Shown: positions 1-64,000 of the stretch, one piece after another
Layout: every line of letters begins with the position of its first letter
Numbering within the stretch: position 1 is the stretch's first letter
Assembly: GCA_021847605.1 (NCBI GenBank)
Contig: JAJZQN010000002.1
Location: 124,001 to 188,000 of the forward strand
DNA length: 64,000 bases
Origin: Pseudomonadota bacterium
Lineage (GTDB): Bacteria > Pseudomonadota > Alphaproteobacteria > Sphingomonadales > Sphingomonadaceae
Direction: 5' to 3'
The notes under the pieces: model-generated
Database searches by the model: none
The model's input: only the letters and a program-made list of their open reading frames with translations
What the model was told of the DNA's origin: nothing
Translations under genes and position numbers: made by a program

Positions 1-203
1 CCCCGGAAAAGAGCCTCGACCTCCAGCTCACCTGGAACGTCAATGATCGCCTCGGCGTGACCTTCGACGCGGTGAACCTCACCAAGGCGAAGCAGCAGAC
101 CTATTATAAGTTCGAAGATGTTGGCGGCCCCGAGCAGTTCAACCTCGGCACCACCCTGCTGGCGCGTACTTTCGCGCTGGGTGTTCGCTATACCTTCAAG
201 TGA
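1..203 (+). CDS. TonB-dependent receptor, C-terminal end (partial)
   Basis: An open frame enters from the left edge (first full codon at position 3) and stops at TGA 201-203. The 66 visible residues alternate polar and hydrophobic positions as in the last strands of an outer-membrane beta-barrel. They contain FDAVNLTKAKQQTYY and end in GVRYTFK, the usual closing strand of TonB-dependent receptors of the sphingomonad type. Only the barrel end is visible, so the substrate cannot be judged. A secreted glycosidase follows on the same strand, which fits a glycan-utilisation locus continuing to the left. Confidence 0.75.
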   Translation, partial: PEKSLDLQLTWNVNDRLGVTFDAVNLTKAKQQTYYKFEDVGGPEQFNLGTTLLARTFALGVRYTFK

Positions 204-212
204 GTGCCCGAT

Positions 213-240
213 GGGGCGCGGTGTCTCCTCACCGCGCCCC
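213..240 (+). terminator. 11-bp GC hairpin after the TonB receptor
   Basis: GGGGCGCGGTG (213-223) and CACCGCGCCCC (230-240) pair perfectly around a 6-nt loop, starting 10 nt after the receptor stop. No U-tract follows, so this may pause or stabilise the mRNA end rather than terminate by itself. Confidence 0.5.
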
Positions 241-246
241 GTCTCC

Positions 247-299
247 ATGGCGGCTGTTCCGGGAACCTCTCCAAACCCGGAACGGCCGCCATATTTGTT
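247..299 (+). terminator. 17-bp hairpin followed by a T-rich run
   Basis: The arms 247-263 and 276-292 pair over 17 positions with a single T-G wobble, a 12-nt loop, and ATTTGTTTG afterwards. This is the better candidate for a rho-independent terminator between the receptor and the glycosidase. Confidence 0.6.
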
Positions 300-321
300 T
301 GTAAACCACAGGGAGGTGATG

Positions 322-2364
322 ATGCGCGCGATCAGGATGTTCTTGCTGGCGGGTGCCGCCATGGCCGGCATCGGCGCGGCCTCCCCTCCTCCTCCGGCGG
401 CCCTGAATGTCGACGCCATCGCCGCTCAGCGTTTCGGCAATGACGCCCCCTGGTATCGCGACCGCATCCCCTTCTTCGAATCCGCCGATCCCACGCTCGA
501 CGCCGTCTATTATTATCGCTGGCAGCTATTTCGCGGGCATCAGCGCGATCTGGGCGAAGAAGGCTATATCACCACCGAATTTTTCGACGATGTCGACTGG
601 CAACGCCATCCCTATGCCAGCCTGAACGACGCCAGCGGCTTTCATATCGGTGAGGGGCGCTGGCTGGGCGATCGCCGCTTCACCGACGACTATATCAACT
701 TCATGTATGCCAGCGGCGGCAATGATCGCCACTTCACGGATCATATGGCGGACAGCGTATGGGGCCGTTTTCTGGTCGATGGCGACCGCGCCGACGCGAT
801 CGAACATCTGCCGGTGATGAACCATATCTATCGCCTGTGGGACGATAAATATGACTTTGACAAGGGGCTGTATTTCGTCGAGCCGCTGCTCGACGCCACC
901 GAATATACCGTCTCGTCCATAGACGCCTCGGGCGGCAAGGACGGGTTCCGGGGCGGCGACGCCTTCCGCCCCTCGGTCAACAGCTATATGTTCGCCAACG
1001 CCCGCGCTCTGTCCAAAATGGCGGCGATGGCCGGGAATAAGGCGATGGCGGCTGACTATGCCGCGCGCGCCGACGCCTTGCAAAAGCGCGTCCTGACCGA
1101 CCTGTGGAGCGACCGGCTCACCCACTTCATCGACCGCCATCAATCGCGCAAGAATGAATTCGTCAACTACTGGGACCCGATCCGTAACCGCGAACTGGTC
1201 GGCTACCTGCCATGGATGTTCGATCTCGTCCCCGACGATGCGAAATATGCACAGGCATGGGGCCATCTGCTCGACCCTGCCTCGCTCGCCGGAAAGGCCG
1301 GCATGCGGACGGTCGAGGCGAATTACGAATATTATATGCGGCAATATCGCTATCTGGGCAGCGCCCCGGAATGCCAGTGGAACGGCCCGATCTGGCCCTA
1401 TCAGACGACGCAGGTGCTGCACGGCATGGCCAATCTGCTGGACCATTATAAACAGGACGGTCCCGTCACGCGCAGCGCCTATATGCGCCTGCTGCGCCAA
1501 TATGCCGCACTCCATTATCAGGGCAGCGGTAAGGATCGCCGTCTCGACATCGAAGAGGATTATCACCCCGAAACCGGCAAGCCGATCGTCGGCCTCGACC
1601 GCAGCCACCATTATTTCCATTCCGGCTTCAACGATCTGATCCTGACCGGCCTTGTCGGCATCCGGCCGCGTGCCGACGACGTGCTGGAGGTCAATTCGCT
1701 GTTGCCCGACTCCAGCGACCCGCAGGCGCTCTCATGGTTCCGCATGCAGGACATCCCCTATCATGGTCACAGGGTTGCCGTGACATGGGATGCCGACGGC
1801 AGCCATTATCGCCGCGGCAAAGGGCTGTCGGTCGAGGTGGATGGCCGCGAAGTCGCCCGCCGTGACACGCTGGGCCGGATCGAGCTGCCGATCAGTCGGG
1901 CCGCGCCCCCCGCCATCGCCCGCCCCATCAATCTGGCCGTGCAGTTGGTACGCAACCAGTTTCCCATCGGCTCCGCCTCCAGCAATAGTGACCCTGAAAA
2001 TGTCCATGATGCCATCGACGGGCGGGTTTGGTTCTTCCCCGAACTGCCCAATGGCTGGTCGTCGGCGCCTTCTCCGGCGGAGCAATGGTATGCCATCGAC
2101 CTTGGCAAAGTCACCGACCTTGCCCGCGCCGAACTGGCCTTCTTCGCCGATGGCAAAGGCTTCGCCGTCCCGCGCAGTTATAAGATTCAGGCGTGGATGG
2201 ACGGGCGCTGGCGTGACGTCGCCACGCCCTCAGCTCCGCCGGTCGCCAACGGCATCACCGACATAAGCTGGCCGCGACTCGCCGCGAACAAGGTCCGCCT
2301 GCTTTTCACCCAGGCACCGGGCAAAGCCGTTCGTCTGGCGGAAATCAAATTGTTCGGAGAGTAG
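322..2364 (+). CDS. secreted MGH1-like glycoside hydrolase with C-terminal discoidin (F5/8 type C) domain
   Basis: This 680-residue protein starts with a signal peptide (MRAIRMFLLAGAAMAGIGAA). An (alpha/alpha)6-barrel of the GH63/mannosylglycerate-hydrolase-like (MGH1) family spans about residues 60-520. It shows NYWDPI near residue 281 and CQWNGPIWPYQTTQVL near 350, the pattern typical of this fold. Residues ~540-680 form a discoidin-like carbohydrate-binding domain (DLGKVTDLARAELAFF, AEIKLFGE). ATG 322 sits 5 nt after the GGGAGG motif at 311-316; ATG 319 would be too close. The protein probably trims a glycan in the periplasm or at the surface for import by the receptor upstream. The exact substrate is not visible. 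Confidence 0.75.
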   Translation: MRAIRMFLLAGAAMAGIGAASPPPPAALNVDAIAAQRFGNDAPWYRDRIPFFESADPTLDAVYYYRWQLFRGHQRDLGEEGYITTEFFDDVDWQRHPYASLNDASGFHIGEGRWLGDRRFTDDYINFMYASGGNDRHFTDHMADSVWGRFLVDGDRADAIEHLPVMNHIYRLWDDKYDFDKGLYFVEPLLDATEYTVSSIDASGGKDGFRGGDAFRPSVNSYMFANARALSKMAAMAGNKAMAADYAARADALQKRVLTDLWSDRLTHFIDRHQSRKNEFVNYWDPIRNRELVGYLPWMFDLVPDDAKYAQAWGHLLDPASLAGKAGMRTVEANYEYYMRQYRYLGSAPECQWNGPIWPYQTTQVLHGMANLLDHYKQDGPVTRSAYMRLLRQYAALHYQGSGKDRRLDIEEDYHPETGKPIVGLDRSHHYFHSGFNDLILTGLVGIRPRADDVLEVNSLLPDSSDPQALSWFRMQDIPYHGHRVAVTWDADGSHYRRGKGLSVEVDGREVARRDTLGRIELPISRAAPPAIARPINLAVQLVRNQFPIGSASSNSDPENVHDAIDGRVWFFPELPNGWSSAPSPAEQWYAIDLGKVTDLARAELAFFADGKGFAVPRSYKIQAWMDGRWRDVATPSAPPVANGITDISWPRLAANKVRLLFTQAPGKAVRLAEIKLFGE

Positions 2365-2429
2365 ACAACGAACAGAAACTCTATTTCCGCCAATGCGGGG
2401 GCATCGCGGCTGGCAACCGGCCTGAAAGG

Positions 2430-3125
2430 ATGGTACAGCCCGCAATAAGTCGAATGCCCCAGATCACCGCCCCTGCACGCCCGGGCATCTATGCCCGCGG
2501 CACTGAAACGGTCGACGCCATCCTGAAGGCGGCGCTCGCCGTCCTGATCGACGAAGGCGCAACCTGCTTCACCATCCGCCGTATTGCCGCGCGCTGCGAT
2601 ATGAAGGTCGGCAATGTCAGCTATCATTTCCCGCGCAAGGAAATGCTGGTTCAGGTGCTGCTCGACGATCTGGTCGACAATTATAACCAGCAACTGGATC
2701 AGATGGTGCGCAAGCCCGGCCTGTCGGCCGAAGAGCGGCTGAAGCTGGTGATCATCTTCGTCCTCGACGACATCGGGTCGAAGCGTACGACCCATTTGTT
2801 CACCGAACTCTGGGCGCTGGCCAATCATGATCCGATCATCGCCGATCGCGTGCGCGTCTTCTACGAACGCGCCCATCGGCTGATCGGCGAATATGTCGCG
2901 GCCATCAATCCCGCCTTGTCGGATGAGGATGTTCAGGCGGTGGCCCTGTTCATCAGCGCGACGATGGAAGGATCGACTCCCTTCCTTGGCCATGGCAAGC
3001 CATGGGCCGACCGCATGCCGGTTTATACCGCGCTGGCCGTCCGTTCGCTTGTATCGCTGGCACAGACCGTCACATCACGCGATATCGCGTCGCTGACCGG
3101 ACCCCATATCACCGAATTCGCCTGA
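2430..3125 (+). CDS. TetR/AcrR family transcriptional regulator
   Basis: This protein of 231 residues (223 if translation starts at ATG 2454) has an N-terminal TetR helix-turn-helix: ILKAALAVLIDEGATCFTIRRIAARCDMKVGNVSYHFPRK, with the usual Y-H-F just after the recognition helix. An all-helical ligand/dimer domain follows. GAAAGG directly precedes ATG 2430, which is tight, so the first codon is uncertain. It lies between the glycosidase and the amine dehydrogenase operon, 166 nt upstream of aauB on the same strand. Either neighbour could be its target. Confidence 0.85.
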   Translation: MVQPAISRMPQITAPARPGIYARGTETVDAILKAALAVLIDEGATCFTIRRIAARCDMKVGNVSYHFPRKEMLVQVLLDDLVDNYNQQLDQMVRKPGLSAEERLKLVIIFVLDDIGSKRTTHLFTELWALANHDPIIADRVRVFYERAHRLIGEYVAAINPALSDEDVQAVALFISATMEGSTPFLGHGKPWADRMPVYTALAVRSLVSLAQTVTSRDIASLTGPHITEFA

Positions 3126-3131
3126 GCATCG

Positions 3132-3143
3132 CCCCCCCCCCCC
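3132..3143 (+). repeat. 12-C homopolymer
   Basis: Twelve consecutive C residues lie 7 nt after the TetR stop codon. It is outside any reading frame. Such tracts slip during replication and are also common sequencing-error sites. Confidence 0.7.
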
Positions 3144-3158
3144 GGCAAGGGCAAAGTG

Positions 3159-3191
3159 GTGACATTACTGCACCACCCGTGACAATCCTGC
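3159..3191 (+). promoter_or_regulatory. direct repeat upstream of the amine dehydrogenase operon
   Basis: GTGACATTACTGC (3159-3171) and GTGACAATCCTGC (3179-3191) match at 11 of 13 positions with a 20-nt period, about two helical turns. A TTGACC (-35-like) hexamer lies at 3226 and a GACAAG/CTTGTC inverted repeat at 3239-3258. This looks like an activator site for aauB, but no factor is known from the sequence. Confidence 0.35.
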
Positions 3192-3291
3192 TCCGCATTT
3201 TTTGCGCCATCCTCCCTTTCGCCTCTTGACCGAATCTGGACAAGTGTCAAACCTTGTCACGAACGCCGCACGGCGAGGGGGAACAACAGCT

Positions 3292-4464
3292 ATGTCACGC
3301 AATAGCCGCAGAATTTTTGCCGCCTTCAGCTTGGGCTATGCCCTGTTCGCGGGCGCCGTCATGGCGCAGGCCGCCGATGCGCCGGCCGATCTGACGCCTG
3401 AAGAGTCGGACGTCATGACCATCGACCCGCCCAAACCGACATGGTTCTATGTCGACGGCGGATGGGACATGCCCGGCACCAGCATCTTCGACGGCGAAAC
3501 TGGCAAGATGAAGGGCATGGTCGAAACCCGGCGCCTCGCCGACATGGCGATCGACCCCAACGGTCAATATTATTATGTCGCCGAAACCATCTGGTCCAAG
3601 GGCGATCGCGGCACGCGGCAGGACATGGTGACGGTTTATGACAGCAAGACGCTGAACCTCGTCACCGAAATTCCCCTGCCCGGCCGTATCCTCATCGGTT
3701 CGCGCAAGAATAATTTCATCGTCAGCGACGATGGCAAGACCGCCTTCGTCTATGATTTCAGCCCGACCTCGGGCGTGAACATCGTCGACCTCACCAAAAA
3801 GAAATTCACCGCCGCGATCGAACTGCCCGGCTGCGCCAGCCTGATGCCCAATCCGGGTGTCGGCTTCTCCGCGCTCTGCTCGGACGGATCGATGGCCACC
3901 GTCGCGGTCAAGGGGACGAAGGGGGACATCACCCATACCGCCCCCTTCTTCGACGCCACGAACGACCCGATCTTCGACAATTTCGCCTATGACCGGGCGA
4001 AGAAGCAGGCGACGTTCCTGACCTATACGGGCCAGATCTACACCGCGCAGATCAGCGCGTCGCCCACCGTGGCAGCGCCCTTCTCCATTCAGGCGGCGGC
4101 CGGCATCCGTCCGGGCGAAACGAAGCCGCTGGAAACCAACTGGCTGCCCGGCGGCCGTCAGCCCATGGCTGTGCATCGCGCCACCGGCATGATGTTCGTC
4201 CTGATGCACATGGGCGAATATTGGACGCACAAGGAATCCGGCACCGAAGTGTGGCAGGTCGATGTCGCCGCCAAGAAGGTGGTGAAGCGCTTCAAGCTGA
4301 AAGACCCGATGAACAACATCGCCGTGTCCCAGACCGATAAGCCCCTGCTCTACATGAATGGGGAAAAGGGTGAGGCGCTCGTCATCGACGTCGCTACCGG
4401 CGAAGAAAAGCACAAGATCGAAAAGGCCGGCGGCAGCACCATCACCATAGCGGACCCGCTCTGA
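3292..4464 (+). CDS. aauB: aromatic (aralkyl)amine dehydrogenase large subunit
   Basis: This 390-residue periplasmic seven-bladed beta-propeller subunit belongs to the TTQ-dependent amine dehydrogenases (MauB/AauB family). A signal peptide covers ~1-27. The rest shows the family's blade sequences: PTWFYVDGGWDMPGTSIFD, YYYVAETIWSKGDRGTRQD, and the C-terminal EVWQVDVAAKKVVKRF. It scaffolds the small subunit that carries the quinone cofactor. ATG 3292 follows GAGGGGGAA, and residues before it do not look coding. The gene opens a tight operon with mauE starting 2 nt after its stop. It is assigned to the aromatic-amine rather than methylamine branch because of the small subunit. Confidence 0.85.
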   Translation: MSRNSRRIFAAFSLGYALFAGAVMAQAADAPADLTPEESDVMTIDPPKPTWFYVDGGWDMPGTSIFDGETGKMKGMVETRRLADMAIDPNGQYYYVAETIWSKGDRGTRQDMVTVYDSKTLNLVTEIPLPGRILIGSRKNNFIVSDDGKTAFVYDFSPTSGVNIVDLTKKKFTAAIELPGCASLMPNPGVGFSALCSDGSMATVAVKGTKGDITHTAPFFDATNDPIFDNFAYDRAKKQATFLTYTGQIYTAQISASPTVAAPFSIQAAAGIRPGETKPLETNWLPGGRQPMAVHRATGMMFVLMHMGEYWTHKESGTEVWQVDVAAKKVVKRFKLKDPMNNIAVSQTDKPLLYMNGEKGEALVIDVATGEEKHKIEKAGGSTITIADPL

Positions 4465-4466
4465 TC

Positions 4467-5006
4467 ATGGGCGCCGGCGCGATGCTGATGCTCGCGATCA
4501 CCGGCCGCGCCGCGACAATCGGCGTCGGCCTCCTCTTCCTGCTCGCGGGATTGTCGCAATGGCGGCACCGTTTCCTGCTGCCCGGCGTCATCGCCAATTA
4601 TCGGCTGTTGCCGGGCAAGCTGGTGGCGCTCGCCGCCTTTGCCCTTCCACTGGCCGAAGCGATGGTCGGCCTCGGCCTGATGGCCGGGTTCACGCCCCTG
4701 TCGGTCGTCGCGGGGATCGCCCTGCTGTTGCTCTTTGCCGGGGCGATGGCGGTCAATATCCGGCGCGGCCGCACCCATATCGACTGCGGCTGCGGTCATG
4801 CCGAACTACGTCATCCCATCGGCTGGTCGCTGGTGGCCCGCAACCTGTTGCTGGCCGCGCTCCTCCTGCCCGCACTGATGCCTGTCGGTCCGCTAGATAC
4901 GATGGATCTGGCCAGCGCGCTCGCTGCGGGGCTTGCCATCCTTCTTCTGTCCTTCCTTTTCCAGTCGCTGGGCGCGCTCGCCGCCTCGCCTGTCCACCGG
5001 AGATAA
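4467..5006 (+). CDS. mauE: MauE, amine dehydrogenase accessory membrane protein
   Basis: This 179-residue integral-membrane protein has four to five hydrophobic segments (about residues 15-35, 50-70, 75-95, 118-140, 150-170). It carries the MauE/DoxX-like motif HIDCGCGHAEL near residues 106-116, a cysteine pair placed for disulfide transfer. MauE and MauD are required together in methylotrophs to form the many disulfides of the small subunit. Gene order B-E-D-A is the standard one, with 2 nt before and 6 nt after. Confidence 0.85.
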   Translation: MGAGAMLMLAITGRAATIGVGLLFLLAGLSQWRHRFLLPGVIANYRLLPGKLVALAAFALPLAEAMVGLGLMAGFTPLSVVAGIALLLLFAGAMAVNIRRGRTHIDCGCGHAELRHPIGWSLVARNLLLAALLLPALMPVGPLDTMDLASALAAGLAILLLSFLFQSLGALAASPVHRR

Positions 5007-5012
5007 GCCTCG

Positions 5013-5615
5013 ATGCTGACCTCGCTCATCATTTCGCAAATCCTGTCCTGGCTGGTCATTCTTGGCCTCGGCCTCGCGCTGCTGGCGCTCGCCCGACAGG
5101 TCGGCGTTCTCCATATCCGCGTGGCGCCTGCCGGCGCGCTGGCCACCACCGGCGGCCCGTCCGTCGGCAGCAGCACCGGCGCCGTCGCCACCCGCACGCT
5201 GGATGGCAAGCCGATCACGGTCGGCGGCCACGCCCATGGCGTGAAGCTGCGCCTGCTCCTCTTCGTGTCGGCGCAATGCCCGCTGTGCAAGGCCGTGATC
5301 CCGATGGCGACCAGCTTCGCCAAGACGGAACGTGTATCGCTGACCTTCATCGGCGATGATGACGCGGGCGCTCAGCGCGCCATGATCGCGCAGCATGGGC
5401 TGGAAGGACATGCCTTCATCAACGGTCCCGAAGTGGGCATGGCCTATGAAGTCGCCAAGCTGCCCTTCGCGGTGCTGCTCGACGAAGAAGGCACCATCCT
5501 GTCCAAGGGGCTGGTGAACAGCCGCGAACATCTCGAAAGCCTGATCGTCGCCCATGAAATGGGCATCCGCACGGTGCAGGATTATATCGGCAGCCTGAAG
5601 GCGCAGGCGGCATAA
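5013..5615 (+). CDS. mauD: MauD, thioredoxin-like amine dehydrogenase maturation protein
   Basis: The protein has 200 residues. One N-terminal membrane anchor (residues ~5-28) is followed by a periplasmic thioredoxin fold with active site CPLC in SAQCPLCKAVIP near residue 90. Its role is to form or shuffle disulfides in the cysteine-rich small subunit encoded next. It pairs with MauE, which probably passes electrons across the membrane. The start is ATG 5013; aauA follows after 23 nt. Confidence 0.88.
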   Translation: MLTSLIISQILSWLVILGLGLALLALARQVGVLHIRVAPAGALATTGGPSVGSSTGAVATRTLDGKPITVGGHAHGVKLRLLLFVSAQCPLCKAVIPMATSFAKTERVSLTFIGDDDAGAQRAMIAQHGLEGHAFINGPEVGMAYEVAKLPFAVLLDEEGTILSKGLVNSREHLESLIVAHEMGIRTVQDYIGSLKAQAA

Positions 5616-5638
5616 GCATAATATTGGGGGCCAAGATC

Positions 5639-6184
5639 ATGACGAAATTCAATGCCGACGCCTGGGGGGAAAAGCTGCTGCGCAAGTTTGCCGGCGGTTC
5701 CTCGCGCCGCTCGATGCTCACGCGCATGGGGGCCGCGCTGGTTGCCGCACCGGCCTTCCCGCTGCTGCCCGTCAGCCGCGCCGAAGCCGCCAAGCCCGAC
5801 CGTTCGCCAGAAGCCAAGACCGTCTTCGCCCGCAGCGCGCAAACGAAGGACGAAACCAAGTGCGACTATTGGCGCTATTGCGCGATCGACGGCGCGCTCT
5901 GCACCTGCTGCGGCGGCGGTATTCATAGCTGCCCGCCCGGCGCAGAACCTTCGCCCGTCAGCTGGGTCGGCACCTGCATCAACCCGGATGATGGCAAGGC
6001 CTATCTGATCGCCTATCGCGACTGCTGCGGCAAACCGGCCTGCGGCCAGTGCGGTTGCGACAATACCGATCGCGAGACGCAGCTTTACATGCCGCAACTC
6101 AACAATGACGTGATCTGGTGCTTCGGCACGACCAGCATGGAATATCACTGCTCCACCGCCGTTCTGGTGGGCGCAGCCAGCTAA
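5639..6184 (+). CDS. aauA: aromatic amine dehydrogenase small subunit (TTQ subunit)
   Basis: This 181-residue catalytic subunit oxidises aromatic primary amines (tyramine, phenylethylamine, tryptamine type) to aldehydes with release of ammonia. The long leader contains SSRRSMLTRMG (residues 21-31), a twin-arginine signal. W109 (PVSWVGTC) and W160 (DVIWCFG) are the two tryptophans that crosslink to tryptophan tryptophylquinone; D128 is the catalytic base. These positions match the numbering of the Alcaligenes faecalis enzyme as I recall it. It has 14 cysteines, including CTCCGG and ACGQCGC, as in that enzyme, against 12 in methylamine dehydrogenase. Ser172 replaces the Thr172 I recall there. 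ATG 5639 is chosen over an upstream TTG (5624). Confidence 0.9.
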   Translation: MTKFNADAWGEKLLRKFAGGSSRRSMLTRMGAALVAAPAFPLLPVSRAEAAKPDRSPEAKTVFARSAQTKDETKCDYWRYCAIDGALCTCCGGGIHSCPPGAEPSPVSWVGTCINPDDGKAYLIAYRDCCGKPACGQCGCDNTDRETQLYMPQLNNDVIWCFGTTSMEYHCSTAVLVGAAS

Positions 6185-6255
6185 GTCACGGGATCATGCG
6201 CGCGTTGTTCATCATGCTGTGTTCGCTGGCCGCGAGGGCGAAAGGCGCGCACGGC

Positions 6256-6768
6256 ATGGTTCGTCCATTATTGTGGACCGCCTTGCTGCTGCTGGGCGCC
6301 ACGGCGGGCCTGCGGGCGGCCTTGCCCCCCATGGGCCTGTTGCCCGCCGCCATCACCGACCCCGAAATGGCCCGCGCCGACTATGTCGAACAATGCGCCG
6401 GATGCCATGGCGTATCGGGCAGCACCGCGCCCGCCCGCCTGCCCGAATTGCGCGGCCGCGTCGGCTGGTTCATGTGTACCCCCTCGGCCCGCGCCTATCT
6501 CATCCGCCTGCCCAATGTAGCGCACAGCCGGATCAAGGATAATCAGCAGCTCGCCGACATGATGAATTTCGTCGTCTTCGGCCTGGGCGGGGCCAGCACA
6601 CCACAGGGCACCGCACCCTTCACCGCCGACGAAGTGGCGCGCGAACGGCAGCACCCGCTATCCAACACCGCTCTTACGGCCGAACGCGCCAGAGAGGTCA
6701 ACGGCGCGATCCGCGCCTGCGGCGCTCCCGCATCGTTGAAACTGCTCTATCCGGGGCAGAAGGGCTGA
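6256..6768 (+). CDS. periplasmic mono-haem c-type cytochrome, probable electron acceptor
   Basis: The mature protein carries one haem c motif, CAGCH, in ADYVEQCAGCHGVSGSTAPARLPEL; MMNFVVFG further on may supply the axial methionine. From ATG 6256 the product is 170 residues with a classic signal peptide (MVRPLLWTALLLLGATAGLRA). An alternative ATG at 6196 would leave only 11 nt after aauA and add 20 residues. It is the last gene of the amine dehydrogenase operon. No azurin or amicyanin gene is visible, so this cytochrome is the natural candidate to take electrons from the TTQ enzyme. Confidence 0.78.
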   Translation: MVRPLLWTALLLLGATAGLRAALPPMGLLPAAITDPEMARADYVEQCAGCHGVSGSTAPARLPELRGRVGWFMCTPSARAYLIRLPNVAHSRIKDNQQLADMMNFVVFGLGGASTPQGTAPFTADEVARERQHPLSNTALTAERAREVNGAIRACGAPASLKLLYPGQKG

Positions 6769-6798
6769 TCCGCCGGCTTGGGAATGAGCAAATTATAC

Positions 6799-6836
6799 CG
6801 TCATCCCAGCGTACGCTGGGATCTCAGGCAATGACG
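6799..6836. repeat. REP-like palindrome between convergent genes
   Basis: ATCCCAGCGTACGCTGGGAT (6803-6822) is a perfect 20-nt palindrome, bracketed by CGTCAT (6799-6804) and ATGACG (6831-6836). It lies between the converging cytochrome and L,D-transpeptidase genes, the usual setting of REP elements. Confidence 0.6.
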
Positions 6837-6908
6837 CACCACCCCTGCCATGCCTGCGACATTGACTATAGCGACCGCTAGCCAGCAGTCCTGCTCGGCA
6901 GACCCCTT

Positions 6909-7610
6909 CTAGCCACTCACCCCAGCACCCAGAAAAGGCTGCACCCGTAACCGGGGGAACACGTCTTCAATAGGCTTGCTGTCGGGCATCACATAGACAT
7001 AGCCCCCCTTCTTGCGGAACAGCGGCTCCACGCCCTTGCGGTAGAAAATCTTCGGCACGTTGATGCAGCCGAATGTGATGCGATTATCCTCGATCGTCGG
7101 CGACAGCATCCGGTCCCGCCGCTTCTCCTTGGGGCTGCCCGGCGGGATGGTGTGCATCGCCACCGATGTCGCATAATCCACCCACAGCACGCGCTGTCGC
7201 CCGGCCGCCAGCCCGAATCTCGCCAGAAACCGCCCGGCCGGAGTCGTCTTTTCCGCTGGACCGATCTCGGCCAGGCTTTTGCTGCCTACACCCGGCGTCG
7301 CATCATCGCCCGGTGCAATGCCAATCAGCACCGGCGCATGGGCTATCATCTTGCCCTCTGCATCGAACAGGAAAGCGGCGGCCGCCTTCTTGTCGACGAT
7401 GATATAAGGCAGCGTGCCATTATCCCTCGCCCCGGCGATCCAGTCTGCCACCCGGATCGCATCGGCCGATCGCTGTCCCGCGACATCATCGGCGCTGGGT
7501 TTGGCCGGCGCCTTTTCTGCCGCACCCTCTGCAACAGCCCTATCCTGCGCGATGACCGGCGTCGCGGCGATCATCGCAAGCCCGACGATCGCCGGGAAAT
7601 GTCGGATCAT
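6909..7610 (-). CDS. secreted L,D-transpeptidase-like (YkuD) protein
   Basis: The protein has 233 residues with a signal peptide (MIRHFPAIVGLAMIAATPVIAQ) and a YkuD catalytic domain over about 65-225. Conserved blocks are H153 in AMHTIPPG and C182 in ITFGCINVPKIFY. The catalytic Cys-x-Asn is intact, but the histidine of the usual S/T-H-G-C motif is phenylalanine here. Such enzymes form 3-3 peptidoglycan crosslinks or attach proteins to peptidoglycan. ATG 7610 is chosen because it starts the signal peptide; upstream codons do not look coding. An Lpp-like lipoprotein gene lies just upstream but has its own terminator. Confidence 0.8.
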   Translation of the reverse strand: MIRHFPAIVGLAMIAATPVIAQDRAVAEGAAEKAPAKPSADDVAGQRSADAIRVADWIAGARDNGTLPYIIVDKKAAAAFLFDAEGKMIAHAPVLIGIAPGDDATPGVGSKSLAEIGPAEKTTPAGRFLARFGLAAGRQRVLWVDYATSVAMHTIPPGSPKEKRRDRMLSPTIEDNRITFGCINVPKIFYRKGVEPLFRKKGGYVYVMPDSKPIEDVFPRLRVQPFLGAGVSG

Positions 7611-7697
7611 GATGGCGCTATCTCTGAGAAAAGGGCGTCGGCGCGCAAGGGAAAGGGGGAGGGGTGCGCCGACGCCAGGAAACTGGAAATCAATCAA

Positions 7698-7718
7698 CGG
7701 GGGGCGATCCACCCCCCG
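7698..7718 (-). terminator. terminator of the small lipoprotein gene
   Basis: Arms CGGGGGG (7698-7704) and CCCCCCG (7712-7718) pair around a 7-nt loop. Read on the minus strand, the hairpin starts 5 nt after the lipoprotein stop and is followed by TTGATTGATTT. Confidence 0.6.
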
Positions 7719-7723
7719 CCGCA

Positions 7724-8026
7724 TCAGTTACGGGCGCGCTTGCGCTGGCTTTCCGCCATCCGCTGTTCAATCCCGTCGACCCGGGCGTTGAGCTGATCGA
7801 TACGCTGGCCATTATTCTGCGCCTGCCCCGATGCGGACTGCGCCTCGGCCAGCCCTTGACGTGCGGTACCATCAGTGGCCTGCACCTTGGCGTCCAGCGT
7901 ATCGATACGCTGGTTCACCGTGGCGATCTGTTCGCGCACAAAGCCTTTGGTCGCACAGCCGCCCAGAGCCAGCGATCCCAGCAGAACCGCAGTCAGAGGG
8001 GCGAATTTCGTCAGAGACGGCGACAT
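7724..8026 (-). CDS. small alanine-zipper outer-membrane lipoprotein (Lpp/OprI-like)
   Basis: The precursor has 100 residues. The signal ends in the lipobox LGGC with acylated Cys24, and the mature part of 77 residues is one continuous amphipathic helix rich in A, Q, D and N (VNQRIDTLDAKVQATDG, IDQLNARVDGIEQRM). This is the composition of trimeric murein lipoproteins. The C terminus is basic (SQRKRARN) but does not end in lysine as Lpp does. ATG 8026 follows AGGAGA at good spacing. Its neighbour downstream is an L,D-transpeptidase, the enzyme class that links Lpp to peptidoglycan in Escherichia coli. Function is inferred from shape and context. Confidence 0.7.
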   Translation of the reverse strand: MSPSLTKFAPLTAVLLGSLALGGCATKGFVREQIATVNQRIDTLDAKVQATDGTARQGLAEAQSASGQAQNNGQRIDQLNARVDGIEQRMAESQRKRARN

Positions 8027-8263
8027 GTATTTCTCCTGATCGTCAACAATGGGCGCCCGTTGGAAGCCGAGCGCAGATAGGGCGACAACCCTATTCTGTT
8101 CGACGGTGCTTCCAGCCGGTCGAATTGAGGATGGAGAAGAAACAACGCAAATCCGCCAAAAATGCGGATGAATCCTGCATGAACCCGGTACGGATTCGCT
8201 CTTTCGGCTGAACCGATCCTGGCAACGGATCACCGATCCGTCGTCCTATACGCCAGAAAGCAA

Positions 8264-8296
8264 ACCGCCGCCGAACCCAGAGGATTCGGCGGCGGT
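8264..8296 (-). terminator. terminator of the TonB receptor gene
   Basis: A 12-bp perfect stem (8264-8275 with 8285-8296) surrounds a 9-nt loop. On the minus strand it follows the receptor stop by 26 nt and is followed by TTTGCTTTC. Confidence 0.7.
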
Positions 8297-8322
8297 CCGT
8301 ATCATTCTTTCCGGTTCTGACC

Positions 8323-10971
8323 TTAGAATTTCTGGCCGAAACGGATGCCGAAGAATTGCGGCTTGATGGTGAAGGTACGCGACGACCCCGAACAGAAGTC
8401 GATCGAGCAAAAGGTATTCTTGGTAAGCTGACCGCGCTTGTCGAACGCATTCTGGATGAACAGGGTCAGGCTCCAATTATCCTTTTTGAGGCCACCGGAG
8501 AAATCGAAGCTGACAAAGCCCTTCGTGTTCCCCAGCAGTTCGTTGCTCGACACGTTCAGATCCTGCGTCGCGCCGGTCTGATACAGCGCCGCACCCTGAA
8601 GGAAGGCGTCGAAGCCACCCATCATCGTGTCATAGCGTACCGATGTCGTACCCTTGAACCTGGGCTGGCGCGGCAGGCGGGTGCCGTTTTCGGCTGCAAC
8701 CTGCGGCGTGGGCGGCGACGAACCTTCCACAAACTCGCCTTGTGTACAGCTGCTCAGCTGCGAAATCGACAGGGTGTCGACATTAAGGGCAAAGTTACAG
8801 AAATCGCCCTTCAGCTTGCCGTCATTATAGGCACCCGATGTCGCAATGGTGATCTTGCCCAGTTTCAGGCTGGCATCATATTCGATGCCCTTCACCTCGG
8901 CCTTACCGGCATTGCCGGTCATGCCCGCACCCTGCGCGCCGGATACGACGACGCTATACTGGATGTTGTTCCACTTTTCGTAATAGACCGACGCATTGAA
9001 CCGGAAAATATTGTTCCAAGTCGTCTTCACGCCCAGTTCGTAGTTGGTGAGCGTTTCCGATTCGAACGGCGCCACGCTGACCAGCCGGCCAAGGCTGCGA
9101 ATACGCAGCGGACGGTTGAAACCACCGGGACGGAAGCCGGTCGAATAGTTGGCATAGACCATCTTGTCGGGCGCGAACTGCCAGTCGAGCGCGATCTTGT
9201 GGGTTTCGCCATCTTCCTTGTAATGCCCGGCACCATCCGCAGCGAGCGGATTGGTATTGAGACAGGTCAGACGCTCGTTGACCGGCAGCGGCGTTTCACA
9301 ACCCAGCGCCTGCGCCGATGCCGCCACGCCGCCAAAGCCCACAACCTTAAAGTCGGTCCAGAAATAACGGATACCGCCCGTCAGCTTCAGCGTCGGGGTA
9401 ATGTTATAATGGCCTTCGGCGAAGATCGCCTTGTCATGATACAGCTGGTTCTGCTCGGTGATATAATAGCCGTCGCCCTTCACCGCCGGATTGCCGACGA
9501 CCATCGTGCCGCCCGCCGATTCCGGAATGCCAAAGCCGTCCAGGCTCGTCGTATTGCCATCACAGCCCGATTCCGGGCCGGAATAGGCGCAACCGGCCGT
9601 ATAGCCGACGGCATTTTCCAAACCGCGGATCGCGTAGAAGGTGTTCGTCTCATTCTTCTGCCGCTGATAGAAACCACCCAGCGTCACGTCGAACGGCCAG
9701 CTTTTGGGCGTGCTGATGCGCAATTCCTGCGTGAATTTGTTCCGCTTGGTATCGGCATGATAATATTGAGTCGGATCAAGCAGGGTCGTGCAGCGCAGGC
9801 TGTCGCCCGACCCGGTGCAACCCGATTTATCGAAAAATTGCAGATAGCTTTCGTAGCCGCCGCCGAACCCATCATAGGTGACGGTGTAATAGGTGTAATC
9901 GTTCAGCGTGCGGGTACGGCGCTTGAAATAGCCGGTCGCGGACACGACGTCGAAATCGCCGATATGGCCGTGAATCGACATGGCCGCCTGGTACCAGCGA
10001 TCGTCATTCTTGGTCTGGTCATAGTCATGGACTTCCAGATCGCCGACGCGCGGATCATAGCCGAAATAGCCACGCGCCACCTGCTTCTGCGCGGTGATGG
10101 ACGGGTTGAACGACCAGCCATCGACCGGCTCCCACAGCAATTGCAGACGCCCGCCAAATTCCTTGATCGTGTTGTAATCGTCCTTCGCAATGTCGCTATT
10201 GTCGAGATTGTAGAAGGTGAGCGGGTTGTTATCGCCCAGATTATAGACGGCGGGCTGCCCGTTGTTCAGCAGGCCATTATTGGGCACATTGTCGATATAG
10301 CCGCCATCGCGGCGATAATAGCCCATGGCACGCACCGCCAGCGTCTCGCTGATCGGCACGTTGATATAGGATTCGAGCTGGCCGCCAAAGTCGCCCTTGC
10401 CATATTTATTGGCTTCGACGTCATAGCCGAACTCGAACTTGTCCAGCACCGGCTTGTTGGTGATCAGGCGGATGGTGCCGGCCAGCGATCCCGCGCCGTA
10501 CAACGTCCCCTGCGGCCCGGACAGCGCTTCGACGCGCTCCATGTCATAGGCGTGGATGTCAGGCACTTCGGTGCCGGTGATCGGAATATCGTCCAGATAA
10601 TAGCCGACCGAGGCATAGGCGCCACCGGCGGGCACGATGCCGCGGAAAAAGGCTGTGTTACGGCCCGGCCCAATGCCTTCGAACGACACCGACGGCAACA
10701 GGGCGGCGAAATCGCTCAGCCCCTTCACCTGCCGCTGTTGCAGCGTATCGGCGCCCAGCGCCTGCATGGAGATCGGCACCTTCTGGATGCTTTGCGCGCT
10801 GCGGGTAGCCGTCACGACGATTTCGCCCAGACCCTGCTCTTCGGCGGCCTGCGGGGCGGTCGAGTCGGTAGATTGCGCGAAACCAGCACCGGGCACAGCC
10901 AGCCCGGCGATGATGGTCGTGACCCCCAGTATCTTCATCAATTGCGACCGGCGATGAGACTGGAACTTCAT
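8323..10971 (-). CDS. TonB-dependent receptor (882 aa)
   Basis: This outer-membrane receptor has a signal peptide to about residue 32. The plug domain (about 45-160) begins EIVVTATRSAQSIQKVPISM and ends GTLYGAGSLAGTIRLITNKP. A 22-strand barrel follows, closing with FFGIRFGQKF. The ATG at 10971 follows AGGGGGAG. No TonB box variant or substrate signature is recognisable. The frequent YYLDDIPI/YGAGSLAG style is that of the expanded sphingomonad receptor family thought to import plant or aromatic compounds. It is transcribed away from a TPR-sulfotransferase gene, a pairing I recall as common in this group. Confidence 0.88.
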   Translation of the reverse strand: MKFQSHRRSQLMKILGVTTIIAGLAVPGAGFAQSTDSTAPQAAEEQGLGEIVVTATRSAQSIQKVPISMQALGADTLQQRQVKGLSDFAALLPSVSFEGIGPGRNTAFFRGIVPAGGAYASVGYYLDDIPITGTEVPDIHAYDMERVEALSGPQGTLYGAGSLAGTIRLITNKPVLDKFEFGYDVEANKYGKGDFGGQLESYINVPISETLAVRAMGYYRRDGGYIDNVPNNGLLNNGQPAVYNLGDNNPLTFYNLDNSDIAKDDYNTIKEFGGRLQLLWEPVDGWSFNPSITAQKQVARGYFGYDPRVGDLEVHDYDQTKNDDRWYQAAMSIHGHIGDFDVVSATGYFKRRTRTLNDYTYYTVTYDGFGGGYESYLQFFDKSGCTGSGDSLRCTTLLDPTQYYHADTKRNKFTQELRISTPKSWPFDVTLGGFYQRQKNETNTFYAIRGLENAVGYTAGCAYSGPESGCDGNTTSLDGFGIPESAGGTMVVGNPAVKGDGYYITEQNQLYHDKAIFAEGHYNITPTLKLTGGIRYFWTDFKVVGFGGVAASAQALGCETPLPVNERLTCLNTNPLAADGAGHYKEDGETHKIALDWQFAPDKMVYANYSTGFRPGGFNRPLRIRSLGRLVSVAPFESETLTNYELGVKTTWNNIFRFNASVYYEKWNNIQYSVVVSGAQGAGMTGNAGKAEVKGIEYDASLKLGKITIATSGAYNDGKLKGDFCNFALNVDTLSISQLSSCTQGEFVEGSSPPTPQVAAENGTRLPRQPRFKGTTSVRYDTMMGGFDAFLQGAALYQTGATQDLNVSSNELLGNTKGFVSFDFSGGLKKDNWSLTLFIQNAFDKRGQLTKNTFCSIDFCSGSSRTFTIKPQFFGIRFGQKF

Positions 10972-11334
10972 GCTATTGCACTCCCCCTAAGTAAATCTCC
11001 CTGTCCTCTCCGCCTTGTCGCCGCGGTTTTAGCCCGCATGCTTTTATCGCGTTGCACCATCTTCACGGACGCCGGACACACATCCCCCTTCGCAGGCGCA
11101 CACACGCCCACAGCCGGAAACAACCTGTGTTGCCCGCGCCACCGCGCTCATGCGCGGCTTGATCGATAGAAACTTGTACCCCTTGGACTTTTGTCATTTC
11201 GGGACGTTCGTCCAACATTGATAATGCGTGAACGACAATCTGTGTCAACCGCATAGTTGGTCGGAATGTTGCGATGCGTTGCGCAGCCGCAAAATGCGGT
11301 CCATGGTGCAGTTGAGAATGTAATGGAGCCTTGA
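10972..11334. promoter_or_regulatory. divergent promoter region, TonB receptor / TPR-sulfotransferase
   Basis: This is 363 nt without a gene. On the minus strand TTGACA (11243-11248) and CATTAT (11221-11226), 16 nt apart, form a plausible sigma-70 promoter for the receptor with a leader of over 200 nt. I see no strong palindrome, riboswitch or operator. Confidence 0.4.
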
Positions 11335-13383
11335 GTGAATGCAGCGCCGACCTCCGCCCGTGTCACCTCAACACCGTCTTCACAGCAAGAGACGCTGGCA
11401 CTGGCGGCACAAAAACTGGACAGGGATGCCGCTGCCGCGCTGACGCTGGCCGAATCGGTTTTGCGCCAATCACCCGGCCTGCCGCCGGCCGAACTGATCG
11501 CCGGACAGGCGCTGCGTCGCATCGGACGCCCCCATGACGCCCTTGTCCGCCTGTCCGCCCTCGCCCGGCGCCAGCCCGTCCCTGTCCTGTTATGGGAATT
11601 GGCACAGGCGGCCGGTGAAGCGGGCGAACCGAAACAGGCCATCGCCGCACTCGAAAGCCTGACCCGGCAACAGCCTGGCGTCGCGCAGGGCTGGTTCCTG
11701 CTCGCCCGCCATCTGCGGGAGGATGGCCGAACGGAGGCCGCATGGCGCGCCGACCTGTCGGGCATCAACGCCTCGTCGCGCGACCGCGACCTGCTGGAAG
11801 CCGCCATGGCGATGAACGACGGACATCTCGATGCGTGTCAGACGATGCTGGACGCACGCCTCGCCCGACTGCCCGACGATCCGGCCGGCCACCGCCTGCT
11901 GGGCGAAATCCACTGGCGGCGCGGCGACATGACCCCGGCGCTCGCACAGGTGGAGCGCGCCATCGCCATCGCGCCTGGCTTCGATCTGGCGCGCGATTTC
12001 CTCATCCGCCTGCTGCTTCAGAACAACCGCCTGCCAGAGGCGCTCAGCCATGCCGAAATTCTCGCCACCTCACCCATCAAAAATCCCGGCTATGACCTGA
12101 TCCTCGCCTCCGTACTGGTCCGTCTGGGCGATCAGGCGCGGGCCAGCGCCATCTACCAAAAGCTGCTGGCGGCGCGGCCCGATCAGCCTCAAGTCTGGCA
12201 AAATCTCGGCCATGCGCTCAAGACGCTGGGGCGTCAGGCAGAGGCGGTGGACGCCTATCGTCAGGCCGTGTCCCATCAACCGACCATGGGCGAGGCATGG
12301 TGGAGCCTCGCCAACCTGAAGACGGTAAAGCTGGACGCCGCCGACATCGCCATCATGGAACAGGCGCTCGTCACGCTGGCACCGGAAGCCGACAAAAGGC
12401 AGGAGGATATATTCCACCTCCATTTCTCGCTGGGCAAGGCGCTGGAGGATGGTCAGGCGCATGAGGCGGCCTTTACCCATTACGACCATGGCAACCGCCT
12501 GCGCCGCACGATGATCCGCCATGACGCCGCCGACTTCACCGCCGAAGTCGCCGCCGCGCGCGATCTGTTCACCGCCCCCTATATCGCCAGCCGTGGCGAA
12601 GGCGGCTGCACCGCCCCCGACCCCATCTTCATCGTCGGCCTGCCCCGTGCGGGGTCGACGCTGGTGGAACAGATTCTCTCCAGCCACAGCCGGGTCGAAG
12701 GCACGATGGAATTGCCGGAGATGATGATGATTGCCGGCCGCCTGCAATCGCGCGTGGACGACGGCGAATTTCCCGATTTCGCGACCATGGTGAGCGCGCT
12801 CAGCCCTGCCGACCGGCAACGTCTGGGCGAAGAATATATCGACCGCACCCGCGTCCACCGCCAATCGGACAAGCCCCATTTCATCGACAAGATGCCCAAT
12901 AACTGGCAGCATGTCGGCCTCATCCACCTGATCCTGCCCAACGCCCGGATCGTCGATGCGCGGCGCCACCCCATGGGCTGCTGCTTTTCGGGGTGGAAAC
13001 AGCATTTCGCGCGCGGGCAATCCTTCACCTACGACCTTACCGACATCGGCCTTTATTATCGCGACTATGTGGACATGATGGCCGCGTTCGACGCCGCCAT
13101 GCCCGGCCGGGTCCATCGCGTCCTCTATGAACGCATGGTCGCCGATACGCCCGCCGAAGTCGCCAGCCTGCTCGCGGCGCTCGACCTGCCGTTCGAGGAG
13201 GAATGCCTCGCCTTCTGGCGGAACAAGCGCGCCGTGCGGACCGCCAGTTCCGAACAGGTGCGCCAGCCGATCTTCACCGATGGCCTCGACCAATGGCGCC
13301 ATTTCGCGCCCTGGCTCGCCCCGCTGGAAACCGCGCTCGGCCAATCGCTTGCGCATTGGGATGATCCCCAACCGGCGGTTTAA
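11335..13383 (+). CDS. TPR-repeat sulfotransferase
   Basis: The protein has 682 residues. Residues ~15-390 are successive tetratricopeptide repeats (for example PQVWQNLGHALKTLGRQAEAVDAYRQAV). Residues ~430-660 form a sulfotransferase domain with the 5'-phosphosulfate loop IVGLPRAGSTLVEQIL near 436 and the 3'-phosphate region around NARIVDARRHPMGCCFS. The domain would use PAPS, but the acceptor is unknown; proteins of this architecture are often found beside TonB receptors. GTG 11335 is favoured because GGAG at 11325 lies 6 nt upstream and no in-frame ATG is close. Confidence 0.8.
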   Translation: MNAAPTSARVTSTPSSQQETLALAAQKLDRDAAAALTLAESVLRQSPGLPPAELIAGQALRRIGRPHDALVRLSALARRQPVPVLLWELAQAAGEAGEPKQAIAALESLTRQQPGVAQGWFLLARHLREDGRTEAAWRADLSGINASSRDRDLLEAAMAMNDGHLDACQTMLDARLARLPDDPAGHRLLGEIHWRRGDMTPALAQVERAIAIAPGFDLARDFLIRLLLQNNRLPEALSHAEILATSPIKNPGYDLILASVLVRLGDQARASAIYQKLLAARPDQPQVWQNLGHALKTLGRQAEAVDAYRQAVSHQPTMGEAWWSLANLKTVKLDAADIAIMEQALVTLAPEADKRQEDIFHLHFSLGKALEDGQAHEAAFTHYDHGNRLRRTMIRHDAADFTAEVAAARDLFTAPYIASRGEGGCTAPDPIFIVGLPRAGSTLVEQILSSHSRVEGTMELPEMMMIAGRLQSRVDDGEFPDFATMVSALSPADRQRLGEEYIDRTRVHRQSDKPHFIDKMPNNWQHVGLIHLILPNARIVDARRHPMGCCFSGWKQHFARGQSFTYDLTDIGLYYRDYVDMMAAFDAAMPGRVHRVLYERMVADTPAEVASLLAALDLPFEEECLAFWRNKRAVRTASSEQVRQPIFTDGLDQWRHFAPWLAPLETALGQSLAHWDDPQPAV

Positions 13384-13532
13384 ACCCAGACAGACCCATC
13401 CTATCTTGCCCCCGGCGCGGCATTTTTCCCTTGCCCCGCCGCCAGTCGCATGCACAAAGCTTGCCAACCGCCTTCATGGCAGGCAAATTTTTACCGGCGG
13501 CCGGCATGATGGGCCGCAAGGATGGACAGATT

Positions 13533-14318
13533 ATGACCGACGTGACCACGCAGGACCGGCCCAACCCGGCCTCCCCCCTCGCCCCGCAGGAGGTTGGCGA
13601 CGGGCTGTCGGTCATTTCCATCGCCAAAAGCTATGACAAGCGCGTCGTCCTGTCCGACGTGTCGCTGACCGTGGGCAAGGGTGAGGTCGTCGGCCTGCTC
13701 GGCCCCAATGGCGCGGGCAAGACGACCTGCTTCTATTCGGTCATGGGCCTCGTCCGCCCCGATCGCGGCCGCATCATTCTCGACGGACAGGATATTACCG
13801 GCCTGCCCATGTATCGCCGCGCCATATTGGGTCTCGGCTATCTACCGCAGGAAACCTCGATCTTCCGTGGCCTGACCGTCGCGCAGAATATCGGCGCCGT
13901 GCTGGAACTGGCCGAACCGGACAAGGCGGCCCGCGAAGCCCGGCTCGAACAGTTGCTCGACGAATTCGGCCTTACCCGCCTGCGCGATTCGGCCGCGATG
14001 GCGCTGTCGGGCGGCGAACGTCGCCGCTGTGAAATCGCCCGTGCGCTGGCTGCCAATCCTTCCATCGTGCTGCTCGACGAACCTTTCGCGGGCATTGATC
14101 CCCTTTCCATCGCCGACATTCGCGATCTGGTGAAGCAGTTGAAGACGCGCGGCATCGGCGTCCTCATCACCGACCATAATGTGCGCGAAACGCTGGAAAT
14201 CGTCGACCGCGCCTGCATCATCTATGGCGGTCAGATGCTGTTCGCGGGCAGCCCGACCGAACTGGTCGCCAACGCTGACGTCCGTCGCCTCTATCTGGGC
14301 GAGAATTTCTCGCTGTGA
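13533..14318 (+). CDS. lptB: LPS export ABC transporter ATP-binding protein LptB
   Basis: This 261-residue cytoplasmic ATPase belongs to the LptB2FGC machine, which pulls lipopolysaccharide from the inner membrane. Walker A GPNGAGKTT is near 56, the Q-loop at LPQE, signature LSGGERRRCEIARAL near 158, Walker B IVLLDEPFAGIDP near 178 and the H-loop TDHN near 212. The C-terminal LYLGENFSL is typical of LptB. ATG 13533 has AAGGA about 10 nt upstream; its N-terminal ~25-residue extension is variable. The usual partners lptA and lptC are not upstream here. rpoN follows, which is the common lptB-rpoN order. Confidence 0.92.
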   Translation: MTDVTTQDRPNPASPLAPQEVGDGLSVISIAKSYDKRVVLSDVSLTVGKGEVVGLLGPNGAGKTTCFYSVMGLVRPDRGRIILDGQDITGLPMYRRAILGLGYLPQETSIFRGLTVAQNIGAVLELAEPDKAAREARLEQLLDEFGLTRLRDSAAMALSGGERRRCEIARALAANPSIVLLDEPFAGIDPLSIADIRDLVKQLKTRGIGVLITDHNVRETLEIVDRACIIYGGQMLFAGSPTELVANADVRRLYLGENFSL

Positions 14319-14319
14319 C

Positions 14320-14361
14320 ATGATGCGCGTCTCCACTCCCGCCCTGCTGCGCCCTGACTGA
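14320..14361 (+). CDS. possible 13-codon leader peptide before rpoN
   Basis: ATG-ATG at 14320 begins a 13-codon frame (MMRVSTPALLRPD) starting 1 nt after the lptB stop. It ends in TGA at 14359-14361, sharing its last base with the rpoN ATG (TGATG). No Shine-Dalgarno sequence is visible before rpoN itself, so reading this mini-ORF could deliver ribosomes to it. It could equally be chance. Confidence 0.3.
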   Translation: MMRVSTPALLRPD

Positions 14362-15890
14362 TGGCTCTCGGCCCGCGCCTCGACATTCGCCAGAGCCAGT
14401 CTCTGGTGATGACGCCGCAATTGCAGCAGGCGATCAAGCTGCTGGCGCTCTCCAATCTGGAGATTGAGGCTTTCGTCACGGGCGAACTGGAACGCAATCC
14501 TTTGCTGGAAACGGGCAGCGGCGATGATGGCGGCCCCGCGCCCGACGGCATCGACCGCAGCATCGAAGCCCCCACGCTGGCGGCCGAAACCGGCAGCGCG
14601 GATGATCTGATCGCGCAGGGGCTGGGCGGATCGGACAGTCCGCTCGACGTCGACCATGGCGCCAGCACCTTCATCGACGATGGCCCGGGCGACCGCATGG
14701 CCGCCGCCATGCCCGGTTCGGGTGGCGGCGGAATGGACATGGGCGGTGGCGCCGGCGGCTATGCCGAGGATGCGCCCGATTTCGACAGTTTCGCGGCCCC
14801 CGACGCCAGCCTTCAGGAACATCTGATGGATCAGGCGCGCGCCAGCCTTGCGGGCATGGACCTGCTGATCGCATCGCAACTCATCGGCCAGATCGACGAG
14901 GCCGGCTATCTGGAGGCGAACCTGCTTCAGACCGCCCATGGCCTTGGCATGCCGCTGTTCGACATCGAACGGGTGCTGGGCGTCATCCATACATTCGACC
15001 CCACCGGCGTCGGCGCCCGCTCGCTATCCGAATGCCTCGCGCTTCAGGCGAAGGAGGCCGACCGCTACGATCCCTGCATGGCCCGCCTGCTCGCCAATCT
15101 CGACCTGCTGGCCAAGGGCGCCCTGCCCCAGCTACGCCGTATCTGCGGCGTGGATGAGGAGGATATGACCGACATGATTGCGGAACTGCGCGGTTATGAT
15201 CCCAAGCCCGGCCTGCAATTTTCCAGCGAACGCGCCGCTCCGGTGACGCCCGACCTGTTCGTCCGCCCGACGGCGGAGGGCTGGTCGATCGAGGTGAACA
15301 GCGCCACCCTGCCCCGCGTCCTCGTCAACCGCAGCTATTATGTCGAACTGGCGAGCGGCCCACAGGACAAGACCAGCAAGACATGGCTTGCCGACTGTCT
15401 CGCCAGCGCCAACTGGCTGGTGAAGGCGCTCGACCAGCGGCAAAAAACGATCATCAAGGTGGCCAGCGAAATCCTGCGCCAGCAGGAGGGCTTTTTTCAC
15501 AAGGGCGTCGCGCATTTGAAGCCCCTGACGTTGAAAGCGGTGGCCGACGCCATCGGCATGCATGAATCCACCGTCAGCCGCGTCACCTCCAACAAATATC
15601 TCTCCTGCCCGCGCGGCCTCTATGAACTCAAATATTTCTTCACCAGCGGCGTGGCGGCGGCCAGCGGCGACGGCGCCGTCTCGGCCGAAGCGGTCAAGAG
15701 CCATATCAAGGCGCTGATCGGCGCCGAAGATCCTCAGGCGATCCTGTCCGACGACACGCTCGTCGACATGCTCCGCGCCAAGGGCATGGATATAGCCCGC
15801 CGCACCGTCGCCAAATATCGCGAGGCGATGGGGATAGGATCATCGGTGCAACGCCGCCGGCAAAAGGCGCTGAAGGGCAAGGCGGCATAG
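14361..15890 (+). CDS. rpoN: RNA polymerase sigma-54 factor RpoN
   Basis: The protein has 509 residues. Region I is LDIRQSQSLVMTPQLQQAIKLLALSNLEIEAFV (activator interaction). Region II is acidic and glycine-rich, with a Gly/Met run around 115-130. The core-binding region follows, then the helix-turn-helix VADAIGMHESTVSRVTSNKYL near 390 that reads the -12 element, and the RpoN box ARRTVAKYRE near 478 for the -24 element. It directs transcription of nitrogen-related and other genes that need an enhancer-binding ATPase. A near-perfect target promoter sits before glnK at 21297. The gene overlaps the stop of a mini-ORF by one base. Confidence 0.95.
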   Translation: MALGPRLDIRQSQSLVMTPQLQQAIKLLALSNLEIEAFVTGELERNPLLETGSGDDGGPAPDGIDRSIEAPTLAAETGSADDLIAQGLGGSDSPLDVDHGASTFIDDGPGDRMAAAMPGSGGGGMDMGGGAGGYAEDAPDFDSFAAPDASLQEHLMDQARASLAGMDLLIASQLIGQIDEAGYLEANLLQTAHGLGMPLFDIERVLGVIHTFDPTGVGARSLSECLALQAKEADRYDPCMARLLANLDLLAKGALPQLRRICGVDEEDMTDMIAELRGYDPKPGLQFSSERAAPVTPDLFVRPTAEGWSIEVNSATLPRVLVNRSYYVELASGPQDKTSKTWLADCLASANWLVKALDQRQKTIIKVASEILRQQEGFFHKGVAHLKPLTLKAVADAIGMHESTVSRVTSNKYLSCPRGLYELKYFFTSGVAAASGDGAVSAEAVKSHIKALIGAEDPQAILSDDTLVDMLRAKGMDIARRTVAKYREAMGIGSSVQRRRQKALKGKAA

Positions 15891-15991
15891 GCGCAGTCCG
15901 ACATCCGAAGCATGTCCTACGCCCCCCGGTTGTGGCATAAGGGGAACCGACCCTGCACTTTCCGATAGGATCAGGCGCTGGCAATAAAATG

Positions 15992-16024
15992 TCAAAATCA
16001 CCGGGAAATATGGGAAGCTAAGCC
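15992..16024. repeat. 33-bp dispersed repeat, copy 1
   Basis: This 33-nt stretch (TCAAAATCACCGGGAAATAT at 15992-16011, then TG, G, GAAGCTAAGCC) recurs at 29926-29958 with a single mismatch. GCAATAAAAT lies just before this copy and about 22 nt before the second. No function is known. The rest of the rpoN-dat spacer (15891-16162) holds nothing I recognise. Confidence 0.75.
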
Positions 16025-16162
16025 GCGTGCCTCCAACATTTCCAACGGCTCCTGATCCCCGATCAATGCCATCCATAACCCGCAGGCGTCTTGACCGAAC
16101 CGGCGCTACCGGCAAAAGCGCCCTCCCATAACCGCCGTCGCCGGCCCAAGGATCATTGCCCC

Positions 16163-17014
16163 ATGACTATCGCCTATCTCAATGGCACCTATCTGCCGCT
16201 GGAAGAGGTCCGCATTTCGCCGCTCGATCGCGGCTTCCTGTTCGCCGACGGCATTTATGAGGTCACGGCGGTGATCGACGGCAAGCTGGTCGACAGCGCC
16301 AGCCATCTCGCCCGGCTGGAACGCTCGACCGCCGCCATCGGTATCCCGATGCCGATTCCCGCCGCCGATATCGAAGCCGCGCAGAAGGAACTGGTCGCGC
16401 GCAGCGGCCTGACCGAAGGGCTGGTCTATCTTCAGATCACCCGCGGCGTCGATGCCAGTCGCGACTTTTTGCCGTCACCCGGCATGCAGCCGACCCTGTT
16501 CATGTTCATGCAGGACAAGCCCGTCATCGATCTGCCCGGCGTAAAGGCCGGCGTTGCCGTCGCCACCATGCCCGATCTGCGCTGGGCGCGCCGCGACATC
16601 AAAAGCATCGGCCTGCTGGCACAGGCCATGGCGAAACAGGCCGCAAAGGATGCCGGCGCGCAGGAAGCCTGGATGATCGAAGATGGCTTCGTGACCGAAG
16701 GCGCCTCCTCCACCGCCTTCATCGTCACGGACGAAGGCATCGTCACCCGCCCCTATAGTCAGGCCGTGCTACCCGGCTGCACCGGCGCGGCGCTGACCGC
16801 GCTGGCGCAGGAAAGCGGCATCGCCGTCATTCGCCGTCCCTTCACCCTGGCCGAAGCACTCGCCGCAAAGGAGGCCTTCATGACCAGCGCCTCCACTCTC
16901 TGCCTCTCGATCGTGCGGATCGATGGGCAGCCGGTGGGCGACGGCTTGCCCGGCCCGGTCGCCATGCGGCTGCGCGCCCTCTATATCGACCATGCGCGGG
17001 CGACCGGCGTCTGA
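16163..17014 (+). CDS. dat: D-amino acid aminotransferase
   Basis: The protein has 283 residues, a fold-type IV PLP enzyme. YLNGTYLPLEEVRISPLDRGFLFADGIYEV is the family start, K147 (DIKSIGLLAQAMAK) binds PLP, and EAWMIEDGFVTEGASSTAFIV is the D-aminotransferase-type loop. It interconverts D-alanine and D-glutamate with 2-oxo acids and can supply D-Glu for peptidoglycan. Branched-chain aminotransferase or aminodeoxychorismate lyase are related alternatives, but length and loop favour Dat. ATG 16163 follows AAGGA by 10 nt. Confidence 0.85.
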   Translation: MTIAYLNGTYLPLEEVRISPLDRGFLFADGIYEVTAVIDGKLVDSASHLARLERSTAAIGIPMPIPAADIEAAQKELVARSGLTEGLVYLQITRGVDASRDFLPSPGMQPTLFMFMQDKPVIDLPGVKAGVAVATMPDLRWARRDIKSIGLLAQAMAKQAAKDAGAQEAWMIEDGFVTEGASSTAFIVTDEGIVTRPYSQAVLPGCTGAALTALAQESGIAVIRRPFTLAEALAAKEAFMTSASTLCLSIVRIDGQPVGDGLPGPVAMRLRALYIDHARATGV

Positions 17015-17024
17015 CGAAAAGACT

Positions 17025-17080
17025 CCATTATGGAGGGAATAGCATGCCGCACCGCCGCATCCATTTTCCCTCCATCATGG
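17025..17080. promoter_or_regulatory. 14-bp inverted repeat downstream of dat
   Basis: CCATTATGGAGGGA (17025-17038) and TCCCTCCATCATGG (17067-17080) are complementary at 13 of 14 positions with a 28-nt loop. There is no U-tract. It could be a long-range hairpin ending dat or a two-half operator upstream of the next regulator gene. Confidence 0.4.
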
Positions 17081-17247
17081 CGCAATTATGGTTCGAAATC
17101 GGCTGCTGGCGATCATAGCTCCACAACCGCGCCATCTCGACGCCCTGAACTTGCCTCCATATCCGGTCCCTTTCGGTCATAATGTGGGGATGACCTGATC
17201 CGTTCTTGCTTTACCCTCCAGAACGAAGGTAGAACAGGAGCCGGACC

Positions 17248-18249
17248 ATGATGGACGATTTCGCCTATAGCCTGCACAGGGACATGCCCGGCGCGCCGCT
17301 GGCGCGACCGGACCATCGTGCCAGCCTGCTGGTGGTGGCGGACCGGATCGACGCCGATGATCTGACGCCGCTGACCGATGGTGCGGGCCTGCGCCTGCTG
17401 GGCGTCGTGCCACTGGCCGACGCGCCCGCCCGGCTCGATGCGCAGGCGCATTGCGACATGATCCTGCTCTACTGCCCCATCCCGTCGCCGCTGCTGGAAC
17501 GGTTGCTGGTTCAGGTCGAAACCCATGCGATCCAGAACGGCATCAGCGTCATCATCGTCGCGGGGCAGGAAACGGTCGACCTCGCCTACGCCTGCCAGCG
17601 CAACCCGTACAGCCATCTTCTCTGCGACCCGGACGGTCCCGATCTTGCCGCTGCCATCGTCACCGCAGCCGACATGCGCCCGCTATCCGGCCTTGTCCAC
17701 GCGCCCGAACGGGACCATGCCACGCTCCAGCAATTGAGCGAGGAGGTCGGCCGCCTTGCCCGCACCATCGATGCGCTGACTCGCCGCGCCCGCGCCACAT
17801 CGCCCTCCATGGCCGCTTCGCCCAACAGCGGACAGCATATGGCCGACCGTAACTCCCATTTCACCGGCATGCCTGCCCTCACCCCCATCGGCGCGCCGAC
17901 GCCTCCATCCATCACTGCGGGCGATGTACGCGACCTGCTGCGCGCGCGCCGCATCCGTGCCGATTTCCTGCCCGGCGACCTGTTCGCCGATCCGGCGTGG
18001 GACATGCTGCTCGACCTGCTGGCAGCACGGCTGGAACAGGAGCGCGTCTCCGTATCCAGCCTTTGCATCGCCGCCGCCGTGCCGCCGACCACCGCGCTCC
18101 GCTGGATCAGGACGCTCACAGACAAAGGGCTGGTGGAACGGCAGGACGATCCTCAGGATGGCCGCAGAATCTTCATCGGCCTGGCCCAGCATACGGCCGA
18201 AGCGCTGCTCCGGTGGTTCGAATCCAGCCGCCGCCTGCTCGGCAATTGA
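17248..18249 (+). CDS. receiver-like plus winged-helix (MarR-like) regulator
   Basis: The protein has 333 residues. Residues ~25-150 alternate beta and alpha like a CheY-type fold (SLLVVADRID, CDMILLYCPI, GISVIIVAG, SHLLCDPDG), but I see no clear phospho-acceptor Asp and Lys set. A Pro/Ser linker follows. Residues ~225-325 form a winged helix: ISSLCIAAAVPPTTALRWIRTLTDKGLVERQDDPQDGRRIFIGL-like order with the wing DDPQDGRR typical of MarR proteins. AGGAG lies 7 nt before ATG 17248. Target genes cannot be deduced; tRNA-Val follows on the same strand. Confidence 0.65.
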   Translation: MMDDFAYSLHRDMPGAPLARPDHRASLLVVADRIDADDLTPLTDGAGLRLLGVVPLADAPARLDAQAHCDMILLYCPIPSPLLERLLVQVETHAIQNGISVIIVAGQETVDLAYACQRNPYSHLLCDPDGPDLAAAIVTAADMRPLSGLVHAPERDHATLQQLSEEVGRLARTIDALTRRARATSPSMAASPNSGQHMADRNSHFTGMPALTPIGAPTPPSITAGDVRDLLRARRIRADFLPGDLFADPAWDMLLDLLAARLEQERVSVSSLCIAAAVPPTTALRWIRTLTDKGLVERQDDPQDGRRIFIGLAQHTAEALLRWFESSRRLLGN

Positions 18250-18306
18250 CGCTCATGACTTGACCCGCGCGTTTTTTGCCCCCAATAGGCGGCCCACCCG
18301 AACAGG

Positions 18307-18382
18307 GGGCGATTAGCTCAGTTGGTAGAGCGTCTCGTTTACACCGAGAATGTCGGCGGTTCGAGCCCGTCATCGCCCACCA
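18307..18382 (+). tRNA. tRNA-Val (anticodon UAC), CCA encoded
   Basis: This 76-nt cloverleaf has acceptor GGGCGAT/ATCGCCC, the D-loop AGCTCAGTTGGTAGAGC and an anticodon stem TCTCG/CGAGA around TTTACAC, so the anticodon is TAC. The T-arm is GGCGGTTCGAGCCCGTC-like with TTCGAGC, followed by discriminator A and genomic CCA (18380-18382). Confidence 0.95.
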
Positions 18383-18696
18383 GTTTTGCCGATAAGGGAA
18401 TGTCCGGGGGACATTCCCGGCAAATCTCAAACCAATCCACACCCGTAACGTTCAGGCCGCAGCAAGCATGGCCGCATCATCATGCCGTCATGTCCTTCGC
18501 CTCCTTTCTCAGCGGCGGCCTGCTGCCCATTCTGTTCATGCTCTCACCCTTCGCGGTGATGGCATCATGGCCCGAACCGGTCGGCACCATCGCTGAAAAT
18601 ATGCAGACCCCTCTGAAAACGGCCGATACCCGGCCCATGATGATGTAATCACCACCATATTGCGGCGCAGCGCGACCGCTGCTAATCCCGCTTCCC
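18383..18696 (+). other. spacer after tRNA-Val with a 10-bp hairpin
   Basis: A perfect 10-bp stem, GGGAATGTCC with GGACATTCCC, closes a GGG loop at 18396-18418, 14 nt after the tRNA. It may end the tRNA transcript, although no T-tract follows. The remaining ~280 nt hold no gene I can support; a 52-codon frame at 18490 lacks a ribosome site. Confidence 0.5.
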
Positions 18697-18924
18697 ATGA
18701 TCCAGCCGCCAGAAACCATCCGAGTCTCCAAGTCCCGCGTGTCCTGCGACGGCTCCGGCGACATTCCCGCCGCGCTTGGCCATCCGCGCGTCTTCCTCGA
18801 AATCGACGAACATGGCTATGTCGATTGCGGCTATTGCGATCGTCGCTTCGTCCTGATCGGCGGCGTGGCCGATACGCCCGACAATGCGGCACAGCCGGAC
18901 ATCGCCTCGGGCGCCAGCCTCTAA
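18697..18924 (+). CDS. CHCC zinc-finger domain protein
   Basis: This 75-residue protein matches the zf-CHCC family, known in the mitochondrial complex I subunit NDUFS6. The four ligands are spaced VSCDG..., GHPRVFLEID, VDCGYCDRRFVL: one Cys, one His, then Cys-x2-Cys. In alphaproteobacteria a stand-alone CHCC protein is widespread and probably assists or accompanies respiratory complex I. No nuo gene is nearby. Confidence 0.85.
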   Translation: MIQPPETIRVSKSRVSCDGSGDIPAALGHPRVFLEIDEHGYVDCGYCDRRFVLIGGVADTPDNAAQPDIASGASL

Positions 18925-19063
18925 TTTCAACGGCGGCAACGCCGCTTGGAACATCTCTGCGCCTCTGCGTGATTCCATCCTGGTTCACGCGGAGAAGCGG
19001 GAAAGCGGCGGCACCGCCGATTAGCCCTTGGGCGCAGGCATCGTCCCGCCTATATCGGGCGAC

Positions 19064-20506
19064 ATGACAGATTTCGCTTCGCAATTCACCGACGCCCGCG
19101 GCCTTCTTTATCGCCCCGGCCTGCTTGATCTCGATGGCGCCCGCCGCCTGACCGCACAGGCACTGTCGGCCTGCGACGATGGCGAACTTTATCTGCAATA
19201 TCGCGCGAGCGAGAGTTTCGGTTTCGACGATGGCCGCCTGAAAACCGCCGACTATTCGACCGATGCGGGCTTTGGCCTGCGCGGCGTGTCGGGTGAGATG
19301 ACCGGCTTTGCCCATGCCAACGACATCAGCGAATCGGCCATTGCCAAGGCGGCGCAGACGCTGACCCTGCTCGATCCTGCCAAGGGTCAGGCCGCGCCCC
19401 CGCCCCAGCACACCAACCGACACCTCTATACCGACGTCAATCCGCTGGAGATCGTCCCCTTCGCGGAAAAGGTCGCGCTGTGCGCCACGATCGACGCCGC
19501 CGCCCGCGCGCGCGATCCCCGCGTCGCCCAGGTGTCGGTCAGTCTGGCCGGCAGCTGGTCGGTAGTCGAAATCGTGCGCCCCGACGGCTTCACCGCCACC
19601 GATATTCGCCCGCTCGTGCGCTTGAATGTTTCCATCATATTGGAGGAAAATGGCCGCCGCGAAACCGGGGTGTTCGGCATTGGCGGCCGCTATCTCTATG
19701 ATCAGGTGATGGATCAGACGATCTGGAACCGCGCCATCGACGAAGCCATCGCACAGGCGCAGGTCAATCTGCGCTCGGTAGCCGCGCCCGCCGGCGAAAT
19801 GACCGTATTGCTTGGCCCCGGCTGGCCCGGCGTGCTGGTCCACGAAGCCATCGGCCACGGCCTTGAGGGCGACTTCAACCGCAAGGGCACCAGCGCCTTT
19901 TCCGGCCGCATCGGCCAGCGCGTCGCCGCGCCGGGCGTCACTGTCGTCGACGATGGCAGCATCCTCAATCGCCGCGGCTCGCTCTCCATCGATGACGAAG
20001 GCACCCCGACGCAGGAAAATATCCTGATCGAGGACGGCATTCTCAAAGGCTATATGCAGGATCGCCTGAACGCCCGCCTGATGGGCGTGGCACCGACCGG
20101 CAATGGCCGCCGCGAATCCTATGCCCACGCGCCCATGCCACGCATGACCAACACCTTCATCAAGGGCGGTCAGGATGATCCCGAGGAACTGCTCAGCCGC
20201 ATGAAATCGGGCATCTTCGCCAAGAGCTTCGGCGGAGGTCAGGTCGACATCGTGTCCGGCAAGTTCGTCTTTTCCTGCACGGAAGCGTATAAGGTCGAAA
20301 ATGGCAAGCTGACTGATCCGATCAAGGGCGCGACCCTGATCGGCGACGGCCCGACCGCCCTGACCAAGGTGATTGGCGTCGGCGCCGACTGGGCGCTGGA
20401 CGAAGGCATCGGCATGTGCGGCAAGGGTGGACAGAGCGTTCCAGCCGGCGTAGGCCAGCCTACGCTGTTGATGGAAGGCCTAACCGTCGGCGGCACCGCA
20501 ACCTGA
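19064..20506 (+). CDS. tldD: metalloprotease TldD
   Basis: This 480-residue cytoplasmic subunit of the TldD/TldE (PmbA) protease degrades unfolded peptides and, in some species, trims microcin or modified-peptide precursors. The zinc motif HEAIGHGLEGD starts at H260, with H265 and the later E/C-containing region completing the site. The C-terminal IKGATLIGDGPTALTKVIGVG is characteristic. ATG 19064 is preferred over 19028 because it gives the normal family N terminus (MTDFASQFTD). The partner tldE is not in this window. Confidence 0.93.
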   Translation: MTDFASQFTDARGLLYRPGLLDLDGARRLTAQALSACDDGELYLQYRASESFGFDDGRLKTADYSTDAGFGLRGVSGEMTGFAHANDISESAIAKAAQTLTLLDPAKGQAAPPPQHTNRHLYTDVNPLEIVPFAEKVALCATIDAAARARDPRVAQVSVSLAGSWSVVEIVRPDGFTATDIRPLVRLNVSIILEENGRRETGVFGIGGRYLYDQVMDQTIWNRAIDEAIAQAQVNLRSVAAPAGEMTVLLGPGWPGVLVHEAIGHGLEGDFNRKGTSAFSGRIGQRVAAPGVTVVDDGSILNRRGSLSIDDEGTPTQENILIEDGILKGYMQDRLNARLMGVAPTGNGRRESYAHAPMPRMTNTFIKGGQDDPEELLSRMKSGIFAKSFGGGQVDIVSGKFVFSCTEAYKVENGKLTDPIKGATLIGDGPTALTKVIGVGADWALDEGIGMCGKGGQSVPAGVGQPTLLMEGLTVGGTAT

Positions 20507-20609
20507 CAGTATAGGGCATCATCCATTCGGCTCGGACGCGAAGCGGCCACCCGAGCCGAATGGCCGTGGAATTGCGGAACCACCCCCATACTCCGTTCAT
20601 TGGTCTTGC

Positions 20610-21185
20610 ATGAACATGCTGACCGACAGCCATGATCCCGTAACCGCCGACTGGGCGGCCTCCCTGCTCGACTTCTGGTTCAATCAGGTGGGCGAAGCGG
20701 GCTGGTGGGGCCATGATCCCCACCTCGACCGCCAATGTGCCACGCGCTTCGCTGTTCTGTGGGAAGATAAGCAGGCATTGGCCGCCACCGACTTTCTCGA
20801 CCGGGCGGACGAAGCGCTGGCCGCCGTCATCCTGTTCGATCAGTTGCCGCGCAACATGTTCCGCGGCATGGCGCGCGCCTTTTCCACCGACGCGCTGGCC
20901 CTCGACATTGCGCGGGGCGCCATCGCTTTGGGCTATGATATTCAGATCGGCGGAGCAGGCCGCCTCTTTTTCTACATGCCGTTTCAGCATAGCGAAGCGA
21001 TCGAGGATCAGGACATGTCGCTCACCCTGTTCGAAGGGGCTGGCGACGTAGATTCACTCGATTTCGCCCGTCAGCATCATGCGATGATCGCCCGGTTCGG
21101 TCGCTTCCCCCATCGCAATGCCGCATTGGGGCGCAACACCCTGCCCGAAGAAGAGGCAGCCATTGCCCAGGGATCAGGCTGGTAG
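20610..21185 (+). CDS. DUF924 family protein
   Basis: This 191-residue helical protein has the DUF924 signatures: VLDFWF-like LLDFWFNQVGEAGWW at the start, FDQLPRNMFRG in the middle, and FFYMPFQHSEAIEDQ. The fold resembles tetratricopeptide-type helices. No biochemical role is established to my knowledge. It stands alone, with a terminator overlapping its stop codon. Confidence 0.85.
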   Translation: MNMLTDSHDPVTADWAASLLDFWFNQVGEAGWWGHDPHLDRQCATRFAVLWEDKQALAATDFLDRADEALAAVILFDQLPRNMFRGMARAFSTDALALDIARGAIALGYDIQIGGAGRLFFYMPFQHSEAIEDQDMSLTLFEGAGDVDSLDFARQHHAMIARFGRFPHRNAALGRNTLPEEEAAIAQGSGW

Positions 21186-21210
21186 CAGCCCGGCTGCTGC
21201 CTGTTTTTTA
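21181..21210 (+). terminator. rho-independent terminator after the DUF924 gene
   Basis: GGTAGCAG and CTGCTGCC pair around CCCGG and are followed by TGTTTTTTA. The left arm includes the stop codon of the DUF924 gene. Confidence 0.85.
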
Positions 21211-21296
21211 AGCACCGTCCAACCGCTGCCCATTTTTTTGGCGGCTTGATGACAGTCCTGTTACGCAAACCCCGCGTTAACGCCCATTTAAGAAAT

Positions 21297-21312
21297 TGGC
21301 ACACCTCTTGCT
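21297..21312 (+). promoter_or_regulatory. sigma-54 (-24/-12) promoter of glnK-amtB
   Basis: TGGCAC-N5-TTGCT at 21297-21312 fits the sigma-54 consensus at every conserved base, including the GG and GC dinucleotides. The predicted transcript start is near 21323, about 23 nt before the glnK ATG. An NtrC-type enhancer should lie upstream, but I could not identify one with confidence in 21186-21296. Confidence 0.9.
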
Positions 21313-21345
21313 GGTTGGAAGCAGCACACCAGTAAAGGGGGCGAC

Positions 21346-21684
21346 ATGAAACTTGTCATGGCTATCATCAAGCCGTTCAAGCTTGACGATGTCCGCGAGG
21401 CACTCTCCTCGCTCGGCATCGCCGGTATGACGGTCAGCGAAGTGAAGGGATTTGGTCGCCAAAAGGGGCAGACCGAAATCTATCGCGGCGCCGAATATTC
21501 GACCAACATGGTTCCGAAGATCAAGATCGAGGTCGTCTGCGACGACGATCTTGCTCCGCGCGTCGTGGAAGCAACGCAGGCCGCCGCCAATTCCGGGGCG
21601 ATCGGCGATGGCAAGATTTTTGTCCTCGATGTCGGTCAGGCCGTGCGTATCCGCACCGGCGAAACCGGCGAAACCGCGCTGTAA
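21346..21684 (+). CDS. glnK: nitrogen regulatory protein P-II (GlnK)
   Basis: This 112-residue PII signal protein, a trimer, binds ATP/ADP and 2-oxoglutarate. MKLVMAIIKPFKLDDVREAL opens the ferredoxin-like fold. The T-loop contains RGAEY with the Tyr that GlnD uridylylates, and RTGETGETAL closes the nucleotide-binding C terminus. It is named GlnK because it lies directly before amtB, where it plugs the channel when nitrogen is plentiful. It is transcribed from the sigma-54 promoter, with an AAAGGGGG ribosome site. Confidence 0.95.
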   Translation: MKLVMAIIKPFKLDDVREALSSLGIAGMTVSEVKGFGRQKGQTEIYRGAEYSTNMVPKIKIEVVCDDDLAPRVVEATQAAANSGAIGDGKIFVLDVGQAVRIRTGETGETAL

Positions 21685-21694
21685 CAAGGGGGGA

Positions 21695-23044
21695 ATGATG
21701 ATTTTTTCCAAGAAACTTGGCAGCGTGGCGGGGGCAATGGCCCTTTCGCTCTTCGCTGCCCTGCCCGCATGGGCGCAGGATGCGGCAGCGCCTGCCGCCA
21801 CGGTCGATAAGGGCGACGTCGCCTGGATGATGACCTCCACCATATTGGTTCTCGCGATGATCCTGCCGGGTCTGGCCCTGTTCTATGGCGGTCTTGTCCG
21901 TACCAAGAATATGCTGTCGGTCATGACGCAGATCGGCGCCGTCGCCTGTCTCGCCATGCTGATCTGGGTGATCTACGGCTATTCGATGGCCTTCGGCCCC
22001 GATTATGAAGGCTTCGCCAGCAACTTCATCTCGACCTTCGACAAGGCGTTCCTGAAGGGTATCACGCCCGCTTCACAGGCTGCGACCTTCACCGCAGGCG
22101 TCGAAATCCCCGAATATGTGTTCGTCTGCTTCCAGATGACCTTCGCGGCGATCACCGTCGCGCTTGTGCTGGGTTCAGTCGTCGAACGCATCAAATTCTC
22201 GGCCGTGATGGTGTTCGCCATCGTCTGGCTGACGATCGTCTATTTCCCGATCGCGCACATGGTCTGGGCGGCGAGCGGCCTCTTCTTCAAGGCAGGCGCT
22301 CTCGACTTTGCGGGCGGCACCGTCGTCCACATCAACGCAGGCGTTTCCGCGCTGGTCGCCGCGATCATCCTGGGCAAGCGTATCGGCTATCCCAAGGAAC
22401 CCATGGCGCCGCACAGCCTGACGCTGACCGCCGTCGGCACCGGCCTGCTGTGGGTTGGCTGGTTCGGTTTCAACGCCGGTTCGGCTCTGGAAGCCAATGG
22501 CTCGGCCGCGCTTGCGATGATCAACACCTTCACCGCCACCGCATCGGCCGCACTGTTCTGGATGCTCGCAGAGCGCCTCAACGGTCACAAGGGTTCGGCT
22601 CTGGGCTTCTGCTCAGGCATCATCGCCGGCCTCGTCGCCGTCACGCCCGCCGCCGGCAACTCCGGTCCGTTCGGTGCGATCGTGCTGGGCGCCGTAGCCT
22701 CGATCGTCTGCTTCTATGCCGTCACCGTCCTCAAGCCCAAGCTCGGCTATGACGACTCGCTGGACGCCTTCGGCATTCACGGCATCGGCGGCATGATCGG
22801 CGCCATCGGCACCGCCATCGTCTATTCGCCTGCCTTTGGTGGCCCCGGCGCCGAAGACTATGCGATCGGCGAAAAGCTGGTCGTACAGATCGAAGCCGTC
22901 CTGACCACCATTGTCTGGGCATCGATCGGCACCGCCATCGCCATCTTCATCGCCAAGGCCGTCACCGGTCTGCGGGTCAGCCAGGAGGTCGAATATGAAG
23001 GTCTCGACCTCGGCGAACATGGCGAACGCGCCTACAATCTCTAA
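21695..23044 (+). CDS. amtB: ammonium transporter AmtB
   Basis: The protein has 449 residues. A cleavable signal (MMIFSKKLGSVAGAMALSLFAALPAWA) precedes 11 transmembrane helices starting DVAWMMTSTILVLAMILPGLALFYGGLVRTKNMLS. The family signature DFAGGTVVHINAGVSALVAA carries the first pore histidine, and FGIHGIGGMIGAIGTA the second. It conducts ammonium and is gated by GlnK from the gene 10 nt upstream. ATG 21695 has AAGGGGGG just before it. Confidence 0.95.
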   Translation: MMIFSKKLGSVAGAMALSLFAALPAWAQDAAAPAATVDKGDVAWMMTSTILVLAMILPGLALFYGGLVRTKNMLSVMTQIGAVACLAMLIWVIYGYSMAFGPDYEGFASNFISTFDKAFLKGITPASQAATFTAGVEIPEYVFVCFQMTFAAITVALVLGSVVERIKFSAVMVFAIVWLTIVYFPIAHMVWAASGLFFKAGALDFAGGTVVHINAGVSALVAAIILGKRIGYPKEPMAPHSLTLTAVGTGLLWVGWFGFNAGSALEANGSAALAMINTFTATASAALFWMLAERLNGHKGSALGFCSGIIAGLVAVTPAAGNSGPFGAIVLGAVASIVCFYAVTVLKPKLGYDDSLDAFGIHGIGGMIGAIGTAIVYSPAFGGPGAEDYAIGEKLVVQIEAVLTTIVWASIGTAIAIFIAKAVTGLRVSQEVEYEGLDLGEHGERAYNL

Positions 23045-23053
23045 GCCTTGGCA

Positions 23054-23086
23054 GGGCGGGCCGCCCTCATCGGAAATGGCCCGCCC
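23054..23086 (+). terminator. first hairpin after amtB
   Basis: GGGCGGGCC (23054-23062) pairs with GGCCCGCCC (23078-23086) around 15 nt. It is GC-only with no U-tract, and is backed up by the stronger terminator that follows. Confidence 0.5.
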
Positions 23087-23118
23087 GCCCCACATTGTTC
23101 CTCCTGCGAACATGCCTT

Positions 23119-23150
23119 GGGTCGGTACGAAAGTACCGGCCCTCTTTTTT
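23119..23150 (+). terminator. strong rho-independent terminator of glnK-amtB
   Basis: GGGTCGGTAC pairs with GTACCGGCCC (one G-T) around a GAAA tetraloop and is followed by TCTTTTTT. Confidence 0.92.
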
Positions 23151-23230
23151 ATGGGCGGATAAGCCTGCTCAACAAGCTGGGACGAACGAGATTATGACTG
23201 CTAACCAGCATAGTTAGCCATTGAGAGGCG

Positions 23231-23315
23231 CGTCATCCTGAACTTGTTTCAGGATCTATTTCTCCACATCAAACAATGGATTGGGCCGCTGGATGGATGC
23301 AAGTTCAGCATGAGG
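23231..23315. repeat. ~85-bp palindromic (REPIN-like) element, left copy
   Basis: It begins CGTCATCCTGAACTTG, which folds on itself (ATCCTGAA/TTTCAGGAT). An A/T-richer centre follows, including GGGCCGCTGGATGGATG, and the end AAGTTCAGCATGAGG is a truncated mirror arm. Its reverse complement matches 27731-27820 closely along its length. It fills the amtB-crtB spacer together with the terminators. Confidence 0.8.
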
Positions 23316-23346
23316 TCGCTTGAGAGTCTTGAACCCACCCAAAACC

Positions 23347-24309
23347 TCAGTCCGATCGCGTCCATAGCCCCTGCGGCCGCGCCGCCCCTGCGGGCCAACG
23401 CCGCGCCCGCCCCGCTACCTGCATCCCCGCGCGGACAACCCAGCCGATCTTTTCGCGCTTGGGCGTCACCACCCGATGGTCCCATGCATGATCCCCGCGC
23501 CGCGCCACTTCGCGTGCGATGTCTCCATAAATGCCCGCCGCAGCCAGCACCGCCCATGCCGCCCTTGGTGGCAGCGCACCCGTGCCATGCCGCGCGCTCG
23601 CCTCATAGGCGGCCGCCATCTCCGCCAGCCGCCGCGCCAATATCGTCAGCTTCGGCCGCACCCATGGCTTCATATGCTCGCCGGGCGGCATATCCATTTC
23701 CACCAGCCATTCGATCGGAAGATAGCATCGATCCGCCGCTTCATCTTCGCTGATGTCGCGCGCGATATTGGCGAGCTGAAACGCCAGCCCCAGATCGCAT
23801 GCCCGGTCCAGCGTCGCCTGATCATCCGGGTCCACCCCCATCAGCACCGCCATCATGCAGCCGACCGTACCGGCGACATGATAGCAATAACGCAGCATGT
23901 CCGCCTCGCTACGCGGCCGCCAGTCGCGCGCATCCAGCGCGAACCCCTCGATCAGGTCATGGATATAGACATGAGGAATGCTGCATTCGCGCGCCACCAC
24001 GCCCAGCCCGTCGAATGCCGGATCGCCCGTTACCTCACCGCGCAGCGCCTTGCCCGTCAGCACCCGCATTTCCGACAGGCGCACCTGCGCGTCCGCCACG
24101 CTGCCCATCGCCCCGCCATGGTCCTGCCCATCGGCAATATCGTCGCATTTGCGGCACCAGGCATAGAGCAGCCAGGCCCGCTCCCGCGTTACGGGATCGA
24201 ACAGTTTTGACGCCATGGCAAAGGATTTGGACCCGCGCGCGATGCTCTCGCGCGCATGGGTGACAAGGGCGGTACGGTCAAAAAGATCGGCGGGCATGAG
24301 AAAGGACAT
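23347..24309 (-). CDS. crtB: phytoene synthase
   Basis: The protein has 320 residues from ATG 24309; ATG 24297 and GTG 24333 are possible. It condenses two geranylgeranyl diphosphates to phytoene, the first carotenoid step. The two Asp-rich motifs are RKCDDIADGQD and ANIARDISEDEAADRCYLP. FAMASKLFDPVTRERAWLLYAWCR is the family N terminus. It is the last gene of crtY-crtI-LOG-crtB, 46 nt after the LOG gene. Confidence 0.92.
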   Translation of the reverse strand: MSFLMPADLFDRTALVTHARESIARGSKSFAMASKLFDPVTRERAWLLYAWCRKCDDIADGQDHGGAMGSVADAQVRLSEMRVLTGKALRGEVTGDPAFDGLGVVARECSIPHVYIHDLIEGFALDARDWRPRSEADMLRYCYHVAGTVGCMMAVLMGVDPDDQATLDRACDLGLAFQLANIARDISEDEAADRCYLPIEWLVEMDMPPGEHMKPWVRPKLTILARRLAEMAAAYEASARHGTGALPPRAAWAVLAAAGIYGDIAREVARRGDHAWDHRVVTPKREKIGWVVRAGMQVAGRARRWPAGAARPQGLWTRSD

Positions 24310-24355
24310 GCCCTGCCCGACCGGCAAAGTCACCCCAAAGGCAGCTGCAATGCGA

Positions 24356-24940
24356 TCAGAGGCGGTCAGCCTTCATCGCGAAGATCGTTTCATGCGGCTG
24401 ATAGGCGGCCATCGCGTCGACCAGCCCTTCGATACTATCCTCATGGATCAGGATGCCGGCATGCTGAGCGCGGATGAAGCCCGCCTCCACCATCTGCCGG
24501 TTGAAGCCGATCAACTGGTCATAAAAACCCGCAACGTTCAGCAGGCCGACCGGCTTGTTGTGATAGCCCAGCTGCGCCCAGCTGATCGCCTCCCACAGTT
24601 CGTCCATCGTGCCGACCCCGCCCGGCAGCGTCACGAATCCGTCCGACAGGTCGGTGAACATCTGCTTGCGCTGGTGCATCGTCTCTACGACATGCAGCTG
24701 CGTGCAGCCGCGATGCGCCACTTCCGCGCCAACCAGCGCGCTGGGGATCACGCCGATCACCTCGCCGCCCGCCTCCAGCGCCGCGTCCGCCACCGCACCC
24801 ATCAGGCCAAGGCGACCGCCGCCATAGACGACCCCGATGCCGCGCTCCGCCAACGTGCGCCCGACATGACGCGCCGCGTCGATATAGGTGAGGTCCGCCG
24901 GCGTCGCCGACCCGCAATAGACTGCCAGTCTCTTCATCAT
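24356..24940 (-). CDS. LOG-family (TIGR00730) nucleoside monophosphate phosphoribohydrolase
   Basis: This 194-residue Rossmann protein carries the family signatures GVVYGGGRLGLMGAVADAAL and FVTLPGGVGTMDELWEAI (PGGxGTxxE). Characterised members release free bases from AMP or cytokinin monophosphates. It lies inside the carotenoid operon, 10 nt after crtI and before crtB. No direct chemical link to carotenoids is known, although cytokinin activation by LOG enzymes uses isopentenylated nucleotides. The MMKRLAVYCGSATP start is normal. Confidence 0.88.
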   Translation of the reverse strand: MMKRLAVYCGSATPADLTYIDAARHVGRTLAERGIGVVYGGGRLGLMGAVADAALEAGGEVIGVIPSALVGAEVAHRGCTQLHVVETMHQRKQMFTDLSDGFVTLPGGVGTMDELWEAISWAQLGYHNKPVGLLNVAGFYDQLIGFNRQMVEAGFIRAQHAGILIHEDSIEGLVDAMAAYQPHETIFAMKADRL

Positions 24941-24950
24941 TCTCTCTATT

Positions 24951-26432
24951 TCAACCCAGATCCTGCAACATCAGCCCGGCCGTCGCCTTGGCGCTACCCA
25001 CCACGCCGGGGATGCCCGCGCCGGGATGGGTGCCGGCCCCTACCAGATAGAAGTTGGGAAGAACATCGTCCCGATTATGCGCCCGGAACCACGCACTCTG
25101 CGTCAGCAGCGGCTCCAGGCTGAAGGCGCTGCCCTGATGCGCGCTCAGGTCGCGCTCGAAATCGGTCGGCGCATAATGGAATCTGGTGACGATGCGCGAT
25201 CGTATGTCGGGGATCAGGCGATGCTGAATCTCGTCCAATATGCGCTCGGCATAGGCCGGGGCGAACTGGTCCCAGTCGATGGGCAGCTTGCCCCTGTGCG
25301 GCACCGGCGCCAACGCATAAAAGGTCGAATATCCCTCCGGCGCCATCGACGGATCGGTGACGGTGGGATGATGCAGATAGAGCGAGAAATCCTGCGGCAG
25401 CACGCCATGATCGAAAATATCGGTCAGCAACCCGCCATAGCGCGGCCCGAACAGGATCATATGGTGGGGAATACCCGGCCAGCTGCCCTTGATGCCGAAA
25501 TGCAGCACGAACAGGCTGGGCGACCAGCGCTTGCGGGCCAGCGCTTCGCCCTGTTTCTGCCCGCGGACATGATCGCCCAGCAGGTCGCGATAGCTGTGCA
25601 TCAGGTCGGCGTTGCTGGCGATAGCATCCGCCTCTCCACGCCATCCCGATGCGGTATGCACCGCCGTCACCCGGTCGCCATGGGTTTCAATCCGCGTCAC
25701 CTTGTCGCCCAACCGCAACGTACCGCCCAGCCGCTCGAAATGCGTGGCCATCCCCTGCACCAGCCGGTTGGTCCCCCCCTTGGCGAACCACACCCCGCCA
25801 TCCTTCTCCAGCTTGTGGATCAGGGCATAGATGGAACTGGTCTTCATCGGATTGCCACCGACCAGCAGGGTATGGAAACTCAGCGCCTGCCGCAGCTTCT
25901 CATTCTTCACGAAGGATGACACGACCGAATAGACCGACCGCCATGCCTGATGCTTGGCCAGAGCCGGAGCTGCCTTCACCATCGATGAAAAATCGAGGAA
26001 CGGCACCGCGCCCAGCTTGCGATAGCCCTCCTCATAGACGCCATCGGCATAGCTCAGAAACTGCTCATAGCCCGCGACATCGGCGGGATCGAGCTTGGCG
26101 ATCTCCGCCCGCAGCGCCGCTTCATTATTGCCATAATCGAAATTGGTGCCGTCCCGCCAGTTGAGCCGGTAGAATGGCGACACCGGCAGCAGCGTCACGT
26201 CCTGCGCCATATCATGCCCCGACAGGCGCCATAATTCGCTCAGACAATCGGGATCGGTGACGACGGTCGGCCCGGCATCGAACGTAAATCCGTCCTTTTC
26301 CCACATATAGGCGCGGCCACCCGGCCGGTCGCGCGCCTCGACCAGAGTCGTGTCCACCCCCGCCGATTGCAGGCGGATGGCCAGGGCCAGACCGCCGAAA
26401 CCGGCGCCGATAACGATGGCTTTCCTGTTCAT
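24951..26432 (-). CDS. crtI: phytoene desaturase
   Basis: This 493-residue FAD enzyme converts phytoene to lycopene by successive desaturations. MNRKAIVIGAGFGGLALAIRLQ is the dinucleotide-binding start, GGRAYMWEKDGFTFDAGPTVVTDP is the CrtI block after it, and GAGTHPGAGIPGVVGSAK is the C-terminal bacterial phytoene dehydrogenase signature. ATG 26432 overlaps the crtY stop by one base (TGATG), so the two are translationally coupled. Confidence 0.93.
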   Translation of the reverse strand: MNRKAIVIGAGFGGLALAIRLQSAGVDTTLVEARDRPGGRAYMWEKDGFTFDAGPTVVTDPDCLSELWRLSGHDMAQDVTLLPVSPFYRLNWRDGTNFDYGNNEAALRAEIAKLDPADVAGYEQFLSYADGVYEEGYRKLGAVPFLDFSSMVKAAPALAKHQAWRSVYSVVSSFVKNEKLRQALSFHTLLVGGNPMKTSSIYALIHKLEKDGGVWFAKGGTNRLVQGMATHFERLGGTLRLGDKVTRIETHGDRVTAVHTASGWRGEADAIASNADLMHSYRDLLGDHVRGQKQGEALARKRWSPSLFVLHFGIKGSWPGIPHHMILFGPRYGGLLTDIFDHGVLPQDFSLYLHHPTVTDPSMAPEGYSTFYALAPVPHRGKLPIDWDQFAPAYAERILDEIQHRLIPDIRSRIVTRFHYAPTDFERDLSAHQGSAFSLEPLLTQSAWFRAHNRDDVLPNFYLVGAGTHPGAGIPGVVGSAKATAGLMLQDLG

Positions 26433-27583
26433 CAGGAACGAAGGGTCAACAATGCACGCATGGCGCCCCTTATGGGCACGGGTGGCTTGCCGCACAAGAT
26501 GCGGATGCGATCCGCCCATGACGATCGCCCGGCATAGAAGCGCTGGATCAATCCCGCCCGCAGGCCATAGAAGCGCGCAAAGATGCGCCAGCGCTGCTCC
26601 GGCGCCGTCGCACCGAACAGCATCTTTCCCAACAACCGATAATAGCCCCCCGCCCGCCAGTGCGCCCGCGCATAAGCCCGGCTCGCCCGTGGCAGGTCGT
26701 CAAGCGGCTGCTCCACCAGCCATGCGGCAAAACGCACCGCATCAGGCAGGGAATAGCCCGTCATCGGTTGGAACAGGCCTGCCCGCACGCCCGCTCGCGC
26801 AACCTTGTCTTCCACCGGCCAGTATCGGTCGAAATCGCCGCCATGGACAACCGGCAGGACACCCTCTTCGCGGTGAACGACCATAACGTCCGACCATCCC
26901 TGCGCCCGCGCATAATCGCCGATCCGCGCTTCGATCGACGGGCCATCCAGCGCCGGGCTGTCGCTATAATAGGTATCCTCGACAAAGACGGTCTGCTCGT
27001 CCCATGGCAACAGATAGACGAAGCGATAACCGTCCATCTGCTCGACCGTCGCATCCATGATGACCGGCCGGTCCAGTCCATGCGCCTCCGGCAACCGCAG
27101 GGTCAGCCCCACGAATTTCTGCCATCCGCACCGTAACGCCGACAAATCGCCCGCGCCCCGCACATCGATCACCGCCCCGGCCCGGATCATCCGCCCGTCG
27201 TTCAGCACCACCCGGTCGGCGGCGACTTCCACCGCATCCACCCCGGTCAACAGCCGATCGCCCAGCCTGTCCCGCAGCACAGCCGCGAAACGATCCGACG
27301 TGACGCTGTTATAGGGCGTGTCCAATCGCCGCCGAAAGCCGGGAAAGCGCACATCATACCCCCCGGCCCATCGATGCGCGACCATCGGGTCGATCATCCA
27401 TCGGTCGGACGGCGCCACATCCCCATCGAAAAAGGACCAGACATGATTGCCCCCCGCCGCTGCATCCCGCTCCACCAGCAACAGCCGCACATCCGGCCGC
27501 CTGTGCGCAAAAGCCCAGGCGATCAGCCCCCCGGCCAGTCCGCCGCCCAGCACCACCAGATCACAGGATATTTCGTCCGCCAT
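26432..27583 (-). CDS. crtY: lycopene beta-cyclase
   Basis: The protein has 383 residues. Rossmann start CDLVVLGGGLAGGLIAWAF, followed by NHVWSFFDGDVAPSDRWM, VIDVRGAG and FQPMTGYSLPDAVRFA are CrtY features. It closes both ends of lycopene to beta-carotene. It is first in the operon, with AGGGGGC before ATG 27583. Hydroxylase genes (crtZ, crtG) needed for nostoxanthin-type sphingomonad pigments are not in the window. Confidence 0.92.
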   Translation of the reverse strand: MADEISCDLVVLGGGLAGGLIAWAFAHRRPDVRLLLVERDAAAGGNHVWSFFDGDVAPSDRWMIDPMVAHRWAGGYDVRFPGFRRRLDTPYNSVTSDRFAAVLRDRLGDRLLTGVDAVEVAADRVVLNDGRMIRAGAVIDVRGAGDLSALRCGWQKFVGLTLRLPEAHGLDRPVIMDATVEQMDGYRFVYLLPWDEQTVFVEDTYYSDSPALDGPSIEARIGDYARAQGWSDVMVVHREEGVLPVVHGGDFDRYWPVEDKVARAGVRAGLFQPMTGYSLPDAVRFAAWLVEQPLDDLPRASRAYARAHWRAGGYYRLLGKMLFGATAPEQRWRIFARFYGLRAGLIQRFYAGRSSWADRIRILCGKPPVPIRGAMRALLTLRS

Positions 27584-27730
27584 ACGCCCCCTGTTAGAGC
27601 GGATCGCCGCAAGTTTCGACCCATCCCCAAGACTATATCAGATTCACCGGATGCTGCGGTAGTCGGGCCGCATTATCCTGTTGGTCAGTCATGAATGGAT
27701 GGGATGGGTGGGTTTAAGACGCTCAAGCTA

Positions 27731-27820
27731 CGTCATGCTGAACTTGTTTCAGCATCCATCCAGCGGCCCAATCATTGCTCAATTTGGAGAAATGGATCCT
27801 GAAACAAGTTCAGGATGACG
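27731..27820. repeat. ~90-bp palindromic (REPIN-like) element, right copy
   Basis: The two ends, CGTCATGCTGAACTTG and the mirror CAAGTTCAGGATGACG, form inverted termini around CATCCATCCAGCGGCCCAATCA. It is the inverted counterpart of the element at 23231-23315, so the pair brackets crtY-crtI-LOG-crtB. Confidence 0.82.
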
Positions 27821-27855
27821 TCCCTCCCAAGGGCAACAAATGGTCGCTTTCGGTT

Positions 27856-27970
27856 CATCCTCCCCTGCAAGGGGAGGTGGATGGCCGCAGGCCAGACGGA
27901 GGGGTGTCCCCCTGTCGATAGGGTGACACCCCTCCCCCACCTTGTGATTCCCTTCCCCTTGCAGGGGAGG
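27856..27970. repeat. nested palindromic intergenic element
   Basis: CCTCCCC/GGGGAGG arms (27859-27877), GGGGTGTC/GACACCCC arms (27901-27932) and CCTTCCCC/GGGGAGG arms near 27951-27970 nest into one long hairpin-forming unit. With the preceding repeat it occupies most of the 469-nt crtY-dmeR spacer. The other part (27584-27730) shows nothing recognisable. Confidence 0.6.
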
Positions 27971-28031
27971 AATTTACGATCGTTGCTGAGTAAGCCGTGC
28001 CCTCACCATCCACTCTTCCATCCATCATTGA

Positions 28032-28054
28032 TATAGTATAGGGGGGTACCCTAT
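28032..28054 (+). promoter_or_regulatory. promoter/operator of the metal sensor and exporter
   Basis: TATAGT (28032-28037) is -10-like. It runs into ATAGGGGGGTACCCTAT (28038-28054), an inverted repeat around a G6 tract as seen for RcnR/CsoR-family sensors. The operator runs into the start codon (ATG 28053), and the G-tract is also the only possible ribosome site. Confidence 0.6.
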
Positions 28055-28325
28055 GCATATCGTCGAAAACAGGGATAAGGTTCTGGCGCGGGTGCGTCGC
28101 ATTGCGGGGCAGGTCGCCGCCGTCGAACGGCACCTGACGGGCGAGGCGGACTGTTCGGAAACGCTGCAACTGGTTGCTTCGGTGCGCGGCGCGGTGGGCA
28201 GTTTGATGGAAGTGCTGATCGAACAGCATATGCGCGATCATGTCGCCCGCCCGGGCCTGTCCGACGAAGCCCGCGCCGCCGCGACCGAGGAAATGCTGGC
28301 GCTCATCCGCCGCTACGGGAAATGA
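28053..28325 (+). CDS. dmeR: RcnR/DmeR-type Ni/Co-sensing repressor (CsoR family)
   Basis: This 90-residue all-helical tetrameric repressor has the DUF156 fold. Candidate metal ligands are H2, C34, H59 and H63, which correspond one for one (shifted by one) to His3, Cys35, His60 and His64 of E. coli RcnR, a nickel/cobalt sensor. CsoR (copper) would have Cys-His-Cys and FrmR lacks His64. It overlaps the exporter gene by 4 nt (ATGA). Metal binding should release it from the operator at its own start. Confidence 0.85.
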   Translation: MHIVENRDKVLARVRRIAGQVAAVERHLTGEADCSETLQLVASVRGAVGSLMEVLIEQHMRDHVARPGLSDEARAAATEEMLALIRRYGK

Positions 28326-29365
28326 CCATGAGCAACGACCATCACCATCATGGCCATGATCATGGCCCCGACCACTTGCATGGCCATTCGCACGATCACA
28401 CCCATGGATCATCCAGCGCGGCCACCCCGCCCCATCCCGTCACCGACGATGGGGAAGAACGCCATTATTTCGACCATATCTACCTGACCGCCGGTCATGA
28501 CAAAAATGCGCGGCGCACCCTGTGGGTCGTATGGCTGACCGCCGCGACCATGGTCGTCGAAATTTTCTTCGGCTGGATCACCGGATCGATGGCCTTGCTG
28601 GCCGATGGTTTCCATATGGCGACCCATGCCGGCGCACTGGCGGTTGCCGCCGCTGCCTATGGCTATGCGCGGCGCCATGCCCGCAACCCGCGCTACACCT
28701 TCGGCACGGGCAAGGTCGGCGACCTGTCGGGCTTCGCTTCCGCGCTGCTGCTGCTGCTCACCGCCCTGTTCATCGCAATCGAATCGGGCATGCGCCTGTT
28801 TCAGCCGGTCCATGTCGCCTTTGGCGAAGCGACGCTGGTCGCCATCATCGGCCTGATCATCAATCTGGTCAGCGCGCTGCTGCTGGGCCACGACCATAGT
28901 CATGATCACGGCCATTCCCATGATGACGGGCATGATCATGGCGACGGGCACAGCCATGGCCATGCCGACAATAATCTGCGCGCCGCCTATGTGCATGTGC
29001 TAACCGATGCCCTCACCTCCATTCTGGCCATCGCCGCGTTGCTGGCGGGACGTTATCTCGGCTGGTGGTGGCTCGACCCGGCAGTCGGTCTGCTGGGCGC
29101 GGTGGTCATCGCGCGCTGGGCCTGGGGATTGATGAAGGATACCTCCTCCATCCTGCTCGACACCGCCGAACCCGCGCTGATGGCCCGCGTGCGGACCGTG
29201 GTGGAAGCGGAAGGCGCCACCATCCGCGACCTCCATGTCTGGCGCATCGGCCCCCACGCCCATGCCGCCATCATCAGCCTGTCGCCCGGCGCGGATGGCG
29301 CACTCATCCGCGCCCGCGTCCGCGCCCTGCCCCGCATGGAGCATGTCACCGTGGAATGTAGTTAG
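28322..29365 (+). CDS. dmeF: cation diffusion facilitator, DmeF-type Co/Ni exporter
   Basis: The protein has 347 residues. The N terminus (5-30) and the loop after TM4 (about 195-220) are histidine/aspartate-rich metal-collecting segments (HHHHGHDHGPDHLHGHSHDH; GHDHSHDHGHSHDDGHDHGD). There are six transmembrane helices with the CDF site LLADGFHMATHAGAL in TM2 and AYVHVLTDALTSI in TM5, then a cytoplasmic domain ending RMEHVTVECS. It exports divalent metal in exchange for protons. The adjacent RcnR-type regulator points to cobalt/nickel. Confidence 0.88.
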   Translation: MTMSNDHHHHGHDHGPDHLHGHSHDHTHGSSSAATPPHPVTDDGEERHYFDHIYLTAGHDKNARRTLWVVWLTAATMVVEIFFGWITGSMALLADGFHMATHAGALAVAAAAYGYARRHARNPRYTFGTGKVGDLSGFASALLLLLTALFIAIESGMRLFQPVHVAFGEATLVAIIGLIINLVSALLLGHDHSHDHGHSHDDGHDHGDGHSHGHADNNLRAAYVHVLTDALTSILAIAALLAGRYLGWWWLDPAVGLLGAVVIARWAWGLMKDTSSILLDTAEPALMARVRTVVEAEGATIRDLHVWRIGPHAHAAIISLSPGADGALIRARVRALPRMEHVTVECS

Positions 29366-29984
29366 AGCGGGATGAAATCCGGTTGAATCACAAATGTCCG
29401 TTCATTTCGAACGGATCAATGCAAAATCATCAAACTCTATAGCGAACAGCATTCTGAAACCGTTCGCCCTGAGCCTGTCGAAGGGCTGCACTTTGCTTTC
29501 GACGGTGAAAGAACATGCTGACCTGGACCGATCACCCCCGGACGGAAGCAGGGCGCAGTTCGCACCATCGGCAATCATAGGCGGCCATCGTGCCGCCCGA
29601 GCCACGGCTGCGGAAAAATCGGTCCAACAACCGCAATTTTCGATGTCCTACAGCCTGCCGCCGGTTCCACCCCGACTCCGTCTTTGAACCGTCTGCTTCC
29701 TTACCGCTCCACTCGCGCGGGCCTGCGCACCCGCGCGCAGATGGTGTGAAACTTGCGAAGGATTATATTGCGATTACAGCGCCTTGATCCGAAGTTGACG
29801 GTACGTCAACCTGATGACTGGTCCAACGAATCGCGGATGCAACAACATTGGCGCGGAAACACGCCTCGAAAACGGACACCGCACCGGCTTATCGCAATAA
29901 AATTGCCGACCACTGATCTATTAAATCAAAATCACCGGGAAATATGCGAAGCTAAGCCCGAACTTTCCAACAAAGCACCCCGGT
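29366..29984. other. 619-nt spacer with repeat remnants
   Basis: No convincing gene. It is locally lower in GC than its surroundings. It contains the palindrome CCGTTC-ATTTC-GAACGG (29397-29413), a short repeat of the type GCCCTGAGCCTGTCGAAGGGC (29466-29486) and the second 33-bp repeat (29926-29958). This may be a decayed insertion or a place where repeats accumulate. Confidence 0.5.
29926..29958. repeat. 33-bp dispersed repeat, copy 2
   Basis: It matches 15992-16024 at 32 of 33 positions (C for G in the middle), in the same orientation, 14 kb away. Confidence 0.75.
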
Positions 29985-30413
29985 TCAGGCAGGCTTGAGC
30001 GCGTCCATGATCTGCCGCACCGGGCTGATGTCATAACCGGCCTGCGCCGCCTGTTCCGACAGCGCGTCGGCATCGTCCCCGGCCCGCGCCCGCGTCAACG
30101 CCCACAGCAAGGTGCTGCGCGTCCCCGACCGGCAATAGGCCAGTATCTTGCCCTCGCCTGCCTGCTCCATCGCTTCGGCCAGGCCGTCGAGCTGCCAGGG
30201 GGCAAAGCCGCCATGCGACACCGGCACTGCGACATAGCCGATCCCTGCTGCCTGCGCCGCCGCCTCGATCTGCGCGCCATTGACCTGACCCGGCTCTTCA
30301 TCGTCGGGCCGGTTGTTGACGATCAGGGTCACGCCTTGCGCCTTCGCCTCGTCCACCTGCGCAATGCCGATCTGCGGGGCGACGAAAATGCGATCGGTCA
30401 GGGTGCGAAACAT
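29985..30413 (-). CDS. TIGR01244/DUF442 family phosphatase-like protein
   Basis: The protein has 142 residues with the cysteine phosphatase loop CRSGTRS (in ILAYCRSGTRSTLLWAL), on the fold of dual-specificity phosphatases; LIVNNRPDDEEPGQ is the family's first motif. Members occur alone or fused to beta-lactamase-like sulfur dioxygenases, so a link to sulfur metabolism is often assumed. It is 65 nt downstream of recQ on the same strand. Confidence 0.85.
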   Translation of the reverse strand: MFRTLTDRIFVAPQIGIAQVDEAKAQGVTLIVNNRPDDEEPGQVNGAQIEAAAQAAGIGYVAVPVSHGGFAPWQLDGLAEAMEQAGEGKILAYCRSGTRSTLLWALTRARAGDDADALSEQAAQAGYDISPVRQIMDALKPA

Positions 30414-30478
30414 CGGGGCAGTCTCCTTGGCTGGTACGCAGCCATGCGCCCACCCGCCTGCGGTTTCAAGCCCGCACG

Positions 30479-32254
30479 TTACAGAAAAGGCCGGATCGCC
30501 GCCAGAAATGCGTCACCATAGGCATCCAGCTTTTTCTGCCCGATGCCGCTGACATGACTGAGTTCGCGGATGCTCGACGGCCGCTGTTCGGCCATTTCGC
30601 GCAGGGTCGAATCATGGAAGATGACATAGGGCGGCACCCCCTGCTCCTGCGCCAGTTCGCGCCGGCACGCCCGCAGCGCATCGAACAGCGGATCGCCCAC
30701 CGGATTGGCGTCGGCCCCGTTCCGTGCATTGCGCCGCCCCCGCCGCTCCCGCTTGGGCTGCACCAGAATCCGCACTTCCTCTTCTCCGCGCAGGATCGGG
30801 CGGGCGTTGGGACCAAGCATCAACCCGCCATGCTCCGTCGTCTCCAGCGCGTCGCGCACCAGCAATGCCCGCGATACCGGCCGCAACAGCGCCGTCTCGT
30901 CGCCGCTGACGATGCCATAGACCGAAATCCTGTCATGCCCGCGCTCGCGCACCTTGTCGTTCGCGCCGCCCGTCAACACCGTCTCGATATGCCCCGCGCC
31001 AAAACTCTGTCCGGTGCGATAGACAGCCGACAGATATTTGCGCGCCGTTTCGGTCGCATCGACGCTGGCCGGCGGCGACAGGCAATTGTCGCAATTGCCG
31101 CAGGTTGCCGATGGATCTTCCCCGAAATGCCGCAGCAAAATGGCGCGCCTGCATGTCGCCGTTTCGACGAGCGCGCCCAGCGCCGCGATCCGCGCCCGCT
31201 CGCCCTGTTGCCGCGCCGGTTCCAGTTCCATGATGCGCTGACGCGCGCGGGCGAAATCCTCCGCTCCCCAGAAAAGATGCGCGACCGCCGGTTCCCCGTC
31301 GCGCCCCGCCCGGCCCGATTCCTGATAATAGCCCTCGATCGACTTGGGCAGCCCCGCATGGGCAACGAAGCGCACGTCCGGCTTGTCGATGCCCATGCCG
31401 AACGCTACGGTTGCGACCATCACCATATCCTCACTGGCGATGAAGGCCGCCTGATTGGCCGCGCGCTGCTGCGGGTCCATCCCGGCATGATAGGCCCGCA
31501 CCGAACGGCCCGACCGCCCCAGCGTCTCGGCCAGCTTCTCTGTCGCCGCGCGCGTCTGCGCATAGACGACGCCCGGCCCCTTTTCGTTCGCCAACAGGTC
31601 GGCCAGTTGCCGCGTCAGCCCGTCGCGCGGATGCACGGCATACCGAATATTGGGCCGGTCAAAACCGGAGATGATCAGTCCATCCTCGGGGATGCCGAGC
31701 TGAACCAATATATCCTTGCGCGTATGCGCGTCGGCCGTCGCCGTCAGGGCAAGGCGTGGCACATCAGGAAATTCGTCCAGCAAAGGACGCAGCAGCCGAT
31801 AGTCGGGCCGGAAATCATGACCCCATTCGGAAACGCAATGCGCTTCGTCGATGGCGAACAGCGCGACCTTCGCCGAACGCAGCAGATTACGGAACCCCTC
31901 CCCGCTCGCCCGTTCCGGCGCGACATAAAGCAGGTCGAGATCGCCGTTCCGCAGCCGGCCCTGCGTCTCGCGCCAGCCGGCATCCACGCTCGTCAGGCTC
32001 GCCGCACGTATCCCCACCGCCTGCGCCGCGCGCAACTGATCGTGCATCAGGGCGATGAGCGGCGATACCACCACGCAACATCCATCCAGCGCCACTGAGG
32101 GCAACTGGTAACAGAGCGACTTGCCCGCGCCGGTTGGCATGATGGCCAGCGTCGGCTGCCCCGCCATGACGCGCCCGACCACCTGTTCCTGCACCCCGCG
32201 AAAGGTGGTGAAACCGAATATGTCGTGCAGAAGCGTGGGGATGTCGGGCCGCAT
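30479..32254 (-). CDS. recQ: ATP-dependent DNA helicase RecQ
   Basis: This 591-residue 3'-5' helicase acts in recombination and stalled-fork repair. Motifs: FRGVQEQVV (motif 0), MPTGAGKSLCYQLP (Walker A), DEAHCVSEWGHDFRPDY (II and aromatic-rich loop) and QESGRAGRDG (VI). The RQC zinc site is CRRAILLRHFG...CGNCDNC, and the C-terminal HRDC domain ends ELSHVSGIGQKKLDAYGDAFLAAI. Length and order are standard. Confidence 0.95.
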   Translation of the reverse strand: MRPDIPTLLHDIFGFTTFRGVQEQVVGRVMAGQPTLAIMPTGAGKSLCYQLPSVALDGCCVVVSPLIALMHDQLRAAQAVGIRAASLTSVDAGWRETQGRLRNGDLDLLYVAPERASGEGFRNLLRSAKVALFAIDEAHCVSEWGHDFRPDYRLLRPLLDEFPDVPRLALTATADAHTRKDILVQLGIPEDGLIISGFDRPNIRYAVHPRDGLTRQLADLLANEKGPGVVYAQTRAATEKLAETLGRSGRSVRAYHAGMDPQQRAANQAAFIASEDMVMVATVAFGMGIDKPDVRFVAHAGLPKSIEGYYQESGRAGRDGEPAVAHLFWGAEDFARARQRIMELEPARQQGERARIAALGALVETATCRRAILLRHFGEDPSATCGNCDNCLSPPASVDATETARKYLSAVYRTGQSFGAGHIETVLTGGANDKVRERGHDRISVYGIVSGDETALLRPVSRALLVRDALETTEHGGLMLGPNARPILRGEEEVRILVQPKRERRGRRNARNGADANPVGDPLFDALRACRRELAQEQGVPPYVIFHDSTLREMAEQRPSSIRELSHVSGIGQKKLDAYGDAFLAAIRPFL

Positions 32255-32294
32255 CGCGCGGCCTTACCCGCTGCGTGGCGCAGGTGCCACCCCC

Positions 32295-32636
32295 CTAGTC
32301 TTTCGGATCGAGCAGGCAGCCCCAACCGGGCCTGAAGCGCGCAATATGCTTCGCCATCAAAGGCACGCTGGCCTCCACCGCCTTCTCATCAGGCAAGTCA
32401 TTGAGGCGTACCATCGCCATGCCCGGCTCCTTGTCGTCCTGACAACTGCCCATGGCGCGTCCTTCGACATAGCGGCAGGAACAGGTCATGCGTGCGCCAT
32501 AGGCTGCACCGACGTCCGCCTGTCCACGTAGGGTAAACAGCGCCCAGCCGCCCAGCACAAGCAGCAGCATCACGGCAACAGCGATCAGATAAATCGTCTT
32601 GCGACGGCTCGGCATATTCCCGACTCGCTTGGTCAT
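32295..32636 (-). CDS. membrane-anchored hypothetical protein with cysteine pair
   Basis: The protein has 113 residues (106 if it starts at ATG 32615). One transmembrane helix (IYLIAVAVMLLLVLGGWALFTL) is followed by a periplasmic segment with TCSCRYVEGRAMGSCQDD and a final WGCLLDPKD. Four extracytoplasmic cysteines suggest disulfides. I do not recognise the family. It lies 40 nt upstream of recQ on the same strand and back to back with the serine hydrolase, which begins 17 nt away. Confidence 0.6.
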   Translation of the reverse strand: MTKRVGNMPSRRKTIYLIAVAVMLLLVLGGWALFTLRGQADVGAAYGARMTCSCRYVEGRAMGSCQDDKEPGMAMVRLNDLPDEKAVEASVPLMAKHIARFRPGWGCLLDPKD

Positions 32637-32653
32637 GGCTAAGGGCGCGGCTT

Positions 32654-33781
32654 ATGAAGATGGAACGGATGAGCGTAAAGCGCCTTGGCATGGCGGGCGC
32701 GGCCTGCGCGCTGCTGGCGGCGGTCGGCTTTGGCTGGGCCAGCCATGCGGCCGACCCTCAGCCACTCTATAGCGTCGCACCCGATGTTGTGGTTGGCGAA
32801 ACCGCGCTACGCGCCGCCATTGATCCATTGTTCGACGATAGCGACATGGGCCAGACCCGCGCCCTTTTGGTGATGCGCGATGGTCAGATCGTGGCGGAGC
32901 GCTACGCGCCCGGCTTTGGTCCCGATACGAAGCTGCTGTCCTGGTCGATGGCGAAGAGCGTTACGAGCGTCCTCGTCGGCCTGATGGTATCGGACGGGCG
33001 GCTGGCACTGGATTCCCCGGTGCCGGTCGCAGCGTGGAGCCAGCCGGGCGATCCGCGCGGCCGCATCACCTTGCGCCAGTTGCTTCAGATGACCAGCGGT
33101 CTCGATCATGTCGAGGATGGCGAACCGATCGAAAACGGCGATACCGTCCGCATGCTTTTTACTTCCGGCGCGCAGGACATGGGCGCCTTTGCCGAAAGCA
33201 AGCCGATCGCCCATGAACCGGGCAGCGAATTCTCCTATTCCACCGGCAGTTCGGTCATCCTGTCCGACCTGATGGCGCGGATGCTGACCAACAGCGAAGA
33301 TCCCGACACGCGCCGCCGCGCGATGCAGATGTTCATTGACGGCCGGTTGAAGGCTCCGGGCAATCTGTCCAGCCTGACGCCCGAATATGATGCGGCAGGG
33401 ACCATGATCGGCGGCAGCTTGATGCACATGACCGCCCGCGATTATGGCCGATTCGGCGAATTGCTGCGCCGCCATGGCCGGTCCCCCGCCGGACATCAGA
33501 TCGTGCCGGAAAAGTGGGTGGACTTCATGACGACGCCTTCGCCGCGCAATGCAGCCTATGGCGCGCATATCTGGCTGAACCGCGACAGCGCCGAAAGCGC
33601 ACTTATGCCAGGACAGGCACCCACCAGCATGTTCGGATGCGTCGGCCATAATGGCCAGTATATCCTCATTTCCCCCTCGCAGCGGTTGACAGTGGTTCGC
33701 ATCGGCATGTCTCCGAAAAAGGAGCAGCGCATAGCGGTCAAGACAGCGCTTGCCCGCATTGTCGGCCTCTTCCCAAGCTGA
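32654..33781 (+). CDS. secreted serine hydrolase, beta-lactamase class C fold
   Basis: The protein has 375 residues with an N-terminal signal or anchor (VKRLGMAGAACALLAAVGFGWA). SxxK is in LLSWSMAKSVTSVL, the Y-S-x motif in FSYSTGSSVIL, and HNG replaces the KTG triad near the end (VGHNGQYILI). This pattern is nearer to the 6-aminohexanoate-dimer hydrolase/esterase branch than to true beta-lactamases. The substrate is unknown. AAGGG lies 8 nt before ATG 32654. Confidence 0.82.
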   Translation: MKMERMSVKRLGMAGAACALLAAVGFGWASHAADPQPLYSVAPDVVVGETALRAAIDPLFDDSDMGQTRALLVMRDGQIVAERYAPGFGPDTKLLSWSMAKSVTSVLVGLMVSDGRLALDSPVPVAAWSQPGDPRGRITLRQLLQMTSGLDHVEDGEPIENGDTVRMLFTSGAQDMGAFAESKPIAHEPGSEFSYSTGSSVILSDLMARMLTNSEDPDTRRRAMQMFIDGRLKAPGNLSSLTPEYDAAGTMIGGSLMHMTARDYGRFGELLRRHGRSPAGHQIVPEKWVDFMTTPSPRNAAYGAHIWLNRDSAESALMPGQAPTSMFGCVGHNGQYILISPSQRLTVVRIGMSPKKEQRIAVKTALARIVGLFPS

Positions 33782-33833
33782 CGGTCCCAAAAATCGGCTG
33801 ACGCACCCGTCCGCAACGATTATCCTGCCCACC

Positions 33834-34211
33834 ATGGCACCGAAAAACCCCCTGAAGATCAAGCTGCAACTCCTGTGCGGAGAGGAGATTGCGATGGGAC
33901 CGGGCAAGGCCGACCTGCTGGACGCGATCCGGGAACATGGCTCGATTTCCGCCGCCGGCCGAGCCATGGGAATGAGCTATCGCCGTACTTGGCTATTGGT
34001 AGACGCCATGAACCGATGCTGGATCGAAAAGCTGGTGGATACGGTGCCGGGCGGCGGACGGGAGCGTGGCGCCCATGTCACCGAGGCGGGCGAAGCGATA
34101 CTGACCGCCTATCGCACGATGCAGGCCGCGGCGCAGGGCGCCGTTGACCCTATTGCTGGCGCCGACCTCATGATGATGATGCGCGACCAGCCCATCCCAG
34201 CAGCTTCCTAA
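33834..34211 (+). CDS. ModE-like winged-helix regulator (DNA-binding domain only)
   Basis: The protein has 125 residues. LLDAIREHGSISAAGRAMGMSYRRTWLLVDAMN is the LysR-type helix-turn-helix as in ModE, and the wing contains GGGRERGAHVTEAG. The molybdate-binding (TOBE/Mop) domains of full ModE are absent, so its signal is unknown. No mod transporter is nearby. It lies 52 nt after the hydrolase gene, possibly in one transcript. Confidence 0.8.
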   Translation: MAPKNPLKIKLQLLCGEEIAMGPGKADLLDAIREHGSISAAGRAMGMSYRRTWLLVDAMNRCWIEKLVDTVPGGGRERGAHVTEAGEAILTAYRTMQAAAQGAVDPIAGADLMMMMRDQPIPAAS

Positions 34212-34257
34212 TGGCACAACGCAGCATGGTTGTGGTTGGTTGTGACAGCCCTGCGCT

Positions 34258-35232
34258 CTATTCGCAGCGACGTGTATCCGGCATCGACAAAGGGGGATCG
34301 GACAGGAGGCCGGGACCGGTCAGACTTTCGAGAAAGGCGATGAGCGCCGGCATATCCGTATTTGCGATCGGCAGGCGATGACGTCGCACCGCATCCTCCA
34401 TAGAACGGGCGGTTCCGTCATGCCACCATGGCCCGGTGAGCGCGACATTGCGGAGCGGAGGGGTGCGGAAACGCCCGGCATCCTCCGCCCGTCCGGTCGC
34501 TTCGATCAGGCCAGGATCGCCCGCCTGCGCGGGTTCCAGCGCATGATAGTCCATATCGCTCAGGTCGCGCCCGGCATGACAGCCGGCGCACCCCCGCTGT
34601 TGGAACAGGCCTTCCCCCCGTATCGCCAGCGGAGCCATTGCCGCAGCATCTCCGCCGCGCCATCTGTCATAGGGGCTGTCGAGCGCAATCATCGTGCGTT
34701 CGAACGCGGCCAGCGCGGCTGCCACCGTAGCGCTGTCGATCCGTCCCCTATGTTCGGGAAAGGCGCGCGCGAACAGGCGCCGGTAACAGCTATTGGCGCC
34801 CAGCCGCCGAGGCAATTCCGCCTCCATCCCTTTCATGCCCATTTCGACCGGCCGTTCGCCGACCAAAGGCACTGGCACCTGCGCCTCCAGCGTGGTGATT
34901 GCCGGATCGGCGATGGTCAGGCGGGGAAACCATGCCACATTGGCAAGGCCCGGCACATTGCGCCGCCCCGGCCCGCCATGCACCCCCGGTCGGGTCGCAT
35001 TGCCATCGGCGAAGGCACGTTTCTGTTCATGGCAACCGGCGCAGGCCAGCGTGCCGTCAGCCGATAGATCCGCGTCGTAGAAAAGACGGCGGCCGAGCGC
35101 GACCTTCGCCGCGCTCATCCCATTATCGGCGGGGACAGGCGGCGGTGTCACGCCATCGGGCAGCCGCCATTGCCAGCCGGGCGTCGCCGCAGCCGTCAGG
35201 ATCAGCAGCGCGACGACGCCCAACCATCGCAT
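34258..35232 (-). CDS. MauG/MbnH-like di-haem enzyme (cytochrome c peroxidase superfamily)
   Basis: This 324-residue exported protein has two haem c sites, C64-AGCH and C215-AGCH. LGRRLFYDADLSADGTLACAGCH and RNVPGLANVAWF are the superfamily blocks. The stretch LTIADPAITTLEAQVPVPLVGERPVEMG replaces the FWDGR motif of ordinary peroxidases and resembles the branch that includes MbnH, which oxidises tryptophan of its partner MbnP. W101 lies where an inter-haem Trp would be expected. PWWHDG stands for the usual PYMHDG. ATG 35232 overlaps the stop of the preceding gene by one base, so the two are coupled. Confidence 0.78.
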   Translation of the reverse strand: MRWLGVVALLILTAAATPGWQWRLPDGVTPPPVPADNGMSAAKVALGRRLFYDADLSADGTLACAGCHEQKRAFADGNATRPGVHGGPGRRNVPGLANVAWFPRLTIADPAITTLEAQVPVPLVGERPVEMGMKGMEAELPRRLGANSCYRRLFARAFPEHRGRIDSATVAAALAAFERTMIALDSPYDRWRGGDAAAMAPLAIRGEGLFQQRGCAGCHAGRDLSDMDYHALEPAQAGDPGLIEATGRAEDAGRFRTPPLRNVALTGPWWHDGTARSMEDAVRRHRLPIANTDMPALIAFLESLTGPGLLSDPPLSMPDTRRCE

Positions 35233-35783
35233 CACGACAGCGGCGTCACCATGACCGTCATCGTTTCCGCGCCATTGGCTGCGATCTGAAGCGTGTAGAC
35301 GCCCGGCGTCAGGCTATAATCCACCATCTTGCGCACGCCGGTGCAGTCAGGCCCATGACCATGGGCCGTGGAGGTGGACGCCGCCCCATCCTTCACCACA
35401 TCGACCCATGCCCCGCTGGATAGCGCGACGCGCCATGTCCCCGCCTGCGCCACTGTAAAGCGCAGCAGGCCACCATAGCTGACGCTGCCTCCCGGCTTTT
35501 CGGGTTGCAGGGCGTAGGCGACTTTGGGTGTCGGCAGCAGCGTGACCGTCGCAGCCTTTCCCGCCGTCAACGCGGCCTTGGCCAGACCCTTTTCAGTTCC
35601 CACGGCCTTGACCGCAGCAGGCGAGGCCCAGCCCGCCAAGGCATCAGGCAAGGGTACTGGCGTGGCGCAGGTCGCATGCGATGGTTCGGCCATCTGCGCC
35701 GAAGCCATGTCCGCGCCCGAGAGCATTGGCATAGCCAGTGCCAGGACCGGCAGCAGAATAGTCGGCCGCTTTAAAGGAGACAT
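35232..35783 (-). CDS. small secreted beta-rich protein with His/Cys cluster, partner of the di-haem enzyme
   Basis: The protein has 183 residues. The signal peptide ends near ADMASAQ (30). The mature part has C39, a beta-sandwich-like region (GGLLRFTVAQAGTWRVALSSGAWVDVVKDG), the cluster HGHGPDC (H141, H143, C147) and LTPGVYTLQIAANG as in periplasmic PPC-like domains. Tryptophans are W52, W117 and W126. I do not recognise it as a named family; it is not the four-cysteine MbnP type. Translational coupling to the di-haem gene suggests it is that enzyme's substrate or metal-carrying partner. Confidence 0.6.
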   Translation of the reverse strand: MSPLKRPTILLPVLALAMPMLSGADMASAQMAEPSHATCATPVPLPDALAGWASPAAVKAVGTEKGLAKAALTAGKAATVTLLPTPKVAYALQPEKPGGSVSYGGLLRFTVAQAGTWRVALSSGAWVDVVKDGAASTSTAHGHGPDCTGVRKMVDYSLTPGVYTLQIAANGAETMTVMVTPLS

Positions 35784-35808
35784 CCGGGCTTTCCTCACGA
35801 ATGATAGA

Positions 35809-35829
35809 CTGTATACCCCCCGATATAGC
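35809..35829. promoter_or_regulatory. G6-tract operator-like site between the divergent genes
   Basis: In the 78-nt divergent spacer, the minus strand reads CTATATCGGGGGGTATACAG. The TATA-flanked G6-TA core is like the proposed DmeR operator at 28038. RcnR/CsoR sensors bind such G-tracts, so metal control is plausible for both operons. No local regulator gene is present. Confidence 0.45.
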
Positions 35830-35861
35830 GAGTCGAAAGACCGAAAAAGGGGGAAAATCAA

Positions 35862-38003
35862 ATGCGTGTTGCTCTATCCTGTCTATTGAGCGCCACTTGT
35901 CTAGTCGCACCAGTTGCGTACGCACAGGATAATGCGCCCGATGATGGCGGTAACGATCGTTTTTCGCTTGGCCAGATCATCGTCACCGCCCCCCGGACTG
36001 AAGGCATTGGCATCGACAGTTCGACCCTGTCGTCCAACGCCATCTATACGTTCAGTCGCGCCTCGCTGGACGATGCGATAAACCTGATGCCGGGCGTGTC
36101 GTCGGGCAATAGCGGTGGCACGCGCAATGAACGGCTTGTCTTCGTACGCGGTTTCGACCGTTTTCAGGTACCGTTGTCGATCGACGGCATCCGCGTCTAT
36201 TTGCCCGCCGACAACCGGCTCGACTATGGCCGCTTTCTCACCACCGACATTGCCGAGGTTCAGGTGGCCAAGGGCTATGCCTCCGTCCTCGACGGGCCGG
36301 GCGCGATGGGCGGCGCGATCAACCTCGTCACGCGCAAGCCGACCAAGGAACTGGACATCGATGTGCGCGGCACGGTGAATTTCGATCGGGATGCCGACTA
36401 TGCCGGCTATTCCACCAGCGCGATGATGGGGACGAAGCAGGATAAATGGTATGCGCAGGCGAGCTATGCCCGCAGCTTCACCGATCATTGGGATCTGCCC
36501 GGCGGCTTCACGCCGACGGTGCCGACACTGGAGGACGGCGGCGCACGCGACTTCTCTCGCACGCGCGACTGGCGACTGAATGCCAAGGTCGGCTTCACCC
36601 CCAATGCCACCGACGAATATGCGATCAGCTACACGCGGCAGGAAGGCGCGAAGAGTGCGCCCCTGCACGTCAGCGACACCGTGACCACGGCGCGCTTCTG
36701 GGACTGGCCGTCGTGGGACATAGACAGCGTCTATTTCCTGTCCACCACCGCACTGGGCGACCGGGCGACGCTGAAGACGCGGGCCTATTATAATCAGTTC
36801 GATTCGATCCTGCGGTCGTTCAACGACCGTAGCCAGACGACGCAAAGCCGCCCCTATGCGTTCGACAGCCCCTATGCCGACAAGGCGTGGGGCGGGTCGG
36901 CCCAGCTCGATTTCCGGGCGACCGATGCGGATACGCTGCGCCTCGCCTTCCACTATCGTCACGACAAGCATGTGGAGGCGCAGACCAGTTTCTCCACCGC
37001 AGGCGTGGCGACGACCGAGCCGGACCAGACACAGACCGAAAACACCTTCTCGATCGCGCTGGAAAATGAGATCGCGCTGACATCGGCCCTGCGGTTCACG
37101 CTGGGCGGCAGCTATGACTGGCGCGACCTCAAGCGGGCGGAGGAATATGGCGCGCCGCTCGGCACGTCCGGCGCGTCGGTCATCTATAATTACCCGCGCC
37201 GCGATGCCGACACCTGGAACCTGCAAGGCCGTTTCGACTGGCAGGCGAGCGAGGCGTTGAACCTGCATGCCAGCCTGTCGTCACGGGCGCGTTTCCCCAC
37301 CATCTTCGAACGCTTCAGTCAGCGGTTCAACAGTGCCATCCCCAATCCCACGCTGAAGGCCGAACGGGCGACCAACGCCGAAGTCGGCGGCAGCTGGGCC
37401 AATGACAAGCTGCGGGTAGAAGGCGCGGTCTTTTATAGCTGGGTCGATGACGCGATCTTCAGCGTGCTGACCCCGGCCTATCCCTGCACAGCGTCCACCA
37501 CCCCGCCCGCGGTTCCGCGAGCCGGTTGCGCGCTCACCAACCTGACGCAGAGCCAGAATGTGGGTTCGGGCAACTATCTGGGTGCGGAAATCTCCGTCTC
37601 ATGGTCGGTCATGCCGGGGCTGGATGTGGGCGCCAATTATACCGGCATTCGCCGTCACCTGCGCTACGACGCCAATCCCGCTTTCCGCCCGACCGGCGTG
37701 CCGACGCACAAGGGGTTTGTGTGGGCCGACTGGTCGCCGGTCGAGAGGCTGCATATCGTACCGAGCGCCGACATCGCGTCGGATCGCTGGACATTGTTCA
37801 CCGCAACCCCGGCCAGCGCGGCGCAGCGTTATTATCGCACGGGGGCTTATGTGAATGCTGGCCTGCGCATCGATTATGCGCTGACCGATCATATCGATGT
37901 CGGTGTCGGCGGACGCAATCTGTTCGACGATTATTATACGCTGACCGACGGGTTCCCCGAGCCGGGCCGGACGCTGTTTGCCAGCATCCGCGCCCGTTAC
38001 TAA
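35862..38003 (+). CDS. TonB-dependent receptor (713 aa), probable metal-complex importer
   Basis: Signal peptide to AQ at residue ~22; TonB box-like GQIIVTA; plug about 40-150 with GVSSGNSGGTRNERLVFVRGFDRFQVPLSIDGIRVYLP and GPGAMGGAINLVTRKP. The barrel ends FPEPGRTLFASIRARY with a terminal aromatic residue. Shape and length are those of siderophore or cobalamin-type receptors rather than the larger sphingomonad glycan receptors. GGGGGAA lies before ATG 35862. It is divergent from the secreted partner and di-haem genes, an arrangement that echoes mbnT with mbnPH. Confidence 0.88.
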   Translation: MRVALSCLLSATCLVAPVAYAQDNAPDDGGNDRFSLGQIIVTAPRTEGIGIDSSTLSSNAIYTFSRASLDDAINLMPGVSSGNSGGTRNERLVFVRGFDRFQVPLSIDGIRVYLPADNRLDYGRFLTTDIAEVQVAKGYASVLDGPGAMGGAINLVTRKPTKELDIDVRGTVNFDRDADYAGYSTSAMMGTKQDKWYAQASYARSFTDHWDLPGGFTPTVPTLEDGGARDFSRTRDWRLNAKVGFTPNATDEYAISYTRQEGAKSAPLHVSDTVTTARFWDWPSWDIDSVYFLSTTALGDRATLKTRAYYNQFDSILRSFNDRSQTTQSRPYAFDSPYADKAWGGSAQLDFRATDADTLRLAFHYRHDKHVEAQTSFSTAGVATTEPDQTQTENTFSIALENEIALTSALRFTLGGSYDWRDLKRAEEYGAPLGTSGASVIYNYPRRDADTWNLQGRFDWQASEALNLHASLSSRARFPTIFERFSQRFNSAIPNPTLKAERATNAEVGGSWANDKLRVEGAVFYSWVDDAIFSVLTPAYPCTASTTPPAVPRAGCALTNLTQSQNVGSGNYLGAEISVSWSVMPGLDVGANYTGIRRHLRYDANPAFRPTGVPTHKGFVWADWSPVERLHIVPSADIASDRWTLFTATPASAAQRYYRTGAYVNAGLRIDYALTDHIDVGVGGRNLFDDYYTLTDGFPEPGRTLFASIRARY

Positions 38004-38033
38004 GTCAGACCGCCACAGGCGGGCATCCTCGCA

Positions 38034-38834
38034 TCAGGCGAAGATGTCCGCCAGTGCGCTGCCCTGTGGGCCGTCCTTCCAGTCGCGCAGCGCGACATAG
38101 AGGCTGGCCTGAACCGTCCCCCAGAAGGCGAGGATCAGCGTGCTGCTGACCCCGGATATCAGCAGATAAAGCGGGCTGGGCGTGAAGCCATTCTCCGCCA
38201 TGGCGGCCATGGGGAGCGTACCGCTGGCCAGCATGAGGACGCCGACGACGGCGTAGAAAATCCACAAGAGTATGACCATCAGGACGAACAGGCCGAATAT
38301 CTTCCAGCGTGCGCCCTTGGTCAGTGCGCGGCTGCGCCCGAAAGCTGCGAACACGCCGCTTCCCTCCGCCACCAGCGCGGGCACCGCGACCGACCACATG
38401 ATGTAGAGGATGATGCCGGGGATCAGAAGAAAGCTGAACCCTATCAGCAGTCCAAGCAACATCAGGATGGACAGGCCGATCAGCGGCACCGCCATCGTCA
38501 GGCCCGCGCCGAGGCATTGGGCAAAACTGGCCCGCCCGCCGTCGGCATGGGCCATCGTCGCCTGCACCAGAGCGCCCTGCACCAGCATCGCGAACAGCAG
38601 GAAAATGGCATAGGAACCAAGCGAAACGGCAATGACGCCGATGGTGCTGGATCGATCCGCCATCGCCAGGCTGGAACTCAGAAAATAGCTGAACAGCAAT
38701 TGGGGCAAGGCTCCGAAAAGAAAGGCGATGCCGAATGTCGCCACCGGATTGTCGCCCAAAGTGCCGAAGCTGCGGCTCAACACCGTACCGATCGAAAAAG
38801 ACGTCCGCTCTATAGAAGCCGCGTTGCTCGCCAT
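38034..38834 (-). CDS. multi-pass inner-membrane protein (YciC/GDPD-membrane-domain-like)
   Basis: The protein has 266 residues with about six long hydrophobic helices (for example IAFLFGALPQLLFSYFLS, FLLFAMLVQGALVQATM, LIGLSILMLLGLLIGFSFLLIPGIILYIMWSVAVPALVAEG). The motif IPGIILYIMWSVAVPALVAEGSGVFAAFGRSRALTKG is the hallmark of this uncharacterised family, in which a membrane helix is followed by a conserved S-R-x-L-T-x-G segment. ATG 38834 has GGGGAG upstream. It is transcribed away from the MoxR operon and may share its membrane theme. Confidence 0.8.
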   Translation of the reverse strand: MASNAASIERTSFSIGTVLSRSFGTLGDNPVATFGIAFLFGALPQLLFSYFLSSSLAMADRSSTIGVIAVSLGSYAIFLLFAMLVQGALVQATMAHADGGRASFAQCLGAGLTMAVPLIGLSILMLLGLLIGFSFLLIPGIILYIMWSVAVPALVAEGSGVFAAFGRSRALTKGARWKIFGLFVLMVILLWIFYAVVGVLMLASGTLPMAAMAENGFTPSPLYLLISGVSSTLILAFWGTVQASLYVALRDWKDGPQGSALADIFA

Positions 38835-38956
38835 GGGTGAAGCTCCCCTGATATTTCCCCACCGCGAACAATGTCGCATCCACCAGAGTTTGTCACCTGC
38901 TCAATGACTTGCCTTTATCGCCCTGCACTATAGTCTCGCCGATAGCAGGGGTGCCC

Positions 38957-39649
38957 ATGGCCGGAACGGATGCAGGATCGGACGAAAGACTGGCTGCGGC
39001 GCACCGTGCGCTGCGGGCCAATGGCGATATTCAGTTCGACATGATGCCCGCCCCGCCGCCGCCTACTGCGCCGGCATGGCTGAAGGCGCTGGGCGAATGG
39101 GTGGAATGGGCGCTGGCCCCGGTCGGACGTTTCCTGCGCTGGATCGGCAGTTTCATGCCGGATGCCCCCTATGCGCGCATCTTCCTGTGGACCATCATCG
39201 GCGTGCTGGCGCTGATGATCCTGTGGATGGTGCAGGATCGCATCCGGCATGGCGTATGGCGGCTGCCGACGCGCAAGCGACGCATTGCCGGTCCGACCGC
39301 AATGGTCGAGGATGACTGGGCGCCCGAGGCAGCGCCAGCGCGGGCGTGGCTGGAACAGGCGGATCAACTGGCGGCCGAGGGCCACTATGACGAGGCGGTG
39401 CATCATCTGTTGCTGCGCAGCGTCGAGGATCTGGCGCGGCGCAGGCCGCAAATCGTCCGACCGGCGCTCACCAGCCGCGACCTTGCCCGATCACCCGGCA
39501 TACCTGCCGCGCCGCGCCGCATGTTCGGTGAAATCGCGGCGGTGGTGGAACGCAGCCTGTTCGGTAGCCGGGCCATCGACGCCGAACAATGGGACCGCTG
39601 CCGTCAGGCCTATGCCGACTTTGCCCAGACCAGAAGCTGGGCGGCATGA
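38957..39649 (+). CDS. DUF4129 domain membrane protein
   Basis: The protein has 230 residues. One transmembrane helix (IFLWTIIGVLALMILWMV, about 75-93) separates a short N-terminal part from a cytoplasmic DUF4129 domain (ARAWLEQADQLAAEGHYDEAVHHLLLRSVEDLARR, LARSPGIPAAPRRMFGEIAAVVERSLFG). DUF4129 is typically found with MoxR ATPases and DUF58 proteins. It opens a six-gene operon and overlaps the next gene by ATGA. Confidence 0.82.
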   Translation: MAGTDAGSDERLAAAHRALRANGDIQFDMMPAPPPPTAPAWLKALGEWVEWALAPVGRFLRWIGSFMPDAPYARIFLWTIIGVLALMILWMVQDRIRHGVWRLPTRKRRIAGPTAMVEDDWAPEAAPARAWLEQADQLAAEGHYDEAVHHLLLRSVEDLARRRPQIVRPALTSRDLARSPGIPAAPRRMFGEIAAVVERSLFGSRAIDAEQWDRCRQAYADFAQTRSWAA

Positions 39650-40887
39650 GCGACATCAGCCTGACCCAATCCGGCAAGGATGGCGGCCTGTTCCGCTTTG
39701 GCACCATCGCCCTGATGCTGGCCATCGGCCTGATCGGTTTTGCCGGCATGCTGCTGCTGGGTGCCTATGCGCCGGATTTGCGGTCGGGTAAAAATGGCGG
39801 CGCCCATGCGTTGTCCAATGCAGTGACGGGGTTCAGCGGCATCGTTGAGCTGGCGCAGGCGACCGGACGCCACCCCCGCATCCTGCGCAGCAGCCATGAT
39901 TTCGATACCGAAGACCTGCTGGTCGTCACGCCGGAGGATGGCGCGACCAATATCTCGGCCGCGCTGATGGGGCGTTCCAGCAAGCCGACCCTGTTCGTCC
40001 TGCCCAAATGGCAGACCAGCGCCGATGAAAAACATCCCGGCTGGGCGCGCTATAGCGGCCTTGTCCCGCTGTTCGAGCCGATCGGCGTGTTGTCGCCCGG
40101 CATCCGTTTCACCATGCGCCAATATCGCAGCGGCGGCGGCAGCCTCATTTCGCATGACGCGCCTGACGGCTTTTGGGCGCCGCGCCCGATACAGGTCATC
40201 ACCGGGCTGGAACAGAATAACAAGCAACAGCAGGATCAATGGCGCACCCTGACCCCGATCATCACCGATCGGAAGGGCGGCATGATACTGGTCCGCGTCG
40301 GCGAAGGGCCGCTTTATGTACTGGCCGATCCCGACCTGCTCAACAATCGCGGCATGAAGGATGAGGGACAGGCGGCAAGGGCACTGGCCCTGCTCGACTG
40401 GCTGAACAGCACCGATGCGGACGGCATTGCATTCGACGTGTCGATGAACGGGTTCGGTCATTCGAAAAGCCCGCTCAAATTGTTGTTCGAACCGCCTTTT
40501 CTGGCGATGACATTGGCGATTCTGGCCGCTCTGCTACTGGTCGGCATCCGCGCCTTCGGCCGCTTCGGGCCGGAAGTCATGCCCGATCGCACCATCGCTT
40601 TCGGCAAGGCGGCACTGGTCGACAATAGTGCGCTACTGATCCGCAAGGCAGGGCGTGAGGCACGTCTGGGCGGACGCTATGCCGCCGCTATTCGCGAACA
40701 TGCCGCCCGCATCTTTGGCGCGCCACCGCGATTGCGGGACGCTGCGCTCGACGCCTATCTCGACAGTCTGAAAGGCCGCGAGCGCTTCACCGATCTGGTG
40801 CGCGCGGCAGAAACATCCACACATCGTAACAGCCTGCTGGAAGCTGCGCAGGCGCTGCATGATTGGCAGGGGGAGAAACGCAGGTGA
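39646..40887 (+). CDS. DUF4350 domain membrane protein
   Basis: This 413-residue protein has an N-terminal transmembrane helix ([26 protein letters not shown]). An extracytoplasmic region follows with [25 protein letters not shown] and [20 protein letters not shown], typical of DUF4350/GldG-like sensor folds. A second helix ([20 protein letters not shown]) leads to a cytoplasmic tail. The reaction is unknown. It is coupled on both sides by 4-nt overlaps (ATGA before, GTGA after). Confidence 0.8.
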
Positions 40888-41840
40888 ATGTCGAACAGGT
40901 CCAGACGCTGGCCGCCGCCATCCGGCAGGAGGTCGCACGCGCCGTCATCGGACAGGAAGCGACCATCGACCTGATGCTCGTCGCGCTGTTTTCCGGTGGC
41001 CATATCCTGCTGGAAGGACCGCCGGGAACGGCCAAAACGCTGATCGCGCATAGTTTCGCCCGTGCGCTCAGGCTGGATTTCGGCCGCATCCAGTTTACGC
41101 CCGACCTGATGCCCGGCGACATCATCGGCGCCAATCTGTTCAATTTCCAGACGAGCCAGTTCACCCTGACGCGCGGGCCGATCTTCACCGAATTGCTGCT
41201 GGCCGACGAAATCAACCGCACCCCGCCCAAGACGCAGGCCGCCTTGCTGGAAGCGATGCAGGAAAGGACCGTCACCATTGACGGCGAAACACTGTCGCTC
41301 AGCGATCGCTTCATGGTGGTGGCGACACAAAATCCGATCGAGCAACAGGGTGTCTATCCCCTGCCCGAGGCGCAGCTCGATCGTTTCCTGTTCAAACAGA
41401 CGGTCGATTATCCCAGCGCGGAGGAGGAAAGACGGATCGTCGCCACCCATGGCGCGCGCACCCATGCCATGGCACCCGAAGACTGGGGCATCACCCCCGT
41501 CACCGACGCCGCCGGCATAGCCGAGGCGATCGAGGCGGTAGGACAGGTCAGGCTGGTCGATGAGGTGGTCGATTATATTCTGGCGCTGATCCGTGGGACA
41601 CGCGACATCGCCGATCTGGAAAGCGGCGCGTCTCCGCGTGCCGGGGCGATGCTGGCCGGTGCGGCGCGGGCGCGGGCAGCGATAGATGGGCGCGATTTCG
41701 TCATCCCCGATGACGTCAAGATGCTGGCCCCCGCCCTGTTGCGCCATCGCCTGATCCTGTCGCCCGCAGCGGAAATAGACGGTCGTCGTATCGAGGATGT
41801 CGTCACCGGTATCATCGAGATGATAGAGGCACCGCGCTGA
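40884..41840 (+). CDS. MoxR family AAA+ ATPase
   Basis: The protein has 318 residues. Walker A GPPGTAKT near 45, Walker [25 protein letters not shown], sensor 1 [24 protein letters not shown], and the MoxR lid with SPRAG. MoxR ATPases remodel or activate partner proteins that bear von Willebrand A folds, here likely the DUF58 product. GTG 40884 (GTGA overlap with the previous stop) is the probable start; a codon further upstream is possible. Confidence 0.92.
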
Positions 41841-41850
41841 TCCGCACGCC

Positions 41851-43161
41851 ATGATCTATCCCACCCGCACCTCCATCTGGGCCGCGGCGGCGGGCGTGCC
41901 GCTGACGATGATTGTCGCCATCATGGTGCCGGGGCGATGGTATGCGGCGCTGGCATGGCCGGTGGCGGTGCTGGCGCTCACCCTGATCGACGGACTGCGC
42001 GGGTCGCGCCCGTCGCAGGCATCGGCGCAGGTAAGCCTGCCCCCCGGTGCCAGCGTGGGCGGACCCGTGGAGGCGACCATAGAGGTGGCGATTGCCGGCG
42101 CGGCGCCGGCCGTCGTGCAATTTGCGGCGAACCTGTCCCCCCTGTTGAAGCAGGAAGAGGGTGAAGACTGGATCAGGCTAAGTCATGGCAGGGGCAGAGC
42201 CATCCTGCCGATGACCGCGATCCGGCGCGGAACCGCGCGGATCGACCGGCTTTGGCTGCGCTGGCGCGGGACGATGGGGCTGGCATGGAAACAGCGGATC
42301 GTCGCGGTGGAAGCCCAAGTCGCCATCCTGCCCGATGTTCGTCCGGTGCATGAACGCGGCGCACAGATATTCCAGCGCCACGCCCTGCAAGGATTGATGG
42401 CGCAGATCGATCGGGGCGACGGCGCGGATTTCGATGCGCTGGTCGAATTTCGCACCGGGATGGATCGGCGTGCGATCGACTGGAAACAGTCGGCCCGCCA
42501 CGTCAAACTCCATGCCAAGGAATATCGAACCGAACGCAACAACCAGATCGTCTTTGCGATCGACAGCGGTCGCCAGATGAGCGAGCCGGTCGCAGGCCTC
42601 AGCCGGCTGGACCGTGTGGTGTCGGCCATGCTGCTGACGGGCTGGGTCGCGCTGAAGCTGGGCGACCGGGTTGCGTTGCATGCGTTCGATTCCCGCCCCC
42701 GCATCGCCAGCGGCCTGGTGTCGGGCGCCGGCGCCTTTGGCGAATTGCAGCGGCTGGCTGCACGCATCGATTATAGCGGTGAGGAAAGCAATTACAGCTT
42801 TGCCCTCTCTTCTCTTGCCGCACGGCTGACACGGCGATCGATGATCGTCCTATTCACCGAGTTCACCGACCTGACCTCTGCCGAATTTCTTGTGCGGGCA
42901 GCGGCGCGGCTGGTGGAGACGCATTTGCTGATGATCGTGGTGCTGCGTGATGAGGAACTGGAATCCTTCGTCGAGCGCCGGCCGCAAAGCGCCGACGACG
43001 TAACCCGCGCCGTCACCGCCTCTGCGCTGTTGAAGGACCGGCTGATGGTGCTGACCCGGCTGCGTCATCTGGGCGTGCATGTGGTTGAAAGCGAATATGA
43101 TCGGGTGGCCGACCGGCTGGTGCAGGCCTATGTCGACCTCAAGCGGAGGAACCTGCTGTGA
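41851..43161 (+). CDS. DUF58 (VWA-like) membrane protein
   Basis: The protein has 436 residues. Two short hydrophobic helices at the N terminus (TSIWAAAAGVPLTMIVAIMV; WYAALAWPVAVLALTLI) precede a beta domain and the DUF58 signature VEFRTGMDRRAIDWKQSARHVKLHAKEY. A VWA-like fold follows with IVFAIDSGRQMSEPVAG (a degenerate MIDAS, DSGRQ for DxSxS). It usually works with a MoxR ATPase. It ends in a GTGA overlap with the SpoIIM gene. Confidence 0.9.
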   Translation: MIYPTRTSIWAAAAGVPLTMIVAIMVPGRWYAALAWPVAVLALTLIDGLRGSRPSQASAQVSLPPGASVGGPVEATIEVAIAGAAPAVVQFAANLSPLLKQEEGEDWIRLSHGRGRAILPMTAIRRGTARIDRLWLRWRGTMGLAWKQRIVAVEAQVAILPDVRPVHERGAQIFQRHALQGLMAQIDRGDGADFDALVEFRTGMDRRAIDWKQSARHVKLHAKEYRTERNNQIVFAIDSGRQMSEPVAGLSRLDRVVSAMLLTGWVALKLGDRVALHAFDSRPRIASGLVSGAGAFGELQRLAARIDYSGEESNYSFALSSLAARLTRRSMIVLFTEFTDLTSAEFLVRAAARLVETHLLMIVVLRDEELESFVERRPQSADDVTRAVTASALLKDRLMVLTRLRHLGVHVVESEYDRVADRLVQAYVDLKRRNLL

Positions 43162-44192
43162 GCGTCCTGATAGCCCCCCATGGCGACACGCCTCTGGTCA
43201 ACGCCACCCGGTTCCGCACCGCGCATCAGGCCGACTGGGAACGGCTCGACCAACTCGTCGCGCGCATCGAGAAACGCTCCGTCCGATCCCTGTCGGAAGA
43301 GGATATATTGGCGCTGCCCCTGCTTTACCGATCGGCGCTGTCCAGCCTGTCGGTGGCGCGGGAAACCTCACTCGACCGGGCATTGATCACCTATCTCGAA
43401 CAGCTTTGCACCCGCGCCTATTTCCAGCTTTACGGCGTGCCGGACACGATGCTGCGTCAGGTCGGCCGTTTCCTGAAAAGCGACTGGCCGCTGGCCATCC
43501 AGGCGCTATGGCGCGAAACGCTGGTTGCGTTGTTGCTGACGGTGGCGGGCGCGGTGGCGGGTTATTGGCTCGTGGCGAGCGATGCGTCCTGGTATTATGC
43601 CATCATACCCGATGGCATGGCCGGCGGGCGCGACCCGTCCGCCAGCGTGGAGACGCTGCGCAAAACCATTTATGGCGATCAGAAACAGGGGATGCTGGCG
43701 ACCTTTGCCGCCTATCTCTTCACACATAATAGTCAGGTCGCGATCTTCGCCTTTGCGCTCGGCTTCGCCTTCACCGTGCCAACCATCCTGTTGCTGCTCT
43801 ATAACGGGCTGTCGCTGGGCGCGATGATCTGGCTGTTTGCGAAGAAGGGGCTGGGTTTTGGCTTTGTGGGATGGCTCAGCATCCATGGGTCGACCGAAAT
43901 GTTCGCCATCATTCTGGCCGGGGCGGCAGGCATGAAGATCGGCACGGCAATCGCCTTTCCCGGTCGCCATCCGCGCGTGCAGGCCGCCGTGCTGGCCGGG
44001 CGCGGGGCGGCGGTTGCGATGGCAGGCGTCGTCATCATGCTGATGGCAGCCGGGCTGTTGGAGGGGATCGGGCGGCAGACGATCCAGAGTGACGCCCTGC
44101 GCTATGGCATAGGCGCGGCGATGCTGCTCGGCTGGCTCAGCTATTTCTATCTGCCTCGTCATTGGAGGAAGCGCGATGCGCTGGCGACGTAA
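43158..44192 (+). CDS. stage II sporulation protein M-like membrane protein
   Basis: This 344-residue SpoIIM-family protein has a cytoplasmic helical N terminus (DWERLDQLVARIEKRSVRSLSEEDILALPLLYRSA) followed by five or six transmembrane helices with LFTHNSQVAIFAFALGFAFTVPTILLLLYNGLSLGAMI, the family signature, and GFVGWLSIHGSTEMFAIILAGAAGMKIG. In Bacillus SpoIIM belongs to an engulfment complex that remodels peptidoglycan. Here there is no sporulation, so an envelope role is only inferred. It overlaps the RDD gene by 17 nt. Confidence 0.88.
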   Translation: MSVLIAPHGDTPLVNATRFRTAHQADWERLDQLVARIEKRSVRSLSEEDILALPLLYRSALSSLSVARETSLDRALITYLEQLCTRAYFQLYGVPDTMLRQVGRFLKSDWPLAIQALWRETLVALLLTVAGAVAGYWLVASDASWYYAIIPDGMAGGRDPSASVETLRKTIYGDQKQGMLATFAAYLFTHNSQVAIFAFALGFAFTVPTILLLLYNGLSLGAMIWLFAKKGLGFGFVGWLSIHGSTEMFAIILAGAAGMKIGTAIAFPGRHPRVQAAVLAGRGAAVAMAGVVIMLMAAGLLEGIGRQTIQSDALRYGIGAAMLLGWLSYFYLPRHWRKRDALAT

Positions 44193-45051
44193 GCGCGGGC
44201 CGAAAGCGGTAGCATCGCTTCGCCGCAGTTTCATCACACCCGAAGGCGTCGACCTGAAACTGGAACTGGCGAGCGCGGGGACGCGAGCGGCGGCCTTCGC
44301 GCTCGACATGCTCATCATCCTCGTCACCCTGATCCTGGCATCGGTGACGATCGGCATGCTGGGCCACGCCGGTGCGCGATCAGAGATGTTCATGATCCTG
44401 TGGCTGGTGGGTGCCTTCATCCTGCGCAACGGGTGGTTCACCCTGTTCGAAAGCAGCGGTAGGGGGGCTACGCCGGGTAAAAGGATGCTGGGCCTGCGCG
44501 TGATCGCGCGGGATGGCGGACGGCTGACCGGCGGAGCGGTGATCGCCCGCAACGCCCTGCGCGAAATCGAAGTCTTCCTGCCGCTATCCTTTCTGGGGGT
44601 GCAGGCGTCGCAGGGGGTGGCCAACGGCTTTCTGACCATCTTCGCCCTGTCATGGACGGGCATTTTCCTCTTTTTCCCGCTGTTCAACCGGGATCGGCTG
44701 CGCGTCGGCGACCTGCTGGCGGGGACATGGGTTGTGAATAACGGGCGAGCGAAGCTGGGCGCGGATCTCGCCTTGGCCTCGATCGATCAGCCGCGCCGCC
44801 GGTTCAGCGAGGCGGCGCTCAACCTTTATGGCATCTATGAGCTGCAAACGCTGGAAGAGGTATTGCGGCGGGGCCAGCCGGAGGCGGTGGCGACGGTCGC
44901 CGCGACCATCCGGCGCAAGGCAGGCATGGTCGACGATGGCGACGATCATGGTTTCCTGTCGGATTATTATGCTGCCCTGTGCGTCCGGCTGGAAAGGGCG
45001 ATGCTGGTCGGGCAGCGGCGCGAGGATAAATATTCGGCCGCCGCCCGATAA
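44176..45051 (+). CDS. RDD family membrane protein
   Basis: The protein has 291 residues. RDD-type core: AGTRAAAFALDMLIILVTLIL (the R-x3-FxxD element), RGATPGKRMLGLRVIARDGGRLTGGAVIARNALR and DRLRVGDLLAGTWVVN. Three to four transmembrane helices are followed by a ~100-residue cytoplasmic tail (ALNLYGIYELQTLEEVLRRGQPEAVATVAATIRRK) characteristic of operons with MoxR/DUF58. It is last in the operon and converges on the EF-hand gene with a 6-nt gap. Confidence 0.88.
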   Translation: MRWRRKRGPKAVASLRRSFITPEGVDLKLELASAGTRAAAFALDMLIILVTLILASVTIGMLGHAGARSEMFMILWLVGAFILRNGWFTLFESSGRGATPGKRMLGLRVIARDGGRLTGGAVIARNALREIEVFLPLSFLGVQASQGVANGFLTIFALSWTGIFLFFPLFNRDRLRVGDLLAGTWVVNNGRAKLGADLALASIDQPRRRFSEAALNLYGIYELQTLEEVLRRGQPEAVATVAATIRRKAGMVDDGDDHGFLSDYYAALCVRLERAMLVGQRREDKYSAAAR

Positions 45052-45057
45052 TCCTGC

Positions 45058-45546
45058 TTAACGATCGGCCTTTTCGCGAGCCGCCCGTTGCTTGGCAGCG
45101 GTGGCAGCAGCGTCGGCCTGCGTGATGATGCCGTCCTTGTCATCATCCTGCTCGGCAAAGGCGCGGGCGCCAGATGCATCATATTCCGCCTGCGTCATCT
45201 TGCCGTCCTTATCCTTGTCCAGCACGCCGAAGCGGACGTGGGTCTGACGGATCTGGCGCTGGCGTTCCTCCACCTTCTTTTCCTCCGAACGGTCAGACGC
45301 GGCGAGTTGCTGTTCCAGACGGCCGCTATATTCGGCGACATATTCGTCCTCGGATACCCAGCCGTCGCCATTGGTGTCGGTCGCACGGAAGCGGGCCACG
45401 CGGCCCGCATCGAATTCGGCGCGTGTGACCTGACCGTCATGATTGGCGTCATAGTCGCGGATGAAGGCGCTACCCTCATGCGGGGCGGCATGGATGGCGG
45501 TGCCAGCGATCAGAAGGATGGCAGCGAGAGAAAAGGCCGGTTTCAT
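45058..45546 (-). CDS. secreted four-EF-hand protein
   Basis: The protein has 162 residues with a signal peptide (MKPAFSLAAILLIAGTAIHA). Four calcium loops are visible: DYDANHDGQVTRAEF, DTNGDGWVSEDEY, DKDKDGKMTQAEY and DDDKDGIITQAD. A basic/acidic linker separates the pairs. It lies 29 nt after the DUF4198 gene on the same strand, so it belongs to the Fur-box operon. Its role there could be calcium-dependent interaction in the periplasm; that is inference. Confidence 0.85.
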   Translation of the reverse strand: MKPAFSLAAILLIAGTAIHAAPHEGSAFIRDYDANHDGQVTRAEFDAGRVARFRATDTNGDGWVSEDEYVAEYSGRLEQQLAASDRSEEKKVEERQRQIRQTHVRFGVLDKDKDGKMTQAEYDASGARAFAEQDDDKDGIITQADAAATAAKQRAAREKADR

Positions 45547-45575
45547 ACTATCTCCAATGGGAAGAATCGGGGCGG

Positions 45576-46361
45576 TCAGGCCGCGTCGAAGGTCAGGGTA
45601 TAGGTGTAACTGCGATACGGGGTTTCCGACCCGGCCGGTGCGGCGCCGCGATGACGGACGAGGATCAGGTATGTGCCAGCGTCCTCGGGCTTGACCGAAA
45701 AGCGGCCGCTGGCGTCGCTCTTGATCTGGGCCACGACCTTGCGCCCGTCATACAGGCCCGCGCTGCGGAACAGGGTCAGGTCTGCGCCCGCCAGCGGCTT
45801 GCCGTCGAACAGTAGGACGAAATTCGCATCCGCCCCCGACGTAATCGCGTTGGGATGGGTGATCGCCTGAATTTCCAGCGCCTGCCCGATGGGCTTCAGC
45901 GCAGCATCGGTCGTCTGGCCTCGGGTGACATAGGCGTCGGCAAGGGTCATGCTCTGCACCTCGACCTGAACCGCGCCGGCCGGCTGATCCGCCTCACCGC
46001 CCATTTTCCAGTCATTGCCGACCTTGAACATTTTGCCCTTGCGCCCGGCACGCTGGCCGCTGGTGACGCGATAGGTGCCGTCGGCGGGGATCGCCGCTTC
46101 GAAGACCGTCAGGTCGCGCAAATGGGTGACGGGGCCGGTCGGCAGATCGCGGCCGTCGGGACCGACAAGATGGAAGGGCGCGTCGCGCATCGCCACTTCC
46201 GGCATGAAGGCGTCCTCGGCAAAGGCCGACTGGACCGTGATGTGATCGCCCTTTCCGATGTCGAACTGGGTCGGCAGCACATAGGGCATATGCGCCTGAG
46301 CTAGGGAGGCGCTGGCGAGCAGCGAAAGGGCCGTCGCGGTGCGAAAGAGAGACGATGACAT
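45576..46361 (-). CDS. DUF4198 (NikM-like) periplasmic protein
   Basis: The protein has 261 residues. The signal peptide ends ASLAQA, and the mature protein begins HMPYVLPTQFDIGKGDHITVQSAFAEDAF. It then follows the DUF4198 beta-rich fold with a C-terminal carboxypeptidase-regulatory-like domain (DANFVLLFDGKPLAGADLTLFR, SDASGRFSVKPEDAGTYLILVRHRG). Such proteins sit beside TonB receptors for iron, haem or nickel. An N-terminal His after cleavage is a possible metal ligand. ATG 46361 has GGAG 8 nt upstream. Confidence 0.85.
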   Translation of the reverse strand: MSSSLFRTATALSLLASASLAQAHMPYVLPTQFDIGKGDHITVQSAFAEDAFMPEVAMRDAPFHLVGPDGRDLPTGPVTHLRDLTVFEAAIPADGTYRVTSGQRAGRKGKMFKVGNDWKMGGEADQPAGAVQVEVQSMTLADAYVTRGQTTDAALKPIGQALEIQAITHPNAITSGADANFVLLFDGKPLAGADLTLFRSAGLYDGRKVVAQIKSDASGRFSVKPEDAGTYLILVRHRGAAPAGSETPYRSYTYTLTFDAA

Positions 46362-46397
46362 GGACAACTCCGTATGAATGAGCGCGGAATTATCGAT

Positions 46398-46416
46398 AGT
46401 GAGACTCACTTGCAAT
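46398..46416. promoter_or_regulatory. Fur-box-like operator in the divergent spacer
   Basis: AGTGAGACTCACTTGCAAT contains the perfect 6-1-6 palindrome AGTGAG-A-CTCACT. It also matches the common proteobacterial Fur pattern TGAGAATNATTTGCA at 12 of 14 fixed positions. It sits between the DUF4198 gene and the haem-type receptor and could control both. Confidence 0.55.
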
Positions 46417-46493
46417 ATCAAAAAGAGGCGTTAGGTGCATGGCGACCGGAACGATGTCGTTCCATTCAGATCAAGTTACGGGGGCCATAGATA

Positions 46494-48662
46494 ATGAACC
46501 GGATCGCCAGCATCAGTGGGCGCGCGAACAGCACCATCAGCCATGGCGCGACAGGCGCAGCCATAGCGCGCCTGTCGCGCAGCAGCCGCGCCCTGCTGCT
46601 GATCAGCGGCGCGATGATCGCCCTGCCGGGCATGGCCAGCGCGCAGTCGGACAGCGACGCGACCGAAGCCACCACACGCATGACGCTCGACCGGCTGGTC
46701 ATTTCCGCCGGTACGGAAAAGGTTGCGATCGACACGCCGCAGGCGGTCAGCACCATGGATCAGGAGGATATTGACCAGACGCAGGCAACGACCATAGGCG
46801 ACCTGCTGGAAGGTATGCCGGGCGTCAACGTACAGGGCGGCGTCGGCCAGTTGGGTCAGGGTTTCAACATTCGCGGCATGGGCACGGCGATTGGCGACAG
46901 CGACAATCGCATCCTGATGACGGTCGATGGCGTCACCAAATTCTATGAACAATATCGCATGGGCGCCTTCTTCAGCGAACCCGAACTCTACAAACGGGTC
47001 GAGGTGCTGCGCGGTCCCGCCTCCTCCACCCTCTACGGCGCAGGCGCGCTGGCGGGCGTCATCAACTTCACGACCAAGGATGCGTCCGATTTCCTGAGCG
47101 GCAATGATCCGCTGGCCGTGCGGCTGAAGGCGGCGACCGAAACCAATGCGGAGGCGCGCACCCTGTCGGGCATCGTCGCGACCCAGCCAGTCGAGGGCGT
47201 CGAATTGCTGGGCAGCTATAATTACCGCCGCACCGACGATTATAAGAGCGGCAATGGCGATACGGTGGCCGCATCGGCGACCGAGTCCGACAGCTGGCTG
47301 GTCAAGGGTCGGGTGTCGATCGGCGGTAACAAGAAGCATGCGATCTGGGCCAGCTATCAGGACTGGATCAGCGATGCGCCGCAGGTCTATGACCAGATTT
47401 CGGCCGCCACCGGCAACAGCCTGATGCGCCGCCGCGTTCACGACAAGACCGCAGTGCTGGGCTATGTGAACGACTTCAACGGCAGCAAGCTGTTCAATGT
47501 CGAGGCGCAGATCGCCTATTCGCTGTCGCGCGTGCATCAGACCGAGACGACATTCCTGGGCGCGAACCTCGACTATTCCGAATTCTCCTATGAAAGCTGG
47601 CAGGCGAAGGTCCAGAATACCAGCGAGTTCGACATGGGCGGCGACTGGACGACCTTCCTGATTCTGGGCACGCAATGGAGCGAGCAGAAGCGCCGCAACC
47701 CGCGCGTCGCATTCAACGGCACGGTGACACCGGGCGCCGGCACCCATCCCGAAGGCGACATGACCCGATATGGCCTGTACGGTCAGTTGGAAATCGTGTG
47801 GTCCGACAAGCTGACCATCATGCCCGGCGTCCGGGTCGACTGGAACCACCTGACCCCCGGTGCCACGCTGGTCGGCGGCACGCGGCTGACGGAAAAGGCG
47901 AAGGACAGCGGCGTGTCGCCCAAACTGGCCGCGCTGTATAATCTGACGCCATGGCTGGGCCTGTTCGGATCGATCGCCCGCACGGTGCGAATGCCCAATG
48001 TGGACGAAATTTTCACCCGCAGCGCGACCCGCCCGAACAACCCGGACCTGAAGCCCGAAAAATCCGATAACTATGAAGTCGGCTTCACCTTCTCGTTCGA
48101 CGACATGCTGGGCAAAGGCGACCGTTTCCGGGCAAAGACCACCCTGTTCCAGAATGACGTCAAAGATCTGATCGTCAATGTATCGGCAGCGGCGGGAACG
48201 CCCTATTTCCAGAATATCAACCGCTCCCGCTTCAAGGGGCTGGAGGTTGAAGCCGAATATGGCATGGGCGGCTTCTTCGCGCGCGGCAATGCATCCTTCA
48301 TCGACGGCAAGAACCGGATTACGGGTGATTATCTCAACACCATCCCGGCCAATGATTATCGTCTGACGCTGGGCTATGCCGATGCGGCAAGCGGCCTGTC
48401 AGGCGGATGGACCGGCGAATTTGCCGAACGGCAGGACAAGGTGACGCCGGGCAGCTTCGCTTCGGCCGGGTCGGGCCTCGCGACGCCGGGATATAGCGTC
48501 CACAACCTGTTCTTCGCCTTCAAGCCGCAGCGCGGCCCGGCGAAGGGGTTCGAATTCCGCATCGCGGTCGATAACGTCTTCGACAAACAATATCGCCGCC
48601 ACCTGTCTTCGCTGGCAGCGGAGGGGCAGAGCTTCAAATTCACCGTGGCCAATACATTCTGA
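46494..48662 (+). CDS. TonB-dependent haem/haemoglobin-type receptor
   Basis: The protein has 722 residues. After a long basic N terminus the signal ends PGMASAQ (~51). The plug has MTLDRLVISAGTEKVAIDTPQAVSTMDQEDIDQ, GMPGVNVQGGVGQLGQGFNIRGMGTAIGDSDNRILMTVDG and LRGPASSTLYGAGALAGVINFTTKD. The barrel shows the haem-receptor class segments FGSIARTVRMPNVDEIF and NPDLKPEKSDNYEVGFTF, and ends SFKFTVANTF. The substrate, haem or haemoglobin, is inferred from these blocks, the Fur-like box and the dedicated TonB encoded 2 nt downstream. Confidence 0.82.
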   Translation: MNRIASISGRANSTISHGATGAAIARLSRSSRALLLISGAMIALPGMASAQSDSDATEATTRMTLDRLVISAGTEKVAIDTPQAVSTMDQEDIDQTQATTIGDLLEGMPGVNVQGGVGQLGQGFNIRGMGTAIGDSDNRILMTVDGVTKFYEQYRMGAFFSEPELYKRVEVLRGPASSTLYGAGALAGVINFTTKDASDFLSGNDPLAVRLKAATETNAEARTLSGIVATQPVEGVELLGSYNYRRTDDYKSGNGDTVAASATESDSWLVKGRVSIGGNKKHAIWASYQDWISDAPQVYDQISAATGNSLMRRRVHDKTAVLGYVNDFNGSKLFNVEAQIAYSLSRVHQTETTFLGANLDYSEFSYESWQAKVQNTSEFDMGGDWTTFLILGTQWSEQKRRNPRVAFNGTVTPGAGTHPEGDMTRYGLYGQLEIVWSDKLTIMPGVRVDWNHLTPGATLVGGTRLTEKAKDSGVSPKLAALYNLTPWLGLFGSIARTVRMPNVDEIFTRSATRPNNPDLKPEKSDNYEVGFTFSFDDMLGKGDRFRAKTTLFQNDVKDLIVNVSAAAGTPYFQNINRSRFKGLEVEAEYGMGGFFARGNASFIDGKNRITGDYLNTIPANDYRLTLGYADAASGLSGGWTGEFAERQDKVTPGSFASAGSGLATPGYSVHNLFFAFKPQRGPAKGFEFRIAVDNVFDKQYRRHLSSLAAEGQSFKFTVANTF

Positions 48663-48664
48663 CC

Positions 48665-49423
48665 ATGGCGGGCGCGCGCCACCCTTTGCGGATCGGTGGA
48701 CCGGCGGCGGCATCGCTGCTGGTCAACGCGCTGCTGATCGCGGCGCTGCTGAATCTGGGCTTGCGTGACGCCCCTACTGTAAAGGAATCGCCAGCGCTGA
48801 CGGTCATGTCGCTGGCGGTTCTGAAAGGCGTGGAGGATGGTGCGGACGAACGGGAGGCGCCTGCTCCCGCAGCGCCCCCCTCCACCATCGCCGCGGCAGA
48901 CCCGGCCCCGGCCGTCAAACCTGTAACGCCGACGCCGATCGTTCTGCCGGTCGCCATCCCCTCTCCCCTGGCTATGGCCGTGCCGGTAGCGGCTGTGCGC
49001 GCGCCAGCCGCGCCAGCGTCCGCCACCTCTGCCGCGCCTTCAGCAACGAAAGCCGCCAATGCACCGGCCGCAGCCAGCGCTCCGCCGCCGCGTGGCGCGG
49101 CGGACGGGCTGAACGTGAAAGCGCCGCCGGGCAACAGCCGCAGCTATGCCGCGAAGGTCCGGTCCTGGCTATATGCCCATAAAATCTACCCGCGCCGCGC
49201 CCGCATGCGCCATCAGGAGGGACGGGTGGAAGTCCGCTTCGTCATCGATCGGGCAGGATCGCTGCTGGAAGGGGTGATCACACGCGGTTCGGGTAATGAC
49301 GTGCTGGACGAAGAAGCAGCCGCAATGATGCGCCGGGCATCTCCCTTTCCCCGTGCGCCCATGGACGTACCGGGCGAACGGATAGAATTTTCCGCACCGA
49401 TCGATTTCATCCTGCCGGCATAA
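48665..49423 (+). CDS. dedicated TonB energy transducer
   Basis: The protein has 252 residues: an N-terminal membrane anchor (ASLLVNALLIAALLNLGL), a ~100-residue Pro/Ala-rich periplasmic spacer, and a TonB C-terminal domain (YAAKVRSWLYAHKIYPRRARMRHQEGRVEVRFVIDRAGSLLEGVITRGSGNDVLDEEAAAMMRRASPFP). It starts 2 nt after the receptor stop, so it is co-expressed and probably specific to it. Partner exbBD genes are not in the window. Confidence 0.88.
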   Translation: MAGARHPLRIGGPAAASLLVNALLIAALLNLGLRDAPTVKESPALTVMSLAVLKGVEDGADEREAPAPAAPPSTIAAADPAPAVKPVTPTPIVLPVAIPSPLAMAVPVAAVRAPAAPASATSAAPSATKAANAPAAASAPPPRGAADGLNVKAPPGNSRSYAAKVRSWLYAHKIYPRRARMRHQEGRVEVRFVIDRAGSLLEGVITRGSGNDVLDEEAAAMMRRASPFPRAPMDVPGERIEFSAPIDFILPA

Positions 49424-49476
49424 AGCCGGGCGAACGGACGATCGGTACAGCCACTTGGCATAGCCATTTACGATCT

Positions 49477-49504
49477 ATATATGATTCATATACGAATCAT
49501 ATAT
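49477..49504 (+). promoter_or_regulatory. perfect 11-bp inverted repeat before the ParD-like gene
   Basis: ATATATGATTC (49477-49487) and GAATCATATAT (49494-49504) are exact reverse complements with a 6-nt spacer, and the spacer region creates a third overlapping near-copy of the half-site. It ends 10 nt before the start codon, overlapping the likely promoter or leader. It is a typical place for an autorepressor of the ribbon-helix-helix class. Confidence 0.7.
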
Positions 49505-49514
49505 TGGAGCCTCT

Positions 49515-49766
49515 ATGGGCATCGTGAATATCGAAGATGAATTGCACGACCAGCTGCGCCGGGCGAGCAAGGTCGGCTTTCGATCGATCAACGCGCAGGC
49601 CGCCTTCTGGATCAAGCTGGGCATGTTGGCGGAGACGAACCCGACGCTGAGTTTCAACGAGATTATCGAACGGGAATTGCGATCCGCGGGCGTGAGCAGC
49701 CAGCCCCTCATCCCGGTCGATGCGACGGACAACAATACCGGGGACAGGCATGACGAAGCAGCCTGA
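49515..49766 (+). CDS. ParD-like antitoxin-family protein
   Basis: The protein has 83 residues. MGIVNIEDELHDQLRRASKVGFRSINAQAAFWIKLGMLAETNPTLSFNEII follows the ParD-like ribbon-helix-helix pattern (beta strand, then two helices), with a short disordered tail. ATTGGAG gives a good ribosome site. There is no ParE toxin next to it; instead its last 17 nt overlap a methionine aminopeptidase gene in another frame. The inverted repeat just upstream is its likely binding site. Confidence 0.8.
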   Translation: MGIVNIEDELHDQLRRASKVGFRSINAQAAFWIKLGMLAETNPTLSFNEIIERELRSAGVSSQPLIPVDATDNNTGDRHDEAA

Positions 49767-50544
49767 AGACATCGCCCTGATGGCAGAGGCTGGCCGGTTG
49801 CTGGCGTCGGTGTTCACGATGCTGGACCGCACGCCGATGATCGGCCTGTCGACAATGGAGGTCGACACCATGGTCGAGCGCTTCATCGTCGATAATTTGC
49901 AGGCGCGCCCGGCCAGCAAGGGTCAATATGGCTATGCCTTTGCGCTGAATGCGTCGATCAACCATGTGGTGTGCCACGGCGTGCCGTCACGGCATGATGT
50001 GCTGAAGGATGGCGACATCGTCAATTTCGACATCACGCTGGAGAAAAACGGCTTCATCGCCGACAGCAGCAAAACCTATCTGGTAGGTGAGGTTGCACCG
50101 GCGGGACGGCGGCTGGTCCAGACATGCTATGATGCGATGTGGAAGGGGATAAGGGCGGTCCGCCCTGGCGCGCGGCTGGGCGACATCGGGTGGGCGATCG
50201 AGCGCCATGCCAGGCAGAATGGCTATTCGGTGGTGCGCGAATATTGCGGCCATGGCATCGGCCGCGAAATGCATGAGGAGCCGCAAATCCTGCATTTCGG
50301 GCGCCCCGGCACGGGCCTGCCGATCCGGGAGGGCATGGTCTTCACGATAGAACCGATGCTGAATCGAGGTAGAAGCAGCGTCAGGACAGAAGCGGACGGC
50401 TGGACCGTGGTGACACGCGATGGGTCGCTATCGGCGCAGTTCGAACATACGATCGCGGTTACGGCGTCCGGCGTGGAGGTGCTGACTCTGCGTCCTGATG
50501 AAATGGCGATGGTGCGTAAACGCGGAACCGTTCAGGCGCACTGA
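49750..50544 (+). CDS. type I methionine aminopeptidase
   Basis: The protein has 264 residues and all catalytic positions are visible: His in VVCHGVP, the two Asp of VNFDITLEKNGFIADSSKTY, His in EYCGHGIG and MHEEP, Glu in FTIEPML and Glu in QFEHTIAV. It removes initiator Met from nascent chains and should use two metal ions. It is probably not the housekeeping copy, because it is tied by a 17-nt overlap to a ParD-like gene with its own operator. ATG 49750 is within GGGGACAGGCATG. Confidence 0.88.
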   Translation: MTKQPEDIALMAEAGRLLASVFTMLDRTPMIGLSTMEVDTMVERFIVDNLQARPASKGQYGYAFALNASINHVVCHGVPSRHDVLKDGDIVNFDITLEKNGFIADSSKTYLVGEVAPAGRRLVQTCYDAMWKGIRAVRPGARLGDIGWAIERHARQNGYSVVREYCGHGIGREMHEEPQILHFGRPGTGLPIREGMVFTIEPMLNRGRSSVRTEADGWTVVTRDGSLSAQFEHTIAVTASGVEVLTLRPDEMAMVRKRGTVQAH

Positions 50545-50590
50545 CGGATTGCAACAACGGTCCCATCCGGCGCGAAGCGTAAACGCAAAA

Positions 50591-50627
50591 ATGCCGGCGA
50601 AGCGGGACAAGGTCGCTTCACCGGCAT
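50591..50627 (-). terminator. terminator shared by the convergent MetAP and TPR genes
   Basis: The arms ATGCCGGCGAAGCG (50591-50604) and CGCTTCACCGGCAT (50614-50627) pair with one mismatch. On the minus strand TTTTTGCG follows, which makes it a rho-independent terminator of the TPR gene; on the plus strand TCTTCATT follows, so it may work both ways. Confidence 0.75.
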
Positions 50628-50649
50628 CTTCATTCCGTAACGGGCTTTA

Positions 50650-51396
50650 TCAGCCGGCCTTTACGCCGCTCAGCGTTTCAGCGGCGGGCTTGTTCGACGC
50701 ATCGACGCTGCCGTTCGCCAGCATCGCCTTGCTCATGCTGACGGCTTCGGTCTGAAGCGCGGCGTCGCCGGTCGACTGGCTGGCGCCGATCAGCGCCGAC
50801 AGCAGGATATTCTTGTTGACCGCATCGGTGCCATTTTCGGCAACAGACTTGCGGGCAAGGGTCAGTGCTTCCTGATAGAGCGGGGCCGAACCGGCCTTAT
50901 CCTGCGCGCCCAGTTTCTGATTGCCAAGCTGGATCAGGATTCCGGCCAGGATGTTGCGGCTGGCCGTATCGGTCGGCTTCGCTTCTACCAGCTTGCGCCA
51001 GTGCGGCAGCGATTCGCCATAGAGCGCGATCACCTTATCCATCTGCCCCAGCGCGCCATAGGCGGCGGCATCGGCATAGATGGCGTTGGCGAGGAAGTTC
51101 ACATTGTCGATCTTGCTCGGATCGATCTCCACAGCGGTGCGGATGGCGGGGATGGCCGCGTCATATTTGGCCACAGCGCCGGCATTGTCACCGGCCTGCT
51201 GGGCGCTCTGGCCTGCGGTAAAATCGGTCACGGCCTGATTGAAGGCCGCGATCTGATCCGGGGTCATCTGCCCGGCGGCGGGCGCTGCTTCGGCCGGGGC
51301 GCTCTGGGTTGCTGGGGCTTGCTGCGCCAACGCGGGTGCGGCAAGCGCCAGCGGCGCCACGAAACTCATCAACGCGAAATGGGCAATTTTGACCAA
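50650..51396 (-). CDS. secreted TPR-like protein
   Basis: The protein has 248 residues. The signal peptide ends APALAQ; then a Pro/Ala linker and helices with TPR spacing (AVAKYDAAIPAIRTAVEIDPSKIDNVNFLANAIYADAAAYGALGQMDKVIALYGESLPHWRKLVEAKPTDTASRNILAGILIQLGNQKLG). It has no enzymatic motif and no close neighbour that explains it. It is probably a periplasmic scaffold. It is separated from the atp12 operon by 113 nt. Confidence 0.75.
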   Translation of the reverse strand: MVKIAHFALMSFVAPLALAAPALAQQAPATQSAPAEAAPAAGQMTPDQIAAFNQAVTDFTAGQSAQQAGDNAGAVAKYDAAIPAIRTAVEIDPSKIDNVNFLANAIYADAAAYGALGQMDKVIALYGESLPHWRKLVEAKPTDTASRNILAGILIQLGNQKLGAQDKAGSAPLYQEALTLARKSVAENGTDAVNKNILLSALIGASQSTGDAALQTEAVSMSKAMLANGSVDASNKPAAETLSGVKAG

Positions 51397-51509
51397 CTTC
51401 TGGGTCTCCTCTGGAAAGGTTGCATTGAAATCGTCGACCCGACGCGCTTCTGGCGCGGCCCAACTCTTTCAATGAACGAAGGAATAACCCGGATACCGGC
51501 CGGCGGGAC

Positions 51510-52199
51510 TCAACTCATCCCGCAAAAGGCTCCGGCCATGGAAAAATCGGCGGCGCGCAGGGCTGCGCGTGCGCTGGCCTCGGCATCTTCGCCCCATTGT
51601 TCGGCCTCCCAGGCCTCATCAATCTCTGCCGCATGCCAGACGGCTTCGATGTCATGACCGCCTTCCACCACAGCCAGCCCGCATATCAAGGAGCCGCTCA
51701 GCGTCACCAGCGTCGACAGGCCGGTCAGGCGGAACGGGTCAAACGCCTGCACCACCGCCGCCAGCCGCGCCAGCGTTTCACCCGGCTGCTGCACGGGGAT
51801 GATCCCCTGTGTCACGGCAAAATCGACATCGTAGCGACGACGCGCCCAGTCGAGCAGCGGGTCCCATGCCGCCGCCTGCCGCGCGACCAGCGTATCAGGA
51901 CCATCGGCGCGATAGCAGAGCAGGTCGCTTTGCGCATAGCGGGACACACTGGCGGCAAATTCCGCCTTGTTACCCGCCACATGGTCGATCGCGGCATTAG
52001 CCATGCCGGTGATCGGCATGGATGCGGGGTCGAGTTGATCCCCCTGCCCGCGCCATTCCGCCGCGATCGCCGCCGCCATGGCAACGCTCGGCACGCTCAA
52101 CGCTGCGCGCGCCGGCGTGCGGACCGGGCGGGCATCTAGCTGAATCGTATATCCGCCCTCATCCTCGACGACGGAAACATGGGTGTAGAAACGCTTCAT
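51510..52199 (-). CDS. ATP12 family F1-ATPase assembly chaperone
   Basis: The protein has 229 residues. MKRFYTHVSVVEDEGGYTIQLDARPVRTPARAAL is the ATP12 N terminus; AAEWRGQGDQLDPASMPITGMANAAIDHV and SDLLCYRADGPDTLVARQAAAWDPLLDWA follow. In mitochondria Atp12 guards the F1 alpha subunit before assembly; alphaproteobacteria keep an orthologue. It is last in the crcB operon, coupled by an ATGA overlap. Confidence 0.93.
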   Translation of the reverse strand: MKRFYTHVSVVEDEGGYTIQLDARPVRTPARAALSVPSVAMAAAIAAEWRGQGDQLDPASMPITGMANAAIDHVAGNKAEFAASVSRYAQSDLLCYRADGPDTLVARQAAAWDPLLDWARRRYDVDFAVTQGIIPVQQPGETLARLAAVVQAFDPFRLTGLSTLVTLSGSLICGLAVVEGGHDIEAVWHAAEIDEAWEAEQWGEDAEASARAALRAADFSMAGAFCGMS

Positions 52200-52462
52200 T
52201 GCGGCGGCCTCTGACGGAACAGCGCCGACAACAGGCGCGGAACGACGACGAACTGGAACAGGCCGGTGACGACCATGATCGCCCCGAACGCCTTGGCTTT
52301 GTTCCCCTGTACCCAGTGAAAGCGCTGCATGATGGCGAGGAAGCCGAACATGACGATGAAGGCGCCGGACAGGCGGAACAGGCCGATGGCGAAATGCCGT
52401 TGCCGCGCAACCTTGATCGGGTCGACGGGCGGCGGCGGGGTCGTGGGAGGAAGGTCGGTCAT
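52196..52462 (-). CDS. small two-helix membrane protein
   Basis: The protein has 88 residues. A proline-rich N terminus (LPPTTPPPPVDPIKVARQRHF) is followed by two transmembrane helices (FAIGLFRLSGAFIVMFGFLAIM; AFGAIMVVTGLFQFVVVPRLL) and a short basic tail. Position next to atp12 suggests a membrane-side role, but I do not recognise it. It is coupled on both sides by 4-nt overlaps. Confidence 0.8.
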   Translation of the reverse strand: MTDLPPTTPPPPVDPIKVARQRHFAIGLFRLSGAFIVMFGFLAIMQRFHWVQGNKAKAFGAIMVVTGLFQFVVVPRLLSALFRQRPPQ

Positions 52463-53118
52463 GGCGCGCCGATATGATGACGCAACTGCGCGCTGTCCAT
52501 CGCCACGGCCTGCGCGCCCGAAGCGATCAATTCGTCGGGCAGGTGATAGCCCCATGCCACGCCGATGCCGCGCACATCCGCCGCCACCGCCATGTCGATG
52601 TCGAAACTCGTGTCGCCGATCATCACCGTCGTTTCCGGCAGAGCGCCTGCCTCCGCCATGGCGGTCATCAGCATGGACGGATGCGGTTTGGAGGGATGAC
52701 GGTCAGCGGTCTGGAGCGTCACGAAGCGGTCGATAATGCCATGATGGGTCAGACACAGATTCAATCCACGGTCGGACTTGCCCGTCGCCACGCCCAGCAG
52801 CCAGCCAGCCTCGTCCAGTTCCCGCACCAGTTCGGCGATGCCGGGATATAGGGGTTCGGACACCGCATTTTCCCGGCGCAGCGCATGAAAAGCGAGCTTG
52901 TAATGGTCCGCCAGATGATCGTGGAAATCCGCCTCCGCATCGGGAAGCAGGCGCGCCATGGCGACGGGCAGCGACAGCCCGACGACCGACAAGATCGCCG
53001 GCCGCTCGGGCGGGGCCAGCTTTACCGTTTCGAACGCGCGAACCATGGCCGTGCAGATGCTGTGCTGGCTATCGACCAGCGTGCCGTCGCAATCGAACAC
53101 GACCAGCGCATTGCTCAT
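52459..53118 (-). CDS. HAD family hydrolase (phosphoglycolate phosphatase-like)
   Basis: The protein has 219 residues. HAD motif I VFDCDGTLVDSQ, motif II VATGKSDRG, the K of KPHPSML (III) and IGDTSFDIDMAV (IV) are all intact, with a C1-type cap. Substrate preference cannot be read; the Gph/PpaX branch is nearest. ATG 53118 overlaps the paiB stop. Confidence 0.88.
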   Translation of the reverse strand: MSNALVVFDCDGTLVDSQHSICTAMVRAFETVKLAPPERPAILSVVGLSLPVAMARLLPDAEADFHDHLADHYKLAFHALRRENAVSEPLYPGIAELVRELDEAGWLLGVATGKSDRGLNLCLTHHGIIDRFVTLQTADRHPSKPHPSMLMTAMAEAGALPETTVMIGDTSFDIDMAVAADVRGIGVAWGYHLPDELIASGAQAVAMDSAQLRHHIGAP

Positions 53119-53720
53119 GCCGTCACCGTCGCACGCATCAGCGCTGCCAGTTCTGCGTTGCCACCGGCATCCAGCGCGTCGGCGACGCCGATGCGTGCCG
53201 CTTCCGGCTTGTCCTGACCCAGCTTGGCGGTGCCCTGCATCCCCTCTACCTGCATGGAAAAGCCGATCAGACCAGCAAGCAGCCGGTCGAACTGACCCGC
53301 CGCCATCTTGTCGCGCTTCCAAACCGGCTTGGGCGCCAGACGCTCTTCCTGATCGTTGCTCAACGCATCGATCTGCGCGATGGTGGCGGCATCGTCCAGC
53401 CGCGCCATCGGGCCGCGCAGTTCGGCGGACAGATAGTTCCAGGTCGGCACCTTATCAGCCATTCCGTACCAGTCCGGGCTGACATAAGCGTGGGGGCCGG
53501 TAACGACGATCAACGCATCCTGCCCGGCCAGATGCCGGACGATCGGATTGGCGCGGTGGATATGCACGCCTATCCGCCGATCATCCAGCCAGACGAGCGG
53601 CAGATGCACGACATGCATCCTGTCTGTCCCCGCGACGCAGAGCAGGCCGAAACCCGTCTGTGCCACGAAAGCGCGGATCGCCGCCTCGTCGCTCCAGCGA
53701 TAGGGCGCGCCCGGAGTCAT
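53115..53720 (-). CDS. FMN-binding PaiB-like protein
   Basis: The protein has 201 residues of the PaiB family: HVVHLPLVWLDDRRIGVHIHRANPIVRHLAGQDALIVVTGPHAYVSPDWY, KVPTWNYLSAELRGP and KMAAGQFDRLLAGLIGFSMQVEGMQGTAKLGQDK. The split-barrel fold binds FMN. In Bacillus PaiB influences protease and sporulation genes, but the family is also seen as oxidoreductase-like. Overlap with rluC by ATGA. Confidence 0.9.
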   Translation of the reverse strand: MTPGAPYRWSDEAAIRAFVAQTGFGLLCVAGTDRMHVVHLPLVWLDDRRIGVHIHRANPIVRHLAGQDALIVVTGPHAYVSPDWYGMADKVPTWNYLSAELRGPMARLDDAATIAQIDALSNDQEERLAPKPVWKRDKMAAGQFDRLLAGLIGFSMQVEGMQGTAKLGQDKPEAARIGVADALDAGGNAELAALMRATVTA

Positions 53721-55078
53721 CCCTTCTTCGGGCCGCCCCGCGATCGGCGCTCACCCTTGCGATCCTTGCGGACCTGCTTGGCGTGCTGGCGCGCGAATTT
53801 CTTCTCATCCTCGCGGGTCGGGGTCCGGTCGATCTCGTCGTCCAGCGGCAGGTCGCCCAGCATGATGTCGAAGCCAAGATCGTTGATGCTGTTGGCGAAA
53901 TGGGTCGGCAGTTCCGCCGTCACATCCACCCGGCCGCCATCGGGATGATCGATGCGGATGCGGCGAGCATGCAGGTGCATCTTGCGGCTGATCGTGCCGG
54001 ACAGGAAGGATTCCTTGCCGCCATATTTGCCGTCGCCCACGATCGGATGGCCGATCGCCGCCAGATGGACGCGCAACTGGTGCGTACGCCCGGTATAGGG
54101 CTGCAACTCGACCCAGGCGGCGCGATTGCCGGCCCGCTCGATCACGCGATAGCGGGTGCGGGCGGGCAAGCCCTCTTCCTCATCGACATGCATCTTTTCG
54201 CCGCCTGTACCCGGCTGCTTTGCGATCGGCAGTTCGATCATGCCGTCATCGATGCTGGGCACGCCCATCACCAGCGCCCAATAGACCTTGCGCGCGGTAC
54301 GGCTGGAAAAAGCCTTGGCAAAATGGGCGGCCGACCGGCTGCTGCGCGCCAACAGCAGCGCGCCCGACGTATCCTTGTCCAGCCGATGGACCAGCTTGGG
54401 CCGCGACTCGGCATCGAACAACAAGCCGTCGAGCAGCTTGTCGACATGCTCGTCGGTTTTGGTCCCGCCCTGCGTCGCCAGCCCCGGCGGTTTGTTGATG
54501 ACAATGGCCTGCGCATCGCGATGAATGACCATCTCCTGCACATAGGCGATTTCATCGGGCGTCAGGTCGATGACGCGAACGCGCTTGGGCTTTTCGGCCG
54601 CGTCCGGCTTCTGCTCGGCGGGCGGCACGCGGATCATCTGTCCTTCGGCGATGCGGTCGCCCGGCGCGGCGCGCGCGCCATCGACGCGCAACTGGCCTGT
54701 GCGCGACCAGCGCGACACAAGGTTGAAGCCAACATCGGGCAAATGCCGCTGAAACCAGCGGTCGAGGCGAATGCCGTCATCGTCCGCCTTCACGCGGAAC
54801 TGCCGCACGTCGAGCGATACGCCCTTGGCGGGATTGGCCGCAACCTTGACCGGGGCCGATTTGACCGGCGCAGATTTAACGGCAGCCTTCGTCGCGGCGG
54901 GCGAGCGCGGCTTGAACGCGGGCTTGTCGCCCTTGCGTGCGTCGCCTGTTTTGGCGCCGCCACGTGGACGATCCGCAGGCTTACGGTCGGAGGAACGCCC
55001 GCCCGAGGGCTTGCTACCGCGCGGTCCGGCGCCACCCAATGGCCGCCCGCCACTCTTGCCCGGAGGACGCCCCTTCAT
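53717..55078 (-). CDS. RluC/RluD-type 23S rRNA pseudouridine synthase with long basic tails
   Basis: The protein has 453 residues, longer than usual (~320). Residues 1-85 are a low-complexity Gly/Lys/Pro/Arg tail (MKGRPPGKSGGRPLGG). An S4 RNA-binding domain (GIRLDRWFQRHLPDVGFNLVSRWSRTGQLRVDG) and the catalytic domain with HRLDKDTSGALLLARS follow, where D is the nucleophile, plus LQPYTGRTHQLRVHLAAIGHPI. The C terminus is again basic (KQVRKDRKGERRSRGGPKKG). The added tails could help RNA binding. Confidence 0.9.
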   Translation of the reverse strand: MKGRPPGKSGGRPLGGAGPRGSKPSGGRSSDRKPADRPRGGAKTGDARKGDKPAFKPRSPAATKAAVKSAPVKSAPVKVAANPAKGVSLDVRQFRVKADDDGIRLDRWFQRHLPDVGFNLVSRWSRTGQLRVDGARAAPGDRIAEGQMIRVPPAEQKPDAAEKPKRVRVIDLTPDEIAYVQEMVIHRDAQAIVINKPPGLATQGGTKTDEHVDKLLDGLLFDAESRPKLVHRLDKDTSGALLLARSSRSAAHFAKAFSSRTARKVYWALVMGVPSIDDGMIELPIAKQPGTGGEKMHVDEEEGLPARTRYRVIERAGNRAAWVELQPYTGRTHQLRVHLAAIGHPIVGDGKYGGKESFLSGTISRKMHLHARRIRIDHPDGGRVDVTAELPTHFANSINDLGFDIMLGDLPLDDEIDRTPTREDEKKFARQHAKQVRKDRKGERRSRGGPKKG

Positions 55079-55458
55079 GCCACACCCCGCATAATCTGCA
55101 TGCCGACAGCCAGTGCAATGATTGCGCCGATCACGGACGCCAGCGCATAGGACAACGCCAGCAGCAATTGGCCGCGCTCGATCATCAGGAAAGTTTCAAG
55201 GCTGAAGGCCGAGAAAGTCGTGAAACCGCCCAGCACACCCACGCCCAGCAACAGACGCCATTGTTCGCCCGCATTGGAACCTGCCCGCGCCAGCCATCCC
55301 GCCAGCATGCCCATGGCGAAACCACCGATGAGATTGGCAGCAAAAGTGCCGACGGGCCACACCGCGCCCGGCGCCATATGGCTGGCGAAGCGGCCAAGCT
55401 GATAGCGCAGCGCGGCACCCACGGCGCCGCCGCCCATCACAAGAAACAGATTTGTCAT
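55075..55458 (-). CDS. crcB: fluoride channel CrcB (Fluc)
   Basis: The protein has 127 residues and four transmembrane helices. The family motifs GGGAVGAALRYQLG, GTFAANLIGGFAMGML and GVLGGFTTFSAFSLET (with the FTTFS pore segment) are complete. It exports fluoride as a dual-topology dimer. It is first in a six-gene chain in which each gene overlaps the next by 4 nt. The 51 nt upstream do not contain a fluoride riboswitch that I can recognise. Confidence 0.93.
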   Translation of the reverse strand: MTNLFLVMGGGAVGAALRYQLGRFASHMAPGAVWPVGTFAANLIGGFAMGMLAGWLARAGSNAGEQWRLLLGVGVLGGFTTFSAFSLETFLMIERGQLLLALSYALASVIGAIIALAVGMQIMRGVA

Positions 55459-55509
55459 GTCGCCCGCCCTACAGGCAAAAGGGCAACAGGGAAATGGGCG
55501 CTTTCGGCC

Positions 55510-56253
55510 TTATTTGCCGTTGTCGGCGATGATGTCGACGCTGGTCCTGCCGCCCGGCGCATCGGTGAACAGGATGAAATAGGCACTGCCGTCGCTCTTG
55601 CGCGTTCCGCCCAGCACATGATCGCCGCCCATGATGCGATGTTCGCCATCATAGCCGGCCCGACGTGCCTGCGTATAATAATAGTCCATCACGCCCTGAC
55701 GCGGCACCGGCGTTACGAAACTGGCGGCGCGCAATGTGCAACCGTCCTTTTCGGCACCAGCCGCTTCCATCAACTGGGCGCCGGGGAACAGGGTGAAGGG
55801 ATCGGGCAGACGTTGCGCCCATTCCATGCCATAGCCCAGTTTCTTCGCGCAGCCGCTATTGCCGCCGCGCTGCATCGATTGTTCGCGCGCCACAGCGCCC
55901 AAAGTGACGGTGGAGACCATCGCCTCCCCCTCCACCGGGGCGGGAGCCGACAACAGTTTGCCGCCAGCCATCCGCACCGCTTCGGCCTGCGCCTTCCCCG
56001 CATCGCCGGGCAGGACGGGCAAGGCACCATCGGCAGGCTGATCGGCCGGGCGCACGGCATTGCGATTGGACTGGCCGACCAGTTGCGGATCGACCACGAT
56101 CGGATCGTTCAACGCGCCCTTGACCGCCGGGTCCACGACATTGTTGGTGAGTTGCGCATCCAGCGCCGCCAGATTGGCATCCTTGTCGCCCTTGCCGCAA
56201 CTGGCAAGCGCCAGCACAAACATGACACCGGACATTGAGCGGAAAAACGCCAT
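55510..56253 (-). CDS. lipoprotein of unknown function
   Basis: The protein has 247 residues. MAFFRSMSGVMFVLALASCGKGDKD has a lipobox (LASC) with Cys19. A Pro/Ala/Val-rich segment follows, then a globular part with KKLGYGMEWAQRLPDPFTLFPGAQLMEAAGAEKDGCTLRAASFVTP and DYYYTQARRAGYDGEHRIMGGDHVLGG. The latter part resembles periplasmic proteins that assess lipid or cell-wall precursors, but I do not recognise a family. A TTAA-N7-TTAG sequence (56292-56306) lies 38 nt upstream. Confidence 0.78.
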   Translation of the reverse strand: MAFFRSMSGVMFVLALASCGKGDKDANLAALDAQLTNNVVDPAVKGALNDPIVVDPQLVGQSNRNAVRPADQPADGALPVLPGDAGKAQAEAVRMAGGKLLSAPAPVEGEAMVSTVTLGAVAREQSMQRGGNSGCAKKLGYGMEWAQRLPDPFTLFPGAQLMEAAGAEKDGCTLRAASFVTPVPRQGVMDYYYTQARRAGYDGEHRIMGGDHVLGGTRKSDGSAYFILFTDAPGGRTSVDIIADNGK

Positions 56254-56455
56254 TCTTCACTCCTTTGTAAACAAGCCATGAAGATCAGGGGTTAATTTTC
56301 CGTTAGGACTTTTGGTGAATCAGCAAATTTTCTTGGGATTTCATCGCTTTTTTGGGCCATCCCATGACAGCTGGTCTTTGATCAAGGCCGATTTGTGTCA
56401 ATTGGCATCATGGCGCGGCTTGTCGGGCCACCCATAACAGGCCATCCTGCCTTTC

Positions 56456-56677
56456 ATGCTCAACATCCTGTCCGCCTTCATCGGGCTTGTCACGCTCATC
56501 CTCATGATCCCGGCGGTGTTTCCGCTGTTGGGTGCGCTGAACTGGATATTGGTGCCGATCGCGCTGCTGGGGGCGCTGGTCGGCCTCATGTCTTCGAAAA
56601 AGGGCGGACAGAATTTCTGCCTGCTGGTCGCCGCCTTTGGCGCGCTGCGCCTGTTCCTGGGCGGAGGCCTGATCTGA
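56456..56677 (+). CDS. small membrane protein coupled to rarD
   Basis: The protein has 73 residues and about three hydrophobic segments (MLNILSAFIGLVTLILMIPAVFPLLGALNWILVPIALLGALVGLM; FCLLVAAFGALRLFLGGGLI). No family recognised. Its stop TGA (56675-56677) overlaps the apparent CTG start of rarD, so it may serve to bring ribosomes to rarD. Confidence 0.65.
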   Translation: MLNILSAFIGLVTLILMIPAVFPLLGALNWILVPIALLGALVGLMSSKKGGQNFCLLVAAFGALRLFLGGGLI

Positions 56678-57576
56678 CACAGGATGCTTCCCTACAGCGC
56701 AAGGGGCTGATCGCCGCGCTGGCCGCCTATGGTACATGGGGCTTGCTGCCCATCTTCTTCCGCCTGTTGCATCATGTCGATCCGGTGGAGATCGTGACGC
56801 AGCGGGTTTTGTGGTCGCTGCTGCTGATCCTCGCCATATTGTCGTTGCGGGGCGGCATCGTGCCGATGATCGCCGTGTTGCGCGACCGCCACCTGCTGCT
56901 GCCGCTGACAGGATCGGCTTTGCTCATCGCCATCAACTGGCTGACCTATGTCTGGGCGGTCAACGCCGGTTTCGTGGTTGCGGCGAGTCTTGGCTATTTC
57001 CTCAATCCGCTGGTTAGCGTGGCGCTGGGTGTTGTGGTCCTGCATGAGCGTCTTAATCGGCGTCAGATTGCCGCCATCGCCATCGCTGCCATCGGCGTCG
57101 CCATCCTGGCCGCATCGGCGCTGACGACCCTGTGGATCAGCCTGACGCTGGCGGTCAGCTTTGCGGTCTATGGCCTGTTGCGCAAGGTGACGCCGGTCCT
57201 GCCCATGACCGGCCTCGGCGTCGAGACGCTGCTGATCGCGCCCTTCGCCATCGCCTATCTCATCTGGGAAAGTCGGCATGGCGCTCTGGGCTTTGGCAGC
57301 GACGTACCGACCACCGCGCTGCTGATCATCGCCGGCGCGGTGACGACGGTGCCGCTCGTCCTGTTTGCCACGGCCGCGCGCAGCCTGCCGATGACGACGC
57401 TGGGCCTGCTCCAATATCTGGCGCCGACCCTGCAATTTCTATGCGGCGTCGTCCTGTTCGGCGAAAAGCTCAGCATGGGACAGATGGCCAGTTTCGGCCT
57501 GATCTGGATTGCCCTGATCCTGTTCGCAGCCGAAGGAATCAAGATTGCCCGGCAAGCGCGAGTGGCCACCGTTTAG
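56674..57576 (+). CDS. rarD: RarD/EamA-family permease with probable CTG start
   Basis: The protein has 300 residues and ten transmembrane helices of the EamA/DMT type. RarD marks are GLIAALAAYGTWGLLPIFFRLLHHVDPVEIVTQRVLWSL, NWLTYVWAVNAGFVVAASLGYFLNPLVSVALG and the final half with AARSLPMTTLGLLQYLAPTLQFLCGVVLFGE. No in-frame ATG, GTG or TTG lies near the family start. CTG 56674 has GGAGG (56663-56667) 6 nt upstream and overlaps the preceding stop (CTGA). The stop overlaps the convergent gene by 4 nt. Confidence 0.8.
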   Translation: MTQDASLQRKGLIAALAAYGTWGLLPIFFRLLHHVDPVEIVTQRVLWSLLLILAILSLRGGIVPMIAVLRDRHLLLPLTGSALLIAINWLTYVWAVNAGFVVAASLGYFLNPLVSVALGVVVLHERLNRRQIAAIAIAAIGVAILAASALTTLWISLTLAVSFAVYGLLRKVTPVLPMTGLGVETLLIAPFAIAYLIWESRHGALGFGSDVPTTALLIIAGAVTTVPLVLFATAARSLPMTTLGLLQYLAPTLQFLCGVVLFGEKLSMGQMASFGLIWIALILFAAEGIKIARQARVATV

Positions 57577-58130
57577 GATTTTGCGTCAGCACACCAGTTT
57601 ATCGGCTTGTCCGACGACGATCGCGCCTGACCTTTCAAAATCATCAACTGGCTGATGGAAACGCCATCCCGGATCAGGATGCGGGCATCGGGATCTTTTT
57701 GGGAGGAATCCCGATATGCGTCAAAGGCGCCGCCATTGAGCAATATTGCAAGAGCCCGTCGCGCCTGCGCAGCGCGTTCCGCCTCGGCCGTGCAATGTGG
57801 TTTCGCCATACTGGGCACCTGCATGCCGGTAAGCCGATAGGACCGCCCATGATAGGAATAACGATCTGCGCTCAGGACACAGGGCTGCCCTTTCGATCCA
57901 TCGCATAAAGCGAATGTCTCGGTTATATTCATCGATGCCTTATCTTCGGACGCCTTGCTGTCCGCAGGCAGAATCTGCGTCGCCAGCATGACCACCACCC
58001 CCGCAACGGCGATCGCGGCCGCGATCATGCCAATGGGCAACTGGCGGGATCGCTGATCGTCCCGTTCATTGAGCCATTTGCCGGCCAGTTCCGGGCGCTG
58101 ATCACCCATTTCATAAAGATTGCGTGCCAT
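57573..58130 (-). CDS. membrane-anchored, decayed staphylococcal-nuclease-like protein
   Basis: The protein has 185 residues. One transmembrane helix (IGMIAAAIAVAGVVVMLATQIL) precedes a domain that aligns to SNase-like proteins: LCDGSKGQPCVLSADRYSYHGRSYRLTGMQVPSMAKPHCTAEAERAAQARRALAILLNGG. The catalytic D of DGDT and the IDAPE motif are lost (SADR, MQVPS). It is therefore probably not a nuclease but a binding remnant. Convergent with rarD. Confidence 0.65.
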   Translation of the reverse strand: MARNLYEMGDQRPELAGKWLNERDDQRSRQLPIGMIAAAIAVAGVVVMLATQILPADSKASEDKASMNITETFALCDGSKGQPCVLSADRYSYHGRSYRLTGMQVPSMAKPHCTAEAERAAQARRALAILLNGGAFDAYRDSSQKDPDARILIRDGVSISQLMILKGQARSSSDKPINWCADAKS

Positions 58131-58274
58131 ATCCGCTCATTCTGCGCAATTGACGCACGCCTACCGCCCTACCCCGAATATTCGGTTAACCATCGAGCCG
58201 CCTCGTTGCCGCCTTGACGATCGGGCAGGCGCATGATGAAAGTCGGGCCTGAACCCATGGCATAGGGAGGCCGC

Positions 58275-58661
58275 ATGACCGAAGCCTGGCTATATGACGA
58301 ACATCCCGCGATGTTCCGTGCCCACCCGCTGCTGTTCGTGCTGCTGCTGCTCTCTGTCGTTGGCATTCTTGCCATCGGCATATGGTGGGTGATGCACAAG
58401 GGAGAGAGACTGGCCCTCAGCGAGCGGGAAGTGTTGCTGGAGCGCGGTCTGCTTTCCAAGCAACGCACGGAAATCGCACTATCCTCCATCCGTAGCGTGC
58501 GGATCACCCAGACATTGAGCCAGCGCATGTTCGATGTCGGCCATGTCGAGCTGTTCAGCGCCGGTGACGTAGCGGAAATCGCGATCAAGAATATGCCCAG
58601 ACCCGGTCGTATCCGCGCTCTTGCTGCGGCGCGCAATCTCGACTTGCTGCCCCAACGATAG
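58275..58661 (+). CDS. bacterial PH (YdbS-like) membrane protein
   Basis: The protein has 128 residues. One long hydrophobic segment (HPLLFVLLLLSVVGILAIGIWWVM) precedes a bacterial pleckstrin-homology fold with LSEREVLLERGLLSKQRTEIALSSIRSVRITQTLSQRMFDVGHVELFSAGDVAEI. It probably recognises lipids or proteins at the membrane. No enzymatic residues. It stands alone. Confidence 0.85.
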   Translation: MTEAWLYDEHPAMFRAHPLLFVLLLLSVVGILAIGIWWVMHKGERLALSEREVLLERGLLSKQRTEIALSSIRSVRITQTLSQRMFDVGHVELFSAGDVAEIAIKNMPRPGRIRALAAARNLDLLPQR

Positions 58662-58815
58662 AAGATTGCCTGCCGCCCCTTGACTTACGCGCATTTATTT
58701 CAACGATAGCAGCAACGAGGGGGCCGACGATAAAGAGCCTACAGGTAAGGGTGGACGCTGCGAAAGGAACGCTCGCCGCATGATGCGGTGCAGCGCGTAA
58801 AAGGGGTCGTCGTCC

Positions 58816-59514
58816 ATGGGCTTGCGCGTTATGCCATCTTTGCCGGAGCTATCCGCAGAGCAAAGGGCAGAAATCCGACAGGCCTGCGGCTTTGCCTGCG
58901 TGCGCTGCGGCGTGACCATCTATCGCTATCTGGCGTTACCGGACGGGCCGGGCGCCACGCTGCTTTGCCCCACCTGCCATGGGCTGGTGGAGGAAGGCCG
59001 GCTGACCCCGACTCAGGTTCACAGCTTTCACGCCAATCCGGTGGTGCGTCAGCGTCATTTCGCTCGCGACCGCCTGCCCTTTTCGGCGGAACTGCCGCAA
59101 CTGGTGATCGGCGGGTCGCGGCTGTTGCGCGATACGCCCATTCCCATCACGCTGGAGGGTGAACCGATCCTGATTTTTGCGCCGCCCCGCCGGACCAACG
59201 GTGCGACCCGAATCAGCGTGCGGCTGGGTAGTCCGGACGGCACCCCGATGCAGGTCATCGATGGCAATGAATGGATACCCAATGACGGAAGCTGGCACTT
59301 CCTGCTGCGCGGCGACCGCTATTCGATGATGGCGTCGCGTGGCGATGGTCTGGCGGTATTGCGCATCGTCGCCCGCAACCGGCTGGCGGTCGAGCATCTG
59401 CGCACCACCATCAAGGGGCGCAGGCTGGAAGTCACACCCGACTGGCTGGAAATCGATGGTAAACGCTATGTCGACCGAATCGGCAGCGGGACGTTGATCG
59501 GGCTGGAACTCTGA
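58816..59514 (+). CDS. HNH-derived zinc-ribbon protein with C-terminal beta domain
   Basis: The protein has 232 residues. The N-terminal 70 contain two CxxC pairs, ACVRCGV and LLCPTCHG, as in HNH nucleases, but the central H-N-H residues are not obvious (IYRYLALPDGPGATLLCPTCH). Residues ~85-230 are a repeat-like beta-rich domain with LRIVARNRLAVEHLRTTIKGRRLEVTPDWLEIDGKRY. It may be an HNH descendant that kept zinc binding. ATG 58816 or 58831 could start it. Confidence 0.6.
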   Translation: MGLRVMPSLPELSAEQRAEIRQACGFACVRCGVTIYRYLALPDGPGATLLCPTCHGLVEEGRLTPTQVHSFHANPVVRQRHFARDRLPFSAELPQLVIGGSRLLRDTPIPITLEGEPILIFAPPRRTNGATRISVRLGSPDGTPMQVIDGNEWIPNDGSWHFLLRGDRYSMMASRGDGLAVLRIVARNRLAVEHLRTTIKGRRLEVTPDWLEIDGKRYVDRIGSGTLIGLEL

Positions 59515-59526
59515 CCCGCCCGCGGG

Positions 59527-60270
59527 TCAGCGCTTCACCCTGATCTCGAACAATTTCGGCCAATTCTTGCCCGTGACGAACAGACGGTCCGCCTTCGCAT
59601 CATAAGCGATGCCGTTGGCCACCGCCTCACGATCCGTAACCTTGGCCGCTTTCAGCAGGGGGGCAACGTCGAGGAAATCGATCACCTTGCCGGTAGCCGG
59701 ATCGATCCGCGCGATGCGGCTATCATACCAGATATTGGCCCAGATTTCGCCCTTTACCCATTCCAGTTCGTTAAGGCGATCGAGCGGCCTACCCTGCCAC
59801 GTCACGTTGATCCGCCGCTGTTCGCTCAGCGTATCGGGATCGAGGAAGCGCAACTGGTCGCTGCCGTCGCTCATGATCAGGCTGTGGCCATCCTGTGTCA
59901 GCCCCCAGCCCTCCCCCTCATAGCGGAAATCGCCGATCGGCTTGAAATCCTTAAGCGTCCACACAAATCCGCGCCGGTGCCGCCAGGTCAGGCTGACCAG
60001 CCGGTCGCCCCAATTGACGATGCCTTCGCCGAAATAGGGACGGTCGAGAATGCGACGCTCCAGCACCTTGCCGGTCTTGAGATCGACCTTGCGGATTTCC
60101 GACTGCCCCTCCAGCCCCGTGCTTTCATAGAGTGCCCCATCGGCCAAAAACAGACCTTCGGTAAAGGCGGCGGAGTCATGCGGGTAGGATTTGACCAGCG
60201 TCCATGGCGTGTCTGCGATCGCGGGTCCGGCCATCAGCGCGCATAGCAGCGCGATCACGCGGCGCATCAT
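59527..60270 (-). CDS. glutaminyl-peptide cyclotransferase (plant/bacterial type)
   Basis: The protein has 247 residues. The signal peptide ends GPAIA; a five-bladed propeller family (glutamine cyclotransferase) follows: SYPHDSAAFTEGLFLADGALYESTGLEGQSEIRKVDLKTGKVLE and RLNELEWVKGEIWANIWYDSRIARIDPATGKVIDFLD. It converts N-terminal Gln to pyroglutamate in the periplasm. It overlaps ygfZ by 4 nt. Confidence 0.9.
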   Translation of the reverse strand: MMRRVIALLCALMAGPAIADTPWTLVKSYPHDSAAFTEGLFLADGALYESTGLEGQSEIRKVDLKTGKVLERRILDRPYFGEGIVNWGDRLVSLTWRHRRGFVWTLKDFKPIGDFRYEGEGWGLTQDGHSLIMSDGSDQLRFLDPDTLSEQRRINVTWQGRPLDRLNELEWVKGEIWANIWYDSRIARIDPATGKVIDFLDVAPLLKAAKVTDREAVANGIAYDAKADRLFVTGKNWPKLFEIRVKR

Positions 60271-61004
60271 TGGTCGGCCTGCTCCGCCATGGCGTTCGCC
60301 AACCAGTGCGGCAAGGTGGCAGGGTCCAGCCCCTCCACCCGGCGCAGCTCGATCGACAGGCCGATGTCATCGAGCGCGACACGCTGGCGTTTCGCGTCGG
60401 CCTGATCCAGCGGCACCGCGACCAGACGACGGCTCACCTTGTTGCGATAATGCATGCGGGCGGTGTTTTCCTGCCCGACATAGCAGCCCTTGTCATAATC
60501 GACGCCGCCCAGTTCCTCGGCATTGGTTTCCAGCCAGAGCGTCTGGTCCTGTCCGAGTTCGGCGATACCTTCGAACACACCGAGCGAAAGCCGGTGGGCG
60601 CGAAATGCCGCAGATACATCGCCATCCCCGGCAGGAGCGATCCAGCGATGGCCCAACGCAGGCAGGCGTGGGTCGAGTGGCCTGCCTGCCGCATCCAGCG
60701 CCCAATGCACCGCCAGCGCGTCGTCCCGCGCTATCGCGACCTTACGCCGCAGACGATAGATGGTGAGGCGCCGGGCCAGCGCATCGGCCTGTTCCGCCTC
60801 GCAATCGATCAGCACATCATCGCCATCGGCCCACAGGATGAAGTCGAACAGCGCCTTGCCCTGCGGCGTCAGCAGCCCGGTCCAGCGTGGCGCGCCATCG
60901 GTCAGCTTCACGACATCGCGGGTCAGCAGACCTTGCAGGAAAGGGCGGGCTTCCTCGCCCGAAATTCGAAGGATGGCGCGGTCGCGCAACATGGTGCCGG
61001 TCAT
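60267..61004 (-). CDS. ygfZ: tRNA-modifying/iron-sulfur-assisting folate protein YgfZ
   Basis: The protein has 245 residues. The signature K-G-C-Y-x-G-Q-E is intact in YDKGCYVGQENTARMHYR, with a GCV-T-like folate-binding fold. It supports repair or assembly of some Fe-S enzymes such as MiaB. ATG 61004 and a downstream ATG 60992 are both possible starts. Confidence 0.92.
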   Translation of the reverse strand: MTGTMLRDRAILRISGEEARPFLQGLLTRDVVKLTDGAPRWTGLLTPQGKALFDFILWADGDDVLIDCEAEQADALARRLTIYRLRRKVAIARDDALAVHWALDAAGRPLDPRLPALGHRWIAPAGDGDVSAAFRAHRLSLGVFEGIAELGQDQTLWLETNAEELGGVDYDKGCYVGQENTARMHYRNKVSRRLVAVPLDQADAKRQRVALDDIGLSIELRRVEGLDPATLPHWLANAMAEQADQ

Positions 61005-61083
61005 GGAACACAGGTAGGATGGCGGAACGACCGTGCCAAGCCGTCCCGACACCTGAATTTGCGTGTAGCCGAAGGAACGGACC

Positions 61084-62889
61084 TTAGCTCTCGTCACCCA
61101 TGCGCAGGGCAGCGATGAAGGCTTCCTGCGGAATCTGGACGCTGCCATATTCGCGCATCCGCTTCTTGCCTTCCTTCTGCTTGTCGAGCAGCTTCTTCTT
61201 GCGGCTGATGTCGCCGCCATAGCATTTGGCGGTCACGTCCTTGCGCATCGCGGCGATCGTCTCACGCGCGATCACCTTGCCGCCGATCGCCGCCTGAATC
61301 GGGATCTTGAACAGATGGCGGGGGATCAGATCCTTCAACCGCTCGCACATATGGCGGCCGCGCGCTTCGGCGGCGGAACGGTGAACGATCATCGACAGGG
61401 CATCGACCGGCTCGTTGTTGACGAGAATGCTCATCTTGACCAGATCGCCTTCCTGGCTGCCGGTCTGATGATAGTCGAAGCTGGCATAGCCCCGGCTGAT
61501 CGACTTCAGGCGGTCGTAGAAATCGAACACCACTTCGTTGAGCGGCAGATCGTACGTCACCTGCGCACGCCCGCCGACATAAGTCAGGTTCTTCTGCACG
61601 CCACGGCGATCCTGACACAGCTTCAGGATGGAACCGAGATATTCGTCCGGGCAATAGATCACCGCCTCGATCCACGGCTCCTCGATCATCTCGATATGGT
61701 TGGGATCGGGCATGTCGGCCGGGTTGTGCAGGTGAAGGACCGATCCGTCCTTCATATGCATGTCATAGACCACCGACGGGGCGGTCGTGATCAGGTCCAG
61801 ATCATATTCGCGGGTCAGCCGCTCCTGAATAATCTCCAGATGGAGTAGCCCCAGGAAGCCGCAGCGGAAGCCGAAGCCCAGCGCGGCGGAGGTTTCCATC
61901 TCGAAACTGAAGCTGGCATCGTTCAGGCGGAGCTTGCTGATCGAATCGCGCAGCTTTTCAAAATCATTGGCGTCGACCGGGAACAGGCCGCAAAACACCA
62001 CCGGCTGCACTTCCTTGAAGCCCGGCAGCGGCTTGGTCGCGCCATTCTTGACCGTGGTGATGGTGTCGCCGACGCGGGTCTGGGCGATTTCCTTGATCTG
62101 CGCGGTGATGAAACCGATCTCTCCGGCGGCCAGTTCGGGCAGCGCCTCAATCTTGGGGCGCATGCAGCCCACGCGGTCGATCAGATGTTCGGTGCCGCCG
62201 ATCATGAACTTGATCGCCTGCCCCTTCTTGATGACGCCGTTGACGACGCGCACCAGAATGACGACGCCCAGATAGGGGTCGTACCAGCTATCGACCAGCA
62301 TCGCCTCCAGCGGGGCGTTGCGGTCGCCCTTGGGCGGCGGAATCTTGGTGACGATGGCTTCGAGAATGTCGTCGATGCCGATGCCCGACTTCGCGCTGGC
62401 CAGCACCGCTTCCGACGCATCGAGGCCGATCACGTCCTCGATTTCCTTGCGCACCTTTTCCGGTTCGGCAGCGGGCAGATCGATCTTGTTCAGCACCGGC
62501 ACGATCTCATGATCATGCTCGATCGACTGATAGACGTTGGCCAGCGTCTGCGCCTCCACGCCCTGCGCCGCGTCCACGACCAGCAGCGCGCCCTCGCACG
62601 CGGCCAGACTGCGCGACACTTCATAGGCGAAGTCGACATGGCCCGGCGTGTCCATGAGGTTCAACTCATAGGTTTCGCCATTCTTGGCCGTATAGTCGAG
62701 GCGCACCGTCTGCGCCTTGATGGTGATGCCGCGTTCCTTCTCGATATCCATATTGTCGAGAACCTGCGCGCTCATTTCCCGGTCGGTCAGGCCGCCGGTG
62801 CGCTGAATCAGGCGATCGGCCAGAGTCGACTTGCCATGGTCGATATGGGCGATGATCGAGAAGTTACGAATATGCGAAAGGTCGGTCAT
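61084..62889 (-). CDS. lepA: elongation factor 4 (LepA)
   Basis: The protein has 601 residues. G1 [15 protein letters not shown]3 DTPGHVDF, G4 [12 protein letters not shown]; then domain II, the LepA-specific C-terminal domain and the tail [33 protein letters not shown]. It is a ribosome-binding GTPase that can back-translocate stalled ribosomes under ionic or temperature stress. Length and all motifs are normal. Confidence 0.97.
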
Positions 62890-63035
62890 CGCGCGCCGAT
62901 AGCAGCAGTTAACGCCGCTGTCAGCAGGATCGCATGGTTAGTAGCGCCTTGAGGTCATGTTATTGTTGCTAGTCCTTTGCAATTAGCGCCATAAGCCGTT
63001 CAGACTTTCATCCAACCATATGAAGGAATAGGGGC

Positions 63036-63848
63036 ATGCTGAAGAGGGTTCTGGCTCTGGTCACATCGGCTTCGCTGATCGTGACACCGATGGTCGCAAC
63101 CGCGCAGACCAATATGAGTTCGTCAGGCAAGACCAACAAGGACGGTACGACCAAGGGGGCATCGTCGGCCCGCCGGTCGCAGGAGCGCGCGTCGCAGGAG
63201 ATTCCGCACTGCACCCGCAATCTGGGCACCGTGGCGATTGTCGAGCCGGACAATCAGTGGTGGCGTGAGCTTAATCTGGGCAGCCCCGAAGCCATTTTGA
63301 AGGTCTTCATCCAGCAGTCGGGCTGTTTCCGTATCGTCAACCGCGGCCGTTCGATGCAGAGCCGTGCGATGGAACGCGCCATGGCGGATGCGGGTGAATT
63401 GCAGGCCGGTTCCAACCTGGGCAAGGGTCAGGTGAAAGCCGCCGACTATTATCTGGAACCCGACATCGTGTCGTCGAATCGCAATTCGGGCGGCGGCGGC
63501 CTGGGCGGCGCACTCGGCGGCCTGATGGGTGGCACGTTCGGCGCGATCGCCGGCGGCCTTAACATCAAGAAGAAGGAAGCCAACGTCACCCTGTCGATCG
63601 TCAACGCCCGCACGACCGAGGAAGAGGCGCTGACCGAAGGCTATGCGCGCAAGACCGACATCGGCTTTGGCGGTGGCGGCGGTGCCGGCTGGTGGGGCGG
63701 TTTCGCCGCGGCCGGTGGCAGCAGCTATCAGAATACCGAAATCGGTCAGGTGATCGTGCTGGCCTATCTCGACGCCTATACCAAGATGGTGACGCAACTT
63801 GGCGGCCTGCCCGCCAATGCGGCGTCTGCCGCGCCCGTCGCACAATAA
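63036..63848 (+). CDS. CsgG/HfaB-like secreted protein
   Basis: The protein has 270 residues. A signal peptide (MLKRVLALVTSASLIVTPMVATAQ) is not followed by a lipobox, unlike CsgG itself. Core: LGTVAIVEPDNQWWRELNLGSPEAILKVFIQQSGCFRIVNRGRSMQSRAMERAMADAGELQAGSNLGKGQVKAADYYLEPDIV, then a Gly-rich segment (GGGGLGGALGGLMGGTFGAIAGGL) and NVTLSIVNARTTEEEALTEGYARK. It may assemble at the outer membrane, or only share the CsgG fold. Confidence 0.82.
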   Translation: MLKRVLALVTSASLIVTPMVATAQTNMSSSGKTNKDGTTKGASSARRSQERASQEIPHCTRNLGTVAIVEPDNQWWRELNLGSPEAILKVFIQQSGCFRIVNRGRSMQSRAMERAMADAGELQAGSNLGKGQVKAADYYLEPDIVSSNRNSGGGGLGGALGGLMGGTFGAIAGGLNIKKKEANVTLSIVNARTTEEEALTEGYARKTDIGFGGGGGAGWWGGFAAAGGSSYQNTEIGQVIVLAYLDAYTKMVTQLGGLPANAASAAPVAQ

Positions 63849-63869
63849 TCATCGTCGAAATGACGAAGG

Positions 63870-63901
63870 GGGCGCTGCCGATTACCGGCGGCGCCCTTTT
63901 T
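63870..63901. terminator. rho-independent terminator after the CsgG-like gene
   Basis: GGGCGCTGCCG and CGGCGGCGCCC pair (one wobble) around ATTAC, followed by TTTTT. It is shared with, or borders, the convergent gene at the right edge. Confidence 0.85.
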
Positions 63902-64000
63902 CATGCCGTGGCGACTATCGCTTGCCGTCGCAGGCGCCGCTTTTTCCACCACGCCAGAATGGCCTCCCCCGCAGGACGTTCCACAATGCGATTGATGATC
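63901..64000 (-). CDS. 3' end of an unidentified minus-strand gene (partial)
   Basis: A minus-strand frame enters from the right edge and stops at 63901-63903. The 32 visible residues (INRIVERPAGEAILAWWKK, then RRLRRQAIVATA) are basic with no identifiable domain. Reading frame and placement before a terminator support a gene, but its identity cannot be read. Confidence 0.4.
   Translation of the reverse strand, partial: IINRIVERPAGEAILAWWKKRRLRRQAIVATA

Follow-up and report, generated by a model that had tools for sequence, protein, structure and literature searches.

The window (the whole 64-kb stretch of Sphingomonadaceae DNA that was analysed) contains a three-gene set consisting of an outer-membrane receptor, a small secreted protein and a two-haem enzyme, the hosts of which are soil and water bacteria. 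At roughly even odds (probability about 0.5), this locus is a molybdenum-regulated TonB-dependent acquisition unit with a bis-His di-haem redox partner; we infer the substrate and the role of the enzyme. The locus looks as if it served copper uptake, yet its DNA switch is that of molybdenum genes, and it is therefore probably an undescribed molybdenum-fetching route. A broader and more tentative proposal is that molybdenum (or tungsten) crosses the outer membrane by a TonB-dependent route in several alphaproteobacterial families; the metal would be captured or released by a PPC-like metal- or ligand-binding protein together with a bis-His enzyme of the MbnH branch, representing a coordination class not recognised before.

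Table 1. Features of the locus, in window coordinates.
Feature	Position	Strand	Basis and details
ModE-like regulator, DNA-binding domain only, about 125 aa	33834..34211	+	TIGR00637 65.4 bits; ORF open from TTG 33750
Di-haem c-type enzyme, MbnH branch, predicted His-axial subclass (His286)	34258..35235	-	TIGR04039 258.8 bits; best PDB match 6e1c
Small secreted protein, predicted PPC-like fold, 183 aa	35232..35783	-	AlphaFold model, fold match; HGHGPDC, W52/W117/W126, PGGSV loop residues 97-101
Putative ModE-type operator, CTATAT-CGGGGGGT-ATACAG (read on -)	35809..35828	.	Box match; consensus in excerpts of PMC545781 and PMC2700814
TonB-dependent outer-membrane receptor, 713 aa	35862..38003	+	PF00593 and PF07715 above cut-off

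All features listed in the initial annotation are present: the di-haem reading frame, the TGATG overlap, the small protein, the TonB receptor and the G run. The stop codon of the small-protein gene overlaps the di-haem start in TGATG, as had been noted; the receptor gene is divergent from this pair and the regulator gene is convergent with the di-haem gene. Relatives of the small protein are encoded at 296 loci, of which the best 80 were kept. A di-haem gene lies directly 3′ of the small-protein gene in 66 of these best 80 of 296 loci and the receptor family is also found upstream in 60 of the 66, so the arrangement is more than chance and the suggested receptor–partner–enzyme triad is conserved. 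The di-haem neighbour is absent in 14 of the 80 close loci, three of the 80 having less than 1.7 kb of downstream sequence. Homologues that usually lack the di-haem neighbour had been named as an argument against the triad; this is indeed the case for the family as a whole, but not for the close subfamily. In a sample of family genomes, the enzyme is found at 18 of the 30 best-scoring loci and at 0 of the 48 weaker ones. A further set of 60 loci combines these 48 with 12 of the 30 best; its enzyme count of 0/60 is by choice for the 12, because they were re-fetched for showing no enzyme earlier, and the set overlaps the 80-locus set in some genomes. The locus with both partners occurs in Sphingomonadaceae, Nitrobacter, Caulobacter and Methylorubrum.

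Models of the locus genes were built from stop-free long matches alone (65, 61 and 32 rows, including the window). Clustering of open reading frames over the 80 loci gave no further neighbour group of more than 17 loci, except for large groups of the locus genes and reading frames overlapping them; smaller groups comprise 17 and 15 loci. Around 40 homologues without a partner by the locus models, 112 of 153 flanking genes were scanned, and the commonest flanking families are mreB, leuA, mutL and 2OG-Fe oxygenase (six each) and ruvABC (four to five). Such homologues are isolated by the locus models only, because one of them (L095) adjoins a TonB receptor of another family.

The palindrome between the divergent genes is located 25 nt from the ATG of the small-protein gene and 33 nt from the ATG of the receptor gene, and no other site in the window comes within one mismatch of CTATAT-N8-ATATAG. 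A G6 operator had been described here; the sequence stands, but the G run forms the palindrome's spacer, and it was ruled out as the operator itself because this spacer differs between loci. Of 48 divergent receptor/small-gene/enzyme loci, 42 have a CTATAT-N8-ATATAG box with at most one mismatch. By the same criterion, 140 small-gene loci have 73 boxes in the 510 bp upstream of the small gene, versus seven in the remaining 2.01 Mb of these loci. Of 13 same-strand (operon-type) loci, including those of Nitrobacter, Caulobacter and others, 11 have an exact CGnTAT-N12/13-ATAnCG upstream of the receptor, versus 3 of 260 random windows; five of these 11 exact boxes have N12, as in the consensus, and six have N13. 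The ModE consensus is ATCGNTATATA-N6-TATATANCGAT according to the excerpt of PMC545781, with a near-identical form in the excerpt of PMC2700814. The operator predicted at the locus in relatives fits the ModE palindrome CGnTATATA-N6-TATATAnCG; the box of the window departs from the core at one position and, even with one mismatch allowed, does not fit CGnTAT-N12/13-ATAnCG.

The genome containing the window has two exact box sites, one before a further TonB receptor gene in the vicinity of a second ModE-like gene, the other before a molybdenum hydroxylase operon, the first gene of which encodes what we take, by eye, to be a Tat-type signal. No box with one mismatch or fewer was found at modA in this genome, merely a degenerate site near modB; the box precedes modA genes of relatives. 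The 397 family genomes contain 66 exact sites versus 14 for the reversed control. A ModE-like gene is present in 14 of 44 fetched regions around further sites, and the genes adjoining further sites include five ModA and ten TonB receptors among 40 scanned of 52. Fourteen of the 44 fetched box sites lie inside called genes, probably by chance.

The regulator scores below the 98.5-bit cut-off of TIGR00637, covering positions 2–85 of 100. It has no match to the molybdate-binding model, it matches the full-length ModE model at positions 5–103 of 263 only, and tandem molybdate-binding (Mop) domains are missing. In the stretch from −4.5 to +5 kb around the small gene, 29 of the 80 close loci have a ModE-like gene, as do 12 of the 60 others. 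It is conceivable, though rather unlikely, that this ModE-like DNA-binding protein answers another signal and that the locus imports a non-molybdenum substrate. The regulator without a molybdate-binding half is consistent with this, as is the receptor, which is nearest to haem and siderophore models (best NCBIfam match TIGR01785, 138.1 bits, below cut-off). The mechanism of Mo sensing by the single-domain ModE of Desulfovibrio is described as not clear in the excerpt of PMC545781. The presence of the same box before ModA genes of relatives and the molybdenum hydroxylase argues against another signal.

The CxxCH motifs of the di-haem enzyme are located at residues 65–69 and 216–220 counted from GTG (64–68 and 215–219 from ATG). 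The score against TIGR04039 (MbnH) is below the curated cut-off of 362.85 bits, and the best PDB match is the ‘Di-heme enzyme’ 6e1c (3.8e-64). In a tree with a midpoint root only, the enzyme shares a branch (100/99) with nine over-cut-off MbnH sequences and one long row, and 20 His rows form a separate group (100/100). Taken with the score and the structure match, the tree bears out the initial placement on the MbnH branch and not among ordinary peroxidases. All 65 aligned rows, which comprise the window and 64 of the 66 loci with the enzyme, have His at the position of the axial Tyr of the C-terminal haem of MbnH; all nine over-cut-off MbnH proteins have Tyr there. Among 30 loci found with the TIGR04039 model, the sequences of which were trimmed prior to alignment, the axial residue is Tyr in 26, Met in three and His in one, the window's own. 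An orphan paralogue in the same genome also has His at the aligned position. From the alignment we infer His ligation of the C-terminal haem.

There is also a small chance that the locus is indeed under ModE-like control, with the enzyme serving as a periplasmic peroxidase that protects against H2O2 produced by molybdenum hydroxylases of that regulon and the receptor importing something else needed with them. The box before the molybdenum hydroxylase operon fits this explanation, as does the conservation in the enzyme of Gln119 (64/65) and Glu131 (65/65), presumably peroxidase pocket residues. A Tyr-to-His mutant of BthA retains H2O2 reduction, its bis-Fe(IV) signal being abolished, according to the excerpt of PMC6405878, where corresponding MauG mutants are cited as also losing this signal. 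However, a peroxidase of this kind leaves unexplained the gene overlap with the small protein and a loop of that protein that tracks the enzyme, and some loci have the small protein and receptor with the box but without the enzyme.

The small protein has an apparent signal peptide, followed by Cys39 and Cys147. It matches no Pfam or NCBIfam family, and no solved structure by sequence, at E ≤ 1. In the AlphaFold model (pLDDT 88.1) the protein is of a PPC-like fold: the closest solved folds are the ColG/ColH collagen-binding (PPC-like) domains (Z 10.3, RMSD 2.8 Å, 105 aligned residues), with a Foldseek E-value of 2.4e-4. The shared fold shows no function. The proposal of a partner class distinct from MbnP holds, in that no TIGR04052 match was found at E ≤ 1 and the hhalign probability is 0.7%; as a positive control, TIGR04052 matches the neighbours of 8/9 over-cut-off MbnH, these eight being chosen by a WxW pattern and the ninth left out. 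A PGG[ST]V loop is present in 66 of 67 small proteins with the enzyme and in 5/34 and 0/39 without it, a correlation that partly follows descent; enzyme-less loci with less than 1.7 kb downstream were left out of the loop and Trp comparison. Two of the five loop-bearing exceptions have a His-type enzyme elsewhere in the genome, beside a receptor and an exact box. The other three (L067, L082 and L098) keep the loop, although their genomes, of unstated completeness, yielded no His-type enzyme.

The enzyme had been proposed to modify a Trp of this protein. Trp52 and Trp126 are equally well conserved in enzyme-less regulon homologues, position 117 is Trp in only 15 of 67 enzyme-linked members and the axial Tyr of bis-Fe(IV) chemistry is replaced by His; Trp as the enzyme target was rejected, its conservation not tracking the enzyme. 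A methanobactin-like copper triad, with the di-haem enzyme oxidising a small-protein Trp as MbnH does that of MbnP, is improbable: the MbnH branch, the gene order of TonB receptor, partner and di-haem gene, Trp126 in 67/67 enzyme-linked members and the MbnPH-like genes known in copper-linked operons (excerpt of PMC9426467) favour it, but the Trp pattern, the axial His, the lack of profile similarity to MbnP and the ModE-type operator do not. The copper reading is not supported: the operator is of a kind that also precedes a molybdenum hydroxylase operon and, in relatives, modA genes. An MbnP model gave no match in the genome containing the window, nor in the control genomes.

According to the molybdenum-acquisition reading, a ModE-type protein would bind the palindrome between the divergent transcripts and control both; the box, its spacing and its conservation are observed, and the binding, the repression and the molybdate signal are predicted. 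The receptor would bring a molybdenum- or tungsten-bearing species, as free oxyanion or as chelate, in through the outer membrane, and the PPC-like protein with its H-x-H-G-P-x-C motif may be the binding or hand-off partner of this species. The His-axial enzyme would serve as a peroxidase-type redox partner that acts on the small protein or by way of it, with the PGG[ST]V loop as candidate docking or acting site. The overlapping genes, the aligned axial His and the co-variation of the loop suggest a partnership that would involve contact, His ligation and a reaction. The most likely role of the enzyme would be redox processing of a metal–ligand complex, for example, oxidation of an organic chelator that releases the metal; MbnP-like Trp oxidation is unlikely.

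Molybdate is usually thought to pass the outer membrane via porins. With a molybdenum-regulated TonB receptor that is conserved together with two partners, the acquisition of molybdenum at the outer membrane would become open to direct testing. The findings suggest that enzymes of the MbnH branch need not be linked to copper. The enzyme clade is a natural His-for-Tyr variant of MauG/MbnH enzymes, a change known from mutants in the excerpt of PMC6405878. Among the literature matches listed (titles and abstracts of open-licence papers), there was no ModE-controlled TonB receptor and no MbnH-like/PPC pair, and the excerpt of a Nitrobacter transcriptome paper (PMC10781756) has nothing on the locus.

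The locus resembles the MbnP/MbnH pairs (TIGR04052/TIGR04039; MopE-SACCP and CorA-CorB are analogues) of methanobactin and other copper-linked operons in having a di-haem enzyme of the same branch, the gene of which is paired with that of a secreted partner; MbnT, a TonB receptor, is often encoded next to MbnP/MbnH (excerpt of PMC3621798). It differs from them in the His in place of the axial Tyr, in the predicted PPC-like fold of a partner with no detectable similarity to MbnP and in the ModE-type operator. As in the ModE molybdate regulon, the palindrome has the spacing of the consensus and modA genes and a molybdenum hydroxylase stand behind the box, but the regulator consists of one DNA-binding domain only. 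Here, the box also precedes genes for TonB receptors, the small protein and the di-haem enzyme, none of which is named as a ModE target in the excerpts of the literature consulted. The enzyme belongs, with two CxxCH haems, to the same superfamily as BthA and MauG; the six-coordinate haem of BthA has Tyr–His ligation, compared with MauG in the excerpt of PMC6405878, whereas the locus clade has His at the aligned position.

The three genes described in the initial annotation, with their features, are present in the window as claimed, and a fourth gene, encoding a ModE-like DNA-binding-domain protein, belongs to the same locus.

Features of the locus and of its surroundings in the window
Feature	Position	Strand	Remarks
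Serine hydrolase, beta-lactamase family (PF00144)	32654-33781		Immediately precedes the ModE-like gene
ModE-like DNA-binding-domain protein	33834-34211	+	Runs convergently to the di-haem gene; scores 65.4 bits on TIGR00637, under the 98.5 cut-off
Di-haem gene	34258-35235	-	TGATG overlap with the small gene
Secreted small protein, 183 aa	35232-35783	-	TGATG overlap with the di-haem gene
Candidate ModE-type site	35809-35828		The two flanking start codons are 25 and 33 nt away
TonB receptor	35862-38003	+
Downstream ORFs, presumably a MoxR-ATPase/DUF58-type cluster (by sequence appearance)	38909-43161

A palindrome, CTATAT-N8-ATATAG, is shared by the intergenic regions of divergent loci. With at most one mismatch, 140 loci contain it 73 times within their 510-bp upstream stretches versus seven times in their remaining 2,013,411 bp, and it is found in 42 of the 48 divergent loci having both receptor and enzyme. 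Its half-site spacing is identical to that of the ModE consensus, ATCGNTATATA-N6-TATATANCGAT in PMC545781; an almost identical consensus appears in PMC2700814. The site in the window, the sole match of this type in the 64 kb, differs from the core at one position and falls short of the outer CGnTAT-N12/13-ATAnCG form when one mismatch is allowed. The run of six G previously named the ‘G6 operator’ exists and lies within the palindrome, but constitutes its spacer. In 13 loci (Nitrobacter, Caulobacteraceae, Methylorubrum and others), 12 of them with the enzyme, the receptor and the small gene share one strand. The exact outer form precedes the receptor in 11 of these 13 loci versus 3 of 260 random windows; the two loci lacking it are both from Methylorubrum, one (L099) with an exact CTATAT-N8-ATATAG site upstream and the other (L101) with only 454 bases of sequence upstream of the small gene.

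The genome from which the window comes has the exact box pattern at two places. The first (contig C86, L126:4565-8142) lies before another TonB receptor, of 785 aa; about 0.8 kb ahead of the box is a further ModE-like gene, which encodes a single-domain regulator. Receptors of comparable length (784–800 aa) adjoin boxes in other genomes (L232, L233, L257, L258 and L261). The second box precedes a molybdenum-hydroxylase operon, where a presumed 2Fe-2S subunit gene, read by eye, begins about 145 bp past the box; genes for the FAD and molybdopterin subunits, assigned by Pfam, come next. A SulP-family permease (L127:5491-6963), which may be an oxyanion transporter itself, ends just ahead of this box and operon. 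No box was found at modA of this genome at up to one mismatch, and there is only a degenerate site near modB.

A hand count in 397 family genomes gave 66 exact sites (57 genomes) versus 14 for a reversed control. Nineteen are at already known small-gene loci, two are those of the window's genome and the remaining 45 correspond to 44 fetched regions. The site is within a called gene in 14 of the 44 regions, a ModE-like gene is present in 14 and another small gene in four. Forty of the 52 genes adjoining these sites were scanned: 10 encode TonB receptors, five encode solute-binding proteins, each above the modA cut-off, three encode ABC permeases (one being ModB, 0.8 kb from its box) and one carries a Fer2_2 domain, which binds [2Fe-2S]. 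No molybdenum theme is seen in others, among them a PhoD-like phosphatase and an alginate-export porin. This gene set makes the box most likely a molybdenum-regulon element, with putative binding by a regulator and a putative signal, and some of its sites would be chance occurrences.

Homologues of the small protein are present in 74 of 298 family genomes; the di-haem gene accompanies them in 18 of the 30 best-scoring loci (the window's locus counted in) and is absent from all 48 weaker ones. Across 84,980 species genomes, 296 stretches were found to encode a relative of the small protein. Among the best 80 of these 296, three of which have less than 1.7 kb of downstream sequence, the di-haem gene is directly downstream of the small gene in 66, the receptor family of the locus is upstream in 65, both are present in 60 and a ModE-like gene is nearby in 29. 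A further set, made up of the 48 weaker loci and 12 of the 30 best that were picked for having no enzyme (60 in all), includes 11 loci with the receptor and 12 with a ModE-like gene. The counts of both sets thus indicate that the wider association is that of receptor, small protein and regulator, and that the enzyme is confined to one subfamily. At 40 of the 140 loci, the models used here found neither receptor, enzyme nor regulator; at least one of the 40 has another TonB receptor, and housekeeping families are the commonest among 112 flanking genes scanned. In Croceibacterium xixiisoli (L109:3997-11585), the small gene, preceded by a one-mismatch box, and the di-haem gene come after a cluster that includes a sensor kinase and subunit I of a haem-copper oxidase.

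The best named family of the di-haem enzyme is MbnH (TIGR04039), at 258.8 bits and below the cut-off of 362.85; its best solved relative is 6e1c. In a midpoint-rooted tree of 49 rows, one 100/100 group unites the window's sequence, 18 locus members and an orphan paralogue from the window's genome (20 in all); it is nested in a 100/99 branch that also holds one long row and the nine MbnH above the cut-off. His occupies the axial position at the C-terminal haem in all 65 aligned rows (the window's and 64 of 66 enzyme-bearing loci), in the paralogue and, by the printed motif, in three further loci. The 30 loci found by the MbnH model have Tyr in 26, including all nine over the cut-off, Met in three and His in one, the window's own. 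PMC6405878 reports that in BthA Tyr463His the near-infrared feature with H2O2 cannot form and H2O2 reduction is retained; the feature is likewise lost in MauG Tyr294His, as cited there. By analogy with these mutants, the axial His suggests bis-His ligation and peroxidase-type chemistry. The paralogue (contig C20, L002:1477-2499) is 50–53% identical to the di-haem enzyme, and similarity revealed no small protein or receptor within the 4 kb seen. Sphingobium sp. Leaf26 has a small-protein locus (L040) without a di-haem gene and, elsewhere, a di-haem gene (L272) with axial Tyr by the printed motif.

At E ≤ 1, the small protein matches no Pfam or NCBIfam family and no PDB sequence. Collagenase PPC-like domains are the nearest folds to its AlphaFold model (pLDDT 88.1), with a Foldseek E of 2.4e-4 and Z 10.3, 2.8 Å over 105 residues. 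Residues, numbered on the 183-aa protein, were compared in set A (enzyme present; 67, including the window), set B (no enzyme but receptor, box or regulator; 34) and set C (none of these; 39). Trp126 (67/67, 34/34 and 30/39) and Cys147 (67/67, 34/34 and 35/39) are widespread, as is Trp52 (66/67 in A; 31/31 and 29/29 among the B and C rows reaching it); Trp117 occurs in only 15/67 of set A. The sharpest enzyme-tracking feature is the loop PGG[ST]V (66/67, 5/34 and 0/39); residues 86, 93, 123, 153 and 169–171 track the enzyme less strongly. The sole exception in set A, L039, has PSGSV. Two set B loci keeping the loop (L090, L096) come from genomes in which a His-type enzyme is encoded elsewhere, next to an exact box and a receptor, in one case with a second small gene; no His-type enzyme was found in the genomes of the other three (L067, L082, L098). 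In a tree of 98 small-protein rows with uneven support, the enzyme label requires 10 changes, at least six by starred branches; enzyme losses occur inside the enzyme-bearing group, several with an altered loop (PGDSV, PGESG, PGDAA). Descent accounts for part of the loop–enzyme pattern.

Most likely, a ModE-type protein would control both divergent transcripts and the receptor would import molybdenum or tungsten in some form, to be bound by the small protein; the enzyme's redox step, at the PGG[ST]V loop, would take place on the small protein or through it. The direction of regulation, the substrate and the reaction we infer. One rival makes the enzyme a peroxidase protecting molybdenum hydroxylases; it fits the retained H2O2 reduction of the BthA mutant but does not explain the enzyme-tracking loop. 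Another, equally likely, has the single-domain regulator answer to a different signal; the solute-binding proteins over the modA cut-off and the hydroxylase operon behind the box speak against it. Modification of a Trp by the enzyme, as the initial annotation proposed for a metal-acquisition triad, taken together with copper as the metal, is the least likely, Trp52 and Trp126 being as conserved in set B as in set A.

Neither a ModE-controlled TonB receptor nor such an enzyme/small-protein pair appears in titles and abstracts among the literature matches listed, and a term search in the main text of a review of sphingomonad TonB transporters (PMC7142613) gave no word starting with ‘molybd’. With this locus, the outer membrane would come within the reach of the molybdenum regulon. 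The resemblance to MbnT/P/H noted in the initial annotation holds for the plan of the locus and for the position of the enzyme on the MbnH branch, but does not extend to membership of MbnH, given the TIGR04039 score, or of MbnP. The partner is indeed unlike MbnP, as had been claimed: hhalign gave a probability of 0.7%, and when, as a control, a WxW pattern was used to pick neighbours at eight of the nine over-cut-off MbnH loci, every one of these neighbours matched MbnP (8/8).
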